Part shown: in pieces, positions 1-64,000 of the stretch
Numbering within the stretch: the stretch's first letter is position 1
Layout of the letters: each line of letters opens with the position of its first letter
Assembly (NCBI RefSeq): GCF_028713855.1
Contig: NZ_JAQTNN010000015.1
Span: forward strand, 1 to 64,000
Direction: 5' to 3'
From: Sulfuricurvum sp.
Lineage (GTDB): Bacteria > Campylobacterota > Campylobacteria > Campylobacterales > Sulfurimonadaceae
DNA: 64,000 nucleotides
The notes under the pieces: generated by a model
The model's input: the letters and a program-made list of their open reading frames with translations, nothing else
Databases searched by the model: none
What the model was told of the DNA's origin: nothing
Made by a program: the position numbers and the translations under genes

Positions 1-617
1 TCATCATCAGTTACCTTAACGGTAATATCGATAGACCCATCATTATCGGAATGCTCCATAACGGTGAGAACACCATCCCCTACGATCTACCCAACACCAA
101 AACCCAATCCTACATCAAAACCCAAACCACCCCACAATACACCGATACCGAAGGGTACAACGAAATACTCTTCGAAGACGCTAACTCCAACGAACAACTC
201 AACATCCGAGCCCAAAAAGATTACAGCCTCTTAGTCCTCCATGACGCAACCGAACATATCCAACACGATAGAAGTGAAACAGTCGACAACAACGAAGACG
301 TTACTATCCACGGCTACCGAACTGAGAGAGTCAACAAAAGCAAAACAGAAACCATAGACATAGCAAAAGCCCTAACCATAGGTGCAGGGTATCAGGTATC
401 CGTTGGGGCTAGTAAGAATGAAACGGTGGGGATTAGTAGTACGGAGCAAGTGGGAGTGATGAAATATACGATAGTCGGGAAACGATACGAAGTGCAAGTC
501 GGAGCAAGCAGTATGATTATGAATGACGATGGAACTATTATGATTCAGGGAAAAAAAATATCGATAGTGGGCAGTGAACATGTTGATATGAAAAGCAAAT
601 TGGTGGATATTAACTAA
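1..617 (+). CDS. vgrG: VgrG, type VI secretion spike protein (C-terminal part)
   Basis: The reading frame is open from base 3, upstream of the first ATG at 51, so this is the 3' end of a gene that begins outside the window. The visible part starts with the end of the gp5-like OB-fold (NIDRPIIIGMLHN, then TQSYIKTQTTP), continues with YNEILFEDANSNEQLNI and then repetitive strands (DNNEDVTIHGYRTERVNKSKT) typical of the VgrG beta-helix needle. VgrG trimers form the puncturing tip of the type VI secretion tail. The protein stops after the needle, so there is no fused effector; the cargo is probably supplied by the RHS protein two genes downstream. The next gene starts 1 bp after the stop. Confidence 0.88.
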   Translation, partial: IISYLNGNIDRPIIIGMLHNGENTIPYDLPNTKTQSYIKTQTTPQYTDTEGYNEILFEDANSNEQLNIRAQKDYSLLVLHDATEHIQHDRSETVDNNEDVTIHGYRTERVNKSKTETIDIAKALTIGAGYQVSVGASKNETVGISSTEQVGVMKYTIVGKRYEVQVGASSMIMNDDGTIMIQGKKISIVGSEHVDMKSKLVDIN

Positions 618-618
618 T

Positions 619-1677
619 ATGAGTTTGAAAAATCACACTCCATTTCCGGCACTGGCATGGGAAACTCTGGATCAGAATAATACACCCTATATAAGTGTCG
701 TATGTCGTGTTAAATTTAAAATCGTTATGGATCATGCAGGTACCCATTTACGTATCGATCCGGAGCAGGGTGAGTTGTTTGGACGTGATATCTATTATGA
801 GGATGATGATCGAGAATTACGTTATCCATCCGATTATATAGCCTACAAAAAGAACACCGATATTATTGTCAATGCCCATAGTTTTGCGCCCGATAATCAG
901 CCAAGCCAACGATGGCAATGTTCGGTGGAAATAGCGGATGTAGAAGATAGAGCGATTCTTCATAAAACCTTGCAGGTGTGCGGTGAGCGTTTTTGGCGGC
1001 GTGGATTTATCGGTTGGAAGCTTGATGAACCTAGTGAATGTTTACAAGTGCCTATTCGGTATGCGTATGCGTACGGCGGTGAAATTATCGATGAAGAGGG
1101 GACGCGTGTACTCTCTTACGATGATAACATAGCCGGAAGAGGATTACTGGAAAAAAAACACTCTTTGAAAATACAGATGGCTCCGCAAATAGAGGCTATT
1201 GATGATCCGATTGATGAGGGTAAACCGTATCATCGCTATGTGCCGCAGGGATTTGGTGCAATCGATCGAGTGACGAACATACGACTCGCACATGCGGGTC
1301 GATACGATGAGGAATGGCTAGCGACACATCACCCCAATTTGCCGCAAGATTATAACGAGGCCTTTAACCAAGCTGCCCATCCTGATCTTATTTACCCAGG
1401 GTATCTTCAATCAACAGCGAAATTTCGAATGATTAATCTTACGCGAGAGCATGCGAACATTACCTTTAACCTGCCCGGATACTCGTTGATAGCACGTTTC
1501 GTAATGAATACGGGATCGATAGAAAAATCGATGAATATCGATACGGTGATTATCGATATCGAAGATGAAGACCCCGAAAAACGCTCAGTATATGTAACAT
1601 GGCGGAGCCGTTATCTGATCGAAGAAGAGATCCAAAAAGTAGAAATTTCATTCAAACAAGAGGAAAATCATGGCTAA
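619..1677 (+). CDS. DUF2169 family protein, probable T6SS effector adaptor
   Basis: A 352-residue protein that opens with the DUF2169 pattern (NHTPFPALAWETLDQ followed by a VVCRVKFKI strand) and carries a later RAYAYGG-like segment (RYAYAYGGE, near residue 155). DUF2169 proteins are commonly encoded between vgrG and PAAR/RHS effector genes and are thought to load the effector on the VgrG tip. Here it lies 1 bp after vgrG and overlaps the RHS gene by 8 bp, which fits that role. There is no signal peptide, so it is cytoplasmic. The adaptor function is inferred from family and position. Confidence 0.75.
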   Translation: MSLKNHTPFPALAWETLDQNNTPYISVVCRVKFKIVMDHAGTHLRIDPEQGELFGRDIYYEDDDRELRYPSDYIAYKKNTDIIVNAHSFAPDNQPSQRWQCSVEIADVEDRAILHKTLQVCGERFWRRGFIGWKLDEPSECLQVPIRYAYAYGGEIIDEEGTRVLSYDDNIAGRGLLEKKHSLKIQMAPQIEAIDDPIDEGKPYHRYVPQGFGAIDRVTNIRLAHAGRYDEEWLATHHPNLPQDYNEAFNQAAHPDLIYPGYLQSTAKFRMINLTREHANITFNLPGYSLIARFVMNTGSIEKSMNIDTVIIDIEDEDPEKRSVYVTWRSRYLIEEEIQKVEISFKQEENHG

Positions 1678-4600
1678 AAATTTCGGAGCACGAAAAAACA
1701 GCAAATACAAAGTCGTAAGTTCCTCTCCGAGTGTTAATAAAACCCCCCGTGGCGATTCCACACCGGATGTCCCTTATGACGTACAGCAGGATTTGAGTGG
1801 TGCAGATGCCGTATCTCCGAATGTCTTTTTTAATGGCGATCCCGTTTATGTAAAAACTTCCCACAGTACCAAAGTCACCGGAGATGAAAAAGGGAGTAAG
1901 GGTGGTGTCAAATCCGGAACCGTCGGAGCTCAATCCGATCCCATAGAGGCAAGTCCGAGTGTATTTGTAAACGGTAAAGCAGTAGTGCGTGTCGGCGACG
2001 TGCAGTATATGCAAAACAAAAACACCGTCGGTAAAGTGACCACTTCCGAGAGCGGGAGCGCGGCGCATATTACCGATGAAGGGAAAATCGAGGGAGATAC
2101 CCAACCTGAGCCGATTGCAATGCCCTATGCCAAAAATAAACCCACAAATAATTCAGGAACGGGAACCTTAGGCGCACGCACAGGCTCACCCGTCCTCCTC
2201 AAAAGCGGGAAACTGCTTTATCGTGTCAGTGACGCGACGTTTATCGCACCGATCGGATTTCATCTTCAGCGTATTTATATCGGTGATGCTCGTATTGGAA
2301 TATTTGGTAATGGATGGCAATGCAGTTATGAAACGAGACTGATACGAACCGATCCGCATACTCTCAGTCTCACGTTCAGAGATGATCAGGTGTTCCGTTT
2401 TTCTTACAGCGACAAAGGATTTATCGATACCGACGCATTGGGTGCCAAACTCACTTTGCTCAGCGCTCAAACCTTTTTACTCGAATACTATAATGAACCT
2501 CGCAGTGAACTTTATGTTAACACTCATCTTTTGGAGATTAAAGACCTAAACGGCAATACTCTAAATTTTGTCCGCGAAGCGAACGGAAAACTGGTTCGGA
2601 TGACCTCCGCCTCCGCATCATTGACATTTGAGTATAACCGCAACGGTCACGTTTCTCGTATTGTTGATCATACCAATCGTACATGGAACTATACGTATGA
2701 TAAACACTATAATCTCATAGAGGTCATCGATCCTCTGGCTGGTGTAACCTATCATCGTTACGGTGTTCAAAAGCCTCATTTACTGGAACGTATCATCGAT
2801 CCGAGCAATATTACGATTCTCGAAGTGGGTTACGATACGACAGGATGTGTATTGAGTTACCGCGAAGGGGGAATAAGCTACACGTACCGCTATGAGAAGA
2901 ACCGGGTGGTAAAGACCGAGAAGGTGAATGGCGAAGCCAGAGATACCACCCTGGGGTGTGAAGTAGGGTACCAAACATTTTACGGTTTAGATGATTGGGG
3001 TGTAATTCGGGCTATTACGTATCCCGATGGCTCCACAACGCGCGAAGAGTTTAACGACGGTACCTCCGTCACTGTCGATCAGGGTGGGAATAGCTATAGT
3101 AAGGTATTTGACGAACGTCATCGTTTGATTCGCGAAGTCAGCGCAGATAAACGTGAGACACTCTATATCTATGATCGAAACAACCCGAATTACACATCAA
3201 TGACACGGTGGGATAAAATTACCGCCCGGACATTCGATGAGCGCTATAACCTCCTTAGTGTCACGTATCACGACAAATCAAAAGAGATGTATGCCTACGA
3301 TGATCGAGGCAACATGGTCTCCGAAACCGATCGTTCAGGAAGTATGTATTCATATGCTTATAATGATTTTGGACAGCATATCCGTGTCAGTGACGCCTTG
3401 GGCGGAGTCACCCAATACGTGTATGATGAACTGGGCAACATGACCACCATTATCGATCCGATGGAGCGAATCACAAGATTCGAATACGATAAACTTTCCC
3501 GCCTCATTGTAATCTCGGATAACGCCAAAAATACGATACGTCTCTATTATGACAAAGCAGGGCGATACAGTGCACTTACCGATGCACTTGGAAACACAAC
3601 CCGTTATGCTTATGATGAGAACGGATTTTTGGCTCGCGAGATCCTCCCAAACGGTGAAAGTCGTACCTTTACGTATGAGCGAGGGCTGCGAACATCGATG
3701 ACCCTTGAAGATGGTAAAAACATTCGAATGGATTACGATAAAATGAGACGCCTAATCTCACGAACCATTGGCGATAAGACAACCCGCACCACCTACGACA
3801 CCCTAGGCAACATCCTAAGTGTAGACGACGGCACAACGGTGGTAGAATACGTCTATGACGTCAATGCCAATATCGTATTGGAACGTTTAGGAGACGACAG
3901 TGTTTCGTATGCCTATAACGCTGATGGAACCCGACGCTTTATCGGATACGCAAACGCTCACTATATGCTCAAACGTGATGAGAGCGGAAACCTCAGTGAA
4001 ATACAAAAAGCCCTCGAATCGTATAAACTAAGCTACCTCTATGGAAACCGTCTCGCTTCCATCAGCTACCCGAACCAAACCGCTGAGAAAAGCACCTTCG
4101 ATCCATTGGGCAGACTCATCGAGAAAAAACTCCCCGATACTGAGCTAACTTACACCTACGATAAAAGCTCGATGATCACCGTCCGTAACGATACCGCATA
4201 TACCTACGATGAGCTGTGTCGACTGATCAGAGCAGGGGAGAACGCCTATCTCTACGATATCAGCGGAAACCGTATCGATGATGAACAGAGTCTTATAGAC
4301 CCCATCACCAACCGCCTAATGCAACGAGGTGATGAAACCTACCAATACGATACCCTCGGACGACTGATAGAGAAAAAAACACCGAGCACCATCACCGAAT
4401 ACACCTACAATATCGAAGGATACCTCGGAGCCTATATCCGTTACGACGGATTGCATCAAGAGGTTCTCGTTTCGATCTTTTTCATCTATGATCCATTAGG
4501 ACGAAGACTCAGTAAACACTATAAAAGTTCAAAAGAGACCTATCACCACCGTTACCTCTACGCAGGAGATAACATCGTAGCGATTTACGATAACGACACC

Positions 4601-6385
4601 AATGAGCTGTTGGCGACACTGTTACACGAAGAGGGGATAGACACACCGCTCTCCATCAGCCGTTACGATAAACCCACCCTCAGTACCTGGGAAATGGAAA
4701 AACTCGATCCGGATGAACATTACCTTTACGAACAATCACTTATCCATACCTGCTACTACCACAGAGATCATCAGAATTCTATAATCGCTCTAACCAACAA
4801 AGAGAGAGAAATCGTAGAAAGTTACAGCTATGACGCTTTCGGAAACATCACCCAGCACACCAAAACCCTAGAGACCTATAACCCCTACGGCTACACAGGA
4901 CGAGAAGCAGACACCGATGATCTCTACTACTACCGAGCACGATACTATGACCCAACCCTAGGACGCTTTATCACCCCTGACCCGATAGGCTTTGCAGGAG
5001 GAGATACGAACTTCTATAGATATGTCGGGAATGATCCGGTGAACTTTGTGGATCCGAGTGGGTTGCTAGGAACCGGGTATCCTCAAAACTCTTCTCAAAA
5101 TACACTATCGAGTAGCTTTGAAAGTTTCAATAACGCAATACGAAATTTCTTTTCTCCGAATCCTAATAAATCTGCAACCGTCAATAAAGGAGATGGAGGC
5201 AAAATTATCGGAACAGCATCCAAAGACTGCATGATTACGAATGCCTATTTTGCTAAACGTACCAAACAAGAAGTAGTTGACGGAACCGCAAATTATGTAT
5301 TTGAACATAATAACAATACAAGCGGCACACATAAAAAACAAATTGCTAAAGTTATCTACGAGAAAGTCAAAAGTGCCTACGGAGATAAATACCCTACCAA
5401 AGCTTCTATCGAAGAGGCATTAACAAAAGATAGCTACAATGCAGGGGAGAAAATCACGTTCAAACTTTACAAAAAACAAGAAGTGTCTCTACGTATCACC
5501 GAAGCATCTATTGGAGAAAAGGTAACTTTGGTAGCAACCTTAGGAGGATGCCCAGCAGGACAAAACGTTACCTTTAAAATCTATGAGAAATCACCGATGC
5601 TGACAACAGCAGGTAAAGAACTCATCGTACTGAAAGACGGAGCAGAACTCACCGAAGTGACTGAAACTTCACAAGGGACTTACGCAGCTATCGAAGTGGA
5701 GCTACGTCCGAAAAAAGATAGAAAGTCATCACCAACCGATACATCACCGAGTTTGGAATTGTGGCAGGAGAAGTTTACTCCTAATAAATTCGATCATTTA
5801 TGGCTCAACGTCAGCTGTCCATCTGCCAAAAACAAGCAGATGAATTGTTTACAAGGGAATGGAGAAGCGTTGAAGGTGAAAAAGAGAGGGTTAATGTTCC
5901 CATTTGATCATATTCCATCAGAAAGTTATAAGATTGGAATGAGAAGTTTTGGATCAAATCGTTCTAATGGCGCCAGAAAGCATGCTGGCTGTGATTTGTA
6001 TGCTCCAGCAGGAACGAAAATTTATGCTATGTCAGATGGTAAAATAATTGCACATAGATTTTTTTATACAGGCACATGGCAAATTACTATTGATCATGGT
6101 GATTTTATTGTTCGATATGGAGAAGTAAAACCTGATGCTCATGGAATTGCATCTGGTTTATCAATTGGTTCTACAGTAAAACAAGGACAGCATATTGGTT
6201 ATGTTGGAAGACTCGTTTTTGCTGATGGAACGGTTATGTCTATGTTACACTTAGAAATGTATACAGGAACAGCAACAGGTGAATTCACAAATGTATCAAA
6301 TCCACCTTATTTGAGGAGAGAGGATTTGATCAATCCTACTGCATTTTTAGATCAATCATCTACAAACTTACCAAAGGGAGAATAA
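1670..6385 (+). CDS. PAAR-like/RHS-repeat T6SS effector with C-terminal M23-like domain
   Basis: A 1571-residue polymorphic toxin. Residues about 30-125 resemble the PAAR-like DUF4150 domain (DVPYDVQQDLSGADAVSPN; SPSVFVNGKAVVRVGD), which would cap the VgrG spike. Residues about 170-240 look like DUF6531, then RHS/YD repeats run to about 1070. The RHS core ends at residues about 1073-1130 with RARYYDPTLGRFITPDPIGF and DPSGLL, where the shell is expected to be cleaved from the cargo. The cargo (1131-1571) has an Ig-like stretch near 1275-1360 and an M23-like fold at 1425-1560. The first zinc motif is present (H1438-x3-D1442). The HxH motif reads M1525-L-H1527, and the usual YAHL motif reads RYGEV. 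The ATG at 1670 has a good GAGGAAAA ribosome site. Peptidoglycan cleavage is the family expectation, not shown. Confidence 0.85.
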   Translation: MAKNFGARKNSKYKVVSSSPSVNKTPRGDSTPDVPYDVQQDLSGADAVSPNVFFNGDPVYVKTSHSTKVTGDEKGSKGGVKSGTVGAQSDPIEASPSVFVNGKAVVRVGDVQYMQNKNTVGKVTTSESGSAAHITDEGKIEGDTQPEPIAMPYAKNKPTNNSGTGTLGARTGSPVLLKSGKLLYRVSDATFIAPIGFHLQRIYIGDARIGIFGNGWQCSYETRLIRTDPHTLSLTFRDDQVFRFSYSDKGFIDTDALGAKLTLLSAQTFLLEYYNEPRSELYVNTHLLEIKDLNGNTLNFVREANGKLVRMTSASASLTFEYNRNGHVSRIVDHTNRTWNYTYDKHYNLIEVIDPLAGVTYHRYGVQKPHLLERIIDPSNITILEVGYDTTGCVLSYREGGISYTYRYEKNRVVKTEKVNGEARDTTLGCEVGYQTFYGLDDWGVIRAITYPDGSTTREEFNDGTSVTVDQGGNSYSKVFDERHRLIREVSADKRETLYIYDRNNPNYTSMTRWDKITARTFDERYNLLSVTYHDKSKEMYAYDDRGNMVSETDRSGSMYSYAYNDFGQHIRVSDALGGVTQYVYDELGNMTTIIDPMERITRFEYDKLSRLIVISDNAKNTIRLYYDKAGRYSALTDALGNTTRYAYDENGFLAREILPNGESRTFTYERGLRTSMTLEDGKNIRMDYDKMRRLISRTIGDKTTRTTYDTLGNILSVDDGTTVVEYVYDVNANIVLERLGDDSVSYAYNADGTRRFIGYANAHYMLKRDESGNLSEIQKALESYKLSYLYGNRLASISYPNQTAEKSTFDPLGRLIEKKLPDTELTYTYDKSSMITVRNDTAYTYDELCRLIRAGENAYLYDISGNRIDDEQSLIDPITNRLMQRGDETYQYDTLGRLIEKKTPSTITEYTYNIEGYLGAYIRYDGLHQEVLVSIFFIYDPLGRRLSKHYKSSKETYHHRYLYAGDNIVAIYDNDTNELLATLLHEEGIDTPLSISRYDKPTLSTWEMEKLDPDEHYLYEQSLIHTCYYHRDHQNSIIALTNKEREIVESYSYDAFGNITQHTKTLETYNPYGYTGREADTDDLYYYRARYYDPTLGRFITPDPIGFAGGDTNFYRYVGNDPVNFVDPSGLLGTGYPQNSSQNTLSSSFESFNNAIRNFFSPNPNKSATVNKGDGGKIIGTASKDCMITNAYFAKRTKQEVVDGTANYVFEHNNNTSGTHKKQIAKVIYEKVKSAYGDKYPTKASIEEALTKDSYNAGEKITFKLYKKQEVSLRITEASIGEKVTLVATLGGCPAGQNVTFKIYEKSPMLTTAGKELIVLKDGAELTEVTETSQGTYAAIEVELRPKKDRKSSPTDTSPSLELWQEKFTPNKFDHLWLNVSCPSAKNKQMNCLQGNGEALKVKKRGLMFPFDHIPSESYKIGMRSFGSNRSNGARKHAGCDLYAPAGTKIYAMSDGKIIAHRFFYTGTWQITIDHGDFIVRYGEVKPDAHGIASGLSIGSTVKQGQHIGYVGRLVFADGTVMSMLHLEMYTGTATGEFTNVSNPPYLRREDLINPTAFLDQSSTNLPKGE
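4823..5069 (+). repeat. Direct repeat, copy 1 (RHS core end)
   Basis: This segment encodes the last part of the RHS core, from SYDAFGNIT to DPSGLL. It recurs at 7934-8180 in the same orientation, offset by 3111 bp. By hand comparison about 13 of 247 positions differ, and the first 130 or so are nearly identical. The repeat ends exactly where the cargo sequences diverge, so recombination between the copies would exchange the toxin module. Confidence 0.9.
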
Positions 6386-6387
6386 AA

Positions 6388-6909
6388 ATGTTTAAAGGTA
6401 TCGCGATAATCTTTTTTCTAGCTATAACTCAGTTAATGGCAAAAGAATTGGTATTAAATTCTAGTGAACAACAGGCACTTCAAAATATTGGGGTGAATAT
6501 TGTCAATATTGCTTCTATCGATCAAGGTTATGTAGAAGACATAAATCTAAAAAGTACCGTTGTTTTAGGGAAGATTGTTTTGGATAGTAACTTTACAAAA
6601 GCTAATGTATATGATCCATTCACGAATTCAAAGATAGTGTATAACGGTAAAAAGAGAAATGCAATTTTGATTATTACAGGCAATAAAGTGCAGGTAGTAG
6701 TTGAACATTATAGTAACTATCAAGAGACAATTGGCTCGGTATACCCATTTAAAATCCAATTTTTTTCTGCAAAAAAACTATCTGATTTTTTACCGAAAAC
6801 TATAAAAACTAAAGAAGGAATCATACTTCCTACGGGAGCTGGTATTGATACTTATTTATTTTGGAATGGGAAAAAATTTGTATTGGTGATGACGGATGAA
6901 ATACCATGA
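6388..6909 (+). CDS. Secreted protein of unknown function, candidate immunity protein
   Basis: A 173-residue protein that I do not recognise. It has a signal peptide (hydrophobic IAIIFFLAITQ, cleavage expected after LMA, residue about 18), so it should act in the periplasm. The rest is predicted beta-rich, with no cysteines or catalytic motif visible. It begins 2 bp after the RHS stop with a GGGAG ribosome site and overlaps the next gene by 4 bp. A periplasmic protein placed right behind a peptidoglycan-hydrolase-like toxin is the usual position for its immunity protein; that role is inferred from position only. The sequence is much more AT-rich than vgrG and the RHS core. Confidence 0.55.
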   Translation: MFKGIAIIFFLAITQLMAKELVLNSSEQQALQNIGVNIVNIASIDQGYVEDINLKSTVVLGKIVLDSNFTKANVYDPFTNSKIVYNGKKRNAILIITGNKVQVVVEHYSNYQETIGSVYPFKIQFFSAKKLSDFLPKTIKTKEGIILPTGAGIDTYLFWNGKKFVLVMTDEIP

Positions 6910-7862
6910 AAAAAGTTCTAATTTTTTTGATATTTTTACTATTTACTTCGATAATTTTAGCATCTGAAAGTAGTAATATCTATAGTTTTACAATACGAAA
7001 TGAATTGCATAAAGAGCTATTTAGTTCAGATAGTAAGTATTTTTATTTTCGAAATGGTAATTTCGTTGAAATGTGGGATACAAAAGAATTAAAATGTTTA
7101 CGCAAATTCCCAATCGATACAAAGAATAAATGGGAAATTGTTTCTATAGATATTTACAATAATAAAAGTTATCTAATGATTGCAGAAAAAACCTCCATCA
7201 AATTGTGGGATATTTCAACTGGTGCATTAATTAAATCAATTAAAGGCAGAGAAATTTCCACAGCAGCTTTTGATTTTCATGGGAATATTCTCTACTCAGT
7301 TGAAACGAAGGATGAGTTTGCTATCAATTTTTGGGATATCCAAAGTGATAAAGTTCAGTATCAAACAGATAGTAGCTACTTGATTACAAGTATGAAAGTT
7401 TGTGATGCAAACACGTATTTATTTTACAATGATACCCATTTGTCTATATATGACTATCATTCAAAAAAGTTTATATGGAATAATAAAATAAACCCTTTTC
7501 AAGATGATTATATTCATTATGCAGTATGCGAAAAAGATGGAAAGTCAGTATTGGCTGGAAGTAGTAAATTACTACAGATAAATAAAAAAAATGGAAAAAC
7601 AACTAGAAAACATTCTGATACATATATTTATTCCATAAGTCAAAATCAAAAATATATAGCTGTAGTAGATGAAGTCAATCAAATTTTAGAATTACATTTT
7701 ATGAAAACAAATCAAATATTACAGAAAATGCATTATGAAGGACGGATTAGTTCTGTGATTTTCAGTCAAGATGAAAAAAATGTATTGATTGGCATAGATG
7801 GCACACATAATGGTAATAAAGGGCAAATTGAAGAGTACTCATTTAAATTATGGAGACTTTAA
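6906..7862 (+). CDS. Secreted WD40-like beta-propeller protein
   Basis: A 318-residue protein with an N-terminal signal peptide (LIFLIFLLFTSIILAS) followed by repeated WD-type blades: VEMWDTKELKCLRKF, IKLWDISTGALIKSI, INFWDIQSDKVQY. The last blade closes at FKLWRL. It should be periplasmic and probably binds a protein partner. It is translationally coupled to the preceding secreted protein (ATG overlaps its TGA) and its own 3' end contains the ATG of the detached RHS tip. It could be a second immunity factor or a remnant of an older cargo module; nothing in the sequence settles this. AT-rich like its neighbour. Confidence 0.6.
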   Translation: MKKVLIFLIFLLFTSIILASESSNIYSFTIRNELHKELFSSDSKYFYFRNGNFVEMWDTKELKCLRKFPIDTKNKWEIVSIDIYNNKSYLMIAEKTSIKLWDISTGALIKSIKGREISTAAFDFHGNILYSVETKDEFAINFWDIQSDKVQYQTDSSYLITSMKVCDANTYLFYNDTHLSIYDYHSKKFIWNNKINPFQDDYIHYAVCEKDGKSVLAGSSKLLQINKKNGKTTRKHSDTYIYSISQNQKYIAVVDEVNQILELHFMKTNQILQKMHYEGRISSVIFSQDEKNVLIGIDGTHNGNKGQIEEYSFKLWRL

Positions 7863-9103
7863 ATATTGCAGTACGTGATTACCAAAACTCGATTCTCTCT
7901 CTAACAAATAAAGAGGGAAAGAGCATCGAGAGCTACAGCTATGACGCTTTCGGAAACATCACCCAGCACACCAAAACCCTAGAGACCTATAACCCCTACG
8001 GCTACACAGGACGAGAAGCAGACACCGATGATCTGTACTACTACCGAGCACGATACTATGATCCCACCATCGGCAGATTTATTACCCCTGACCCGATAGG
8101 ATTTGCAGGTGGGGATACGAACTTCTATAGATATGTCGGGAATGATCCGGTGAACTTTGTGGATCCGAGCGGGTTGCTAGCAAACATGGCAGGCGCATTG
8201 GCACAATTAGCTTCTATTAACCGTGGACACTCTGATGGCAATCCGTTTAACGGTATCGTTCCTGATACTTCTCTATCTAAAACCGTTGCTCCTAACTCGA
8301 CCCTACCACAGGGGAAAACAAACACGCAAACCAATAAACTTAAGACGGCACAAACGACATCAAAGACAGCTCAAACCAATAAAGGTGATGGAACAAAAAT
8401 AAAAGGGGATGTCAAGCCGATTGTGGATGAAAAGTGCAAAGATCAGAAATGGTTTGATCCTATTAAAGATCCGCAGTTGGCGAATTATACAAAAGGTGGG
8501 GGTAAAGCTCCGTATTGGAATGTGTTTGGTACGGGTAGAAAGGGGAAAATGCATGGGGGTGTCGATTTATTAGCAATGCCAAAGACATTAGTATATGCTT
8601 GTGTAGATGGAACCATATCAATTGGAGATATGCAACCAAAGCCACCACAAAAAGTTAGTTATGGCAAATATATTCTTTTAAAAGCAAAATGTCCTGCATT
8701 TGTAAGAAGTCAAAAAAAAGCTTATTCTTTGCCCTATAAGAAACAAGGTGAAATGGAAAAAGAGTCTGAATTTACTGAAAACGGTGATTTATACTTTTTC
8801 TATGCTCATCTTTTAGAAGTGGATGAAGCCATCAAAAAAGCTTTTGAACGTGGAGAAAAAGTTGAAGTAAAAGCTGGTGATAAAATTGGAAAAACGGGGA
8901 CAAGCGGATATGATACAAGTGCCGATCCACATTTGCATTTTGAAATTAGAAGCAGTAACAATTTGAAAAAAGGTTCAAATAATAGGGCTAATCCCGGTTT
9001 TTATATGAAGTACAAGCTGCCTGCTGAATTAACATCAGATGAAAGTGCATCACAAAAAGAGGTTGCTAAAAAAAGACAGGGCGATCCAAGTACACTAAGA
9101 TAA
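7850..9103 (+). CDS. Detached RHS C-terminal tip with M23 peptidase cargo
   Basis: A 417-residue frame that begins abruptly inside the RHS core. Residues about 8-110 match the end of the long RHS protein (QNSI, SYDAFGNIT, DPIGFAGG, DPSGLL) and the rest is a different cargo. The C-terminal half is an M23 (LytM-type) endopeptidase domain with all motifs intact: H235-x3-D239, YAH320L and H361-L-H363-FE. There is no PAAR, no repeat shell and no signal peptide, and the ATG at 7850 has no ribosome site and lies in the 3' end of the preceding gene. This is the architecture of an orphan RHS tip: a stored toxin module usable after recombination through the core repeat. Whether it is expressed alone is unknown. 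Confidence 0.75.
   Translation: METLNIAVRDYQNSILSLTNKEGKSIESYSYDAFGNITQHTKTLETYNPYGYTGREADTDDLYYYRARYYDPTIGRFITPDPIGFAGGDTNFYRYVGNDPVNFVDPSGLLANMAGALAQLASINRGHSDGNPFNGIVPDTSLSKTVAPNSTLPQGKTNTQTNKLKTAQTTSKTAQTNKGDGTKIKGDVKPIVDEKCKDQKWFDPIKDPQLANYTKGGGKAPYWNVFGTGRKGKMHGGVDLLAMPKTLVYACVDGTISIGDMQPKPPQKVSYGKYILLKAKCPAFVRSQKKAYSLPYKKQGEMEKESEFTENGDLYFFYAHLLEVDEAIKKAFERGEKVEVKAGDKIGKTGTSGYDTSADPHLHFEIRSSNNLKKGSNNRANPGFYMKYKLPAELTSDESASQKEVAKKRQGDPSTLR
7934..8180 (+). repeat. Direct repeat, copy 2 (orphan RHS tip)
   Basis: Second copy of the RHS core end found at 4823-5069, about 95 % identical by hand comparison. Differences cluster near the segment coding TIGRFITP and in third codon positions. 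It joins the orphan cargo to a core sequence able to recombine with the full-length gene. Confidence 0.9.
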
Positions 9104-9116
9104 GAAAGGAAATCTG

Positions 9117-9710
9117 ATGAAATGTTTTGAAATTGCTGTTTTTATAGCATTATTTGTAAGTTCAATAGTTAATGCGGCTTCTGAAAAGCTGCCTGCTAAT
9201 AGTGAGTTTTTGACTTGCAATAAGATGGAATTGCATAAAAGAGTACAAGATTATGATCCACCTATGAATACATATTTTGTGTATAAAAACTATTTAATAC
9301 AGCCAGATGATAGAACTATGGTAGACACATCTTATATAATTAAAAATAATAATATAAGATTAAATACTTTGACGTTAAAAAATACCGGAACATTGATTCA
9401 TACTGAGGCATCAATATGTAACAATACAAAAAATAACGAATACATTATTATTGAAGATGAATGGGAAGGTGAAGATGCAGGTAGTGGAACTGGAGTTTTA
9501 GTCATTGACATATCGAATAATACCGCTAAAAAACTCTACAGAGATAACTTCGATGATGAGCGCTATACTCCAAAAAAACTACTAAATCAACAAAAATATC
9601 TTCCAATAACTCCCACTTTATTTGAAAAAGACGGCGGACTTTACATGAAAGTTGGTTCAACCTACAAGTCGGACATTATCACTTTGAAAAAATCAAATAG
9701 CGGAAAATAA
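9117..9710 (+). CDS. Secreted protein of unknown function, candidate immunity protein
   Basis: A 197-residue protein with a signal peptide (AVFIALFVSSIVNA, cleavage expected after residue about 20). I do not recognise the family. Two cysteines remain in the mature part (TCNKM near 34 and ICNNT near 104), which may form a disulfide. An acidic stretch EDEWEGEDAGSG lies near residue 120. It starts 13 bp after the orphan RHS tip behind an AAGGAA ribosome site. Its location directly after an M23 cargo suggests a periplasmic immunity protein, by position only. Confidence 0.55.
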   Translation: MKCFEIAVFIALFVSSIVNAASEKLPANSEFLTCNKMELHKRVQDYDPPMNTYFVYKNYLIQPDDRTMVDTSYIIKNNNIRLNTLTLKNTGTLIHTEASICNNTKNNEYIIIEDEWEGEDAGSGTGVLVIDISNNTAKKLYRDNFDDERYTPKKLLNQQKYLPITPTLFEKDGGLYMKVGSTYKSDIITLKKSNSGK

Positions 9711-9713
9711 AAT

Positions 9714-10388
9714 ATGAATCAATATTTAGCTTTAATCATTCTTTTACTTTTTTCTGGAGTTATGCTTCATGCTAAAAATAGTAAAGATGTGAGGATTAAT
9801 GAAATTTCAAAATCGATTTATCTGCAAGCTTATAAAAGTACTAAACATTCTCCAAAAAGTATTTATAAAGTAACAGACATAAATATTGCTAAAAAGCTAT
9901 TGGCTGGAATGGTTAAACTTGGTATACCAAAAAAAATGTTAGATGTACCAAATGATTCACAGAGAATGATTATAAAAATTTCAACTAAAGCAGGAAAAAT
10001 AATAACAAAAGCAAATCCCGATGATCCAATTTGGTTTGTAGCCTACTATCCAAATGAAAACTATTTATCTGTAGAAGGTGAATATCCGGCTGATTATGGA
10101 TTTGATTTGAACACTGGAAATATAGAAATGGGCAGTCCCGAAGATACATATATTTCTCCAAATAGTAAATATATCATTACAGGTGCATATAATGGGATGG
10201 AATGTTATGGAAATCATATAATGATCAGTCAAAATAGGAATTATAAAACTTTTTATAATTTTTCAAATGATGTTGGCTGTTACTTTACTGATGAATTTTG
10301 GCAAGATAATAACAATTTTTTCTATTCGATGAAGATTGAAGAAGAAAAGGGTAATACATGGAAATATTATCATGTAAATATTAAGTGA
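9714..10388 (+). CDS. Secreted protein of unknown function
   Basis: A 224-residue protein with a signal peptide (ALIILLLFSGVMLHA). The family is not recognised. The C-terminal half reads like short beta-propeller strands (DTYISPNSKYIITGAY; FWQDNNNFFYSMKIEE), reminiscent of the secreted WD40-like protein upstream, and contains two cysteines (MECYG, GCYFT). It begins 3 bp after the previous stop, so both are probably cotranscribed with the orphan RHS tip. A second immunity protein or an accessory factor is possible. AT-rich, ending the foreign-looking segment. Confidence 0.5.
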   Translation: MNQYLALIILLLFSGVMLHAKNSKDVRINEISKSIYLQAYKSTKHSPKSIYKVTDINIAKKLLAGMVKLGIPKKMLDVPNDSQRMIIKISTKAGKIITKANPDDPIWFVAYYPNENYLSVEGEYPADYGFDLNTGNIEMGSPEDTYISPNSKYIITGAYNGMECYGNHIMISQNRNYKTFYNFSNDVGCYFTDEFWQDNNNFFYSMKIEEEKGNTWKYYHVNIK

Positions 10389-10425
10389 TTTCTAATGAAA
10401 AAGCATAATACAATATATAAAGTCG

Positions 10426-10920
10426 TTATCGGTGTTGTTTCGGTGTATCAAAAAAGAGTAATTCTGCTGCATCAAATCCGATAGTTTTCCAGTTGGCTTC
10501 TTTTAACTGCATTGCTACAGCGCCGCAGGTGGGGATATTTTCTATATCTGCACCACACAGTGCATTGACACACTCGGTAAACTCAGGATTGTGTCCAAAC
10601 ACCATGAGAGTTTCGCATGTGTCTGAAACAGCTCGTATCACTTCGAAGATGGTTTCAATATCGCTGTCATATAGGGATGCGTTATAGGTGATAGTATCTT
10701 CCGGGTAGGAGAGTTTTCGGGCGATTTCCATAGCGGTAGTTTTGGCTCGTTGTGCCGGACTGGAGAGGATTAAATCGGGATGAATATGTTTTTGAGATAA
10801 TGATGTCCCCATCAACGGAGCATCATACAAACCTCGTGCATTCAATTCTCTGTCAAAATCATGTAAAAAGGGATTGCTCCAATCAGATTTTGCATGACGG
10901 ATCAGAATGAGCGTTTTCAT
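10426..10920 (-). CDS. sixA: SixA-type phosphohistidine phosphatase
   Basis: A 164-residue histidine phosphatase-superfamily protein with the catalytic RHAKS motif at residues 8-12 (His9 the phospho-acceptor), the second arginine in SSPAQRAKTTA, and the later VFGHNPEF motif that supplies the second catalytic histidine. SixA proteins remove phosphate from phosphohistidine in phosphotransfer proteins; the substrate here is not known. The ATG overlaps the stop of the upstream 81-residue gene by 4 bp, so the two are probably cotranscribed. Length fits the family. Confidence 0.82.
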   Translation of the reverse strand: MKTLILIRHAKSDWSNPFLHDFDRELNARGLYDAPLMGTSLSQKHIHPDLILSSPAQRAKTTAMEIARKLSYPEDTITYNASLYDSDIETIFEVIRAVSDTCETLMVFGHNPEFTECVNALCGADIENIPTCGAVAMQLKEANWKTIGFDAAELLFFDTPKQHR

Positions 10921-11162
10921 AGCGGATTACTGTCATTGAGTGGATGATTACCCCAGACATCTCGTAATTTCTGGGTGTAATAGGTTAGGGCATCCGAGCG
11001 TTTCATCCGTTTAGGTTTGTCTTTGATATGCAAGGTACTAATAAACTTTCCCTCTATCATCTGGATACTCATGATCTCATCATAAACGCACTCCCCGTAC
11101 GTTCTTCCACGAGGGTATTCTACGCAAACGTTATGATTATTTTCGTCAGTTATTACAGTCAT
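10917..11162 (-). CDS. Small hypothetical protein (81 aa)
   Basis: A short soluble protein with no signal peptide, no recognised domain, one cysteine pair spaced far apart (VCVEY, ECVYD) and a basic patch KDKPKRMKRSD. It sits between another small hypothetical gene (17 bp upstream) and sixA, which it overlaps by 4 bp. That coupling supports it as a real gene; the function is unknown. Confidence 0.6.
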   Translation of the reverse strand: MTVITDENNHNVCVEYPRGRTYGECVYDEIMSIQMIEGKFISTLHIKDKPKRMKRSDALTYYTQKLRDVWGNHPLNDSNPL

Positions 11163-11179
11163 ATTGGGTATCCTAGAAT

Positions 11180-11548
11180 TTAAAAACTCAGTCCGAGTTC
11201 GCTTAAAAGGGCTTGTTTCTCTTTGGCTGGGTTATCGAAAAAGCGATCTTTGATATCATCTTCCAAGATTGCAATGTCATCGAAAAGCTCAGCATCATCT
11301 TTTTCCGGGAAATAACGGTTTACTTCCTGTGCCACGAGTTCAAGATCTGTTTCAGAGATTTCATCATCATTTAACAATCCGATACGATTCGTATGCTCGA
11401 TGGTGGAGAGGGCACGGAGAAGATAGAGCTTTTCACATCGATCATCATCAGGCTCATTATAGACCCAAGTGTTGATTTGGTTGATCTCAGAACGGTAAAG
11501 CAGGCTAGACTCTTTGATAGTGTTTTTTTGCTGTAGTGATAGCGCCAT
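11180..11548 (-). CDS. Small acidic hypothetical protein (122 aa)
   Basis: A soluble, acidic, mostly helical protein (NEPDDDRCEKLYLLRALSTI; EKDDAELFDDIAILEDDIKD) of no family I recognise. It is the first gene of a three-gene minus-strand unit ending in sixA. No signal peptide or membrane segment is visible. Confidence 0.6.
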   Translation of the reverse strand: MALSLQQKNTIKESSLLYRSEINQINTWVYNEPDDDRCEKLYLLRALSTIEHTNRIGLLNDDEISETDLELVAQEVNRYFPEKDDAELFDDIAILEDDIKDRFFDNPAKEKQALLSELGLSF

Positions 11549-11647
11549 AAAAACCCTTTTCTTTAATGATTAATGGTAATAGTTGAAGTTTAATAAGAGA
11601 TTGTACACTGTTTTAAGAACAAAATGAAAACAGAGATACGGTCTCAC

Positions 11648-11920
11648 CTAAGGAGAAAGACTTAATAAGTCATTTTTCTGTTGACGGCTCATTTTTTTGA
11701 TTACAAGCTCACGTTTGAGGGCAGTGCTTTTATCCATGCATGCCTCTTGATATACCAGTATCACAGGACGACGATATCGAGTATATTTTGCCCCTTTATC
11801 AGAGGTATTATGCTCTAGTATCCTTTTGTCCAGATTATTGGTGATTCCGGTATAGAGAGTTCCATCATTGCATCTAAGAATGTAAAGTATATAAGGAGTT
11901 ATCATTGGAAGTTCATTCAT
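11648..11920 (-). CDS. GIY-YIG nuclease-superfamily protein (UPF0213 type)
   Basis: A 90-residue single-domain protein with the GIY-YIG signature in the form YILYILRCNDGTLYTGIT, followed by KRILEHN and the KYTRYRRPVILVY and ALKRELVIKKM segments usual for the small stand-alone members. The family has the fold of a DNA endonuclease, but the cellular role of these short proteins is unsettled. It stands alone between the sixA unit and the tRNA operon; its start lies 36 bp downstream of a tRNA-fMet, so it could be read through from that promoter. Confidence 0.82.
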   Translation of the reverse strand: MNELPMITPYILYILRCNDGTLYTGITNNLDKRILEHNTSDKGAKYTRYRRPVILVYQEACMDKSTALKRELVIKKMSRQQKNDLLSLSP

Positions 11921-11955
11921 ATTAAGAAGTATAACATAAGAGATAAATTAGTGAT

Positions 11956-12032
<77 letters not shown>

Positions 12033-12091
12033 GTAAAAAAAGTGGGTTTCTATTATCTATATTTTATAGGGTAGAAGTCTAAAGTCTAGAT

Positions 12092-12168
<77 letters not shown>

Positions 12169-12177
12169 GTATAAAAG

Positions 12178-12252
12178 TGGATGGGGTAGTAGGACTCGAA
12201 CCTACAATCTACAGTACCAAAAACTGTTGGCATACCATTTGCCTATACCCCA
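12178..12252 (-). tRNA. tRNA-Gln (TTG)
   Basis: A 75-nt cloverleaf: acceptor stem TGGGGTA/TACCCCA, anticodon loop TTTTGGT on an ACAGT/ACTGT stem giving anticodon TTG, T-arm GTTCGAGTC, and encoded CCA. It is the first gene of the tRNA operon. Confidence 0.95.
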
Positions 12253-12273
12253 ACATTGTGTTGTGAGGCCGAA

Positions 12274-12302
12274 ATTATAGACACTTTTAACAAATTTGTC
12301 AA
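12274..12302 (-). promoter_or_regulatory. Consensus sigma-70 promoter of the tRNA operon
   Basis: On the minus strand TTGACA (12302-12297) and TATAAT (12279-12274) are separated by exactly 17 bp, a full match to the sigma-70 consensus. The expected start near 12267 lies about 15 bases before the tRNA-Gln gene. Epsilonproteobacterial promoters usually lack a clear -35, so this is unusually strong. Confidence 0.85.
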
Positions 12303-12372
12303 GTGCTTCGATAATAACGGCGTTAAAAAAGAGCATTTTTTTTATTGTGATAGTTTTTTAACCCTTTTACTT

Positions 12373-12378
12373 TATAAT
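12373..12378 (+). promoter_or_regulatory. Putative -10 element of ribBA
   Basis: TATAAT lies 29 bp before the ribBA start, preceded by T-rich runs and no -35 hexamer, as is common in this phylum. No FMN-riboswitch-like structure is visible in the leader, which is too short to hold one. Confidence 0.5.
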
Positions 12379-12407
12379 TAGTCCAAATATTACACAAAAG
12401 AGTTTTT

Positions 12408-13445
12408 ATGTCAGCAGTGCAACGGGTCTTGGATGCTATCGAAGAGTTTAAAAAAGGGCGAATGGTAATTATGGTCGATGATGAGGATCGTGAAAACGAG
12501 GGAGACCTTGTTTACGCTTCTGTTTTTTCAACCCCGGATCATGTTAATTTCATGGCTACTCATGCAAAGGGACTGATTTGTGTCGCTATCAATCCAAGTA
12601 TCGCTAAACGCCTTAGTCTTGAGCCGATGGTGAAATCGAATACTTCGATGCATGAAACAGCATTTACGATCTCAGTGGACGCTACAGCAGCGACTACGGG
12701 GATTTCAACGGCAGAGCGGGACATGACCATCAAAATTCTGGCCAATCCTCTTTCGCATTCTTCTGAATTGGTCGCTCCAGGGCATATTTTTCCTCTGATC
12801 GCAAAAGAAGGAGGAACTCTGGTTCGAATCGGGCATACGGAAGGCTCTGTCGACTTGTGCCGACTTTCCGGACTAGCTGAATCTGCGGTCATTTGTGAAA
12901 TCATGAAAGAAGACGGAACAATGGCACGTCGGGATGATTTGGATGTCTTTGCTGTAAAACATAACCTTAAAACGGTGTATATCTCAGACATCGTTGAGTT
13001 TCGTCTCGCGAATGAGACTTTGGTTAAAGCAGTGTCAGAAGAGGAGATCGAGTTTTTCGGTGTTCACGTTAAAAAATACGAGTTTGCCGATCATCAGGAT
13101 AATCGTCATACGGCTGTGGTTTTCTATAAAGCGGGAGAGACAGCGAATGTTAAAGTTCATAATGTTGTTCCGGATATCGACTTACTGCTTAATCAAAGCA
13201 AATACGCTCATCTGATTGATTCGATCCATTATCTCAAACATAATAGCGGTGTATTGCTCTTTATCAACAAACCGCATCATCAGCAGGTGAATATGAAGGA
13301 ATACGGTATAGGTGCTCAAATTCTCAAATCTTTAGGGGTGAAACATATGCGTCTTATTGCGGAATCAAAAGTGTCTGATTTTGCAGGGCTTAGCGGTTTC
13401 GGATTAGATGTCATAGAGACGATAAATCCCATGGATGAACATTAA
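12408..13445 (+). CDS. ribBA: 3,4-dihydroxy-2-butanone-4-phosphate synthase with degenerate GTP cyclohydrolase II domain
   Basis: A 345-residue riboflavin-pathway enzyme. The N-terminal 200 residues are a full RibB domain: VDDEDRENEGDL (near 24-35), the TTGIST and RIGHTEGSVDL substrate-binding segments, and VICEIMKEDGTMAR. RibB makes the four-carbon unit of riboflavin from ribulose 5-phosphate. Residues about 205-340 align with GTP cyclohydrolase II but lack the three zinc cysteines and the nearby catalytic segment; they keep only fold-like pieces (YGIGAQILKSLGVKHMRLI). The same hybrid is known from Helicobacter and Campylobacter, where a separate RibA does the cyclohydrolase step. The start has only a weak ribosome site (AGAG). 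Confidence 0.9.
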   Translation: MSAVQRVLDAIEEFKKGRMVIMVDDEDRENEGDLVYASVFSTPDHVNFMATHAKGLICVAINPSIAKRLSLEPMVKSNTSMHETAFTISVDATAATTGISTAERDMTIKILANPLSHSSELVAPGHIFPLIAKEGGTLVRIGHTEGSVDLCRLSGLAESAVICEIMKEDGTMARRDDLDVFAVKHNLKTVYISDIVEFRLANETLVKAVSEEEIEFFGVHVKKYEFADHQDNRHTAVVFYKAGETANVKVHNVVPDIDLLLNQSKYAHLIDSIHYLKHNSGVLLFINKPHHQQVNMKEYGIGAQILKSLGVKHMRLIAESKVSDFAGLSGFGLDVIETINPMDEH

Positions 13446-13512
13446 TCGTTATTATCCTTATTTAAGGCGAGTTTGTTTACAATAAATTGTATTAACAACG
13501 GAGGATATGAGA

Positions 13513-14271
13513 ATGGAATTAAAAACTATTGCAAAATCGCTTTTGCTGGCAGGGATGTTCAGCATGGTCGCGATTCAATTTACCGGATGTGGGGCAGCTC
13601 ATACGGCGATCAAAAAACGTAATCTTGATGTACAGACCAAAATGTCGGAAACGATCTTTTTAGAACCGACAGAAGCGGAGAAAAAAATAATTTTTATTGA
13701 TGTTCGTAATACATCCGATAAAGATATCAATGTCAAAGCACCTATCATCACTGCCCTTCAAGCACAAGGGTATACCATTACCAATAGTCCGCAAAAAGCC
13801 AACTTTATGTTGCAAGTGAATGTACTCCAAGTGGGTAAAACTGATCTTCGCGAAGCACAGGGTGCATTGTCCAGCGGATTTGGCGGAGCTGTCTCAGGAG
13901 CTGCTGTAGGTGTTGCGACAGGATACGCATTTAACGGCGGGAATAGAGATGCTGCTGCGGTTGGTCTTGCCGGTGCGGCACTTGGATTTATCGGTGATGC
14001 ATTGGTAGATGATACCTATTTTAGTATGATTACCGATGTACAGATTCGTGAGCGCCCGTTAGCAGGGGAAGTAGTAACGCAGACACAAGCGGCGAATATT
14101 AAACAAGGAACTTCCACTAAGGTCAAACAAGATATTCAAGGTGGCAAAGTAGAGTGGAAAACGTATCGTACGCGTGTTGTGAGCACGGCAAATAAAGTAA
14201 ATCTCGATTTTGCGGAAGCGCAGCCGGTGTTACAGGAAGCATTGGGAAAATCACTTTCAGGACTTTTTTAA
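13513..14271 (+). CDS. traT: TraT-like complement-resistance lipoprotein
   Basis: About 252 residues. The signal peptide ends in a lipobox-like FTGCG, giving an outer-membrane lipoprotein. The body matches the TraT family: NTSDKDINV, an Ala/Gly-rich hydrophobic stretch (near 120-160), DVQIRERP and a C-terminal EWKTYRTRVVSTANKVNL. Plasmid TraT mediates surface exclusion and serum resistance; the chromosomal role is not known. An ATG at 13507 lies only 2 bp after the GGAGG at 13500-13504, while the ATG at 13513 has 8 bp spacing, so I prefer the latter. A hairpin terminator follows. Confidence 0.82.
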   Translation: MELKTIAKSLLLAGMFSMVAIQFTGCGAAHTAIKKRNLDVQTKMSETIFLEPTEAEKKIIFIDVRNTSDKDINVKAPIITALQAQGYTITNSPQKANFMLQVNVLQVGKTDLREAQGALSSGFGGAVSGAAVGVATGYAFNGGNRDAAAVGLAGAALGFIGDALVDDTYFSMITDVQIRERPLAGEVVTQTQAANIKQGTSTKVKQDIQGGKVEWKTYRTRVVSTANKVNLDFAEAQPVLQEALGKSLSGLF

Positions 14272-14624
14272 TTAATACCTTCTCGCCCCATTACGGGGCG
14301 CTTTTTTTCTATCAATCGACTTAGTACTATCCCTAACATTAATCCGATACTATCTGCAAAAATATCTTCAATAGATGCCGTTCGTGTCGGTAAAAAAGAT
14401 TGAACCGTTTCGATAAAGAGTGCATAGAAAAGCATAGACACTACAATACGCTGTATCGTATGGATAAAAGCAAAACGATAGAGTAATAGTAATACTGTAA
14501 ATGCGGCTGCATGATTGAGTCTGTCACTGAAAGAAGCAATTGGAGGAAGCCCCGAATAATCAGGGAGAAATGCGAGTGTAGAGATAATGATCAAGCTACA
14601 AAAAAAAGCGATTTTAGAGATCAA
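14268..14624 (-). CDS. VanZ-like membrane protein
   Basis: A 118-residue membrane protein with about four hydrophobic segments and the VanZ family pattern: FSDRLNHAAAFTVLLLLY, then ALFIETVQSFLPTRTASIEDIFADSIG. The Glu, Arg and Asp in the last segment are the family's conserved charged residues. VanZ contributes to teicoplanin resistance in Gram-positives; the function here is unknown. Last gene of the flgA operon, overlapping cysE by 4 bp. Confidence 0.75.
   Translation of the reverse strand: MISKIAFFCSLIIISTLAFLPDYSGLPPIASFSDRLNHAAAFTVLLLLYRFAFIHTIQRIVVSMLFYALFIETVQSFLPTRTASIEDIFADSIGLMLGIVLSRLIEKKRPVMGREGIN
14284..14308 (+). terminator. Intrinsic terminator of the TraT-like gene
   Basis: A hairpin CGCCCC/GGGGCG with loop ATTA (stem 14284-14300) is followed by C and seven T. 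It lies just after the TraT-like stop and inside the 3' end of the convergent VanZ-like gene. Confidence 0.85.
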
Positions 14625-15328
14625 TTTTTCATTGCCTTGATAAATGATTCATAGATGTTTTCGAGCTGTAAATCTTGTTCGAGGATTTCTGTGTTGTCCT
14701 GCACCATATAGTGTTCCAATACGGCGACTCGGCGGAGGAGATATTCAAACATCTCTTTGTTGATATCGGGAAGTTTGTTATGACTGAACGGGTCTTTATC
14801 TCGCCCTTTTTGGATGACGTGGGCGGGGATACCGATCGCGGTGCTGTTGTCAGGTACTTCGCGTACGACGACGGAGTTGGCTCCGATTTTAGAGTTGGCT
14901 CCGATTGTAATATTCCCTAAAACTTTTGCCCCTGCACCGATAACAACACCGCTTTTGATCGTAGGGTGACGTTTACCGGCGACAAGGCTCACCCCTCCAA
15001 GGGTAACCCCTTGATAAATGAGTACATCATCCTCGATCACGGTTGTCTGTCCGATGACAACGCCGAAGCCATGGTCGATAAAGACACGTCGACCGATCGT
15101 AGCTCCCGGATGGATATCAATGTTGGTGAAAAGCTGATTTATACCCATCAATATGCGGGCAACGGCACGAAAGCCGTTTCGATAGAGTCGGTTGGAGATA
15201 CGGTACCAAAAAATGGCCCACACACCCGGATAGTTGAAAAAGAGTTCGATGCGAGAACTGATAGCGGGATCATTCTTGTAAACGTTCGAAAAATCTTCGG
15301 CAATTTCAGAAAAAAGTCCCAAATTCAA
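14621..15328 (-). CDS. cysE: Serine O-acetyltransferase
   Basis: A 235-residue enzyme that makes O-acetylserine for cysteine synthesis. After a short helical N-terminus, residues about 65-190 form the left-handed beta-helix with hexapeptide repeats: IDIHPGATIGRR, FIDHGFGVVIGQT (Asp-His of the active site) and YQGVTLGGVS, ending IPAHVI. The N-terminal helical domain is short, as in the EpsC/type-II forms of Campylobacterota. It starts 3 bp after speA and overlaps the VanZ-like gene by 4 bp. Cysteine supply is central in a sulfur oxidiser, but the placement looks like a housekeeping operon. Confidence 0.92.
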   Translation of the reverse strand: MNLGLFSEIAEDFSNVYKNDPAISSRIELFFNYPGVWAIFWYRISNRLYRNGFRAVARILMGINQLFTNIDIHPGATIGRRVFIDHGFGVVIGQTTVIEDDVLIYQGVTLGGVSLVAGKRHPTIKSGVVIGAGAKVLGNITIGANSKIGANSVVVREVPDNSTAIGIPAHVIQKGRDKDPFSHNKLPDINKEMFEYLLRRVAVLEHYMVQDNTEILEQDLQLENIYESFIKAMKN

Positions 15329-15331
15329 TCC

Positions 15332-17161
15332 TTATCGTGTGGTTCGCAAGTACCCGTTTTGGTACAGGTACATTTCGAGTTTTTGAAGTGTATCACTTTT
15401 TTCTTCTTCTGTCCTAAAATCACTCACGGCAAGTTTATTTTTAAGGTTTGTCAGAAGTTTAGAAGCGTCATAGCCGATATCTTCGAGGATATTGAGAATG
15501 TTATCGGACTCTGTGAAATTTTCAATTTCATATCCGGTATCACTGATTAAGATGGTACATTCACTCGGGTGGGTGAAGAGATTGTGGTTCATCCCTAATG
15601 TCTCTTGATAAGCACCGACGTTGAAAAAGGCAAGAAAGTATTCCTCTTCGTCCAAATCAATATCGTGCAGATAAAGAGGAGCCTCAGGTTTGAAGCGGAT
15701 CTCGCCGTCACTGTCACAGGTAATATCCCACAAGCTTGCCGCACGGATGGCTGGGACATCGAGACGATCAAGCGGCATAATCGGAAACTGCTGCTGTAAT
15801 CCCCAGTAATCGGGGATACTTTGGAAGATAGAACTGTTGATCAGATAGCGTTCTTGGAGCTTCACTTGCAGACGTTCGATTTCAGGCATAGGGTTGTCTT
15901 GGGAAAGATAGAGCGATTTTTTGATAATCTGATGCACTAAAATTTCTGCATTGGAACGATCTTGCAAGTCAATGTGCCCCAAATTAAACAAAGTAAGCAA
16001 TGACTCCATGTGATCCAACGCATCATGCATGTACTCGATGCAGGTACGCGGTGAGAGCAGCGAATTTAATTCACGCAGCTCTTCGATGAGAGGCGGATTA
16101 TTCTCTTTGAGTTTGAGCGATTTTGCTTGATAGTCGTGTGAAAAAAGCTCAAGTACCGGCGCGATCAAAACGGAGTGGGATGCAACAACAAAACGGCCTG
16201 ATTCGGTATAAATATCAGGATGATCAACCCCTTTTGCATTCATGATCTCACGAAGAAGGAAAACAACACTGTTGGAGAACTCTTCGAGTGTATAGTTACG
16301 CATCCGATTTGACGTATGTTGAGAATATTCAACCGCAAGTCCCCCACCGATATTGATCGCTCCGAGGTTATCTGCTCCCATCTTTTTGAGTTCGGCGTAA
16401 ATATTTCCCGCTTCACGCAAAACCCGTTTTAGAGTAGAGATATCCTGCATTTGTGAACCGACATGGAAATGGATCATACTGAAATGATCGACGAGGTTGT
16501 TTTCTTGGAGCATGTTCATTGCTTCGATAAGCTCGGTTGATGTTAGACCGAATTTAGAACCTAATCCGCTGCTTTTTGCCCAGATACCGCTTCCTTCGGA
16601 TTGGAGACGGATACGGATTCCGATATTCGGTATTTTGAGATTACATGATTGGGCTACATCGATAATCCATTCAAGCTCGCCGAGACCTTCGATCGTGATG
16701 GTAATGTCATGACCCATTTGGGCTGCCATAAATCCGAGTCGTACCATCTCTTCATCTTTAAATCCGTTGACGGTAATGGGTGAACCGATAGCTGTTTTTG
16801 CCATAGCAATGGCAAGCTCGGCTTTAGAACCGGCTTCCAAGCCATATCCGTATCGTTCGCCGTGTTCGACGATTGCATCGACCGCTTCAGGAAATTGATT
16901 TACTTTAAGCGGAAATACTGCCCGGAATTTTCCGGTGTAATCGTTTTCAAAGATAGCGCGATGAAAATTAGAATACAAAAGATCGATTTGTTTTCCGATC
17001 AAATGGGGGAAACGCAAGATTAATGGCCCGCGAAGGTTGGTTTTACGTATTTTTTGGCTGATTTCAATCAATGAGGGGGAACTTTTATAGTTAACTTTAA
17101 CCATCCCCTGATCGATCATAAAGTTGTTTTCACCCCAAATATCTATACCATAGTTTTGCAT
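15332..17161 (-). CDS. speA: Biosynthetic arginine decarboxylase
   Basis: A 609-residue, PLP-dependent enzyme of the alanine-racemase fold that converts arginine to agmatine for polyamine synthesis. The PLP lysine is K86 in FPLKVNQ; the glycine-rich loop INIGGGLAVEYS binds the cofactor phosphate; the C-terminal part has the ICDSDG-like motif as WDITCDSDG, with the cysteine that reaches into the partner active site, and VGAYQETLGMNHNLF. Length matches the family. Spacing to hisS is 9 bp and to cysE 3 bp. Confidence 0.94.
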   Translation of the reverse strand: MQNYGIDIWGENNFMIDQGMVKVNYKSSPSLIEISQKIRKTNLRGPLILRFPHLIGKQIDLLYSNFHRAIFENDYTGKFRAVFPLKVNQFPEAVDAIVEHGERYGYGLEAGSKAELAIAMAKTAIGSPITVNGFKDEEMVRLGFMAAQMGHDITITIEGLGELEWIIDVAQSCNLKIPNIGIRIRLQSEGSGIWAKSSGLGSKFGLTSTELIEAMNMLQENNLVDHFSMIHFHVGSQMQDISTLKRVLREAGNIYAELKKMGADNLGAINIGGGLAVEYSQHTSNRMRNYTLEEFSNSVVFLLREIMNAKGVDHPDIYTESGRFVVASHSVLIAPVLELFSHDYQAKSLKLKENNPPLIEELRELNSLLSPRTCIEYMHDALDHMESLLTLFNLGHIDLQDRSNAEILVHQIIKKSLYLSQDNPMPEIERLQVKLQERYLINSSIFQSIPDYWGLQQQFPIMPLDRLDVPAIRAASLWDITCDSDGEIRFKPEAPLYLHDIDLDEEEYFLAFFNVGAYQETLGMNHNLFTHPSECTILISDTGYEIENFTESDNILNILEDIGYDASKLLTNLKNKLAVSDFRTEEEKSDTLQKLEMYLYQNGYLRTTR

Positions 17162-17170
17162 GTTGATCCT

Positions 17171-18400
17171 TTATAGGGCTAATAGAGATAATAGTTCGTT
17201 CATCGGGATCACCGATTCGGTTTTTTCCACCAAATCTTTGATCCAAATCGTGTTTTGAGCCAGCTCGTTTTCACCGATAACGGCGCAATAGCGGGCATTG
17301 ATACGATCAGCACCCTTGAGGTGCGCTTTGAGTGATCTAGGTTCGTATTCAACGACTGCCTTTTGGGTACGGCGGATTTTTTCAGCGCACAAAAGGATAG
17401 GGGTAACGGCTTGGGCATCCATTGCGCCCAGATAGTATCCCTCGCGTACCGTTTCAGGCATCACGATGAGTTCCATCAAACGCTCAATCCCCAAGGCAAA
17501 TCCGACGGCAGGAGTCGGTTTACCGTCCAGAAACTCGATCAGACGATCATAGCGTCCGCCGCCGGCGATAGCGCTTTGGCTCCCGATGTTATCACTGACG
17601 AATTCGAAGGCAGTTTTGGAATAGTAATCCAATCCCCGTACGAGATTCGTATCGATCTCATACGCGATGTCGTGTTGATCTAAAATCGTTTTAAGGGTAT
17701 CAAAATCGCTTTGACACCCTTCGCATAGGTGGTGGATAAGTTTTGGAGCATTGATGTACAAGATTTGGCAGGCTTCATTTTTACAATCCAACACGCGGAT
17801 AGGGTTGGTAAGTTTACGTCGTTCACAGTCACCACAAATCGCATCACCGCAGCTCTCGATAAAGCCGACGAGCTGTTCACGGTAGGCTGGCATACAGTTT
17901 TGATCTCCGAGAGAGTTGAGTTTAAGGCGGTATCCGATTCCCAGTGCTTTTAGGATATCAGCTACCATCATGATCATCAGCGCATCTTCATAAACAGAGT
18001 CTACACCGAAACTCTCAACCCCAAATTGATGGAACTCCCTTAGCCGGCCTTTTTGGGGACGCTCATAGCGAAACATCGGTCCGTTATAGTAGAAACGGTG
18101 AATACCGCCTTTTTTGTCCAATTTGTGCTGAACGAATGCGCGGACAACTCCGGCAGTTCCTTCAGGGCGTAAACAAACATCATTCTCACCTTTATCGATG
18201 AATTGATACATCTCTTTGCCGACAATGTCGCTGGATTCGCCGACGGAACGTTTGAACAATGCCGTTTCTTCGAGTAGGGGAGTTTCGATGTAATGAAACC
18301 CGTATCGCTTGGCGATAGTGGAAGCGGTGGTTAAAAAGTATTCAAAACGCTCATACTCCTCGGAGAGGATATCGTTCATTCCGCGCAAAGATTGGATCAT
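17171..18400 (-). CDS. hisS: Histidyl-tRNA synthetase
   Basis: A 409-residue class II synthetase that charges tRNA-His. Visible signatures: RGMNDILSEEYERFEY at the N-terminus; motif 2 region RPEGTAGVVRAF and FYYNGPMFRYERPQKGRLREFHQ; the histidine-A peptide LVRGLDYYSKTAFEF; motif 3 GGGRYDRL and PAVGFALGIERL. A short anticodon-binding domain follows. An inserted CGDCERR ... NEACQ segment near 190-215 looks like a cysteine cluster, seen in some other HisRS. The ATG overlaps the tmk stop by 4 bp. Confidence 0.96.
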   Translation of the reverse strand: MIQSLRGMNDILSEEYERFEYFLTTASTIAKRYGFHYIETPLLEETALFKRSVGESSDIVGKEMYQFIDKGENDVCLRPEGTAGVVRAFVQHKLDKKGGIHRFYYNGPMFRYERPQKGRLREFHQFGVESFGVDSVYEDALMIMMVADILKALGIGYRLKLNSLGDQNCMPAYREQLVGFIESCGDAICGDCERRKLTNPIRVLDCKNEACQILYINAPKLIHHLCEGCQSDFDTLKTILDQHDIAYEIDTNLVRGLDYYSKTAFEFVSDNIGSQSAIAGGGRYDRLIEFLDGKPTPAVGFALGIERLMELIVMPETVREGYYLGAMDAQAVTPILLCAEKIRRTQKAVVEYEPRSLKAHLKGADRINARYCAVIGENELAQNTIWIKDLVEKTESVIPMNELLSLLAL

Positions 18401-18978
18401 AAGGCTCCTTTGATAAGGGTGGTAATTTCATTGGTAATTGTATCGATAGATTGTGTCGCATCGATTACATGCGTTTGGATTCCGAGTGCATACGCCGAAG
18501 CGATGAGAGCATCTTGGATACTAAGGAGGTAATCAATTCCCCGTGATTCGATAACATCGTGCTCTTTTTGGCTTAGACGATAGCCTAACTCTTCGGGGGT
18601 GAGCTTTAAAATAAATACGGTGTCGGGCAACGTTCCTCCGGTGGCGAGACGGTTGAGCATAACCAGTGTTGCTTCGTCACACAGATCTTGGACGCTTGCG
18701 TACGCCATACCCGATACAGCGGAGCGGTCACTAATGATAAGCTTGTTCATATTGGGTAATATTACCGATTCGGTATGCTCGGCACGATCGGCTAAAAAGA
18801 GCAAAATCTCGGCCATTTTGCTTTTGAGATTGCCAAAGAGTACCATGTTCCGGATTTCAACACCTGTCGGTGTACCGCCCGGTTCTTTTGTAATCAAAGC
18901 ATCCGGGAAAAGGGAACGTAATGCTTCGATCTGAGTGCTTTTTCCGGCAGTATCGATCCCCTCTATTGCAACGTACAT
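18397..18978 (-). CDS. tmk: Thymidylate kinase
   Basis: A 193-residue kinase converting dTMP to dTDP. The P-loop is GIDTAGKSTQ (residues 7-16), followed by TKEPGGTPTG and the SDRSAVSGMAYA segment (DRY-like motif and nucleotide-binding residues). The lid region is short. It overlaps coaD upstream by 16 bp and hisS downstream by 4 bp. Confidence 0.94.
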   Translation of the reverse strand: MYVAIEGIDTAGKSTQIEALRSLFPDALITKEPGGTPTGVEIRNMVLFGNLKSKMAEILLFLADRAEHTESVILPNMNKLIISDRSAVSGMAYASVQDLCDEATLVMLNRLATGGTLPDTVFILKLTPEELGYRLSQKEHDVIESRGIDYLLSIQDALIASAYALGIQTHVIDATQSIDTITNEITTLIKGAL

Positions 18979-19454
18979 GATTTCATGCTCCCGATAACAT
19001 TTTGGACAGCCGTTGGAAGAAGATGGACCGTTTTGCCATTGAACTTAAGCAGATTTCGAACAATAGACGAACTGATAAAAGCGTGTTTGAGTTTCGGCAT
19101 CAGATAAACGGTTTCGATGTTCGGATCGAGTGAGTTGTTGAGATAGCCAAGTTGCAGTTCAAATTCAAAGTCGCTTACCGCCCGAAGACCACGTATAAGG
19201 ACAGTTGCACCGAGTGCATTGGCAAGTTCAACCGTAAGGTTGTCAAATCCGACAACCTGTACTCGTTCTAAGTCTTTGACCGCCAGTTTAACCATCTCGA
19301 CACGCTCATCCAAAGTAAACATAGGCTTTTTTTCCTGAGAATCGGCAACGGCAATAATTACGTCATCAAAGAGTTTGATACCCCGTTCAATAATATCAAA
19401 ATGGCCGTTGGTTATAGGGTCGAATGTCCCTGGATAAAGAGCAATTTTATGCAT
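18963..19454 (-). CDS. coaD: Phosphopantetheine adenylyltransferase
   Basis: A 163-residue enzyme of coenzyme A synthesis that joins ATP and 4'-phosphopantetheine. The nucleotidyltransferase motif YPGTFDPITNGHFDIIERG is at residues 8-26, RGLRAVSDFEFELQ in the middle and FISSSIVRNLL at the end, all family signatures. Length is typical. It overlaps ubiX by 8 bp and tmk by 16 bp. Confidence 0.96.
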   Translation of the reverse strand: MHKIALYPGTFDPITNGHFDIIERGIKLFDDVIIAVADSQEKKPMFTLDERVEMVKLAVKDLERVQVVGFDNLTVELANALGATVLIRGLRAVSDFEFELQLGYLNNSLDPNIETVYLMPKLKHAFISSSIVRNLLKFNGKTVHLLPTAVQNVIGSMKSCTLQ

Positions 19455-19974
19455 CAGGATTCCATCGTTTATAAAGATTATTCTCGATTCCGAGAAGATC
19501 GAACCATTTGCCGATCATAAAGTTTTCCATTGATTCAAGGTCTTCTTGATCCCCGTAGTATGCTAATACCGGCGGGGCAATAATAACTCCCATCATCGAG
19601 AGCTTGTGCATATTCTCCAAGGCAATCGGTGAAAATGGTATTTCACGTGGAGCGAGGACTAAGGTGCGGCGTTCTTTAATCATCACCGCAGCGGCACGGG
19701 TAATGAGGTTGTCGGCAATCCCGCAGGCAATTTTAGCGAGGGTATTCATACTGCAGGGAGTGATGATCATCGCATCGGCGCCATACGAGCCTGATGCTAC
19801 GGAAGCCCAGATTTCGTCGTTTTTATGAAGGGTAAGATTCTCTTCTTTTTCTAAAACGATATTGGCATGATCAGATACAATGAGGTGTTTTTGCACATTA
19901 GAAGGGAGTGCGCGTACGAGTTTTAGACCCAACGCTGCACCGCTTGCTCCGCTGATCCCTACGACGATTTTCAT
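19447..19974 (-). CDS. ubiX: Flavin prenyltransferase UbiX
   Basis: A 175-residue flavoprotein that makes prenylated FMN, the cofactor of UbiD-type decarboxylases. Signatures: GISGASGAALGLKLV at the N-terminus, ITPCSMNTLAKIACGIADNL and PREIPFSPIALENMHKL. In this phylum the partner is expected to serve menaquinone (futalosine pathway) synthesis; that is inference. It overlaps flgA and coaD. Confidence 0.94.
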   Translation of the reverse strand: MKIVVGISGASGAALGLKLVRALPSNVQKHLIVSDHANIVLEKEENLTLHKNDEIWASVASGSYGADAMIITPCSMNTLAKIACGIADNLITRAAAVMIKERRTLVLAPREIPFSPIALENMHKLSMMGVIIAPPVLAYYGDQEDLESMENFMIGKWFDLLGIENNLYKRWNPDA

Positions 19975-20834
19975 TGTAATTCCACCCGATTTTCTCCGAT
20001 TACTTTGGCTTTGACACGCTTGCCGTCACTTTTTTGGATCGTAATAATATCATAGAGTAACCCTTCTTGTGTTGCAGTAGCCCCAAACTCCACAATAACT
20101 GACTCATTTTGGACCTCGACGATTACTTGTGCATTTTTTAAAACCAATGGAATTTCTTCGACATTACGGACGGTTAAAAGTTGAGAAGCTTTGATCGTGG
20201 AACGAAATCGTGAAGGGTGATCAGGCAAGGCTGTCAGGGGAGTGTCTCTAAATGATTTAAACGGGATGTTCTGGAGCTGTGTATTCGAATTGTTCAGATT
20301 TTCTTTGCGTAAAACTTTTTGGTTTGTGTGGAGAACATCGAGAGAGGCATTAACAGCGTAATCGAGATAGTGTCTAAGGCCCTCACGATCGAGAATATAA
20401 AAGGTTCCGCCAGCATTTTGATAGAATCTTGAATCAAATACACCGCGTGTCTCTTTTCCTAAAGAAGCTAAATAGCCTCGCGGCGTAATAGTGATTCCTT
20501 CGATATGGATCGAAGGGTATTTTTCTCTCAGCAAATCGGAAAGTTGTTGTTTAATAGGGGTGAAATCTACAGGGCTATGGCGAGTAAAGTTGACGTAGCG
20601 GGTTTTTGAAATATCGAGTATAAATCCGTTAAGTTCAAATGTTTTGGCAATGACCTGAGCATCTATACGGTATTGAGTCTTATCGGTGGGAATTTGGAGA
20701 AGTTCAAATTTTTTGGGAATATCGGGAACCAGATCATTGGAATAAATCGTGTGATTAACATACTCATAGTTTTCAGCCAAGTCATAGCCATTTAGAGTAA
20801 AAAAACAAAACATCAACAGCAGTAATTTATACAT
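19971..20834 (-). CDS. flgA: Flagellar basal-body P-ring formation chaperone FlgA
   Basis: A 287-residue periplasmic chaperone for the FlgI P-ring. It has a signal peptide (LLLLMFCFFTLNG) and a C-terminal SAF/FlgA domain: ASQLLTVRNVEEIPLVLKNAQVIVEV, FGATATQEGLLYDIITIQKSDGKRVKAKVIG. The N-terminal 120 residues are longer than in the enterobacterial protein. It heads the eight-gene operon running down to the VanZ-like gene. The ATG follows a TACAAT by six bases with no ribosome site, so the message may be leaderless. Confidence 0.88.
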   Translation of the reverse strand: MYKLLLLMFCFFTLNGYDLAENYEYVNHTIYSNDLVPDIPKKFELLQIPTDKTQYRIDAQVIAKTFELNGFILDISKTRYVNFTRHSPVDFTPIKQQLSDLLREKYPSIHIEGITITPRGYLASLGKETRGVFDSRFYQNAGGTFYILDREGLRHYLDYAVNASLDVLHTNQKVLRKENLNNSNTQLQNIPFKSFRDTPLTALPDHPSRFRSTIKASQLLTVRNVEEIPLVLKNAQVIVEVQNESVIVEFGATATQEGLLYDIITIQKSDGKRVKAKVIGENRVELQ

Positions 20835-20840
20835 TCTATA

Positions 20841-20846
20841 ATTGTA
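20841..20846 (-). promoter_or_regulatory. Putative extended -10 of the flgA operon
   Basis: On the minus strand TGT-TACAAT ends six bases before the flgA ATG, so transcription would begin at or next to the A of the start codon. There is no Shine-Dalgarno sequence in between. The TG before the hexamer fits an extended -10. Confidence 0.4.
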
Positions 20847-20921
20847 ACATAACGGAATTTGTTTTTCATCTCTCTTACGTTATCCTACCTCTTATATTTT
20901 ATAAATCAAGTAGATTGTGAT

Positions 20922-23267
20922 ATGACTTTTAGAAAAAAAGATTTTTTAATGGAATTGGATACGGGTGAAAAAGAACAAATCCGGACTGAACAAGTTAGGA
21001 TTGCTTATAAACAATCATTTGTGTCGGTTTTTCCTCTTTTTTTCGCAGGAGTGATAATTGCGCATATGTTTTTTCAAACGCCAGTTTTTTTAATAACCAC
21101 TGTATGGTTCCTGGCAGTTATTTTGACCTTGCTTTGGCGTCTTTGGTTATTGCGTATCTTCCGTATTCATCCAGAAAAGCATGATACGAGGACATGGGAA
21201 AGGCATTTTGCCTATGTGATGTTGAGTTCGGCAGTGGTGTGGGGTAGTGTGGCGTTTTTTATTTTTGAATCGCCTAATGTTCTTCAACAATTTTTTCTCA
21301 TTTTTCTGATTGCCGGAATTTCATCCATTGCATCGGGAACGTTGGCTTCACTGTTTGGGTTAGCAGTGCTTTTTTTATTACTTCTTCTCGCTCCTTTGTT
21401 TTGTGTGATGTTTTTTACCGGTGGTATGGAATACCAAATGATGGGTATTTTGGTTATAGCATTCTTCGCTCTTTTGGTCAGTGCGGCTAGACGAATACAT
21501 CAAAATATTATGAATGCTCTTAAATCTAAAATATTGCATGAAAAAGCAACACAAGCTTTGAATCTCTCCGAAGAGCGTTTTGAAACGATTTTTAAAGATG
21601 CACCTGCCGGTATTTTCTATTATGACAGTGATTTGATTGTTATCGATTCAAATGTTGAGATGATGCAAATATTGAAAATCAACAAAGAAAATATGATCGG
21701 TTTGGATTTGAAAAAACTTCCCGACAAGTGTTTAGATGAGGCAATAAGTGCACCATTCGGGGAGCATAAGGGATACTATGAGGGTCCCTATACGTCAATG
21801 ATCAAAAAGCTTGAGCTTTGGATTACGTTACGTACGTCGCCGATGTATGATACTAAGCGTAATATTATCGGCGGTGTCGCTATTGTCACCGATATTACGG
21901 AACGGATTAATGCCGAAGAAAAGATAAAACATCAAGCTTACTTTGATGCTCTGACCGATATACCTAACCGTATACTGCTTAAAGACCGGATCGAACAGTC
22001 ATTAGCTCACTATCGACGCCATCATAATCTGATCGCAATAATGTTTTTGGATTTGGATCATTTTAAAAGTATAAATGATTCTTTGGGACATCATATCGGT
22101 GACTTGCTTTTAATAGAAACGGCATCACGATTGACCTCTATTTGTCGAGAGGGGGATACCGTTGCTCGTCTAGGCGGCGATGAGTTTGTTATTTTATTGA
22201 ATGAACTCGGAACTAATCCTCACGTTGCAGCAACGCGTGCGGAGACTGTAGCTGAAAAAATCCATAATGCTCTTTCTATTCCATTTGATGTAGGGCAGAC
22301 AGAAGCGATAATAACCAGTTCCAGTATTGGAATTGCTATTGCTAACTCTGATAATCAAAATGCGGATGATTTACTAAAATTTGCTGATACCGCAATGTAT
22401 CAAGCAAAAAAAGAGGGGAGAAATACGACCCGATTCTATCAGGAAAAGATGGATCAATGGATCAAGAAACGGCTCTTTTTGGAAAACGGTCTGCGTCATG
22501 CCATTAAAAATGGCGAATTGGAACTTTATTATCAGCCAGTGCTCGAAATTGTGACGAAAAGGATTGTCGGTGCAGAGGCATTATTACGGTGGAATCATCC
22601 TGAAATGGGATTGGTGATGCCTGATGAAATTATCGATATTGCCGAAGAGAGCGGATTGATTGTCTCTATTGGGGAATGGGTGCTTCGTGAAGCATGTACA
22701 CAGTTTGTACAATGGCGAGCCGCTCACATGAATAAATGGCATATTGAACGTATAGCGGTTAATGTCAGTGCGGTACAGTTTCGCCAGAGTGATTTTGTTG
22801 ATAAAGTGATCCGTATTGTTGCGGAAACGGGAATTGTCCCATCTATGCTTGAACTTGAACTTACCGAATCGATGATTATTGACAAAATGGACAGTGTTAT
22901 CAATAAAATGAATCGACTTCGCACGGCCGGAATCAGTCTATCTATGGATGATTTCGGTACAGGGTATTCATCGCTTGCATATCTCAAACGGCTTCCGTTT
23001 ACGACGCTCAAAATTGATCGCAGTTTTATTCGTGACATTATGTCGGATAAAGATGATGCGGCATTGGTCGAAACGATCCTTTCGATAGCATCGATTTTTA
23101 ATCTCGATGTAATTGCGGAGGGGGTTGAGACGATTGAGCAGTTTAATTTTTTAGAACGTCATGGATGCGGCTATTTCCAAGGGTATCTTTGCAGTAAGCC
23201 GGTACAGGTACCGACGTTTGAAGAGTTACTGAATTATGATATCCAGAGCTGTCAATCGAATTATTAA
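20922..23267 (+). CDS. Membrane GGDEF-EAL protein with PAS domain (cyclic-di-GMP turnover)
   Basis: About 781 residues from the preferred ATG; a TTG at 20859 would add 21 residues with no ribosome site. An N-terminal block of about six hydrophobic segments (to about residue 190) is followed by a PAS domain (SEERFETIFKDAPAGIFYY ... VTDITERI). The GGDEF domain keeps the active motif (RLGGDEFVILL) and the DLDHFKSINDSLGH loop. The EAL domain keeps GAEALLRWNHPE, the DDFGTGYSSLAYL loop and the IDRSFIRD segment, so both cyclase and phosphodiesterase activities look possible. It is transcribed divergently from the flgA operon, which suggests a link to motility, by position only. Confidence 0.9.
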   Translation: MTFRKKDFLMELDTGEKEQIRTEQVRIAYKQSFVSVFPLFFAGVIIAHMFFQTPVFLITTVWFLAVILTLLWRLWLLRIFRIHPEKHDTRTWERHFAYVMLSSAVVWGSVAFFIFESPNVLQQFFLIFLIAGISSIASGTLASLFGLAVLFLLLLLAPLFCVMFFTGGMEYQMMGILVIAFFALLVSAARRIHQNIMNALKSKILHEKATQALNLSEERFETIFKDAPAGIFYYDSDLIVIDSNVEMMQILKINKENMIGLDLKKLPDKCLDEAISAPFGEHKGYYEGPYTSMIKKLELWITLRTSPMYDTKRNIIGGVAIVTDITERINAEEKIKHQAYFDALTDIPNRILLKDRIEQSLAHYRRHHNLIAIMFLDLDHFKSINDSLGHHIGDLLLIETASRLTSICREGDTVARLGGDEFVILLNELGTNPHVAATRAETVAEKIHNALSIPFDVGQTEAIITSSSIGIAIANSDNQNADDLLKFADTAMYQAKKEGRNTTRFYQEKMDQWIKKRLFLENGLRHAIKNGELELYYQPVLEIVTKRIVGAEALLRWNHPEMGLVMPDEIIDIAEESGLIVSIGEWVLREACTQFVQWRAAHMNKWHIERIAVNVSAVQFRQSDFVDKVIRIVAETGIVPSMLELELTESMIIDKMDSVINKMNRLRTAGISLSMDDFGTGYSSLAYLKRLPFTTLKIDRSFIRDIMSDKDDAALVETILSIASIFNLDVIAEGVETIEQFNFLERHGCGYFQGYLCSKPVQVPTFEELLNYDIQSCQSNY

Positions 23268-23284
23268 CATCGATTGGCTTTTTT
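23253..23284 (+). terminator. Intrinsic terminator of the GGDEF-EAL gene
   Basis: CAATCGA (23253-23259) pairs with TCGATTG (23270-23276), and GC plus six T follow. The stop codon lies in the loop. The downstream gene is convergent, ending at 23283. Confidence 0.7.
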
Positions 23285-24950
23285 AGCTTTTTCGCCCTAA
23301 AATTTCATTTGTCCGCAGGATTGCTTTGTCGATGTGATCGACGATATTTTCTTCCCCGATTTTTTCATCGATATGGGATTGGGATATAAAGCGACGCACT
23401 TGAGGATTAACTCCTGAGAGTAATAATACCGTATGATTATGGGTGAGACGTTCATGTAAAATCTCGAGAGCATGCAAACCTGCAGCATCAATGAGCGGGA
23501 CGTATCGCATACGCAGGATAAATATTTTAGGAGGGGTTTCAAAAAGTAAAAGGGTATCTACCAGTTTTTCGGCAACACCGAAAAAGAGGGGGCCTTGGAT
23601 CTCGTAGACCTCTACACCCTCTGGGATTGATTTATTGTGGATTGAGTCGGGATCATCCTCTTCACTCTCCACGGAGCGTATTTGCGTCGCTTTCATCATT
23701 TGATCGATAAAGAGGATCGAGGCAAGGGCAATCCCCGCTTGAATGGCGAAGTTCAGATCGACGAGGACGGTCAGCAAGAAGGTAACGATCAAGACGATCC
23801 TATCGCTTCGAGGAGCCTGCATAATCTCTCGGACGTGTTTTAGTTCCGACATATTCCATGCAACGACCATCAAAATAGCTGCCAAAGCCGCCAGAGGAAC
23901 TTTTACAATTAAGGGTGAGAGTAAGAGCATAAACAAAAATAGCCATACTGCGTGCATAATCCCAGCTACCGGCGTTCGTGCACCGGCTTTGACATTGGTG
24001 GCAGTACGGGCGATGGCTCCTGTGGCGGGGAGGCCGCCGAAAATAGCGGAAGCGATATTGGCGATTCCCTGCCCCATGAGTTCGGCATTTGATTTATGGC
24101 GTGTTCCGCTCATCCCGTCAGCAACTACCGCCGATAAGAGCGATTCGATGGCGGCAAGGGTGGCAATGGTGATGGCATCGGGGAGAAGCAAACGCATTTT
24201 TTCAAATGTGATTGTCGGCCATACTGGGGTCGGTAGCATGGAGGGAATTGCCCCAAATCGGCTTTCGATCGTCTCCACTGGGAGTCCCAATGCCCAAACT
24301 GCCATCCCTGAGAGCACCACGACGACAATAGGTCCCGGAACTTTAGGGATATAGCGTTTGGTGAGGAGGATGATGCCGATAGAGGTAAGCGCAACAAGAA
24401 TGGCGATAAAATTGGTTTCATGCAAGTGAGTGACATAAACGGTGAGTTTATCGAGAAAATCGGGAGGGACGGTTGTAATGGAAAGGCCGAAAAAATCTCG
24501 TATCTGTGAAAAGGCGATTAATAGTGCGATCCCGGATGTAAACCCGACGATGACAGGGTAGGGGATAAATTTAATCATCTCCCCTGCGCGGAAGAAAGCC
24601 ATGATGATGAGTATGCCTCCGGCCATTAACGTGGCGAGCACCAATCCCTCGTAACCGTGTTTCATGGCAACTGTGGCAACGGTTACGATAAACGCGGCTG
24701 TAGGACCACCAATTTGATAGCGACTACCTCCGTGTGCTGAAATCAAAAAACCGGCAACGATTGCGGTAAAGAGTCCTCGTTCAGGTGGGAGATTGGAAGC
24801 AATAGCGATTGCCATGGCGAGTGGCAGTGCGACAATGGCAACGGCCAGACCGGCGATCGTATCAGCACTAAAATCAGACCATGAGTAGCCTTGGCGACGA
24901 AAAAGGGTAACAAGTTTAGGCTCTAATGAGTCGTGAATCGAGCGCAGCAT
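23283..24950 (-). CDS. SulP family anion transporter with STAS domain
   Basis: A 555-residue inner-membrane transporter. About 12 hydrophobic segments carry the SulP signatures: SADTIAGLAVAIVALPLAMA, GGPTAAFIVTVATVAMKHG and the NAELMGQGIANIASAIFGGLPATGAIARTATN region. A STAS domain fills residues about 440-545 (VYEIQGPLFFGVAEKL, LIDAAGLHALEIL). Members move sulfate, bicarbonate or other anions; the substrate cannot be read from sequence. In an autotroph, sulfate export/import and bicarbonate uptake are both plausible. Transcribed away from the FmdE-like gene. Confidence 0.88.
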   Translation of the reverse strand: MLRSIHDSLEPKLVTLFRRQGYSWSDFSADTIAGLAVAIVALPLAMAIAIASNLPPERGLFTAIVAGFLISAHGGSRYQIGGPTAAFIVTVATVAMKHGYEGLVLATLMAGGILIIMAFFRAGEMIKFIPYPVIVGFTSGIALLIAFSQIRDFFGLSITTVPPDFLDKLTVYVTHLHETNFIAILVALTSIGIILLTKRYIPKVPGPIVVVVLSGMAVWALGLPVETIESRFGAIPSMLPTPVWPTITFEKMRLLLPDAITIATLAAIESLLSAVVADGMSGTRHKSNAELMGQGIANIASAIFGGLPATGAIARTATNVKAGARTPVAGIMHAVWLFLFMLLLSPLIVKVPLAALAAILMVVAWNMSELKHVREIMQAPRSDRIVLIVTFLLTVLVDLNFAIQAGIALASILFIDQMMKATQIRSVESEEDDPDSIHNKSIPEGVEVYEIQGPLFFGVAEKLVDTLLLFETPPKIFILRMRYVPLIDAAGLHALEILHERLTHNHTVLLLSGVNPQVRRFISQSHIDEKIGEENIVDHIDKAILRTNEILGRKS

Positions 24951-24991
24951 CGAAGATCATCCTTGGATAACGTGTTGCGACAGTGTATCAC

Positions 24992-25005
24992 TTGATATCG
25001 GTCAA
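24992..25005 (+). promoter_or_regulatory. FNR/CRP-type binding site
   Basis: TTGAT-ATCG-GTCAA differs at one base from the FNR consensus TTGAT-N4-ATCAA. Its centre is about 41.5 bases upstream of the start expected from the TATAAT at 25028, which is the class II activator position. A -35 hexamer is missing, as expected for an activated promoter. Confidence 0.6.
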
Positions 25006-25027
25006 GTCAAATTATCCGTTATTTCTT

Positions 25028-25033
25028 TATAAT
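25028..25033 (+). promoter_or_regulatory. -10 element of the FmdE/cytochrome operon
   Basis: A consensus TATAAT 29 bp before the ATG, which also has an AAGG ribosome site at 25053-25056. Confidence 0.6.
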
Positions 25034-25062
25034 CTCAATAATTTATTTATGCAAGGCAACAA

Positions 25063-25680
25063 ATGAAAACTCCCGATTTTTTTAACCTTATTTCGCCAAT
25101 CACGATGGCTGATCCGTTGGCGAAGGTGTTAGGGGTGGCAGAGAACGGTATTTTGGAATATCACTACGAAGAGGTGGTGAAATTGGCAGGACACTCCTGT
25201 CCTACGGTTGCAGGTGCGTATCTAATCATTCAAAAGGGGCTAAAGGCTCTTTACGGTGATAAAACTCCTATTCGAGGCGAGATTAAAGTTCTGATGAAGG
25301 GTAAACTAGGTGATGGTGTCGTAGGAGTGATCGCCAATGTCGCTTCGATGATTACGGGTGCAACCGAAAAAGGCGGTTTCCATGGTTTAGGGGGACAATT
25401 TGATCGGCGTGATTTATTGAGTTACGAGGCAGAGATAGAGGGTGAGATGGCATTGGAACGAACCGATACTCTTGAACGTGTTGTGTTGAATTATGATCCC
25501 TCTTTCGTTCCTGCTGATCCAATGATTGGGGCGCTATTACCGCTTATTCTCTCTAATCGGGCGGATCAGGGTGAACGCGATATGTTTGGAACACTTTGGC
25601 AAGAGCGTGTACGAAAAATAATGATTGATTACAGAGATGATGAACGTTTGGTACGTTGTACAAAAGGGGAGAATAAATGA
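25063..25680 (+). CDS. FmdE family protein
   Basis: A 205-residue soluble protein of the FmdE family (named from the molybdenum formylmethanofuran dehydrogenase operon). The conserved core VVKLAGHSCPTVAGAYL, with its His-Ser-Cys, is at residues about 40-56, followed by RGEIKVLMKGKLGDG and the glycine-rich FHGLGGQFDRRDL segment. The function of bacterial members is not established; the His/Cys motif suggests metal binding. No methanofuran genes are present here. It overlaps the next gene, a cytochrome c, by 4 bp. Confidence 0.75.
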   Translation: MKTPDFFNLISPITMADPLAKVLGVAENGILEYHYEEVVKLAGHSCPTVAGAYLIIQKGLKALYGDKTPIRGEIKVLMKGKLGDGVVGVIANVASMITGATEKGGFHGLGGQFDRRDLLSYEAEIEGEMALERTDTLERVVLNYDPSFVPADPMIGALLPLILSNRADQGERDMFGTLWQERVRKIMIDYRDDERLVRCTKGENK

Positions 25681-26084
25681 AACTATTTTGGATTTTAGCG
25701 ATGATGGGATATACACTTTTGGGGGCGGACGGTTACGGTATTTATCAGAAACACTGTATGCAATGCCATGTCGAAATGATGGAAAAACAAGAGGTTATGA
25801 AGCACTTAGGCTCATTGAAGGCACCTCCGATGGTTGAAGTTTCGAATCGACTTAAAGAGAATGTCCTGATTGCTGATGATGATAATGATGTTAAGCGGCA
25901 GGTGATTGTCGCGTTTATTAAAGACTACATTCAAAATCCGAGTGTTCAGTACAGTATGTGTCATCCGATGGCGATAGAAAAATTCGGAATAATGCCTTCG
26001 CTCAAAGGAAAACTTTCAGATGACGAACGTCAAGCAGTTGCGGAATGGATCTATGATCGATACAACAAAGTTGTGTTTAAATAG
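25677..26084 (+). CDS. Periplasmic monoheme cytochrome c
   Basis: A 135-residue protein with a signal peptide (LFWILAMMGYTLLGA) and one heme c motif, CMQCH, near residue 27-31. GIMPSLKGKLSDDERQAVAEWIYDRY is the usual C-terminal helix with the candidate methionine ligand. A second Cys-His (YSMCHPM) lacks the first cysteine, so only one heme is attached. Coupled to the FmdE-like gene by a 4-bp overlap, so the pair probably works together under the FNR-type promoter. Its 3' end overlaps the convergent MFS gene by 8 bp. Confidence 0.85.
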   Translation: MKLFWILAMMGYTLLGADGYGIYQKHCMQCHVEMMEKQEVMKHLGSLKAPPMVEVSNRLKENVLIADDDNDVKRQVIVAFIKDYIQNPSVQYSMCHPMAIEKFGIMPSLKGKLSDDERQAVAEWIYDRYNKVVFK

Positions 26085-27255
26085 CAGATAAATGGGTAAA
26101 ACGACGACGCATATACAAGAGGGCGATCGCCAAAACCAGTGACGAGGCGGATGCAATGATAAAAGGGATATTACTTCCATAGTGATCCCATAACCATCCT
26201 GCACCTGTTAAAGAGATGAGGGTTGTGATTCCGACCGCCGTGTAATAGACTCCGTACGCGGTTGCTTTGAGCTCTTGCGGAGCGGTGTCGGAGATGATGG
26301 CTTTGGCCAGTGCGTTAAACCCTCCGGCAAAAAATCCGTAAATGCCGAATCCGAGCCATACGCCCAAAGTTGAACCTGTAGTCATAGCGAGCGCTCCCAA
26401 CCCAAAGGCTAGGTAGATAAAGGATAGCAATACCGGTTTGCCGAAACGGTCGGCTGCTTTTCCGATCGGTATGGCAAACGCTGATTGGGTGAGATTGTAG
26501 AGGGCATAAGCGAGGGGGATCATGACCAATGCGATACCGTTGTTTTCGGCTTTGAGAAGCATAAACGAGTAGTTCATTGCAAAAAGACTAAAGAGGCTCT
26601 GAAATACCACCAGATAGTAAAACGGTGCGGGGAGTGCCTCCGGACGAAATCGGCGGATTGAGACGGGGGTAAAGGGGACGTCGGTAACCAAAAAAATGAG
26701 GATCATCATGGATATTAGACCCGGTATCAGACTGATGGCAAAAACGGTGCGGAATGACGATTCACTCTCCCCCCAGAACCATAAGACGCCAAATGCGGTG
26801 AGCGAGCCTGCAAGTGCTCCGGCACCGTCCATCATTTTGTGAAACCCGAAGACAAAACCGCTGATCTCTTTGGGGGTATAGGCACTTATGAGGGCATCAC
26901 GCGGAGCGACACGAACTCCTTTTGCCAAACGGTCACCGATCCGTATCATAGCGATCATCGTGGCGCTTTGGGCGAAAAATGCGAGTGGTTTGATGAGGTT
27001 GGACATGCCGTAGCCGAATACGGTGATCCCTTTTCGCTTACCGAGACGATCCGAGTAGAAACCCGATAAGGCTATCAGCATTGCAACCCCGAACTCCGCC
27101 ATCCCCTCGATCAGACCGATTTCGCTTTTAGATGCATGTAAAAAACGCTCCAAAAAGATCGGCAAGAGGGGAAGGATCATTTCTGTAGAGAAATCGGTGA
27201 AGAAACTATTGGCTCCGAGGGCTATGATGTTACGGTTTAAAGAGGTGATTTTCAT
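26077..27255 (-). CDS. Major facilitator superfamily transporter
   Basis: About 392 residues with 12 predicted hydrophobic segments and the MFS loop motif GFYSDRLGKRKG between segments 2 and 3, repeated as GKAADRFGKP in the second half. The substrate is not evident. I chose the ATG at 27255 because a TATAAT lies six bases upstream, which would give a leaderless message; a TTG at 27276 with an AAGG upstream is the alternative. It follows the rhodanese gene closely. Confidence 0.8.
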   Translation of the reverse strand: MKITSLNRNIIALGANSFFTDFSTEMILPLLPIFLERFLHASKSEIGLIEGMAEFGVAMLIALSGFYSDRLGKRKGITVFGYGMSNLIKPLAFFAQSATMIAMIRIGDRLAKGVRVAPRDALISAYTPKEISGFVFGFHKMMDGAGALAGSLTAFGVLWFWGESESSFRTVFAISLIPGLISMMILIFLVTDVPFTPVSIRRFRPEALPAPFYYLVVFQSLFSLFAMNYSFMLLKAENNGIALVMIPLAYALYNLTQSAFAIPIGKAADRFGKPVLLSFIYLAFGLGALAMTTGSTLGVWLGFGIYGFFAGGFNALAKAIISDTAPQELKATAYGVYYTAVGITTLISLTGAGWLWDHYGSNIPFIIASASSLVLAIALLYMRRRFTHLSAI

Positions 27256-27261
27256 GTAGCG

Positions 27262-27267
27262 ATTATA
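27262..27267 (-). promoter_or_regulatory. Putative -10 of the MFS gene
   Basis: TATAAT on the minus strand ends six bases before the ATG at 27255, with no ribosome site between. The context CG-N-TATAATCG is nearly the same as at the response-regulator gene (37466-37471). Confidence 0.4.
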
Positions 27268-27285
27268 ACGGTTCAAATCTAACCT

Positions 27286-27717
27286 TTATTTCTTTTTCAT
27301 TTCCTCGACAAACTCTTTGGCTTCATCCCCACGCAAATAATCGGCAAGCCCCAGTAACCCATCGGTCAGATAACGGCTTTTATAGCCTTTCAGTGTTAGA
27401 TAGATGCGTGCCATTTCCGCACGGTCATAGTGAGGGCAGACGGTGACGATCGTTTTGTTCTTATCCAGTTCATTTAAACGATTCGGGAGTTCATTGAGGG
27501 GAATATGTTTCATAAAGGAGAATCCCCATGTTGATTGCTCTTCTTTAAAGCGGATATCGACAAACTCCACTTCCCCCATTTTATAGAGTTCAACCGCTTC
27601 GAGACTTTTGATTTTCATTTCGGTTCGCTCGTTGTAATCAAACTGTTTGAGATACTCATCGAAACTATCTGCAAAGATTGGAAAAGTAAGAAGCACAATA
27701 AGCAAGACAGTTTTCAT
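27286..27717 (-). CDS. Secreted rhodanese-like protein
   Basis: A 143-residue protein with a signal peptide (TVLLIVLLTFPIFA) and a single rhodanese domain: VEFVDIRFKEEQ, HIPLNELPNRL, then the active-site loop VTVCPHYDRAEMA with Cys94, and TLKGYKSRYLTDGLLGL. Such proteins carry sulfane sulfur or act as phosphatase-like modules; in a sulfur oxidiser a periplasmic sulfur-transfer role is plausible but not shown. The loop is longer than the six-residue sulfurtransferase loop can be confidently read. Confidence 0.75.
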   Translation of the reverse strand: MKTVLLIVLLTFPIFADSFDEYLKQFDYNERTEMKIKSLEAVELYKMGEVEFVDIRFKEEQSTWGFSFMKHIPLNELPNRLNELDKNKTIVTVCPHYDRAEMARIYLTLKGYKSRYLTDGLLGLADYLRGDEAKEFVEEMKKK

Positions 27718-27765
27718 GCCTGATCCTTATAAATATTATTGTTAAGTATATCCATTTTTTTCATG

Positions 27766-28716
27766 TCAATGGTTGTGCCAAATATGCCCATTGCACTGCT
27801 CATTACTGCCATTATATTTTGCCGTCTCCGGCTGAAGTAAAATATGAGTCGCTCCTGCATAGGAGAGATCATGGCGGAGGGTTTCGATAACGGCTTCTAC
27901 CTCTTTTAAACTCAGTGCTTCATCGAGGATGATATGGGCGGAAAAATAGCGCTCTTTGCTGGAGGGGCAATGCATATGGATATCGTGGGTCTGGCATACC
28001 ATCGGATGATTCATTACAATCTGCGAGAGTTTGCCAACCATTTTTGGATCAGCATGATCCATCAGACTTTCGAAGGAACGTTTCAGAAGCTTACCGCTGG
28101 CGATCAGGATTACCACCGCAAATACCAAGGATAACACCGAGTCGATCCACGGTATCCCCCATAGGATCATCGCACCTCCCCCCAATACGACGGCGAGGGA
28201 AAGAATCGCATCGCTTGCCATATGCCAAAACGCCGCGCGGACATTGAGATCGTGCTCCGCTTCATCTGCTTCGTCATCCTCATGGGTATGCGCATGGGCG
28301 TGTCCCCCCAAAATTATCGCGCTGGCGGTATTGATGATCAGTGCAATACCGGCAGTAATCATCATGAGCCATCCGTCCACCGGCATGGGATGCAGCAGTC
28401 GATCCACCGCCTCAACAGCAACCCAAATCATCAGGAGCGACAAAAAGCCGGCATTGATAAAGGTCGCCATCATCTCTGATCTTATATATCCAAAGGTCAT
28501 TTCTGAGTTTGCAGGACGGGTTCCTAATCCTAAAGCTATTGCTGTGACTACTAGGGCGAGAACGTCACTCAGGTTGTGCCACGCATCCGAGAGGAGGGCG
28601 AGCGAACCGCTGATAACCCCGACGGCGCTTTCGATGATGACAATGGCGATATTGAGGGCAATGACCAATCCGATACGGCGTTGGTCGGATGAGAGGTTTT
28701 TAAATAATTGAATCAT
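27766..28716 (-). CDS. Cation diffusion facilitator (CzcD/ZitB-like) metal exporter
   Basis: A 316-residue inner-membrane protein with six hydrophobic segments. The metal site is visible as LLSDAWHNLSDV (H47-x3-D51) and HMASDAILSL (second HxxxD). A His-rich loop (GGHAHAHTHEDDEADEAEHD) lies near residue 140, and more histidines at the C-terminus (HIWHNH). CDF proteins export Zn, Cd or Co by proton exchange. It is the last gene of the minus-strand metal/arsenic cluster, directly after a periplasmic thioredoxin gene. Confidence 0.9.
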   Translation of the reverse strand: MIQLFKNLSSDQRRIGLVIALNIAIVIIESAVGVISGSLALLSDAWHNLSDVLALVVTAIALGLGTRPANSEMTFGYIRSEMMATFINAGFLSLLMIWVAVEAVDRLLHPMPVDGWLMMITAGIALIINTASAIILGGHAHAHTHEDDEADEAEHDLNVRAAFWHMASDAILSLAVVLGGGAMILWGIPWIDSVLSLVFAVVILIASGKLLKRSFESLMDHADPKMVGKLSQIVMNHPMVCQTHDIHMHCPSSKERYFSAHIILDEALSLKEVEAVIETLRHDLSYAGATHILLQPETAKYNGSNEQCNGHIWHNH

Positions 28717-29085
28717 TTAGATTTTATGCTTGGCTAAAAGTTGTTTGAGCGCATCGGTCGTTAATCCTCCGATATGGCGGTCGATCTCTTTACCGCTGCC
28801 GTCATAAATAATCTGTGTGGGGATCATCTGGATTTTCATCTCACGGGCGGCATCACGTTCTTCGCCGACATTGACGAAAAAGATTTTACGCTTAGGGTTA
28901 ATCTCCATCTCACGATAGAGAAGTTCTCCCATCTCTTTGCATGACGAACAACGGGTTGAACCCGCTTCGACCATGACGACTTGACCCTTTCCGATCTCTT
29001 GTTTGACAAGAGCATACGGGCGCGGCTGTAATTCGGCGGCAAATAGGGAACCGCACAGAGCGAGAAGGGATAAAAATTTGATCAT
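28717..29085 (-). CDS. Periplasmic thioredoxin-fold protein
   Basis: A 122-residue protein with a signal peptide (FLSLLALCGSLFAA) and a thioredoxin fold with active site C46-S-S-C49 (GSTRCSSCKEM), a VNVGEER strand and the cis-proline in MIPTQIIYDG. It is probably kept reduced by the CcdA-like protein encoded 12 bp upstream. Role in the metal/arsenic cluster: thiol reduction in the periplasm, inferred. Confidence 0.82.
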   Translation of the reverse strand: MIKFLSLLALCGSLFAAELQPRPYALVKQEIGKGQVVMVEAGSTRCSSCKEMGELLYREMEINPKRKIFFVNVGEERDAAREMKIQMIPTQIIYDGSGKEIDRHIGGLTTDALKQLLAKHKI

Positions 29086-29097
29086 GGTGTTATCCTT

Positions 29098-29805
29098 TTA
29101 GAGTTGTTGATAGGCTAAAGTAAAAAAATAAAGCCCGATACCAATCAGGGCAAACGAAAAAATTCTCGTCATCCACGAGGTGATAGTAGCGATCTTTGAG
29201 TTCGACGCGACGTTTTGGGCAAATCCGACCGATACTCCCGCTGCTAGCAGAAGTAATGAATGCCCCAATGCAAACGTGAGTACCAAAGCATAGGCATACG
29301 ACTCAGGAGCGTTAGCCGCAACCGATATGATTGCTACCAAAGGGGCAGACGCACACGGTGTCGAGACGAGACCGAAGAGCATCCCGATCAAAAACGCTCC
29401 TACGTAGCGTAGCGTGATAAGTCGGCTCATCCAGCGTGATTTGTCGATCACTTCAGGTAAAACTCCTAGCGAATACAGACCTATGGCGATGGCCAGTATT
29501 CCCCCCGCGATGTACGCTTCCAGCGGTGCGATCGAGAAAAAGTATCCCATCTTGGCAACCATATAGGCGAGTATAGAGAAACTTACCGCCACACCCAGCG
29601 CAAACAGCGATGCGAAAATATAGGTAAAGTGTACCCGCTCACGAGGAGAGAGGTGTGAACTCATCCCTAACGCACTTCCGACTAACAAAGGAACCGAGAC
29701 GATGGAGCAGGGGGCGAGAGAAGTGAGAGCGCCGATACAGAACGCTCCGGCAAAGACAAGGGCACCGTGTGATTCAAGCAGACCTAAAAGAAAACTTTCC
29801 ATCAA
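29098..29805 (-). CDS. CcdA-like thiol-redox membrane protein
   Basis: A 235-residue protein with about six hydrophobic segments and the two conserved cysteines of the CcdA/DsbD core, in SLAPCSIVSVP (C33) and STPCASAPLVAI (C151). Such proteins pass electrons from cytoplasmic thioredoxin to periplasmic thiol proteins. Here a small cytoplasmic thioredoxin-like gene (overlap 4 bp) is upstream and a periplasmic one downstream, so all parts of a relay are adjacent. Confidence 0.82.
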   Translation of the reverse strand: MMESFLLGLLESHGALVFAGAFCIGALTSLAPCSIVSVPLLVGSALGMSSHLSPRERVHFTYIFASLFALGVAVSFSILAYMVAKMGYFFSIAPLEAYIAGGILAIAIGLYSLGVLPEVIDKSRWMSRLITLRYVGAFLIGMLFGLVSTPCASAPLVAIISVAANAPESYAYALVLTFALGHSLLLLAAGVSVGFAQNVASNSKIATITSWMTRIFSFALIGIGLYFFTLAYQQL

Positions 29806-30038
29806 TGTGCTTGGATCAACTCTTTAATCTCGTTTATCGTGAGAAGTTTGCCGGTACTGACAACCTTGCCATCGATCACGAGCCCCGGGGTACTCATGAC
29901 GCCATACTCCATGATCTTCATGATGTCTTCGACCTTTTCGATCTGTGCGAATTTACCGCTTTGTGCTACCGCTTGCTTCGTTGCCTCTTCGAGAGCTTTG
30001 CATTTGGAACATCCGGTTCCTAAAATTTCGATTTTCAT
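29802..30038 (-). CDS. Small cytoplasmic thioredoxin-like protein (TM0996/MTH895 type)
   Basis: A 78-residue redox protein with C10-S-K-C13 in GTGCSKCKALEE and the cis-proline in STPGLVIDGKVVSTGK. This matches the small redox-active disulfide proteins often found next to YraQ/ArsP permeases. I start it at the ATG at 30038, which follows AGGAG at good spacing and overlaps the upstream stop as ATGA; an upstream ATG would add seven residues. Confidence 0.82.
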   Translation of the reverse strand: MKIEILGTGCSKCKALEEATKQAVAQSGKFAQIEKVEDIMKIMEYGVMSTPGLVIDGKVVSTGKLLTINEIKELIQAH

Positions 30039-30295
30039 TGTTTTTCTCCTAATAAGCATTCTTGCATCATCGGCGCGAGGGTTTGGGCATTTACATCTCC
30101 GGTAATCGTAATGGTAGAACCGCCATCAACGCTAACGAGATCAATTGATTCAATCTTTTGCATCATCGCAGGGTCACATTCACACGTACATTCTCCAGTT
30201 TTACACGCCTCAATTTTCGCACTTAATTCTTCGGTACTAAAACCGCTAAGAAAAGCTTTGACTCCGCCTGTATGGTTCATCATTTCGATTTTCAT
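30035..30295 (-). CDS. Small Cys-rich protein of unknown family
   Basis: An 86-residue soluble protein with a cluster C31-x4-C36-x-C38-x-C40 (CKTGECTCECDP) and a further Cys80. I do not recognise the family. The cluster could bind a soft metal or arsenite. The ATG at 30295 has an AGGAG ribosome site; an upstream start would add 16 residues overlapping the permease gene. It is coupled to the small thioredoxin gene (ATGA overlap) and lies right after the ArsP/YraQ-like permease, so a metal-delivery or thiol-exchange role is possible; this is inference. Confidence 0.6.
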   Translation of the reverse strand: MKIEMMNHTGGVKAFLSGFSTEELSAKIEACKTGECTCECDPAMMQKIESIDLVSVDGGSTITITGDVNAQTLAPMMQECLLGEKQ

Positions 30296-30311
30296 ATTAA
30301 CTCCTATTAAA

Positions 30312-31271
30312 TTATAAAATTGCGTTAAACAAATACCCGACACCGATAATACCCAGTGTCACCGTACCGAAAAAGATCGCTATCAGTTTTAGGCTCATGA
30401 TTCGCTTGAGAATCATCGCCTCAGGCAGCGAGAGGGCGGTGATCGCCATCATAAACGACAATGCCGTCCCCATCAGCATCCCTTTGGAGGTCAGCACCTC
30501 AATGAGCGGCATAACCCCTGCGGCATTGGAATACATCGGTACGCCTAACAGCGTCGCGAGAGGGACAGCAAAGATGTTATCTGCTCCCGCTACGCGAACA
30601 ATAAACTCAGTTGGGACATATCCGTGGATAAAAGCACCCACTCCGACACCGGCAAGGACATATATCCATGTTTTATAGAGGATGTCTTGCGTGTATTCTT
30701 TTGCATCTTTTAGTCTTACGCTAAAGGCTATTTTTTGCTCATCTACCGTGATCTCTCCGTTGATCGGTTTTACCTCGATAAGTACCTCTTTTTCCAGCTC
30801 CATCCGCCCGATAACGATACCGCCTACAATAGCGACGAGTAAGCCAAACCCGATGTAGAGTGCCGCCACTTTCCAGCCGAACATGGTTAATAGCATCGCA
30901 ATAGCGATTTCATTATTGAGCGGTGCGGAGATGAGGTAGCTAAACGTCACTCCAAGCGGAATACGTGCCTGTAAAAAGCCCAAAAAGAGCGGAATAGCCG
31001 AGCACGAGCAAAACGGGGTAATGATCCCAAACAGTGCGGCAAGGACATTTCCGGTGAATTCATGCTTTTTACTTAAGTATACGCGCACCTTTTCGGTCGA
31101 AAAGTAGGAGCGTAATAGGGTGATAGCGAAGATAATCGCAGTAAGCAAAAAGAGGATTTTTACCGTGTCGTAGATAAAAAAGTTGAGGGCATCAGAGAGT
31201 TTCTCTCCATGCGGCATTTTAAGCCATTCATAAATGAGGACGTTGACGCTCTCTTGCCACATCAGTCGCAC
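30312..31271 (-). CDS. ArsP/YraQ family permease
   Basis: A 319-residue membrane protein with about eight to nine hydrophobic segments. The conserved motif GIITPFCSCSAIPLFLGF carries C88 and C90, and ISAPLNNEIAIAML and GVPMYSNAAGVMPLI are further family segments. Related proteins export methylarsenicals or other metal(loid)s. Position within an arsR-arsC unit favours arsenic, but copper or zinc efflux relatives exist. It overlaps arsC by 10 bp. Confidence 0.8.
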   Translation of the reverse strand: MRLMWQESVNVLIYEWLKMPHGEKLSDALNFFIYDTVKILFLLTAIIFAITLLRSYFSTEKVRVYLSKKHEFTGNVLAALFGIITPFCSCSAIPLFLGFLQARIPLGVTFSYLISAPLNNEIAIAMLLTMFGWKVAALYIGFGLLVAIVGGIVIGRMELEKEVLIEVKPINGEITVDEQKIAFSVRLKDAKEYTQDILYKTWIYVLAGVGVGAFIHGYVPTEFIVRVAGADNIFAVPLATLLGVPMYSNAAGVMPLIEVLTSKGMLMGTALSFMMAITALSLPEAMILKRIMSLKLIAIFFGTVTLGIIGVGYLFNAIL

Positions 31272-31666
31272 AGCTCCGTTTTAATAATCGGAAGAAGTGT
31301 TGCTTCGATCAGATCGAGTGTCTTAGCGTACTCTTCCACCTCTTTGCCGCTTGGGTCTTCGAACGCTACATGGATTGTTTTCACTGCTTTAGGGAACATC
31401 GGGCAGGTTTCGTGTGCGTGATCGCAGACGGTGACGACGAGATCGAATGGAGTATCGATAACCGTATCGATCACTTTGGAGTGATATTCTTCTCTCCAGT
31501 ACCCTTTGGATTCCAAAAGCTCTTGCGCGTGAGGATTCACTTTACCGCTTGCTTTTACACCGGAGCTAAACGCTTTGACACAATCACCCATTTTAGCATT
31601 AATAAGGGCTTCCCCCATAATAGAACGACAGCTATTGCCAGTGCAGAGGATAAGAACATTTTTCAT
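31262..31666 (-). CDS. arsC: Arsenate reductase, low-MW phosphatase type (copy 1)
   Basis: A 134-residue enzyme reducing arsenate to arsenite. The phosphatase loop is C8-TGNSCRS; the other two redox cysteines of the thioredoxin-coupled class are C81 and C88 in VTVCDHAHETCPMFP. It overlaps arsR by 4 bp and the permease by 10 bp. A second, diverged arsC lies across the promoter region. Confidence 0.9.
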   Translation of the reverse strand: MKNVLILCTGNSCRSIMGEALINAKMGDCVKAFSSGVKASGKVNPHAQELLESKGYWREEYHSKVIDTVIDTPFDLVVTVCDHAHETCPMFPKAVKTIHVAFEDPSGKEVEEYAKTLDLIEATLLPIIKTELCD

Positions 31667-31986
31667 AATTTACAACCTTCAGTTTGTGATAGTTTAATAA
31701 GTGGAGGGAGCTCAATTCCCAAACAACGGATTTCGGCCAACGCTTCGCTTCGGAAGCGATCAAGTGGGGAACGAATGGAATAATAGGCCCACGTACCGCA
31801 CCGATCTACCCGTAAAAATCCCCCCTCTTTGAGGATTTTCAGATGGCGAGAGAGACGTGACTGGATCATCCCGAAACTTTCCTGCAAATCGCAGACGCAT
31901 AACGCTCCGTGCGTATCCAAAAATGCGAGGAGTTTAATGCGGGTTTCGTCATTCAGTGCTGAAGCGGTTTCTAAAAAAACGTCCAT
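31663..31986 (-). CDS. arsR: ArsR family transcriptional repressor
   Basis: A 107-residue winged-helix repressor. The metalloid-sensing pair is C30-V-C32 in ALCVCDLQESF, followed by the recognition helix IQSRLSRHLKILKEGG. An additional Cys lies at 63 and another near the C-terminus (EGCKL). I start it at the ATG at 31986, which follows GGAGG by seven bases; a longer form would begin at 32037 inside the operator. It heads the minus-strand operon running toward the CDF gene. Confidence 0.88.
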   Translation of the reverse strand: MDVFLETASALNDETRIKLLAFLDTHGALCVCDLQESFGMIQSRLSRHLKILKEGGFLRVDRCGTWAYYSIRSPLDRFRSEALAEIRCLGIELPPLIKLSQTEGCKL

Positions 31987-32032
31987 TACGATACCTCCGA
32001 TTTGTGACAGTGTAACAAAATAAAAATAATAT

Positions 32033-32048
32033 ATCAAGATATATTGAT
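32033..32048. promoter_or_regulatory. Putative ArsR operator
   Basis: ATCAA-GATATA-TTGAT is a perfect inverted repeat in the 113-bp space between the divergent arsR and arsC units, set in very AT-rich DNA. The half-site matches the ArsR/SmtB type. One site could control both directions. Confidence 0.6.
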
Positions 32049-32099
32049 TTAATATGCTGCTTTTAGCTATAGTGCTATCATAAAAATAAAAGGTATACC

Positions 32100-32537
32100 A
32101 TGTTGAAAGTATTATTCGTCTGTGTCCACAACAGCGCTCGTAGTCAAATGGCAGAAGCTTTTTTCAATCAGTATGCAATAAACACTGATAGTAGCGAGAG
32201 TGCGGGGATTGAACCCGGAACTCTCAATCCCTATGTTGTCCGCGCAATGGGTGAAAAAGGGATAGATATATCAAGCAATGAAACCAAGGGGGTCTTTAAT
32301 CTTTATAAAGAGGGGCGTACTTTCAGTCATGTGATTACGGTGTGTAATGCGGAAGCGGCACAGCGTTGCCCCATCTTTCCCGGAATAAGCCGTATCATTA
32401 TGTGGAGCTTTCCTGATCCTTCAACGTTTAGTGGAAGTGATGAGGAAATTATGGAACAAGTACGTGTAGTTCGTGATACAATCGAAGCAAAAGTGCAGGC
32501 ATTTATTGCCAATCCGCTGGAAGAGAATATCTTATGA
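32100..32537 (+). CDS. arsC: Arsenate reductase, low-MW phosphatase type (copy 2)
   Basis: A 145-residue paralogue with loop C8[14 protein letters not shown] and C82 and C90 in [14 protein letters not shown], so the three redox cysteines are present, although the spacing between the last two is one residue longer than in copy 1. It is divergent from arsR and overlaps arsB by 4 bp. Ribosome site AAAGG. Confidence 0.88.
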
Positions 32538-33787
32538 TTTTAGCTGTTTCACTCTTTTTAGTTACCCTCATATTCATCATTTGGCAGCCACGCGGATTAC
32601 AGATTGGGACATCTGCGGTAGCCGGAGCGATTGCTGCGATTGCTTTAGGTGTTGTTAGCCTTGCCGATGTATGGACGGTGACCTCCATCGTATGGGATGC
32701 GACACTCGCCTTTATCGGGATTATTCTCCTCTCGATGGTGCTCGATGAGATTGGATTTTTCGAGTGGGCGGCGCTGAAAATGGCACGGCTATCGGGCGGA
32801 AACGGACATTTGATGTTTGTTTATATCCTTATCCTCGGAGCGCTTGTATCGGCATTGTTTGCCAACGACGGAGCGGCGCTGATCCTCACCCCTATCGTTC
32901 TGGCTAAAATGAAACATCTCAAGATGAATCCGTTAGCGATGTTTGCCTTTTTGATGGCGGGGGGATTTATCGGCGACAGTGCTTCCAATCCGTTGGTAAT
33001 CAGTAACCTCACGAACATTGTGACGGCAGGATATTTCCATATCGGATTTTGGGAATACGCTAAAACGATGGCTTTGCCGAACCTCCTCAGTATTATCGCT
33101 TCCATCACCGTATTATGGATTTACTTTCGCAAAGATATCCCGACTCATATCGACATATCGCAATTGGCGACCCCTGAATCAGCTATCAAAAATCTGACGA
33201 TGTTTCGCCTCAGCTGGTGGTTTTTAGGTCTGTTGATGATCGGGTATTTTATCGGTGATCGTTATCATCTCCCCGTATCGGTATTTGCTCTCGGCGGCGC
33301 TTTGGTATTTCTCGCTATCGCCACCTATTTTAAAGCGACCAAACCGATTATGACGATCAAAGCCGCACCGTGGCAGGTCGTATGGTTTAGTATAGGGCTT
33401 TACGTCGTCGTGTACGGGCTAAAAAACGGCGGTTTGACGACCTATTTAGCAGGATTGATTACCCAGTTGCAGGCGTTGGGTAATGTCTACGCCGTGATCG
33501 GAACGGGCTTTTTATCCGCCATCCTCAGTTCGGTTATGAATAACATGCCGACCATCATGGTAATGGATATCGCCATCGGCGAAGCGGGGAATCATGCACT
33601 GGCGTATGCAAATATCATTGGATGTAATCTGGGACCTAAAATGACCCCAATCGGTTCACTTGCGACGTTGTTGTGGCTTCATGTTCTGGCGCAAAAAGGG
33701 GTCAAAATCGGATGGGGCGAGTATATGAAAGTAGGGTTGGTGATTACGCCGCCGGTGTTGTTGGTGGCGTTGATCGGATTGATTTAG
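32534..33787 (+). CDS. arsB: Arsenite efflux permease ArsB
   Basis: A 417-residue inner-membrane protein of the ArsB/NhaD superfamily with about 12 hydrophobic segments. Typical segments: [27 protein letters not shown] (split here by reading), [38 protein letters not shown] and [14 protein letters not shown], ending with [19 protein letters not shown]. It exports arsenite made by the adjacent ArsC. Its stop overlaps the convergent hypothetical gene by 4 bp. Confidence 0.92.
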
Positions 33788-34425
33788 TTTGTTTCAAAAA
33801 ACTCTTTCAACAAATCAAAAAGAAAATCACTAAATCCAGTCCCATCAAATATTTTCAGTCGTCTCTCTATTGCTCCTTCGGGAGCGAATCCGCCATATAA
33901 GTTTGGCTTCTCTAATATTCCTAAACTAAATAACTTGTTTTGAGCATCAATGTAAAAATATTGATGTTCATTGATTTCATAATAAAAATTTCCATTATTA
34001 GTAATTTTTTTATTTTTCCATAGTTCATAAAATATCACAAAATCTTCATATGTTAAAGAATTAATATTAGTAAAAAGTGATGATTCATAGTAGTTAAGTG
34101 ATCCATTTTTCATTTTTTGAATCAATAATTTTGCTAATAGAAAAGTTGTTATACGATTATCGGCGTGCATATTTTTTAAAATAATATTTGCAATGAATTC
34201 TTTATTGCTATTGGATTGAGAATGAATAAAGTCTATAAGTTCATTTTCACTTATATCATTGGAAAGTACATCTAAAACAAGATTATTGAATTTTGCTTCT
34301 AAAAATCCATGAAACGTTTGAGCTATACTTTGTTTGATTAGTGAAAGGTTTCCTCCACTGGCAATATCAAGTGCATTGTAAACAGCGATGGCATCAGCTT
34401 TTGCTTCATTAATTATTTTTTTCAT
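33784..34425 (-). CDS. Hypothetical protein (213 aa)
   Basis: A soluble protein of no recognised family. The N-terminal part is helical (EAKADAIAVYNALDIASGG), the middle rich in Asn, Lys and Ile, and the C-terminal third contains FYYEINEHQYFYIDAQNKLFSLGIL, suggesting a small wing or sheet. There is a GGAG ribosome site. The gene is clearly more AT-rich than arsB or the kinase gene beyond and sits with an Abi_2 gene, which suggests an inserted defence-type segment. Function unknown. Confidence 0.6.
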   Translation of the reverse strand: MKKIINEAKADAIAVYNALDIASGGNLSLIKQSIAQTFHGFLEAKFNNLVLDVLSNDISENELIDFIHSQSNSNKEFIANIILKNMHADNRITTFLLAKLLIQKMKNGSLNYYESSLFTNINSLTYEDFVIFYELWKNKKITNNGNFYYEINEHQYFYIDAQNKLFSLGILEKPNLYGGFAPEGAIERRLKIFDGTGFSDFLFDLLKEFFETN

Positions 34426-34447
34426 CGATAAATCTCCATCTTAATAT

Positions 34448-35380
34448 TCATTCCCACACTGCCATTAGTTCCCATCTGTCAACAAACCCCATCGCCTTGA
34501 TATTAATTTTCGGATGTGTTGCGATAAGAGATTCTATATCGTTTTTAAAATCGCTCTCTTCACCGATGGCATCGAGAATATACGCTATGACGCTGAGGGC
34601 AAAGAAAACTTTATCCCCTTCCATAGAGTGAAATTCTTTGATTTTACGCGGTTTTTCGAAACTGACTCCCAGCGTTTTATTCCATAATCGGCTGTGATGA
34701 GCGCAAATATTTCGTATGACGGTAAGGGCATGAAACCAGTTATGAAACAAATCTTTGCTAACACCGTGTAGTGCTTGTGTAACGGCTTGTTGTTCAGAGG
34801 TTTTGAGCATCGCATAGATTTTAGAAAGGGTGCTCATCGAGACAACTTCGACCATTGTCCAGACGGGGAGATCAGTGGTGTTGTATTTTTCCTTAAAATG
34901 GGCGATAAAGGTTTCACTTGAACGGCCAGTTTCTTTTCGAATAGCCAGCATGACTTTGTCAAAAAAATCAGCGGATGTTTTAAAGTTCGCAGGATCAAGA
35001 TAGCCGAATGCTCCATAAGTAAGTGAATGATGATAGGCGATCTGTGTTCTGAAATAGACTTCGATCGATTCTATTGCTTTAAAGACGGTTTTACGAAGCT
35101 CTGCATCAAAAAAATAGAGTTCCAAAATATCTTCAAATCGTACATCGTCTAAAAAAATGCCATCTAATTCGGATCTCTTTTGATGTTGTAGCGGTAAAAA
35201 ATAGGCACTTAGTCTATAGTAGTTAATATGGGAGAGCTTTTTGAGAGTATACGTTTCATTGGTGATGATGAGATTTTTCTTTTTTAAATGTACGAGCTGT
35301 TCTTCAAAAGTTTTAGGAGGTTTCGAGTAACCGTTAGTTTGATTTTTTAGATTTTGAAGTTGGGATTGTAAATCGTTCAT
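34448..35380 (-). CDS. Abi_2 family (AbiD/AbiF-like) abortive infection protein
   Basis: A 310-residue protein with the Abi_2 pattern: FEEQLVHLKKKNLII, LSHINYYRLSAYFLPL, FEDILELYFFDAELRKTVF and, near the end, VIRNICAHHSRLWNK. The last contains the HEPN motif R223-x4-H228, the catalytic form of HEPN ribonucleases. Family members block phage growth in lactococci. Strong ribosome site (GGAGG). It sits 22 bp upstream of an unknown AT-rich gene, which may be a partner. Nuclease activity is a family-based expectation. Confidence 0.82.
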   Translation of the reverse strand: MNDLQSQLQNLKNQTNGYSKPPKTFEEQLVHLKKKNLIITNETYTLKKLSHINYYRLSAYFLPLQHQKRSELDGIFLDDVRFEDILELYFFDAELRKTVFKAIESIEVYFRTQIAYHHSLTYGAFGYLDPANFKTSADFFDKVMLAIRKETGRSSETFIAHFKEKYNTTDLPVWTMVEVVSMSTLSKIYAMLKTSEQQAVTQALHGVSKDLFHNWFHALTVIRNICAHHSRLWNKTLGVSFEKPRKIKEFHSMEGDKVFFALSVIAYILDAIGEESDFKNDIESLIATHPKINIKAMGFVDRWELMAVWE

Positions 35381-35425
35381 GAAGAAAACCCCTCCGTTGG
35401 CACTTTGTGTAGAGGTGGGAGAGGT

Positions 35426-35554
35426 ATGTTGAGAGAATTATCACGAAAACTAGCTTTGAAATTTATTAGGTTGATTTGTGAATCAATCTCGGCTAATGAC
35501 ATTCATACTCCGCAACAAAAATTAATTGCAGAGATTATATCTAAATCAGACTAG
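35426..35554 (+). CDS. Possible small ORF (42 aa)
   Basis: A short frame with a GGGAGAGG sequence just before its ATG, coding for a basic helical stretch (LRELSRKLALKFIRLI) and a polar tail. It fills the 170-bp gap between the Abi_2 start and the kinase gene, on the opposite strand, and overlaps the kinase stop by 4 bp. No homology recognised; it may be an antisense or spurious frame. Confidence 0.25.
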   Translation: MLRELSRKLALKFIRLICESISANDIHTPQQKLIAEIISKSD

Positions 35555-36804
35555 TGTAGTCGAATCCGAAAACAGTTCATCCCAGCGGCATAGTGATATT
35601 CGAGTTTATATCCATGTTTTTTGAGGATGGCATTGGTGATATAGAGTCCTAATCCCAACCCGTTCAAAGAACTTTCATAGGTGCGGTTAAAGGGTTTGGT
35701 AAAAGTTCGGTTCTCATCAGGTAAAGGATCGCCCAGCGAGTATATCTCTATCGAATGTCCCAATATTAGAAGCGTCGGTTTGGTATTTGAATATTTAAAG
35801 GCGTTATCGAGGAGATTTTTCAATGCAATCGCGAAAAGTTCAAAATCAACCTTGATGATAAGGGCGGACTCTTCCCCTTTTAGCGTAATATCTTTTTTAT
35901 CGCATAATAATATATCGCAGGTATGATCGAGGATATCCACAAAACGGTATTCTTGGGTGTTAAGATACCACTCACCGCTGCTGAATTTCTCCATTTTAGA
36001 GAACTCGTTTAACAAATAATCCATCCGGTTAAAGATACGTTTGAGTCTCTCTTTGTCTTCGGAGGCATCGATACAATCCGCACTCAAAGAGCCTTTCATT
36101 ATCGGTGTTTTAAGCTCATGCAAAATGTTTCGTAAGAACAGAGAACGTGCTTCTTTCATTGAAGCGATTTTTTCCAGTACCAGATTGAATTCTTGGGTTA
36201 TTTGAGCAATTTCATCTTCGCCGTTGATAGGCATTTTGAGATGAGTATCTCCCTCTTTAAAATGGACAATGGCATTTTTAAGACGCTGAAGGGGGAGCAA
36301 TTTACGAACCAGATAGGCAAAAAAGAGCAAGATCAGCAGATCGATGATGACAACAATGCTCCAAAACGGCACTGTGGATTGGGGTGCCAAATCTTCGATT
36401 GCCACTGAAAAAAATTCACGAGGTGGCAGAAGATGAGGCTCAAATGAATGCTCACGAAATCGATCAAATGGCATTTTCGGAGGGGGCGTGGCTATAAAAT
36501 AGTGCTTATGCTGGTAGTCGATCATTTTTCCGAAAGGCAAAATTCGAACCGTTTCCCCTTCCGAAAGGAGCAGATTTGGGCTGTGTGACGAGACACGGAT
36601 CAGAAGCTGTTTTAGCTCATGATCAAAATTTCCGCTTCGGTGATGGACGAGTCTCTCGGCGAGCATAAAACGTCGTAACTGCTCTTCTTGATATTGCGTG
36701 AGAAAGTATTGATACGCAACCCAAAACAGTACATTGATGAGGGCAAAGATAAAAAAGAAAAAGAGGGTAATGAGCCTCAGGATAGAGTGTTTATTCATTG
36801 ACAA
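35551..36804 (-). CDS. ArsS-type sensor histidine kinase
   Basis: A 417-residue inner-membrane kinase. A first membrane helix (LITLFFFFIFALINVLFWVAY), a periplasmic sensor of about 130 residues, a second helix (FWSIVVIIDLLILLFFAYL), a HAMP segment, the H-box LRNILHELKTPIMKG and an ATPase domain (LKNLLDNAFKYS, GLGLGLYIT). The layout follows the ArsS kinases of Campylobacterota, in which the signal for the Helicobacter protein is acid; the signal here is unknown. It overlaps its response regulator by 14 bp. Confidence 0.88.
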   Translation of the reverse strand: MSMNKHSILRLITLFFFFIFALINVLFWVAYQYFLTQYQEEQLRRFMLAERLVHHRSGNFDHELKQLLIRVSSHSPNLLLSEGETVRILPFGKMIDYQHKHYFIATPPPKMPFDRFREHSFEPHLLPPREFFSVAIEDLAPQSTVPFWSIVVIIDLLILLFFAYLVRKLLPLQRLKNAIVHFKEGDTHLKMPINGEDEIAQITQEFNLVLEKIASMKEARSLFLRNILHELKTPIMKGSLSADCIDASEDKERLKRIFNRMDYLLNEFSKMEKFSSGEWYLNTQEYRFVDILDHTCDILLCDKKDITLKGEESALIIKVDFELFAIALKNLLDNAFKYSNTKPTLLILGHSIEIYSLGDPLPDENRTFTKPFNRTYESSLNGLGLGLYITNAILKKHGYKLEYHYAAGMNCFRIRLH

Positions 36805-37459
36805 ATTTGTATCCTACCCCTCGTACAGAGAGAATAAATTGCGGGTTTTTGGTATCATCGCCGATTTTTTGACGTACACGACCCATGATGACATCGATGC
36901 TTTTGAGACTGCTCTCATATTTGATCGAACCGATATTCATGAGCAGTTCTTCGCGTGAGATGGCGAATCGATCTTTTTTTAGCATGTAAGCAACGATATC
37001 GTATTCAGCTTGGGTCAATCGTAAAACAGAACCGTTTTTACTGATTTCGTGACGTTCGTCATCGACGATAAAGGGAGTTGCTTTTTTAGCCATAGCCGGA
37101 TGAAGACGGCGCAAAATCGCATCGATACGGAAAATAAGCTCTTGCGGATCATAAGGTTTGGGGAGATAATCATCGGCACCGCGTGAAAATCCCATCATTT
37201 TATCCCGTATATCCGAGCGCGCGGAAGAGATTATGATGGGTATAGTGCTTTCTTGACGTATGAGACGGCAAATCTCTATACCGTCCATCTGCGGCAACGA
37301 GAGATCCAGTACCAACAAGTCAAAAGTGCGTGTTTGAAAAAGACTCAATCCATCCAAAGGTGTTGTCGCAATAGTTAGATCGATATTGTCTCTGTAAAGG
37401 CGTGTTTTTAGTAGTTGTGCCAGTTCGATATCATCTTCAATTATTAAAACATTTATCAT
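36791..37459 (-). CDS. OmpR/PhoB-family response regulator
   Basis: A 222-residue regulator from the ATG at 37459. Receiver: IIEDDIELAQLL (acid pocket), phosphorylation site in LVLDLSLPQMDG, the SSARSDI switch and PKPYDPQEL lysine. The C-terminal winged helix ends VRQKIGDD and SVRGVGYKFV. A longer frame from 37531 exists but its extra 24 residues overlap the promoter box. The start follows a TATAAT by six bases without a ribosome site. Partner of the kinase downstream. Confidence 0.88.
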   Translation of the reverse strand: MINVLIIEDDIELAQLLKTRLYRDNIDLTIATTPLDGLSLFQTRTFDLLVLDLSLPQMDGIEICRLIRQESTIPIIISSARSDIRDKMMGFSRGADDYLPKPYDPQELIFRIDAILRRLHPAMAKKATPFIVDDERHEISKNGSVLRLTQAEYDIVAYMLKKDRFAISREELLMNIGSIKYESSLKSIDVIMGRVRQKIGDDTKNPQFILSVRGVGYKFVNE

Positions 37460-37465
37460 AAAACG

Positions 37466-37498
37466 ATTATATCGGGGTAAAAGTAACAAGTAAGTAAC
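37466..37498 (-). promoter_or_regulatory. Response-regulator promoter with tandem 11-bp box
   Basis: On the plus strand AGTAAC (37482-37487) and AGTAAC (37493-37498) repeat with an 11-bp period. Ten bases lie between the box and a TATAAT (37471-37466 on the minus strand), the geometry of a PhoB-type box replacing the -35. The ATG at 37459 is six bases after the -10. The same arrangement occurs before the EF-hand gene, so the regulator probably controls both. Confidence 0.55.
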
Positions 37499-37517
37499 AT
37501 GCCCAAGAGGGGCATGT
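37497..37517 (-). terminator. Hairpin after the EF-hand gene
   Basis: ACATGCCC pairs with GGGCATGT around a 5-base loop, 7 bp past the EF-hand stop. The following sequence is T-rich (TACTTGTTACTTTT) but not a pure T tract. The hairpin touches the upstream half of the response-regulator box. Confidence 0.5.
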
Positions 37518-37523
37518 AGAGAT

Positions 37524-38210
37524 TTAAGCACTGATGCTTAAAAGGGAGGTGGTGTTACTCGAAGCGGCATTGTTACCATACGAAGAGAGAATACTTTTGA
37601 GCAACATGTCACTCAATTTTTGGGATGAGGTATCCGTTTGTGATGCTGTGGAAGAATCGGTTGCGGATGTCGTAGAGTTGTTTTTACCGGACGAATCGGG
37701 TTTAGAATTTTCTAACGATGTTAATAACTCATCGATACTGACAGTACCGTCTTTATTGGTGTCAAGCGCAGAAAAGACATCGCTTGTACTTGAGGTACTA
37801 GAACTGTCTGATGATGCGGAAGAGGAGTCGCTTGGAGGAGGCATTCCGCCCGGTGGTGGAGGAGGCATTTCTCCATCTTTTCCTTGCGGAGGTTCAGGCG
37901 GTTTTGAATTTTTGAGCGCCGTCATAAGTTCATCGGAACTCATGCTTCCGTCACTGTTGGTATCGAGTTTATTGAAAACATCTGTTGCCGACGTACTATT
38001 TGTGTCGGTACTGTTTGAGTTCGATGCAAGTGCCTGCGCCGCTGCGCTAAATTCGGCTTTATCGATCGAACCGCTGTTATCTGTGTCCATTGAACTCAGT
38101 AACTTTTTTGCCAAATCTTCAAAACTCGGTTTATCCATTTGTTTTGTTGAAGATGTCGCTGAAGAACTGTAAGATGAATACGCATTAGTGTAGTTGGAAC
38201 TAACGGTCAT
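37524..38210 (-). CDS. EF-hand calcium-binding protein, Ser/Thr-rich
   Basis: A 228-residue protein with three EF-hand loops: DTDNSGSIDKAE (42-53), DTNSDGSMSSDE (83-94) and DTNKDGTVSIDE (150-161), separated by Ser/Thr-rich linkers and one proline-rich segment (GEMPPPPPGGMPPP). No signal peptide or membrane helix is visible, so it is cytoplasmic or exported by another route. Strong AAGGAG ribosome site. It lies just upstream of a response-regulator gene and carries the same tandem promoter box. Calcium binding follows from the loops; the cellular role is unknown. Confidence 0.85.
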   Translation of the reverse strand: MTVSSNYTNAYSSYSSSATSSTKQMDKPSFEDLAKKLLSSMDTDNSGSIDKAEFSAAAQALASNSNSTDTNSTSATDVFNKLDTNSDGSMSSDELMTALKNSKPPEPPQGKDGEMPPPPPGGMPPPSDSSSASSDSSSTSSTSDVFSALDTNKDGTVSIDELLTSLENSKPDSSGKNNSTTSATDSSTASQTDTSSQKLSDMLLKSILSSYGNNAASSNTTSLLSISA

Positions 38211-38259
38211 GACATACTCCTTGTCGGGTGTAGCAAGATAAATTTCTTACTCGGACATA

Positions 38260-38292
38260 AGCATAAGATGACTAGAGTAACTAATGGGTAAC
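38260..38292 (-). promoter_or_regulatory. EF-hand gene promoter with tandem 11-bp box
   Basis: AGTAAC (38276-38281) and GGTAAC (38287-38292) on the plus strand repeat with an 11-bp period. Ten bases separate the box from a TATGCT at 38265-38260 on the minus strand. Element sequence, period and distance match the box before the response regulator. Confidence 0.5.
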
Positions 38293-38305
38293 ACGCAAAG
38301 AAAAA

Positions 38306-38824
38306 TTATTTATCTTTGATGACATCAAAATCAGCTGGAATTACAGGCTTAAATCGGCTTGATTCGATCGGTTTGTTTTGGGCAGGATTGGTGAAGACTA
38401 TTGTAACACGGTTATCGTAGCCGTCTTGATAATTAATAGAAGAGAGGAGATCATTTTTAAACACAACAGTATAGGTTTGTCCTTTTACCGTTGCCGTGTA
38501 TTTATCTCCATCCACTTTTTTTGCTTTTTGGACAATTTGTAAAAAATCGATCTCATCATCAAGGTTACGAAGAGTGACTTGTTCGATTTGAGGTTCGATA
38601 ACCGTAATTTTGGATCCGTTTACATAAACACTTTTTTGGATTGGTTTCTGGTATGCCCAAAGAGCATTTTGAGGTTTGCTTGCCCACAGTTCACCGGTGT
38701 AGGTGATTTTTTTATTATTGTCGTCAATGATGGTTTGAACAAATTTCGAGTTAAATGAGGTTAGGTCTTTGGGAGAAGCAAAGAGGGTGAGGCTCAGGAG
38801 AAACAAGACGGGTAAAAAACGCAC
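38306..38824 (-). CDS. lolA: LolA, outer-membrane lipoprotein carrier
   Basis: About 172 residues from a GTG at 38824, which has an AAGGA ribosome site; a longer frame from 38884 would put 20 odd residues before the signal peptide (FLPVLFLLSLTLFAS). The mature protein reads as a LolA beta-barrel half: SFNSKFVQTIIDDNNKKITYTGELW, ALWAYQKP, TVIEPQIEQVTLRNL, TVVFKNDLLSSINYQD. LolA ferries lipoproteins across the periplasm. It is divergent from secA and one gene away from a Lol-type permease. Confidence 0.85.
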   Translation of the reverse strand: MRFLPVLFLLSLTLFASPKDLTSFNSKFVQTIIDDNNKKITYTGELWASKPQNALWAYQKPIQKSVYVNGSKITVIEPQIEQVTLRNLDDEIDFLQIVQKAKKVDGDKYTATVKGQTYTVVFKNDLLSSINYQDGYDNRVTIVFTNPAQNKPIESSRFKPVIPADFDVIKDK

Positions 38825-38942
38825 ACAAAATCCTTGAAAGAAGTGAATGTGGTATTGTACCCTATGCTCATTTACCAAAACCATAGTTTTCGTATGCTAA
38901 AATCACCAACTTTTTCAATACTGTTCATAATGAAGGCTTTTA

Positions 38943-41510
38943 ATGCTCCAATCGCTTGTCGGAAAAATTTTCGGTACCAAAAACGATCGAGAAGTCAAAA
39001 AATATCGTAAAAACGTCGAGGCGATCAATGCCCGTGAATCTTATTTCAGTGCTAAAAGCGACGAAGAGTTACAACAGGCATTTGCTGCCCTAAAAGAGTC
39101 GGTACAAAACGGTACTAAAAGTTTGGACGATGTGTTGGTCGATTCGTTCGCGATTACCCGCGAGGCGAGCAAACGTGTCCTCGGCATGCGTCATTTCGAC
39201 GTTCAGCTTATCGGAGGTATGGTTCTGCATGAAGGACGTATCGCCGAGATGAAAACCGGTGAGGGGAAAACCCTTGTCGCAACGCTAGCCGTTGCTCTCA
39301 ATGCCATGAACGGAAGCGGTGTGCATGTTGTTACGGTCAATGATTACCTAGCATCCCGTGACGGTACGCAGATGTCAGTACTCTATGGCTTTTTGGGCTA
39401 CTCGACGGGGATACTGGTCGAAGAGGGTTACAATCCGGCCAATAAGCGCGAACAGTATGCATGTGATATTACCTACGGAACGAACAATGAATTCGGATTT
39501 GATTTCCTTCGTGACAATATGACCTATTCCCGTGAGCACATGGTTCAACGCGGACATTCGTATGTTATCGTCGATGAGGTAGACTCCATTTTGATCGATG
39601 AAGCGCGAACGCCTCTTATCATTTCCGGTCCAACCAATCGTACACTCGAAAACTATACCCGCGCCGATGCGGTAGCCAAAGCGCTTGTCAAAGACGAACA
39701 TTTTACCGTTGATGAAAAAGATCGTCTTATCCTCATCACTGAAGAAGGAATCGGCCGTGCCGAAGAGCTTTTCGGAGTCGATAACCTCTACAGTATCGAA
39801 AACTCGGCTCTTTCGCATCACCTTGATCAAGCATTAAAATCAAATTATATTTTTGAGCTTGATGTCGATTACGTCATTCAAGACGGACAAATCGTCATCG
39901 TCGATGAATTTACCGGACGTCTTTCGGAAGGACGTCGTTACTCTGAAGGATTGCATCAGGCATTGGAAGCGAAAGAGGGCGTTATTATCAAAGAAGAGAC
40001 TCAAACTCTCGCCGATATCACGTACCAAAACTATTTCCGTATGTATTCTAAAATCGGCGGTATGACGGGAACAGCGCAAACCGAAGCAACCGAGTTCGCT
40101 CAGATTTATAACCTCGATGTTATCTCTATTCCGACCAACGTTCTTGTCATTCGTCAGGATCTTAATGATTTGATCTACAAAACGGAATCGGAAAAATTTG
40201 ACGCTGTTATTGCTAAGGTTAAAGAGCTTCATGCCAAAGGTCAGCCGGTATTGATCGGGACGGCTTCGATCGAAAAATCGGAAAAACTGCACGAATTGAT
40301 CAAGGGACAAAAAATCCCTCACACCGTGTTAAATGCCAAAAATCATACGCAAGAGTCTGAAATCATCAAAAGTGCCGGAGAAAAAGGGGCAGTGACCATC
40401 GCTACCAACATGGCAGGACGTGGTGTTGATATCAAAGTGAGCGATGAGATCAAAGCGCTCGGAGGTTTGTATATTCTTGGTACGGAACGTCATGAAAACC
40501 GACGTATCGATAATCAGCTTCGAGGGCGTTCAGGTCGTCAGGGTGATCCGGGGACAAGTCAATTTTTTCTTTCGCTTGAGGACAGTTTGCTCCGTATTTT
40601 CGGTTCGGACAAGATTAAAGCGATTATGGAGCGTTTGGGTGTTGAGGACGGTGAATACATCGAATCGGCAATGGTAACCCGTGCGGTCGAAAAAGCGCAG
40701 AAAAAAGTGGAGAGTATGCACTTCGAAGGGCGTAAAAATATCGTTGAGTATGATGATGTCGCGAATGAACAACGCAAAATCGTCTATAAATTCCGCGGTG
40801 AATTGCTCAATCCGTCTTATGCGATTGCAGAAAAGGTTGATTTGATTCGTGAACAATACGTAGAGCGCACTCTTACTTTATGCGGTATTTTTGATGGAAT
40901 GAATGAAGACGAGATCGATTTAGAACGCCTCGTTCTGACCTTTAAAGAGGAACTCAATGATGATATAGAGGCGTCGATTTTTACGGATAAAAGTTTTAAT
41001 GCACTCCGAGAAACGGCAATTAATGCGCTTAAGAGCGGCTATGATGCAAAAATGGCGGTTGTGGATGACAAGCTTCGAAGCGAAATTGAGAGAGAGATTT
41101 ATCTTAAAACCCTTGATACCGCATGGCGTGAACACCTCTATCAAATGGACAGCATGAAAACGGGTATCCGCCTTCGTGCCTACAACCAAAAAGATCCATT
41201 GGTCGAGTATAAAAAAGAGAGTTTCAACCTCTTTAGTGAGCTTGTTGAAACGATCAAATACGATACGATCAAAACACTTCACGTCATCCGTTTTAGAGTT
41301 GACAATGCTGAAGAAGAAGCCGAGGCGTTAGCCCGTCAAATGGAATTGGAAAAAAAGCAGGAAGCATTCCGTATGAGTCTCAACCATCAAGAGCACGAGA
41401 GCGAAGATAAAAAAATCTCCCGTAACGATGATTGCCCATGCGGCAGTGGTCTCAAATACAAAAACTGCTGCGGCAAAAGCGGACCTAAAAAAGGGGTATT
41501 TGCCTCTTGA
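38943..41510 (+). CDS. secA: SecA, preprotein translocase ATPase
   Basis: An 855-residue ATPase that drives proteins through SecYEG. Walker A is [13 protein letters not shown]; the DEAD box appears as [23 protein letters not shown]; the second helicase domain has [12 protein letters not shown] and [13 protein letters not shown]. The C-terminus ends in the zinc-binding linker [15 protein letters not shown], which contacts SecB or the ribosome. Start has GAAGG at good spacing. The next gene overlaps its stop by 4 bp. Confidence 0.98.
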
Positions 41511-42703
41511 ATATCGTCTCTTATCTCGTCAAACGATTTTTACGCTTTGACAAAGAGCAGCCTTTTATTTTCCTCTCCGCACTCCTTGCATTTTCCGGAA
41601 TTGCCCTTGGAGTGATGGTTCTCATCATTGCGATGGCACTCATGAACGGTTTTGACAACGAGTTCAAGAAAAAACTCACTGTGATGAACTATCCTCTCAC
41701 CATCCAGCCTAAATTTTACGGAACATGTGACACCGTTTTGGTTGAACAGCTTAGAGAAAAATTTCCGGATTTGTCGTTTAGCCCTTACGTTACCTCTGCC
41801 GTACTTTCCCGAAGCGGGGATCAAATGGAGGGTGGCTATCTCTTCGGTGTTGATTTCGCTCAGGAAGCCAAGGTTAACCGTATCGTTGCTGAAGGGTTGA
41901 AAGAGGGGATTCCAACGCGTTTTGAAGTGATGGTGGGGAAATCGCTCAAAGAAGAATTTCTCCTTAGCGATGGGGAAAAACTCACCTATATCTTTACTCA
42001 GATGGAACCGGGCGGATTGGCTTTGACCCCGAAGATCAAACGCTTTGGTGTTGTATCAACGTTTAATTCGGGACTCAGTGCGTATGACAAAGGGTTCTCC
42101 TATACATCACTTGATGCACTGCAACGTGTTTTGGGTATCCCTTCAAACCTTTATGACGGAATCCATATCCACTCGCCCAATCCCGAAGCCGATATTAAAC
42201 GTATATCGGCAGTCTTGCCCGATACTGTCTCGATACGTGGATGGTGGGAAGACAACGGTAATTTCTTCGCCGCTTTGAAAATGGAGAAAATGTCGCTCTT
42301 TATCGTCTTGATGCTTATCATCCTGATCGCCGCGATCAATATCATCTCTTCGCTTTTAATGACGGTGATGAATCGTCGAAGCGAAATTGCTCTGTTGATC
42401 TCGCTCGGTGCATCGAAACAAGAGGTGAAAACTATTTTTCTTCGTTTGGGTATAGTGATTGGGGTTTTAGGGATTACGACAGGGACAATTTTAGGGCTTC
42501 TAGGTATATGGGTGTTAGGTAGTTTTGATATCATATCACTTCCTGCTGATGTTTATCCTACCTCGACATTACCGCTTGACTTGAGTGTTATCGATTTCTT
42601 TTCCATCATTATCGGTGCGTTTGTGATCGTTTTGCTCTCCGCATGGTATCCTGCTAAAAAAGCCTCCGAAGTGGATGTTTTGACCGTTTTACGGAACGAG
42701 TAG
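41507..42703 (+). CDS. Lol-type ABC transporter permease (LolC/LolE family)
   Basis: A 398-residue FtsX-type permease. The first membrane segment follows [27 protein letters not shown] and the motif [11 protein letters not shown]; a periplasmic domain (to about 255) is followed by three membrane segments with [23 protein letters not shown] and [20 protein letters not shown]. It would release lipoproteins to LolA, whose gene is on the other side of secA. Whether it acts as LolC or LolE cannot be told; the ATPase LolD is not in the window. Coupled to secA. Confidence 0.85.
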
Positions 42704-42741
42704 TCAAAAGCTAAATCTTTCTTCGTCTATTCTTCTATAAC

Positions 42742-42783
42742 TGTCAAGAAAGTGTCAATAAAATCACCGTGAACTATTGACAC
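42742..42783. promoter_or_regulatory. Repeat cluster upstream of the heme-protein operon
   Basis: TGTCAA repeats at 42742 and 42753 (11-bp period) and GTGTCAATA (42752-42760) is mirrored by TATTGACAC (42775-42783), a perfect 9-bp inverted repeat with a 14-bp gap. An OmpR-type site for the response regulator encoded in this operon is likely. A palindrome ATTTGA-ATA-TCAAAT also lies at 42796-42810. The promoter itself is ambiguous. Confidence 0.5.
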
Positions 42784-42825
42784 CTTTCTCCTAACATTTG
42801 AATATCAAATAGTAGGAGGCAGGTT

Positions 42826-43233
42826 ATGAAATACCTCGCAATTGTAAGTTTCTTCTCGATGTCGCTTATGGCGGCTTCTCCCGAAGTGGTTCAGTATATG
42901 AATGAACTTTCCAAAACGGCCAAAGTGGAAAACAGCTCTTTTAATGGATTCGATGCTGTGAGAGGTAAAGAGATTTTTACCTCGACTCACACCGGAAAAC
43001 AGGGTAAACCGATGTCATGTACCAGCTGCCATACGGTCAATCTTGCCAATTCCGGCAAAAATTCCCTTACCGGAAAAGTGATCGATCCGCTCTCTCCTCG
43101 TGCCAATCCTCAGCGTCTAACCAGCACCAAAGAAGTGACCAAATGGTTGAAACGTAATTTTATGGACGTTTATGCCCGTGAAGGTTCGGCTCAAGAAAAA
43201 GGTGACGTCCTCACCTATATCATGAAAAACTAA
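42826..43233 (+). CDS. DUF1924 monoheme cytochrome c (SHP-like)
   Basis: A 135-residue periplasmic protein with a signal peptide (AIVSFFSMSLMAA) and heme motif C65-TSCH69. The C-terminal part (KEVTKWLKRNFMDVYAREG, then QEKGDVLTYIMKN) matches DUF1924, the family of the Rhodobacter sphaeroides heme protein SHP, in which an asparagine serves as exchangeable heme ligand; N111 is the likely counterpart. The cysteine pair expected near that ligand in typical members is not present. SHP binds oxygen and NO. AGGAGG ribosome site. First gene of the operon. Confidence 0.85.
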   Translation: MKYLAIVSFFSMSLMAASPEVVQYMNELSKTAKVENSSFNGFDAVRGKEIFTSTHTGKQGKPMSCTSCHTVNLANSGKNSLTGKVIDPLSPRANPQRLTSTKEVTKWLKRNFMDVYAREGSAQEKGDVLTYIMKN

Positions 43234-43248
43234 TTTAAAGGAAATAGG

Positions 43249-43788
43249 ATGAAAACACTATTAAATCTATCAGTAGCTGCCATGCTCTTGGCAGGAGGTG
43301 CCTTTCTTTATGCCGATGATGATGAACATGAAGAACATGAAAATCATCGTTCCAGTAGAGTTGCACAACCGGTAACACCACAGGAAAAAGCAACGGTTGC
43401 GTTGTACACCAAAGAGTGCGGAGCGTGTCATATGGCGTATCAGCCGCAGTTTTTGCCGAAACGTTCTTGGGATAAAACGATGAACACGCTGGATAATCAT
43501 TTCAGCACCGATGCAACGCTTGATCCCGCTGATCATAAAACAATACAAAATTATTTGGCGACTCATGCATCTAAAAATGATCGAATGAGCGATATGAAAG
43601 GTGCTGTTGCTCTGCGCATTTCGGAGACTCCGTATTTTGTTCGTGAACATCGTGAAGTGACCAAAAAGATGGTAACACAGCCGGAAGTTAAAAGTTTTGC
43701 AAACTGTAACGCATGTCATACGCAAGCAACAAACGGAAGTTACCGTGAACGCGAAATTCGTATACCGAATTACGGACGCTGGGAATAA
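43249..43788 (+). CDS. Diheme cytochrome c (DHC family)
   Basis: A 179-residue periplasmic cytochrome with a signal peptide (LSVAAMLLAGGAFLYA), an acidic His-rich start (DDDEHEEHENH) and two heme motifs, C57-GACH61 and C153-NACH157. The segment LPKRSWDKTMNTLDNHF and DPADHKTIQNYL identify the DHC family, the redox partner of SHP. The same domain is fused to the next gene. Intergenic gap 15 bp. Confidence 0.85.
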   Translation: MKTLLNLSVAAMLLAGGAFLYADDDEHEEHENHRSSRVAQPVTPQEKATVALYTKECGACHMAYQPQFLPKRSWDKTMNTLDNHFSTDATLDPADHKTIQNYLATHASKNDRMSDMKGAVALRISETPYFVREHREVTKKMVTQPEVKSFANCNACHTQATNGSYREREIRIPNYGRWE

Positions 43789-43801
43789 ATAGGAGCTCAT
43801 T

Positions 43802-44905
43802 ATGAAACGGGTTTATGTTTGGACACTTCCTTCACGGCTATTTCACGGGCTGTTTGTATCATTAATTGTCGGTGCCTGGATTACTGTACAGGAAGATCAG
43901 TGGCTTTCAACGCATGTTGCGATGGGGAGTGCTGTCGGGGTGTTGGTGATATTTCGATTCGTGTGGGGAATGATGGGTCCAAAATATTCCCGTTTCGGTG
44001 ATTTTAACTTCCAAGCGAGCGAGCTTAAAGAGTACCTTGTAAGCATTCTGCATCCAACACGCCATTACATCGGGCACAATCCTGCGGCCAGTTTTGTCAT
44101 GATTGCCATGCTGATTACGGTTGTTCTTACTGTGATCAGCGGAATATTCGCATATGGTGTTCAAGAAAATCGCGGAGTTTTAGCATTTTTGCACGGAGAG
44201 TATTTTCAAAAGATGGATGATTTTAAAGAGATACACGAATTTTTTGTGAATCTCTTATGGGTACTTATAGCGGCACATGTAGGCGGAGTATTGGCTGATC
44301 GATTATTACATAAAACAGATCGAACACTTCCGTCTATTATCGACGGTTATAAAAATATTGAAGGTGAAAATGCCTTTTTGTCGGTGCCGCAAAAGGTTAT
44401 AGCGATTATAGGGATTGGCGGAACGGTTGGATTGCTTATGGTTACACTGAGTGTACCGAATAATATCCTGATAGCGGGATATAACCCAAAAGTGGACTAT
44501 AAACAGGAGAATCCGGTATTCGTCAATGAATGCGGCTCTTGCCATACCCTCTATCCGCCTACGCTATTACCGAAGGAATCGTGGGTAAAACTTATGGGAG
44601 ATTTGCCGAATCACTTCGGTGATGATGCTTCGCTTGACCCTGTTGATCATACAACGGTTTTAGCGTATCTTTTGACTCATTCGGCAGAAACGTCAAATCA
44701 GGAGATGTCGGTTAAAATGATGCAATCGCTTAAAAATCGCGATATGATAGCAATTACCCAAACTCCGTTTTGGAAAAAAAGACATCAACATATATCGGAT
44801 GATATTTTTAAAAGCGATCGTGTTAAAAGCCGTGCAAACTGCAAAGCGTGTCATAGCGATGTTGAGCAGGGTACAATCGAAGATAACGCGATAAAAGCAC
44901 TATGA
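43802..44905 (+). CDS. Cytochrome b561-type membrane protein fused to a DHC diheme domain
   Basis: A 367-residue fusion. Residues 1-220 are a b-type cytochrome with about five hydrophobic segments and candidate heme histidines H15, H38, H92 and H159 (LPSRLFHGLF; IAAHVGGVLADRL). Residues 235-360 are a periplasmic diheme domain with C244-GSCH248 and C347-KACH351, similar to the separate diheme protein (LPKESWVKLMGDLPNHF; DPVDHTTVLAYL). It would pass electrons from quinol to the SHP/DHC cytochromes. Ribosome site AGGAG. Confidence 0.85.
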   Translation: MKRVYVWTLPSRLFHGLFVSLIVGAWITVQEDQWLSTHVAMGSAVGVLVIFRFVWGMMGPKYSRFGDFNFQASELKEYLVSILHPTRHYIGHNPAASFVMIAMLITVVLTVISGIFAYGVQENRGVLAFLHGEYFQKMDDFKEIHEFFVNLLWVLIAAHVGGVLADRLLHKTDRTLPSIIDGYKNIEGENAFLSVPQKVIAIIGIGGTVGLLMVTLSVPNNILIAGYNPKVDYKQENPVFVNECGSCHTLYPPTLLPKESWVKLMGDLPNHFGDDASLDPVDHTTVLAYLLTHSAETSNQEMSVKMMQSLKNRDMIAITQTPFWKKRHQHISDDIFKSDRVKSRANCKACHSDVEQGTIEDNAIKAL

Positions 44906-44915
44906 AGAGGATAGA

Positions 44916-45299
44916 ATGAAGTGGATTTTCTGTGTGATTGCCGTGCTATGTCTATCTGGTATCAATCCAATTTATGCGGATGACGATCACCGTTTTCCGA
45001 TGGATTTGCATGATTTGGGACTGACAAAGCAACAGCACCGTTCCCTTGAAGAGGCGATGAAAGAGTATCAATACGCGTATCGCCGCTATCATCATCAGAA
45101 TGAGAGAGCCCAAGAAGAGCTCAACGCGTTGTTTCTCAATCCATCATTTGATGCAGAGGCGTTCCGGGCTAAAAGTTTGGAGATGGAGAGAGGTTCGATA
45201 GAGATTCGAATCCGATTGTTTGAGCGGCTGCATACGATTCTTACCCCTGAACAAAAACGGCGTTTTAGCAGACATCTGGAGGAGTTGGACAGTGAGTAG
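44916..45299 (+). CDS. Spy/CpxP-like periplasmic protein
   Basis: A 127-residue protein with a signal peptide (WIFCVIAVLCLSGINPIYA) and a mostly helical mature part, starting DDDHRFPMDL and containing LGLTKQQHRSLEEAMKEY, FDAEAFRAKSLEME and ILTPEQKRRFSRHLEEL. The helix-turn pattern with the two T-x-Q segments fits the Spy/CpxP and metal-resistance (CnrX-like) superfamily, which sense metal or envelope stress. Its stop overlaps the response-regulator start, so it may feed the kinase. Confidence 0.7.
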   Translation: MKWIFCVIAVLCLSGINPIYADDDHRFPMDLHDLGLTKQQHRSLEEAMKEYQYAYRRYHHQNERAQEELNALFLNPSFDAEAFRAKSLEMERGSIEIRIRLFERLHTILTPEQKRRFSRHLEELDSE

Positions 45300-45963
45300 A
45301 AAAGTGCTCCTAATCGAAGATGATATTCCTCTTCAGGAATTGATCGGTTCCTTTTTGGAACCGTATGGATTTGAAACGGAGGGGTATGCCGATCCGAAAA
45401 AAGCGCTTGATCGATTGTTGGTGGAGAAAAAACCTTTTGACATCGTTGTTTTAGATCTGATGCTTCCGGGAATGGACGGATTTGATGTCGCAAAGATGAT
45501 TAAAAGTCATCTCGATATCCCTATCATCATCTCTTCCGCTCGTACCGATATCGGAAATAAAATATACGGCTACGATTTGGGAGCTGACGATTATCTCGAT
45601 AAACCGTATGAGCCTCGTGAACTTGTTTTGCGGATAGAGGCAGTGTTACGCCGTTACGGGCGTAAAGATGAACTGGTCGTATCGGATTTTACGATTGATG
45701 AATCGGCAAAGTCGGTTATGATAGAGGGGTACCCGATCGATTTCACACGCATTGAATTTGATATATTCTTACTGTTGGTCAAGAATCGGGGTAAAAATCT
45801 CTCACGTGATCAAATCATCGGCTCATTGGGACTTTCCGATGATATAAAACACCGTACGATCGATATGCATATCAGTAATATTCGTCTCAAAATCGGCGAT
45901 GATGCCAAAGAACCCCGCTATATTAAGTCGGTATGGGGCATCGGCTATAAATTTACGGGATAA
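45292..45963 (+). CDS. OmpR-family response regulator
   Basis: A 223-residue regulator starting at a GTG that follows GGAGGAG and overlaps the upstream stop. Receiver: LIEDDIPLQELI, phosphorylation site VVLDLMLPGMDG, SSARTDI, DKPYEPREL. The winged helix ends ISNIRLKIGDD and SVWGIGYKFTG. A longer frame from 45220 would run inside the Spy-like gene. It probably controls this operon through the TGTCAA repeats at 42742. Confidence 0.88.
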   Translation: MSRKVLLIEDDIPLQELIGSFLEPYGFETEGYADPKKALDRLLVEKKPFDIVVLDLMLPGMDGFDVAKMIKSHLDIPIIISSARTDIGNKIYGYDLGADDYLDKPYEPRELVLRIEAVLRRYGRKDELVVSDFTIDESAKSVMIEGYPIDFTRIEFDIFLLLVKNRGKNLSRDQIIGSLGLSDDIKHRTIDMHISNIRLKIGDDAKEPRYIKSVWGIGYKFTG

Positions 45964-47169
45964 ATGATGTCAATATTTACCAAAATAACTGTTTTATTTC
46001 TTATAAGTTTGACTCTTATGATCGGCATCGGATATAAGATCGATACCATCAATACCCAAAAATATGAATCGATAGTACTGCAAAAGTATCTTATTGACGG
46101 GCGGAAAATATTTAAATGGATGGCGACATCATCTGCCGATGAACTTCAAGACAAATTTAAAACGTTGAATCTAATCACAATTCCCCCGGTGCAAACCAAA
46201 CAAGTTCTTATGCGGCAATCGCATACCTTTGGATTATTTGAGATATTAAAAAGTGACGAGGGGGATTATATTCTCCATATCCGTTACATCGATGATGAGA
46301 TCTATTTACGAGATACGACGCTGCAAGAGTCTCTAAGGGAGGGATGGATTCTTAATGCCTTGGTAGTTGCCGATATCATTGTCTTAGCCGTCATTTTTAT
46401 TATCATTTTGAGGATGTTAACCCCTTTAAATTCTATTACAGCAAGCATGCGTCGATTTGCACAAGGAGATTATCGCAACCGTAGCAGTGTAGAATCTCAC
46501 GATGAGATCGGGGAAGTGGCTCGCACCTATAACGAGATGGCACAAACCATCGAGAATTTGATCCGATCACGTCAAGAGCTTCTACGTGATGTAGGACACG
46601 AATTACGCACCCCCATAGCACGCGGATTGTTTGCGTTGGAACAGATTGAGGATTCAAAAATACGAGATACCCTTAAACACTCGTTTAAAGAACTCGATCA
46701 ATTGACTCAGGAACTGTTAGAGATCGAAAAGCTTCAGGCAACCGATACGATGCAAACGGAGAGTTTCAGTGCTGAAACACTGGTTATGGAAGCTCTTTCG
46801 AAACTCAATCTAACCGATGAATCAAACCTATTGGTTAATATTCAAGAGAATTTTACCTTAAACGGGGATTTGCAGTACCTCTCATTGGCACTGAAAAATC
46901 TTCTCGATAATGCGTTGAAATACGCTGAAACATTTCCGATCCTATTGGAGATCACCTCTAATCGTATCAGTGTTTTCAATCACGGTAAACCTTTGGAAAA
47001 AGAGTTCAGCTATTTTTTAACACCCTTTACCCGTCAGGAACGTTCACGTACGACCGAAGGGTTTGGCCTTGGGCTAAATATCGTCAGTAAGATTGTCGCT
47101 AAACACGGTTTCTCCTTGGTATACGATTATGACCAAGGACAACACTGTTTCTCTATTGTTGTCCACTAA
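45964..47169 (+). CDS. Sensor histidine kinase
   Basis: A 401-residue inner-membrane kinase: membrane helix (ITVLFLISLTLMIGIGY), a periplasmic sensor of about 100 residues, a second helix (LNALVVADIIVLAVIFIIIL), a HAMP segment (ASMRRFAQGDYRNRS), the H-box LRDVGHELRTPIARG and the ATPase domain (LKNLLDNALKYA, GFGLGLNIV). It follows the regulator with no gap. Similar in layout to the kinase at 35551 but clearly diverged. Confidence 0.88.
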   Translation: MMSIFTKITVLFLISLTLMIGIGYKIDTINTQKYESIVLQKYLIDGRKIFKWMATSSADELQDKFKTLNLITIPPVQTKQVLMRQSHTFGLFEILKSDEGDYILHIRYIDDEIYLRDTTLQESLREGWILNALVVADIIVLAVIFIIILRMLTPLNSITASMRRFAQGDYRNRSSVESHDEIGEVARTYNEMAQTIENLIRSRQELLRDVGHELRTPIARGLFALEQIEDSKIRDTLKHSFKELDQLTQELLEIEKLQATDTMQTESFSAETLVMEALSKLNLTDESNLLVNIQENFTLNGDLQYLSLALKNLLDNALKYAETFPILLEITSNRISVFNHGKPLEKEFSYFLTPFTRQERSRTTEGFGLGLNIVSKIVAKHGFSLVYDYDQGQHCFSIVVH

Positions 47170-47192
47170 AAAATTAAATTGGAAAGAGTACT

Positions 47193-47906
47193 ATGACCCC
47201 GTTAATTGCAATGTTTATCCCAGCACTTGTCGCTTCTTTAGGAGGCCTTTTAGCCGTTTATTGGAGCCCGTCACACCAAACACGCAGTTTGATCCAGCAC
47301 TTCGCGGCGGGAGTCGTTTTGGCGGCATTGGCTGTGGAAGTTTTGCCGGAAATCGGTCGTGAACATGCTCCGGCATGGGTTCTTATCGGTTCATTCACCT
47401 TCGGCGGATTGATGATGTATATTATGAAACTTTGGAGTATGCGATTAGAAGAAAAAACAGAGCATTTAGGAGATAATGCTTTTAACTACGGCTTGATCGC
47501 CGCAACATTCATCGATGTGGCAGTGGATGGCTTTATTATCGGTGCAGGATTCGCCGCCGGAGGAAATACAGGGCTTATTTTGGCATTGGGTTTATCGGTA
47601 GAGTTATTGTTTTTAGGCTTGTCGTTAGTCTCAAACACCATCAAAGGATGGCGTGTCGTATTTATGAGCGTTGCCTTGGCGGGTGTAGTTTTACTCTGTA
47701 CCTTGCTTGGGAATTATCTATTATCAGGGGCTTCGACGAGCGTTATAAGCGCTATTCTCGCTTTCGGTGTAGCGGCATTGCTCTATCTCGTAACGGATGA
47801 GCTTTTGGTGGAGGCGCACACCATAGAGGAGAAACCTTCTTCAACCCTCTGGCTGTTTGCCGGATTTTTGGTATTTTGGAGTATTCAGCTCTTTAGCGGT
47901 GTATAA
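47193..47906 (+). CDS. ZIP-family metal transporter
   Basis: A 237-residue protein with about eight hydrophobic segments. HFAAGVVLAALAVEVLPE, ATFIDVAVDGFIIGAGF and ALGLSVELLFLGLSLV are the metal-binding helices of the family, with D and E where many ZIPs have H. The end reads YLVTDELLVEAHT. Substrate unknown; zinc or iron are usual. It closes the heme-protein operon, 23 bp after the kinase. Confidence 0.75.
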   Translation: MTPLIAMFIPALVASLGGLLAVYWSPSHQTRSLIQHFAAGVVLAALAVEVLPEIGREHAPAWVLIGSFTFGGLMMYIMKLWSMRLEEKTEHLGDNAFNYGLIAATFIDVAVDGFIIGAGFAAGGNTGLILALGLSVELLFLGLSLVSNTIKGWRVVFMSVALAGVVLLCTLLGNYLLSGASTSVISAILAFGVAALLYLVTDELLVEAHTIEEKPSSTLWLFAGFLVFWSIQLFSGV

Positions 47907-47923
47907 AAATCGGTAAAAAGCAG

Positions 47924-50900
47924 TTATTTTTTCTTCTTTTCATCCGGTATCATCCATAAAAACGGATAAACCAATGTCCGCTTCAGGATATTAAACGGTG
48001 CGGTGACAATCTCTTTTGCGATAGCGGTTTCTACTTTTGGATCGTCGAGTTTACCGCTGAGGGTTAGGGTGGTTGAGAGTGAACCGTCATCTCCCAACAA
48101 GATATACCCTACCACCGGAACTTTTCCCAAAACGGAGCCGAGATCGGTTTTAAGAGTAAGTGTTCCGTTTAATGTCTGATTTTTCATATCGGCTTGCCCT
48201 TCACCGAGTATTTTCATTTCTGGAGAGTTGAGGGTGAAGTTATCGACATGTACTACATTGTGATCATACGCAAAATGAGCATATCCCTCTTTAAGCGGAA
48301 GTCCTACTCTATTGTAATTAGGAAGGGAAAACGTCGCTAAGGATGGAACGGTGTTAACAAATGCCAAGACATTGTTAAGTACTTTATAGTCTTTAAGAAT
48401 AGTATTTTCGACCCGCATAATGCCATCAAATGTGTCTGCTTCCCCTTTGGCCTGAAACGAAAATTTCCCTCCGTTGAAATCACTGAATAAAAATAGATGT
48501 TCCATAAATTTATCATTGAATCCGCTGCCATCGATAAAAAATACTCCATCACGAATTTTCAGCGTCGCATTTCCTCCCATGTGCGTGAGGGTTGCATCCA
48601 TATCTTCATCGATGATCTGAGCATCTAAATTATCGGCAATGATACGACGCCCTTTCATGAGATAAAGGTAGGTATGTACAGCATGAATCTGGATTGGAAC
48701 CGCATCTTCAGTGACGGGTTGATTTGTTTTTGAGGGCGTTGGCTGCTCTTCTGCGAGAAAACGGAAAAGGTGAGGCATATTGATACCGGCATTTTTGGCA
48801 GTAACGTCGATTTTTTCACTGTTTCGTGTTAAAACAAGCCGATCATTTATACGTATGGAGGTTTGGCCATCATAATAGACACCGCTAAAGTTATAACGTG
48901 AAATAGGTTTTTCATCCACCATCATAATAGGGTAGGGATAGATGATGGAGCCGTTAAAATTGTAACGGGAGCTTTTCGGCGAATAAAAGAGGTTGAGATA
49001 ACCCTTATCGATATGGTATCGTCGCAGAAGAGGAGATTTTTGTGAAAGAAGCGAAATATCGCTAAGGGCTATTTTCCATCCGTCCTGAATTGTTGAAAAA
49101 CGGGCTTTGAGAGCTTCAACATCTAAGATTATTTCATCTTTGGAGGCATCGATACTCAAGTTGAGGGATTTTTGAGCATCGATTAGAGGGGAAATTTTTG
49201 GACTCAACGGGATCATATCGCTAAGAAGGAGTGATCCTTGATGCGTGTCTAACCGATAGTTACCTGTGAACTTTCCTTTGAGCATATCTCCTAAGACCGC
49301 TTCGATATGTTCAAAGGTGATTTCATCCCCTTTCACCGATGCGCTAAACGGTGAGAGAAGTAGGGGGAGCTGATGGACAGACCATGCCGATACATTAGGA
49401 GTAGACAAAGAGGTACCGTTATGATCGTAGTGAATATCGATATTCAAAGGAGAGTGTTGAAGCTGTATATCTTCCAACTTAAAGTCATCAAGCTGTATTT
49501 GAATATCGGTTTGTTTGTTCAAACCGTCAAATAAAGCATTGATTTTACCGTGAATGGAATCATTGAGGTTAAAAGCGACGGATTGACAAGTGCTGCGGGC
49601 ATTATGATAATCAAATGGAGCGCTAAAGGCATCAATGCGGAGTATTTTTCCCAGTACATTCCATTGCGAAGAAGCGATTTTGAGAGTATCGCCTTTCGGT
49701 GCAATAATATAATTGACCCTAAGCGGATCGGGAAAATTACGAAGATTGAGATGCTGTTTATTGACTAAGGGCGTTACTGAATACGCATCAATGGCAACAA
49801 TACCATGTCCGGTTGATGCATCATACTCTCCTTTGACGTAGGCATGAGCTATATCATCTCCATAGTGGGCGGTGAAATTCTCAAAACCAACACGGGTGTT
49901 ATCGAGTTTAACGATCCCGCCTTCCGAACGTAAAGGGATTTGATCGAGTAAAATTTCCGATGCACTAGGTCGGAATACCCCTTGAGCCGTAGTATCGAGC
50001 GTATGGAGATTGACGGTAAGATTCAGATCGACATTGCATATGCCGGAGGTTTGTTTGATGGGAAGATCAATCTTATAAAAATGCAAAAGAGCTAAAATCG
50101 GGTCATTCAACATTCCGTGAGCTGTTTGAATATGGGTGGAGAGGGTAGTGTGCTCGGTCGTAAAATCGATGTAGAGAATACTTTGTTCGGTTGGAAGAGC
50201 ATAAAATGTTCCCTGATAAGGGGCAATATAGAGCTTTCCATGCATAAAAGAGAGGTCCACACGCGGTGCTTTAATGGGTTCAAATCCTTGAGCAAACGTG
50301 TATTCGCCCTGATAAACCGTTGCTTCCGCACGCAGAGTTTTTAACACCTCTTCGGGTTTATCGTAATGAAATTTACCTTCTAATCGCTTCAGCGTGAGTG
50401 AATTTATCTTGGCATATTCATCAATCCAAGGTTCGATTTCAGGATCAATACGGAAAAATTTAACCAGAGGTTTGATGGTTTGAAATGCGCCGTCTGCATA
50501 GATACGAAAATTCAAGGTATCGGTATCTCCCGATGCTACGACACGGAGCGTGGGAGTTTTGGGAAGAGTGACAAACAAATTGGCTTTGAGATGCTGTTTT
50601 GAAAGTTCTACAAAAAGATGGAGAGATAGATTTGCATCAGCGATTTGACAGGGAGGGAGAATAAGATTAAAACTTTTTTCATTGAGGCTATACGTTCCGC
50701 GGCAGGAGTAATCCCCTTGACGTACGATTAACTCCCCATTGGAGCCTTTTTTATAGTGAAGTGACGTATAAATGTTATCATATTGAATAGTATCAATATC
50801 AATCTGATTGACCCAACGTTCTATCTCTCGTACAAACGGCGGGAGCTTAGAGAGAGGTTCCAGCGTAATCGGGGTATTGTCACTTTTAAGGGCACTCAGA

Positions 50901-51109
50901 TCAACTTTCGAGGCACGAATCAGGAGCTCATTGTTCCATTTGAGATATAATTTCTCAATGGTGACACCTTTAAATGTTAGGTGATCAATCCAAATTCCTT
51001 CAAGTAAAGCGATAAACGTGAAAAAGCCGAGTAAAAAAGTAAAGCCCAAAAAAAGAATGATATTACGATGGGTTTTTGGAATAATACTGGTGATGATTTT
51101 TTCTTTCAT
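47924..51109 (-). CDS. AsmA-like / YhdP-type envelope protein
   Basis: A 1061-residue protein with one N-terminal membrane helix (IILFLGFTFLLGFFTFIALL) and a long periplasmic part built of repeating amphipathic strands (for example TLRVVASGDTDTLNFRIYADG and VDLSFMHGKLYIAP). The C-terminal 200 residues (AKGEADTFDGIMRVENTILKDY; GTLTLKTDLGSVLGKVPVVGYIL) match the AsmA/YhdP C-terminal domain. Such proteins carry phospholipids between membranes. Its 5' end overlaps the divergent mltG start. Confidence 0.75.
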   Translation of the reverse strand: MKEKIITSIIPKTHRNIILFLGFTFLLGFFTFIALLEGIWIDHLTFKGVTIEKLYLKWNNELLIRASKVDLSALKSDNTPITLEPLSKLPPFVREIERWVNQIDIDTIQYDNIYTSLHYKKGSNGELIVRQGDYSCRGTYSLNEKSFNLILPPCQIADANLSLHLFVELSKQHLKANLFVTLPKTPTLRVVASGDTDTLNFRIYADGAFQTIKPLVKFFRIDPEIEPWIDEYAKINSLTLKRLEGKFHYDKPEEVLKTLRAEATVYQGEYTFAQGFEPIKAPRVDLSFMHGKLYIAPYQGTFYALPTEQSILYIDFTTEHTTLSTHIQTAHGMLNDPILALLHFYKIDLPIKQTSGICNVDLNLTVNLHTLDTTAQGVFRPSASEILLDQIPLRSEGGIVKLDNTRVGFENFTAHYGDDIAHAYVKGEYDASTGHGIVAIDAYSVTPLVNKQHLNLRNFPDPLRVNYIIAPKGDTLKIASSQWNVLGKILRIDAFSAPFDYHNARSTCQSVAFNLNDSIHGKINALFDGLNKQTDIQIQLDDFKLEDIQLQHSPLNIDIHYDHNGTSLSTPNVSAWSVHQLPLLLSPFSASVKGDEITFEHIEAVLGDMLKGKFTGNYRLDTHQGSLLLSDMIPLSPKISPLIDAQKSLNLSIDASKDEIILDVEALKARFSTIQDGWKIALSDISLLSQKSPLLRRYHIDKGYLNLFYSPKSSRYNFNGSIIYPYPIMMVDEKPISRYNFSGVYYDGQTSIRINDRLVLTRNSEKIDVTAKNAGINMPHLFRFLAEEQPTPSKTNQPVTEDAVPIQIHAVHTYLYLMKGRRIIADNLDAQIIDEDMDATLTHMGGNATLKIRDGVFFIDGSGFNDKFMEHLFLFSDFNGGKFSFQAKGEADTFDGIMRVENTILKDYKVLNNVLAFVNTVPSLATFSLPNYNRVGLPLKEGYAHFAYDHNVVHVDNFTLNSPEMKILGEGQADMKNQTLNGTLTLKTDLGSVLGKVPVVGYILLGDDGSLSTTLTLSGKLDDPKVETAIAKEIVTAPFNILKRTLVYPFLWMIPDEKKKK

Positions 51110-51983
51110 GACTTACCTATTCTCTACTGTTACATCACCTAAAATCGTCTATATTCCCCAAGGTTCCGTCTTTAAAAGTATAGCACACCTCCAGTCCGAA
51201 GGGGTAAACCTTCATTTTTTTGACGCATTTATTTTACGATTATTGGGCGCCCCGCAACAAGGGTGGATAAGTATCAAAGAAGAGAAGATGAGCCGCATAG
51301 CATATCTTTACCAGCTCACGACGGCGAAAGCGGCAACACGCCAGATTACACTTATTCCGGGTGAAACAACGGCGGTGTTTTTAAAGCAGATAGCCGATGC
51401 ACTCTCGATGGATGTAACGTTACTCCAAAAAGCGTATGATCAACATGCTACGTATAAAGAGGGAAATTTCGTTCCGGAAACGTATAGCATTCCCAATGAA
51501 CCAAATGAAGAAAAGCTCATAGTCCATCTCTTACATGAATCTGATAAAAAGATGAAAAGCTTGGCAAATGAGTACCATCAGCCTTTTGAAAAAGAAAAAT
51601 GGTTACAAATTGTAACAAAAGCTTCAGTAATTCAAAAAGAAGCGGCTTCAGAGAGTGACATGCCGTTTGTCAGCTCCGTGATTGACAATCGTATCAAAAA
51701 GGGGATGAGACTTCAAATGGACGGCACCTTGAACTACGGTGAATATTCGCATCAAAAAGTGACAGCCCGTCGAATACGAACGGACAAAACTCCCTATAAT
51801 ACGTATAAAAACAAGGGTCTACCTACTGATCCGGTATGTAATGTATCTAAAGAAGCGATACACGCCGCACTCAATCCGGCGCATACGGATTACCTCTATT
51901 TTGTACGAGGTAAAAATGGGGAACATATCTACAGTAGTTACTTTTCTACACACCATAAAAACATAGTAAATGCTACAAAATGA
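51057..51983 (+). CDS. mltG: Endolytic murein transglycosylase MltG
   Basis: About 308 residues from the ATG at 51057; a GTG at 51018 would add 13 Lys-rich residues. One membrane helix (VFGIILVMIFSFMTYLFS) anchors the YceG domain. The catalytic glutamate is in VIQKEAASESDMP, followed by VIDNRIKKGMRLQMDGTLNYG and LPTDPVCNVSKEAIHAALNP, all family signatures. It cuts nascent glycan strands. The start overlaps the divergent AsmA-like gene by at least 53 bp. Confidence 0.9.
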   Translation: MILRWVFGIILVMIFSFMTYLFSTVTSPKIVYIPQGSVFKSIAHLQSEGVNLHFFDAFILRLLGAPQQGWISIKEEKMSRIAYLYQLTTAKAATRQITLIPGETTAVFLKQIADALSMDVTLLQKAYDQHATYKEGNFVPETYSIPNEPNEEKLIVHLLHESDKKMKSLANEYHQPFEKEKWLQIVTKASVIQKEAASESDMPFVSSVIDNRIKKGMRLQMDGTLNYGEYSHQKVTARRIRTDKTPYNTYKNKGLPTDPVCNVSKEAIHAALNPAHTDYLYFVRGKNGEHIYSSYFSTHHKNIVNATK

Positions 51984-52047
51984 AACAAATTGGCAACTTT
52001 TTATACCCTTCAGTGATGCAAAGTGAAAAAATGGCGAACGTAAGTGT

Positions 52048-52053
52048 TATGAT
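52048..52053 (+). promoter_or_regulatory. Putative -10 of icd
   Basis: TATGAT 31 bp before the icd ATG, with an AGGAG ribosome site at 52074-52078 and no -35 hexamer. Tentative. Confidence 0.35.
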
Positions 52054-52084
52054 GCTTTCATAAAAAAAATGACAGGAGAACCTG

Positions 52085-54280
52085 ATGGCAAAAATCATTT
52101 GGTCAGTAATTGATGAAGCACCGGCACTAGCGACTTATTCGCTACTTCCAATCGTAAATGCATTCACACAAGCCGCAGGCGTTGAAGTTGTAACAAGTGA
52201 TATTTCACTTGCAGGTCGCGTTATCGCTACATTCCCAGAACGTATGAGTGATGCTCAGCGTATCCCCGACAATCTTGCACAGTTGGGCGTTATCGCTACT
52301 CATCCTGATGGCAACATTATTAAACTCCCAAATATTTCGGCTTCTATTCCGCAGCTTAAAGCGTGTATTGAAGAACTTCAATCTCAAGGTTATGATCTTC
52401 CGTCGTACCCTGAAGAGCCTAAAACAGATGAAGAAAAAGAGATTTTCGGACGTTATGCAACCTGTCTCGGTTCTGCCGTTAATCCGGTTCTTCGTGAAGG
52501 TAACTCAGACCGCCGTGCTGCGGTTGCGGTTAAAAACTTTGCTAAGAAAAATCCTCACAAACTGCGTGCGTGGGATGAGGGTTCAAAAACTCGTGTTGCA
52601 CATATGAACAGCGGTGATTTCTATGCAAATGAGCAATCCATTACGAAAAAAGGCGATGGCAAGGTTGTTATCGCTTTGAACGGAAAAACGCTTAAAGAGA
52701 TCAATGCGGTTGATAGTGAAGTATTAGATGGCACATTCTTGAGCGTAAATGCACTTCGTTCATTTTATGAAGAAGCGATTGCTGAAGCGAAAGAGAAAAA
52801 TATCCTTTGGTCGATTCACCTTAAAGCGACCATGATGAAAGTTTCTGACCCGATTATGTTCGGTCATGCCGTTTCTGTATTTTTTAAAGATGTCTTTGAA
52901 AAATACGCGGCAGAATTTAAAGAGATCGGTGTTAACCCAAATCTCGGACTTGGCGATTTGTACAAAAAATTGGCAAAACTTCCAGCCGATAAAAAAGCGG
53001 AGATTGAAGCGGCTATTATGGCGGTTTACCCGACTCAACCGGCTATGGCAATGGTTGATTCTGACAAAGGGATTACCAATCTTCACGCGTCAAATGACGT
53101 GATTATCGATGCATCATTGCCGGTTGTTGTACGTGATGGCGGTAAAATGTGGGATCCAGCGGGAAAAGTACAACAATGTGTTGTGACTATTCCGGATCGT
53201 TGTTATGCTACGATGTATTCAGAGTGTATTGAAGATTGTAAGAAAAACGGACAATTCGATGTAACCACAATGGGTTCTGTTTCTAACGTCGGTTTGATGG
53301 CTCAAAAAGCGGAAGAGTACGGCTCTCATCCGACAACGTTTGAATTAGCGGAAGACGGTGTCGTAACCGTTAGCGATGATAGCGGCGTATTGATGAGCTT
53401 CAACGTCGAAAAAGGGGATATCTGGCGTATGTCGAGAGCAAAAGATGTTCCGATCAAAGACTGGGTTCGCCTTGCGGTAGAGCGTGCAGAGATTGAAAAC
53501 GTTCCGGTTGTGTTCTGGTTGGATGAAAACCGTGCACACGATGCTGAAATCATCAAAAAAGTGAACGCGTACCTTCCTGAATTCAATAAATCAGGGATCG
53601 AGTACCACATTATGGCACCAGAAGTTGCTATGGCGTTCTCTTTGAAACGTGTACGTGCCGGTCAAAACACCATTTCAGCAACGGGTAACGTTCTCCGTGA
53701 CTATTTGACTGACTTGTTCCCAATCCTTGAGCTTGGAACATCGGCTAAAATGCTCTCCATCGTTCCTCTTCTTGCAGGTGGCGGTTTGTTTGAAACCGGT
53801 GCGGGCGGATCAGCTCCGAAACACGTTGAGCAATTCGTAAACGAAGGTCATCTTCGTTGGGATTCATTGGGTGAGTTCTTGGCTCTTGCTGAGTCACTTC
53901 GTCACATCAACAAAACGAAAAAAGATAACAAATTGACTGCTCTTACAGCGGCATTAGATGAAGCGAATGCGGCGTATTTGGACAATAACAAAGAGCCCTC
54001 ACGTAAAGCGGGTGAACCGGATAACAAAGCAAGTCATTTCTTTTTGGCTCAATACTGGGCAAAAGCTTTGGCTGAACAAACAGTAGATGCCACTCTTGCG
54101 GCAAAATTTGCCCCTGTAGCTAAAGCATTGTCTGAAAATGAAGCTAAAATCATGGAAGAACTTCTCTCTGTAGAAGGAAAACATCAAGATATCGGTGGAT
54201 ACTACCATCCTGATATCGCAAAAGTGACGGCAGCAATGCGTCCTAGTGCAACATTAAATGCTATTATTAGCGCAATCTAA
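52085..54280 (+). CDS. icd: Isocitrate dehydrogenase, NADP-dependent, monomeric
   Basis: A 731-residue enzyme of the monomeric class, which has about this length. Characteristic segments: [72 protein letters not shown] and [14 protein letters not shown]. In the reductive TCA cycle it runs toward isocitrate, fixing CO2 on 2-oxoglutarate. It has its own promoter region and a strong terminator, so it may be expressed apart from mdh. Confidence 0.97.
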
Positions 54281-54287
54281 ATGTTTA

Positions 54288-54314
54288 GATTCCGGTTCGC
54301 CGGAATCGTTTTTT
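54288..54314 (+). terminator. Intrinsic terminator of icd
   Basis: GATTCCGG-TTCG-CCGGAATC is a perfect 8-bp stem with a UUCG tetraloop, then G and six T. It begins 8 bp after the icd stop. Confidence 0.9.
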
Positions 54315-54315
54315 A

Positions 54316-54360
54316 TCTGTAGAGTCGCTCTATAGATAAAAGGCGATTGAATCGTCTTTT
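54316..54360 (+). other. Two further hairpins between icd and mdh
   Basis: TAGAG/CTCTA at about 54320-54333 and AAAAGGCGAT/ATCGTCTTTT at 54338-54360 with a 3-base loop and one G-T pair. Neither is followed by a T tract on the plus strand. They could protect the mdh message or act as an operator. No promoter was confidently found in this gap. Confidence 0.4.
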
Positions 54361-54407
54361 ATTTCTTTATGAACGAGAAATACTGATATGACACAAGGAG
54401 CAGGAAA

Positions 54408-55370
54408 ATGATAAACGGAAAACGTGTCGGAATCGTAGGGGCAGGAAATGTCGGATCGACGATCGCCTACTCACTTGCAATGCTTGGCTCTTGCCATGAA
54501 ATCATTTTGCGTGATAACAAAATCGAAATTGCTAAAGGTAAAGCGCTTGATATGTCTCAAGCTGCTGCCGCTGTTCGATCACATTCCATAGTAACGGTTG
54601 CGGAAACTATGGCAGATATGACCGATTGTGATGTGGTCGTTATTACTGCGGGAAGTCCGCGCCTTCCGGGAATGAGCCGTGATGATTTGCTGATGATCAA
54701 TGCTAAAGTAACCCGTGAAGTCATCGAAGGTGTAGCCAAATACTCTCCGAATGCTATCGTTATTATGGTATCCAATCCTCTTGATGCAATGACGTATGTC
54801 GCACTCAAAGAGAGCGGATTTGATCGCAGCCGAGTGATCGGTATGGCGGGAGTGTTGGACAGCGCTCGTATGGCGGCATTTATCCAAGAAAAACTCGGTT
54901 ACGGCGGCGGACAGATCCGTGCATCGGTTATGGGCGGTCACGGTGATGATATGGTACCGTTGCCTCGTTATTCGACGGTTGCCGGCGTTCCTCTCTCGGA
55001 TGTTTTGACACATGATGAGATTGATGAGATCGTACAGCGCACTCGAAAAGGGGGAGCGGAGATCGTAGCTCTTCTCCAAACGGGATCAGCCTATTATGCT
55101 CCTGCAAAAGCGACGGCGATCATGGTCGAAGCGATTTTAAAAGACACTAAACAAATCCATCCGTGTGCTGTTTTCCTCGAAGGCGAATATGGTTTCCATA
55201 ATGTTGTCAGCGGCGTTCCGGTTATGCTCGGAGCTAACGGTGCTGAAAAAATTATTGAAGTGACCTTGAATGATGCGGAAAAAGAGATGTTTGCCGCATC
55301 GTGTGCATCGGTTCAATCGTTAATCGATACTCTAAATACAAACAATTTTTTTGAAGGAGCTAAAGCATGA
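54408..55370 (+). CDS. mdh: Malate dehydrogenase
   Basis: A 320-residue, LDH-like NAD enzyme. The nucleotide loop is [18 protein letters not shown]; the substrate arginines lie in [25 protein letters not shown] and the catalytic histidine in [12 protein letters not shown] follow. It reduces oxaloacetate to malate in the reductive TCA cycle. AGGAG ribosome site; overlaps fumC by 4 bp. Confidence 0.95.
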
Positions 55371-56758
55371 GTTATCGTGTCGAAAAAGATACAATGGGAG
55401 AAGTTCGGGTTCCGAACGATACCTATTGGGGAGCGCAAACACAGCGTTCATTGGAAAACTTTCAAATCGGCGAAGAAAAAATGCCGTATGAAATTACACG
55501 TGCTTTTTCTCTTCTTAAAAAAGCGGTTGCATTGGTCAACTGTGACTTAGGGATGCTATCACGTGAGAAAGCGGATGCTATCGCTCAAGCGGCAGATGAG
55601 ATGCTAGAAGGTAAACTCGATGCTCATTATCCGCTTGTGGTTTGGCAAACAGGTTCAGGTACACAGTCAAATATGAATAATAATGAGGTTTTGGCGAGCC
55701 GTGCAACCGAGATCCTCGGCGGTGATTTCCGTACCCAAAAATTGGTTCATCCAAACGATGATGTCAATAAATCACAAAGTTCAAACGATACCTATCCGAC
55801 AGCGCTGCACGTTGCGGCGGTTATTGCGGTTGAGACTCGTCTTCTTCCGGCAATTGACCATCTTCGAAACACATTGATAAGCAAGTCGGTTGAATTTAAT
55901 GATATTGTTAAGATCGGACGTACCCATTTACAAGACGCTACTCCGTTGACCCTCGGTCAAGAGATCAGCGGTTGGGTAGAGATGCTTAACAAATGTGAAA
56001 AAATGGCGAAAAATTCTCTCGAATCGGTTCGTGAACTGGCTCTTGGCGGTACTGCGGTCGGTACGGGGTTGAACGCTCATCCTGAATTGGGAGAGCGCGT
56101 TGCGGCAAAACTCACTGAACTCACAGGGCATCAGTTCGTTACCGCTCCAAATAAATTTCACGCGTTGACGTCTCACGATGCGTTGGTATTTGCGCACGGT
56201 GCATTGAAAGCACTTGCAGCGGATATGATGAAAATTGCCAACGATGTCCGCTGGTTGGCATCAGGTCCGCGTTGCGGAATCGGCGAGATCACGATCCCTG
56301 AAAATGAACCGGGTTCATCGATTATGCCGGGTAAAGTAAACCCTACCCAATCTGAAGCAGTAACAATGGTTGCGTGCCAAGTTATGGGTAACGATGCCTG
56401 TATCGGTTTCGCGGCAAGCCAAGGTAATTTCGAACTTAACGTATTTAAACCCGTTATCGCCTATAACTTTTTACAATCGGTTCGATTACTCGCTGATTCT
56501 ATGAATTCATTTAACGATAATTGTGCCGTCGGTATTGAGCCGGTACGTGATCAAATCGATGCGTATTTGAACAACTCATTGATGTTGGTAACGGCATTGA
56601 ACCCGTACATCGGATATGAAAACGCGGCAAAAATTGCTAAAACAGCACACAAAGAGAACTCCACACTGAAAGAGACCGCCATCAAACTGGGTCTCTTAAC
56701 AGCCGAAGAGTTCGATAAATATGTCATCCCTGAAGAGATGACAAGACCAATAGCGTAA
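55367..56758 (+). CDS. fumC: Fumarate hydratase, class II
   Basis: A 463-residue enzyme of the fumarase/aspartase superfamily. Signatures: [63 protein letters not shown] and [16 protein letters not shown]. It dehydrates malate to fumarate in the reductive direction. Iron-free and oxygen-stable, unlike class I. Translationally coupled to mdh. Confidence 0.95.
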
Positions 56759-56778
56759 ACTTATAACAGGAGGAATGG

Positions 56779-57948
56779 ATGAATATTCACGAATATCAAG
56801 CAAAAGAATTATTCAAAAAGTACAATGTACCGACCTTGCGCGGTCATATTGCATTTACACCCGATGAGGCGGTAAAAGCAGCTCAAGAACTGGGTGGAAA
56901 TATTTGGGTTGTTAAAGCTCAAATCCATGCCGGCGGACGCGGTTTGGGCGGTGGTGTAAAACTAGCTCGTTCGACTTCTGAAGTACGTGAAATGGCGGCT
57001 CAAATTTTGGGTATGCAGCTTGTAACGCACCAAACAGGACCGGAAGGTAAACTCGTTCAAAAAGTTTACATCGAAGAGGGTGCCGATATCAAAAAAGAGT
57101 ATTATCTCGGACTTTTGCTTGATCGTGCACTTGAAATGCCGATCATGATGGCATCAACTGAGGGCGGTATGGCGATTGAAGAGGTTGCCCACAATACCCC
57201 TGAAAAAATTATCAAAGTCTCTATCGATCCGTTGACAGGCTTCCAAAGCTTCCACGGTCGCAAATTGGCGTTTGGTTTGGGTCTTCCGGTTGAAGAGATC
57301 AATACGTTTATCAAATTTGCATCTGCACTTTATAAAGTTTACATGGATCACGATGCAGAGATGATCGAGATCAATCCGTTGGTTAAAACGGGCGACGGCA
57401 AATTCCTGGCACTTGATGCGAAAATGGGCTTTGACAACAATGCACTTTATCGTCAGTCTCAGGTCAATGAAATGCGTGATTTGAGTGAAGAAGAACCGAC
57501 TGAAATCGAAGCGGGTAAATTCGGCCTCAGCTATATTAAACTTGATGGTGATGTCGGTTGTATGGTTAACGGTGCCGGTCTTGCTATGGGTACGATGGAT
57601 ACGATCAACTATGAAGGGGGCCGTCCGGCAAACTTCCTTGATGTCGGTGGTTCAGCGAGTGCGGAAACCGTTGCAAAAGGGTTTGATATTATCCTCAAAG
57701 ATCCGAATGTTAAAGCGATTTTCGTCAACATCTTCGGTGGAATCGTCCGTTGTGACCGTGTTGCAAACGGTATTATCGAAGCAACAAAAATTACCAATGT
57801 AAACGTTCCGGTTATCGTACGTCTCGATGGTACGAATGCTATCGAAGCGGCAGAAATTTTAAATAATGCCGGTATCGCAAATATCGTAGCGGCAACCGAT
57901 CTTGCAGACGGTGCGCGCAAAGCCGTTGCAGCAGCTAAGGGAGAATAA
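56779..57948 (+). CDS. sucC: Succinyl-CoA synthetase, beta subunit
   Basis: A 389-residue subunit with an ATP-grasp fold: [46 protein letters not shown] and [18 protein letters not shown]. It makes succinyl-CoA from succinate in the reductive cycle. Ribosome site AGGAGG, 20 bp after fumC; sucD follows 3 bp on. Confidence 0.96.
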
Positions 57949-57951
57949 TTA

Positions 57952-58824
57952 ATGTCAATTTTGGTCAACAAAGATACAAAAGTTATCGTACAAGGTTTCA
58001 CAGGTAAAGAGGGGACGTTCCATGCAGAGCAATGTATGGCATACGGTACCAAAATCGTCGGTGGTGTTACACCGGGCAAAGGTGGACAAGAACACCTCGG
58101 ACAACCGGTATTCAACACCGTAGCCGAAGCGGTTGCTAGCACAGGAGCTACCGTCTCTATGATCTTCGTTCCACCGGCTTTCGTATCCGATGCGGTTATG
58201 GAAGCGGCTGATGCGGGGATCACTCTTGCGGTTATCATTACCGAAGGTGCACCGGTAAAAGATATGATGTTTGCAAAAGCGTATGCTGTTAAGAAAGACA
58301 TGATGACAATCGGACCGAACTGTCCGGGGATCATTACCGCTGAAGAGTGTAAAATTGGAATTATGCCGGGATTCATTTTCAAAAAAGGGAATGTCGGTTT
58401 GATCTCTAAATCGGGAACATTGACGTATGAGTCGGCAAACCAAGTCGTTAAAGAGGGATACGGTATCACCACTGCAGTCGGTATCGGCGGTGACCCGATC
58501 ATCGGTTTGAGCTATAAACAACTTCTTCCAATGTTCGAAGCTGACCCTGAAACGCATGCGATTGTTATGATCGGTGAAATTGGTGGAGATTTGGAGATAC
58601 AAGCAGCAGCTTATATCAAAGAGCACATCACCAAACCGGTTGTTGCGTTCATTGCAGGTCAAACTGCTCCGGCTGGTAAACGTATGGGACATGCCGGAGC
58701 AATTATCTCCGGCGGTGCCGGTACAGCGGCTGAAAAAATGGCTGCTCTCGAAGCGGCAGGGGTAAAAGTCGTTGTTTCACCTGCCGATATCGGTAAAGCG
58801 CTTGCTGAAGTGATGAAAAAATAA
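57952..58824 (+). CDS. sucD: Succinyl-CoA synthetase, alpha subunit
   Basis: A 290-residue subunit: [48 protein letters not shown] and the phospho-histidine loop [15 protein letters not shown]. CoA binding domain at the N-terminus. Partner of sucC. Its stop overlaps the start of the next gene by 1 bp. Confidence 0.96.
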
Positions 58825-59114
58825 TGAACACCGTCTTTGAGGTAGCCAATGTTCGTTGCGGCGGGTGCGCCAACACGATTACAGCTTCTCTCAAAGAAGC
58901 AGGGTGTAAAGAGATCTGTGTTGATCTCTCGTGCGAGCCTCGCAAAGTAACAGTCGATATTACGGACGAGGCGCAATTAGCACAAGTTAAGGCAATATTA
59001 AGAAGTCTCGGCTATCCTCTAGCAGGTGAGGAAGCAGGCGCTATTGATAACGCCACACTCAAGCTCAAGAGTTTCGTTTCTTGTGCCGTAGGTAAATTTA
59101 CAACCGACAAATAA
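58824..59114 (+). CDS. Heavy-metal-associated (HMA) domain protein
   Basis: A 96-residue protein with an HMA fold: FEVANVRCGGCANTITASL carries the metal pair C-x2-C, followed by VDLSCEPRKVTVDIT and ILRSLGYPL. The C-terminal 30 residues (LKLKSFVSCAVGKF) form an extra tail with one more cysteine. Relatives are copper chaperones. It is coupled to sucD and precedes oorD, an odd place for a metal chaperone. Confidence 0.75.
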   Translation: MNTVFEVANVRCGGCANTITASLKEAGCKEICVDLSCEPRKVTVDITDEAQLAQVKAILRSLGYPLAGEEAGAIDNATLKLKSFVSCAVGKFTTDK

Positions 59115-59125
59115 AGAAAGCGTGA

Positions 59126-59144
59126 CGTGGGATTTTATTCCACG
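59126..59144 (+). other. Hairpin in the oorD leader
   Basis: CGTGGGA and TTCCACG form a 7-bp stem (one G-T pair) with a TTTTA loop in the 58-bp gap between the HMA gene and oorD. No T tract follows, so it is more likely a processing or stability element than a terminator. Confidence 0.4.
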
Positions 59145-59172
59145 GTGTTCAAATTAAACCATAGGAGAACAG

Positions 59173-59502
59173 ATGTTTAAAACGATTAATCCAGGTAACA
59201 CCCCGGTATGGGTCAATACCGATAACTGTAAAGCATGTGATATTTGTGTATCCGTATGCCCATCCGGTGTACTCGGTATGCGTTACGAACGTACATCAAC
59301 ACTGGGTGCAATGATCTCTGTCGATCATCCAGAGGCATGTATCGGCTGTAACGAGTGTGAACTTTCATGCCCTGACTTCGCAATTTATGTTGCGGACAAA
59401 GCAGATTATAAATTTGCAAAATTGACCGATGAGTCTAAAGCACGTCAAGCTGCCGTCATCGCGAATAAATTTATGTCTTTAGACCAAGCAGGAGTGAAAT
59501 AA
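59173..59502 (+). CDS. oorD: 2-oxoglutarate:ferredoxin oxidoreductase, delta (ferredoxin) subunit
   Basis: A 109-residue ferredoxin-like subunit with two [4Fe-4S] motifs: CKACDICVSVCP and CIGCNECELSCP. It carries electrons to the enzyme that carboxylates succinyl-CoA to 2-oxoglutarate in the reductive TCA cycle. Ribosome site AGGAG; overlaps oorA by 1 bp. Confidence 0.94.
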   Translation: MFKTINPGNTPVWVNTDNCKACDICVSVCPSGVLGMRYERTSTLGAMISVDHPEACIGCNECELSCPDFAIYVADKADYKFAKLTDESKARQAAVIANKFMSLDQAGVK

Positions 59503-60650
59503 TGGCAAGAGAAGTAATTTCTACAGGTAACGAATTAGCTGCGCACGCAGCATTTGATGCCGGATGTATGTTTTTCGGCGGATATCCGATTACTCCTTCA
59601 TCGGAAGTAATGCATGAAATGTCTGATCTTCTACCGACCGTTGGTGGAAAATTTATCCAAATGGAAGATGAAATCGCCGGTATTTCCGTTGCACTCGGTG
59701 CTTCTATGGCGGGAACCAAAGCGATGACGGCAACCTCAGGACCGGGGATTTCGCTCAAAGCGGAACAAATCGGTTTGGCGTTTATCGCTGAAGTTCCTCT
59801 CGTTATCATCAACGTAATGCGTGGTGGTCCATCAACGGGTCTACCAACACGTGTATCTCAAGCGGACATCGGTCAAGCGCAATACCCGACTCACGGTGAC
59901 TACGCATCGATCACATTGTGTGCCGGTTCACTCGAAGAGTGCTATACCCAAACGGTACGTGCGTTCAACTTGGCGGAAAAATACATGACTCCTGTTTTCA
60001 TGCTCTTGGATGAGACGGTTGGTCACATGCACGGTAAAGCGGTTCTTCCTGATTTGGAAGAAATTCAAGCGTCTATCGTTAACCGCAAACGTTTTGACGG
60101 CAAACCGGAAGATTACCGCCCGTATGATGTTCCTATGAACACACCTGCGGTATTGAACCCAATGTTCGAAGGATATCGTTTCCACTTTACGGGTCTTCAC
60201 CACGGTCCGACCGGTTTCCCGACGGAAGATGCGGCACAATGCCAATTCAACATTGAGCGCCTTGTCGGTAAAATCGATGCTGTTTCAGCAGACGTCGGAT
60301 TGGATGATGACGCCGATTATGAAGAGTTTATGCTCGATGACGCAGAAGTATGTTTGATCGCGTACGGAAGTATCTCTCGCGGTGCAAAAGAAGCGGTTAT
60401 GAAACTTCGTAACGACGGTATCAAAGCAGGTCTTTTCCGCCCGATTATGATCTGGCCGAGCCCGGCGAAAAAACTCAAAGAGATTGGTCAAAAATTTGAT
60501 AAAATCTTTGTAACTGAGCTCAATATGGGTCAATACCTCAAAGAGATCGAACGTGTAATGGGACGTAGTGATTTCACTACACTTCACAAAGCAAACGGTC
60601 GTCCTATCGCGCCGCTTGAAATGGTAGCAAAAGTTAAGGAGATGTTCTAA
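59502..60650 (+). CDS. oorA: 2-oxoglutarate:ferredoxin oxidoreductase, alpha subunit
   Basis: A 382-residue subunit: GGYPITPSSEVMHEM, QMEDEIAGISVALGASMAGTK (read in parts), TSGPGISLKAEQIGLA and the MRGGPSTGLPTRVSQADI segment that holds the conserved threonine. Part of a four-subunit Fe-S, thiamine-diphosphate enzyme that is a key CO2-fixing step. Overlaps oorB by 1 bp. Confidence 0.95.
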   Translation: MAREVISTGNELAAHAAFDAGCMFFGGYPITPSSEVMHEMSDLLPTVGGKFIQMEDEIAGISVALGASMAGTKAMTATSGPGISLKAEQIGLAFIAEVPLVIINVMRGGPSTGLPTRVSQADIGQAQYPTHGDYASITLCAGSLEECYTQTVRAFNLAEKYMTPVFMLLDETVGHMHGKAVLPDLEEIQASIVNRKRFDGKPEDYRPYDVPMNTPAVLNPMFEGYRFHFTGLHHGPTGFPTEDAAQCQFNIERLVGKIDAVSADVGLDDDADYEEFMLDDAEVCLIAYGSISRGAKEAVMKLRNDGIKAGLFRPIMIWPSPAKKLKEIGQKFDKIFVTELNMGQYLKEIERVMGRSDFTTLHKANGRPIAPLEMVAKVKEMF

Positions 60651-61504
60651 TGGCTTTCAATTACGATCAATATTTACGTGTAGATAAAATGCCGACACTT
60701 TGGTGTTGGGGCTGTGGTGACGGTGTTATCCTTAAATCGGTTATCCGTGCCATCGACAAAATGGGATGGGATATGGACAAAGTATGTGTCGTATCGGGTA
60801 TCGGTTGTTCTGGGCGTTTTAGCTCATACATCAACTGTAATACGGTTCATACGACTCACGGGCGTACGATTGCGTATGCTACGGGGATCAAATTGACCCG
60901 TCCTGATGCACACGTTATCGTTGTAGCGGGAGACGGTGACGGTCTTGCGATCGGTGGTAACCACACGATCCACGGTTGCCGTCGTAACATCGATTTGAAT
61001 TTTATTCTTATCAATAACTTCATCTACGGTTTGACCAATTCTCAAATTTCTCCGACAACTCCACAGGGTATGTGGTGTGTATCGGCGCAAAACGGGAATA
61101 TCGATCCAACGTTCGATGCGTGTAAATTGGCTATCGGTGCAGGTGCATCATTCGTAGCGCGTGAGACAATGCTTGATCCGAAAAAATTGGAAAAAGTGCT
61201 TGTAAAAGGGTTTTCACACAAAGGGTTCTCTTTCTTTGACATTATGTCTAACTGCCATATCAATCTTGGCCGTAAAAATAAAATGCAAAGTGCTATGGAA
61301 AACCTTGAGTGGATCGACAGTATTACGACTCCGTTGAAAAAATGGGAAGCGTTGTCACCTGAAGAGCAGTTGAATAAATTCCCTACGGGTGTATTGCGTG
61401 AAGTTGAGCAAGCGGAGTATTGTGAAATGTATGACATGGTCATCGCATCAGCACAGGGCAAACGCGGCAAAATCACGCAAGACGACTTTGCGAAAAAAAT
61501 CTAA
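60650..61504 (+). CDS. oorB: 2-oxoglutarate:ferredoxin oxidoreductase, beta subunit
   Basis: A 284-residue subunit that binds thiamine diphosphate and Fe-S: PTLWCWGCGDGVILKS supplies the CxxC, SGIGCSGRFSSYINC the third cysteine, and VVAGDGDGLAIGGNHTIHGCRRN the Mg-ThDP motif (GDGD...N). Order D-A-B-C as in Campylobacter and Helicobacter. Confidence 0.95.
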   Translation: MAFNYDQYLRVDKMPTLWCWGCGDGVILKSVIRAIDKMGWDMDKVCVVSGIGCSGRFSSYINCNTVHTTHGRTIAYATGIKLTRPDAHVIVVAGDGDGLAIGGNHTIHGCRRNIDLNFILINNFIYGLTNSQISPTTPQGMWCVSAQNGNIDPTFDACKLAIGAGASFVARETMLDPKKLEKVLVKGFSHKGFSFFDIMSNCHINLGRKNKMQSAMENLEWIDSITTPLKKWEALSPEEQLNKFPTGVLREVEQAEYCEMYDMVIASAQGKRGKITQDDFAKKI

Positions 61505-61513
61505 GGAGAAACC

Positions 61514-62077
61514 ATGAGACATACGATACGATTTACAGGCGTCGGTGGACAAGGGGTTCTTCTCGCCGGTGAGATTATGGCAGCTGCTAAAATCAAATTG
61601 GGCGGTCACGGGCTAAAAACTGCTACGTATACGTCACAAGTTCGCGGTGGGGCAACGGTTGTTGATATCACCCTCGATGATAACGAAATTTTTTACCCGT
61701 ATGCGAATGAGGGTGAGATCGATTTCATGCTCTCTGTAGCCAACGTAAGCTACCAACAATTTAAAAACGGTGTTAAACCGGGCGGAATCATCGTAGTTGA
61801 ACCAAACTTGGTTCACCCAACCGAAGAAGATCGCCAAAAATGGATCATTGTAGAGATTCCAATCATCACCATTGCAAAAGAAGAAGTGGGTAACGTTATT
61901 ACTCAATCGGTTGTTGCTTTGGGAATCACCAATGAATTCACGGGTGTACTTGATCCTGAAACATTGAGAGAAGTTATGCTTTCTAAAGTTCCTAAAAAAG
62001 TACACGATGTCAACAACAAAGCTTGGGCTTTAGGTATTCAATACGCTAAAGAAGCTAAAGCTAAAATCGGAATGTAA
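61514..62077 (+). CDS. oorC: 2-oxoglutarate:ferredoxin oxidoreductase, gamma subunit
   Basis: A 187-residue subunit: RFTGVGGQGVLLAGEIMA, TYTSQVRGGATVVDITL and KPGGIIVVEPNLV, typical of the gamma chain. Last gene of the reductive TCA run, 9 bp after oorB with an AGGAG site. A hairpin follows. Confidence 0.94.
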   Translation: MRHTIRFTGVGGQGVLLAGEIMAAAKIKLGGHGLKTATYTSQVRGGATVVDITLDDNEIFYPYANEGEIDFMLSVANVSYQQFKNGVKPGGIIVVEPNLVHPTEEDRQKWIIVEIPIITIAKEEVGNVITQSVVALGITNEFTGVLDPETLREVMLSKVPKKVHDVNNKAWALGIQYAKEAKAKIGM

Positions 62078-62088
62078 TTTCCATTTTG

Positions 62089-62108
62089 TATGCGGTTCTA
62101 TCCGCATA
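62089..62108 (+). terminator. Hairpin after oorC
   Basis: TATGCGG and CCGCATA form a 7-bp stem with loop TTCTAT, 11 bp past the oorC stop. The following TAATCTTC is only weakly T-rich, so termination may be partial. Confidence 0.5.
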
Positions 62109-62242
62109 TAATCTTCAAAAATCCACGACTCATCCATTTAAAATTTTTAGTCCTTATTCTTTTAAATTACCTAAAATCTTGTTAATAACAGTTTTTTACA
62201 TTCTGTATGATAAAATTATTCATTATAAGAACATGGAGATAG

Positions 62243-63445
62243 ATGATCCGATTCATATTCATTTTTTTACTTTTTTTTAGCATTATTATACAGGCGCAGA
62301 CACAGCATAAAAAGCGTATTTTTATTTTGCATTCCTATTCGCAGGAATACAGCTGGACAAAATTACAACACGATAATTTTGTCCATTCGTTGCAAAACTT
62401 ATATCGCTCACCGCTTGATATTTCCGTGGAATATTTAGATACCAAGCGTCTTAAATTTTCTAATGATTATCAATCCTTTTTTCTTGATTATTTACAAAAA
62501 AAATACATGGGCTATTCCCCGGATGTTATTTATGTGACTGATGACAATGCCTTGAAATTCTTTGTGAATAACCAATCAGCATTATTCTCTAAAACACCGG
62601 TCTTTTTTTCAGGGATTAATAATCTATCATTAGCCCATACCCTTGATGCTAACAAGTACGCTGGAGTATATGAAACCAAAGAGATTATCCCGAATATTGA
62701 CCTTATCCGTCAATTTTCTCCTCAGACACGTGAAATATGGATTGTTGGTGATACCTCAAACACGTATCGTTCCATTGAAGCGGATATCCGTACCCATATT
62801 CGTCAATACCCTAAATATACGTTTCATTTTCTCTCTTCCGCACGTATAGATGAGATTATGGAAAAACTCCCAAATACGCCAAAAACGTTTGTATTATTGA
62901 CAACAATCGGGGAGTTAAGCGATGCTAACGGTCGCAATTTGACACTGAAAGAATCGATTGAAATTTTAAAGCAAAACCGACATCTCATTTTGTGCAGCAT
63001 GGAAGATGCTTATGTCCATGAAGGGGCTGTCGGCGGTTTCGTCACGAGCGGGGCTAATCAGGGGGCTGCTTCTGCGAGACTTGTATCGCGCTATTTGAAG
63101 GGTGAAGCTCTATTGTATATTCCATCTGTCATTAAAAGTCCGAATGTTTATATGTTCGATCGTAAAGGATTAATGGAATCACGTTTGATACTTTCAGAAT
63201 ACATTGCTCATAATGCAGTCATTTTACATGAAAAGAAAACCTTTTTTGAACGGTATCAGCAGAGTGTTTTAAATGTTATTTTTATCATTTTTATCCTTTT
63301 TGTCTTTTTATTGGTTATCAGTTTTTTTATTGTTGTACAAAAAAATACGCAGTTAAAGAAAAAGGAGGCTGAACTCGAAGAGTGTTCCGATGAATTAGCA
63401 ATGATAAAAGAGAAACTTTTTTTAATAGAGCAGACAAATGAATAA
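62243..63445 (+). CDS. ABC-type substrate-binding-like membrane protein with coiled coil
   Basis: A 400-residue protein with a signal peptide (FIFIFLLFFSIIIQA) and two lobes of the ABC_sub_bind type: RIFILHSYSQEYSWTKLQHDNF, DVIYVTDDNALKFF, TPVFFSGINN, IWIVGDTSNTYRSIEADI and GAVGGFVTSGANQGAASARLV. A membrane helix follows at about 345-370 and a short cytoplasmic coiled coil (KKKEAELEECSDELAMIKEKL). In this phylum the same sensor usually precedes a kinase or GGDEF domain; here no output domain follows. It overlaps the SCO-like gene by 8 bp. Confidence 0.72.
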   Translation: MIRFIFIFLLFFSIIIQAQTQHKKRIFILHSYSQEYSWTKLQHDNFVHSLQNLYRSPLDISVEYLDTKRLKFSNDYQSFFLDYLQKKYMGYSPDVIYVTDDNALKFFVNNQSALFSKTPVFFSGINNLSLAHTLDANKYAGVYETKEIIPNIDLIRQFSPQTREIWIVGDTSNTYRSIEADIRTHIRQYPKYTFHFLSSARIDEIMEKLPNTPKTFVLLTTIGELSDANGRNLTLKESIEILKQNRHLILCSMEDAYVHEGAVGGFVTSGANQGAASARLVSRYLKGEALLYIPSVIKSPNVYMFDRKGLMESRLILSEYIAHNAVILHEKKTFFERYQQSVLNVIFIIFILFVFLLVISFFIVVQKNTQLKKKEAELEECSDELAMIKEKLFLIEQTNE

Positions 63446-64000
63446 AAAAATTATTCTGGCTGTTACTCTTTTTGTCCTCTTATTAATTGCTGTTCCTTTT
63501 GTGCAAGGATTGTTTTTTGCACAGCAAACGACGGGTAAAATTATGATCAATAAACCGATTAATGCGCCTTATTTAAAAGATACTAACAAAGATCTAACCT
63601 TGATTTTTTTTGGATACGTAGGCTGTGTCAGAGTATGTACCCCGATTTTACATCAACTGGATGATCTCTATGATTCGTCTGCGTTTGCACCTTTGAAACC
63701 GTTTGTCGGAGTATCGTTCATTAATTTGATGCCTGAATTGGGGACTAATCAGCCTCAAGCCTTTGCAGAATCATTTAATCCTCAATTTGAAGGTGTCTAT
63801 CTCACCCAAAAAGAGCTTATGGGGATTGACAGAGAATTTAGTGTTTTTTTCTCAAAAAGTCTTTCGGAAAAAGGAGAAATCGATCATAGTGATCATCTTT
63901 ATCTGATTGAGCGAGACAACAGTGGGTTAGTAGTTTTGAAAAATATATATACGACCCATCCAATCAATAAAGCATTAATTGTTTCAGATATCCAAAAATT
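63438..64000 (+). CDS. SCO1/SenC-like protein (5' part)
   Basis: Frame open to the window end, 187 codons seen. An N-terminal membrane anchor (IILAVTLFVLLLIAVPFV) is followed by a thioredoxin-fold domain with the SCO copper motif in TLIFFGYVGCVRVCTPIL (C63-x3-C67) and a later GEIDHSDHLYLI with the candidate third ligand histidine. SCO proteins deliver copper to cytochrome oxidase or act as thiol reductases. It may form a two-gene unit with the upstream sensor-like gene. Confidence 0.75.
   Translation, partial: MNKKIILAVTLFVLLLIAVPFVQGLFFAQQTTGKIMINKPINAPYLKDTNKDLTLIFFGYVGCVRVCTPILHQLDDLYDSSAFAPLKPFVGVSFINLMPELGTNQPQAFAESFNPQFEGVYLTQKELMGIDREFSVFFSKSLSEKGEIDHSDHLYLIERDNSGLVVLKNIYTTHPINKALIVSDIQK

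Follow-up and report, generated by a model that had tools for sequence, protein, structure and literature searches.

Related regulatory systems

The pho box of Escherichia coli is an 11-bp direct repeat that replaces the -35 element, stands about 10 bp from the -10 element, and serves a regulator of the OmpR/PhoB family. Dimers of this family bind DNA and contact RNA polymerase at such a repeat substituting for the -35, as established for PhoB. Sigma-70 promoters of Campylobacterota lack a -35 element and carry a T-rich signal that repeats about every 11 bp. The ArsRS system of Helicobacter pylori is autoregulated, with ArsR repressing itself (PMC9449129), and no clear consensus has been described for ArsR binding, only AT stretches (PMC11162790). 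In Campylobacter jejuni, MacABC (Cj0606-Cj0608) has been linked to the DccRS regulon (PMC11365321), and for the orphan regulator HP1021 the box KGTWDCD has been defined (PMC8266642).

Two tandem boxes in a Sulfuricurvum locus

In the window, i.e., the whole stretch of 64,000 nt of Sulfuricurvum DNA analyzed here, the genes of a response regulator (RR), a sensor histidine kinase (HK), and an EF-hand protein are neighbors (Table 1). The original prediction held that the RR and EF-hand promoters share a PhoB-like tandem box, AGTAAC-N5-RGTAAC, and derived from it that the regulator controls its own gene and, directly, that of the calcium-binding protein. The positions of both boxes, their period of 11 bp, and the gap of 10 bp to the -10 element all proved exact. 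Because both genes are encoded on the minus strand, the boxes are best read as GTTAC-type repeats: the RR promoter is GTTACT-TACTT-GTTACT-N10-TATAAT and the EF-hand promoter GTTACC-CATTA-GTTACT-N10-TATGCT, with the common core GTTAC-N6-GTTAC. A search of both promoters for a -35 element at spacers of 15-19 bp found none, at most three of six positions matching TTGACA.

Table 1. Features of the RR-HK and EF-hand locus, with positions in the window.
Feature	Position	Strand	Remarks
ArsS-family sensor histidine kinase (HK)	35551..36804	-	NF038389; HAMP, HisKA, HATPase_c; overlaps end of RR gene
OmpR-family response regulator (RR), 222 aa	36791..37459	-	Pfam Response_reg and Trans_reg_C above cut-off
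-10 TATAAT, regulator promoter	37466..37471	-	10 bp from box, 6 bp before ATG; spacing kept in orthologs
Tandem box, regulator's own promoter	37482..37498	-	Plus-strand letters AGTAAC-aagta-AGTAAC; kept upstream of orthologs
Terminator-like hairpin of EF-hand gene	37498..37516	-	CATGCCC/GGGCATG, read from sequence; abuts RR box
EF-hand protein, 228 aa	37524..38210	-	Pfam EF-hand families; in 18/41 genus genomes
Predicted stem-loop, expected 5' end of EF-hand mRNA	38231..38251	-	AGTAAGA...TCTTGCT
-10 TATGCT, EF-hand promoter	38260..38265	-	10 bp from box
Tandem box, EF-hand promoter	38276..38292	-	Plus-strand letters AGTAAC-taatg-GGTAAC; kept in 18/18 genus genomes with the gene

The epithet "PhoB-like" holds for the architecture, as repeat period, distance to the -10, lack of a -35, and regulator family all agree with the pho box, but not for the sequence or the proteins. 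The half-site is GTTAC instead of CTGTCA as in E. coli. The RR, which consists of the receiver and winged-helix (Trans_reg_C) domains of OmpR/PhoB-family regulators, scores 136.6 bits against the PhoB model TIGR02154 (cut-off 296.2), and among the NCBIfam equivalog models it meets none. The HK reaches only 38.5 bits against phoR_proteo (cut-off 334.2), whereas it passes NF038389, the model of the ArsS family, with 343.3 bits (cut-off 250); the apparent targets of the system, an EF-hand gene and export genes, differ from PhoB-PhoR as well. Membership in a pho regulon is thus excluded by the RR score, the kinase family, and the half-site. The kinase family is shared with H. pylori ArsRS, but the sharp tandem site seen here contrasts with the AT stretches of ArsR. 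RR orthologs share an almost unchanged DNA-recognition segment, SI(K/R)YESSLKSIDVI, and RR paralogs of 45-55% identity have similar segments. A paralogous ArsS-type system in Sulfuricurvum (L031, L034, L035 upstream of its RR) is preceded by a conserved promoter of another type, which carries ATTAACATC.

The two promoters would give rise to dissimilar transcripts. The RR start codon lies 6 bp past a perfect -10 (window 37457-37471, minus strand), so that the RR mRNA is probably near-leaderless, unlike the EF-hand mRNA, whose leader spans about 49 nt and which has an evident ribosome-binding site. The predicted stem-loop of this leader has seven pairs, and 126 of 126 cells are paired across 18 aligned leaders; its covariation is weak by itself, as 44 of 500 shuffles were as good. 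In Sulfurospirillum, EF-hand leaders carry a stem-loop of unrelated sequence at the same place, which suggests a possible mRNA-stabilizing element. The EF-hand protein is rich in Ser/Thr and Pro, has no obvious signal peptide, and ends in a conserved C-terminus (...SLLSISA). A terminator-like hairpin equivalent to that of its gene stands at the same place in most orthologs. The hairpin abuts the RR box, which thus sits where a T-tract belongs, and part of the T-richness of the box could therefore serve termination.

Rarity of the box

The original prediction would have been weakened by a box that is frequent at random. This applies to the bare 17-mer, of which the 2.81-Mb Sulfuricurvum genome contains three perfect copies versus two for a reversed-pattern control; lacking an excess, it was rejected as evidence. 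It does not apply to the box combined with a -10 element at the fixed spacing: the genome scan found exactly two such places, versus none for the controls, and both are the promoters described above. In shuffles of the window, a mean of 0.03 such places was obtained with one mismatch allowed.

Further regulon members were sought by pattern searches of the genome. A large genome-wide regulon was rejected, because allowing up to two mismatches yields 17 sites versus 43 for controls. The third exact box (C1:204664; L187, G000:C1:203000-213000) lies before a type I secretion operon, which encodes TolC, an LssB-type ATPase, HlyD, and a large repeat protein. A role as target site of this operon is unsupported: the box is in reverse orientation relative to the operon, no fitting -10 was found at it, and no counterpart was seen at the same place in other genomes. 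EF-hand paralogs within Sulfuricurvum were also rejected as targets, as their promoters lack the box.

Conservation of boxes, regulator, and EF-hand gene

Conservation, not rarity, is the decisive evidence for the box as a putative operator. In a protein search, RR orthologs with 78-89% identity were recognized in 16 genomes of the same genus, clearly apart from paralogs (below 56%), and their upstream regions were picked by gene position instead of by motif. In these regions, every EF-hand gene that adjoins the regulator has GTTAC-N6-GTTAC ahead of it, spaced alike from a -10 of the form TA...T. Phylogenetic footprinting shows the EF-hand box in all 18 of the 41 genus genomes that possess the gene. 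At the regulator's own promoter the box occurs in 16 of these 18, with TGTTACT as outer half and GTTAC or often TTTAC as second half; in the other two (G011 and G035) the first half has decayed to GATAC. In these same two genomes the EF-hand gene lies apart from the regulator, on another contig in G011 and at a distance of about 5 kb in G035, and its box is still present. A pattern search of the 41 genomes recovered both sites in the genomes with orthologs and also in G062.

The EF-hand gene and the regulator also occur together. EF-hand genes with 54% identity or more were found in 17 of 17 genomes with a regulator from the protein search and in G062, which was counted as regulator-positive by its boxes, versus none of 21 tested regulator-free genomes (G060 and G061 stand outside the regulator count). 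The corresponding Fisher value of about 3.5e-11 with 21 regulator-free genomes (2e-11 with 22) is overstated, because the genomes share ancestry and the counts are not independent.

These patterns bear on the question of whether the boxes are merely the periodic T-rich upstream signal of Campylobacterota sigma-70 promoters, supplemented at the RR gene by a terminator T-tract. Both promoters do lack a -35, and the RR box is T-rich and follows a terminator hairpin. However, in the EF-hand promoter GTTAC is invariant while the spacer and flanks drift, EF-hand paralogs of the same genus have promoters without the box, and the combination of box and -10 is nearly unique in the genome. Such a general promoter signal is therefore a very unlikely explanation, and an operator recognized by a specific regulator is preferred.

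The arrangement extends beyond Sulfuricurvum. In most of 24 Sulfurospirillum genomes the EF-hand/box/RR/HK unit recurs with both boxes, and the RR is about 65-70% identical to that of Sulfuricurvum. The same unit, again with both boxes, was found in three additional genera (g26, g23, and g60) with RRs 60-80% identical, a range that covers all four further genera. In five Sulfurospirillum genomes, an additional EF-hand gene, unlinked to the unit, also carries the box at identical spacing. In genome G084, the EF-hand, RR, and HK genes are all missing, no close ortholog was found elsewhere, and an orphan relic of an EF-hand-type promoter persists (L223, G084:C11); by this gene content, the three genes were lost together. 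A chance similarity of the two sites, as might be suspected from the three occurrences of the bare 17-mer against two of its control, is refuted by conservation in the 18 genomes of the genus and in four other genera, and its probability is negligible.

Preservation of the arrangement in at least five genera makes it very likely that the regulatory link is real, i.e., that the regulator-kinase pair controls its own gene and the EF-hand neighbor through the same site. Hence both consequences drawn in the original prediction, autoregulation and a direct EF-hand link, are strongly supported by comparative genomics, with co-occurrence, co-loss, and the unlinked second boxed EF-hand gene as the main arguments.

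The TolC-MacA-MacB operon as a likely third target

Among one-mismatch sites of the Sulfuricurvum genome, the best lies in the promoter of a tolC-macA-macB operon, and sites at this promoter recur in other genomes. Of the readable genomes, 13 of the 17 that have the RR carry the pattern [GT]TTAC-N6-[GA]TTAC there, versus 2 of the 10 that lack it, a count that excludes G019, G033, and G001 with their unreadable starts. As for the RR gene, the tolC start codon is 6 bp past the -10 and 39 bp from the box (L112 near 1494-1533), and the tolC mRNA is thus probably near-leaderless too. Two genomes from a family further removed, which have a regulator at 52-54% identity, also contain a boxed TolC-type gene. 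On this comparative evidence, the operon is a likely third target, one absent from the original prediction. In some tolC promoters the outer half reads TTAAC, hinting at crosstalk with the paralogous ArsS-type system. The end of the tolC-macAB operon encodes a 185-aa protein (L186:1511-2068, minus strand) that begins with MQVNSS and has no NCBIfam match; it is a candidate export substrate.

Boxed TolC operons were also detected in G005 (91% complete) and G008 (81% complete), which have no detectable RR ortholog, so that related sites may be recognized by a regulator paralog whose recognition helix is similar. This touches on a broader alternative, according to which all boxes are bound by an HP1021-type orphan regulator or by a paralogous OmpR-family regulator, the adjacent two-component system being merely co-resident. 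The similar recognition segments of the paralogs would allow this, and the outer half TGTTACT fits the HP1021 box KGTWDCD (PMC8266642). The latter, however, is a single degenerate heptamer, and the inner half-sites KTTTAC fall outside it, which sets the sites apart from the HP1021 regulon. Furthermore, the tandem 11-bp repeat sits at the regulator's own promoter, and EF-hand genes with boxed promoters occur only with this system and were lost along with it. Control by such another regulator is therefore improbable. A conserved tandem site at the regulator's own promoter and at its targets is what is expected of an OmpR/PhoB-family tandem operator, and it is what was found for the adjacent RR.

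In C. jejuni, which belongs to the same taxonomic order, DccRS (Cj1223c-Cj1222c) is likewise an OmpR-like system with MacABC linked to its regulon; for the present system, motif evidence points to a MacABC-type operon in the regulon. The boxed tolC-macAB promoters together with the MacABC-DccRS link make a DccRS-like role of the present system plausible by analogy. In contrast, no EF-hand target of DccRS is reported in the literature searched, and a search found nothing that joins Sulfuricurvum or Sulfurospirillum with EF-hand proteins.

Proposed mechanism

Taken together, the comparative data point to an ArsS-family two-component system that very probably governs a small regulon, with the box as its putative operator. 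We infer that this regulator itself binds the boxes, and directly. The tandem GTTAC-N6-GTTAC/TTTAC box would be the operator of the RR, whose partner would be the adjacent HK. Two phosphorylated RR molecules would bind the half-sites in head-to-tail orientation, spaced by one helical turn, and the bound RR would stand in the place of the -35 and, 10 bp before the -10, touch RNA polymerase; this carries the PhoB-type binding of a dimer to a polymerase-adjacent repeat over to the present RR by analogy. The RR would in this way act as a switch for its own operon with the kinase and for the EF-hand gene, and also for the TolC-MacA-MacB export operon in most genomes having the system. We consider this reading as a whole highly probable. 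With moderate confidence, the regulator can be predicted to activate, at least at the EF-hand promoter, where activation is likelier than repression because the -10 is weak and a -35 is lacking.

A more speculative extension is an export circuit, in which the kinase senses an envelope or calcium-related cue, the RR turns on the EF-hand protein and TolC-MacAB, TolC-MacAB exports the EF-hand protein, and the exported protein feeds back on the sensor. If so, the calcium-binding protein would act outside the cytoplasm. This extension is doubtful.

Implications

The regulon is well supported, of a known kind, and apparently undescribed. It would provide a sharp candidate operator for the ArsS family, for which the 2024 study of H. 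pylori gave no clear consensus site (PMC11162790). The predicted regulon is small, comprising RR-HK, one or two EF-hand proteins, and MacABC, and would be shared by several environmental genera of Campylobacterota. It may thereby open a route into the roles of such bacterial EF-hand proteins and of MacABC-type exporters.
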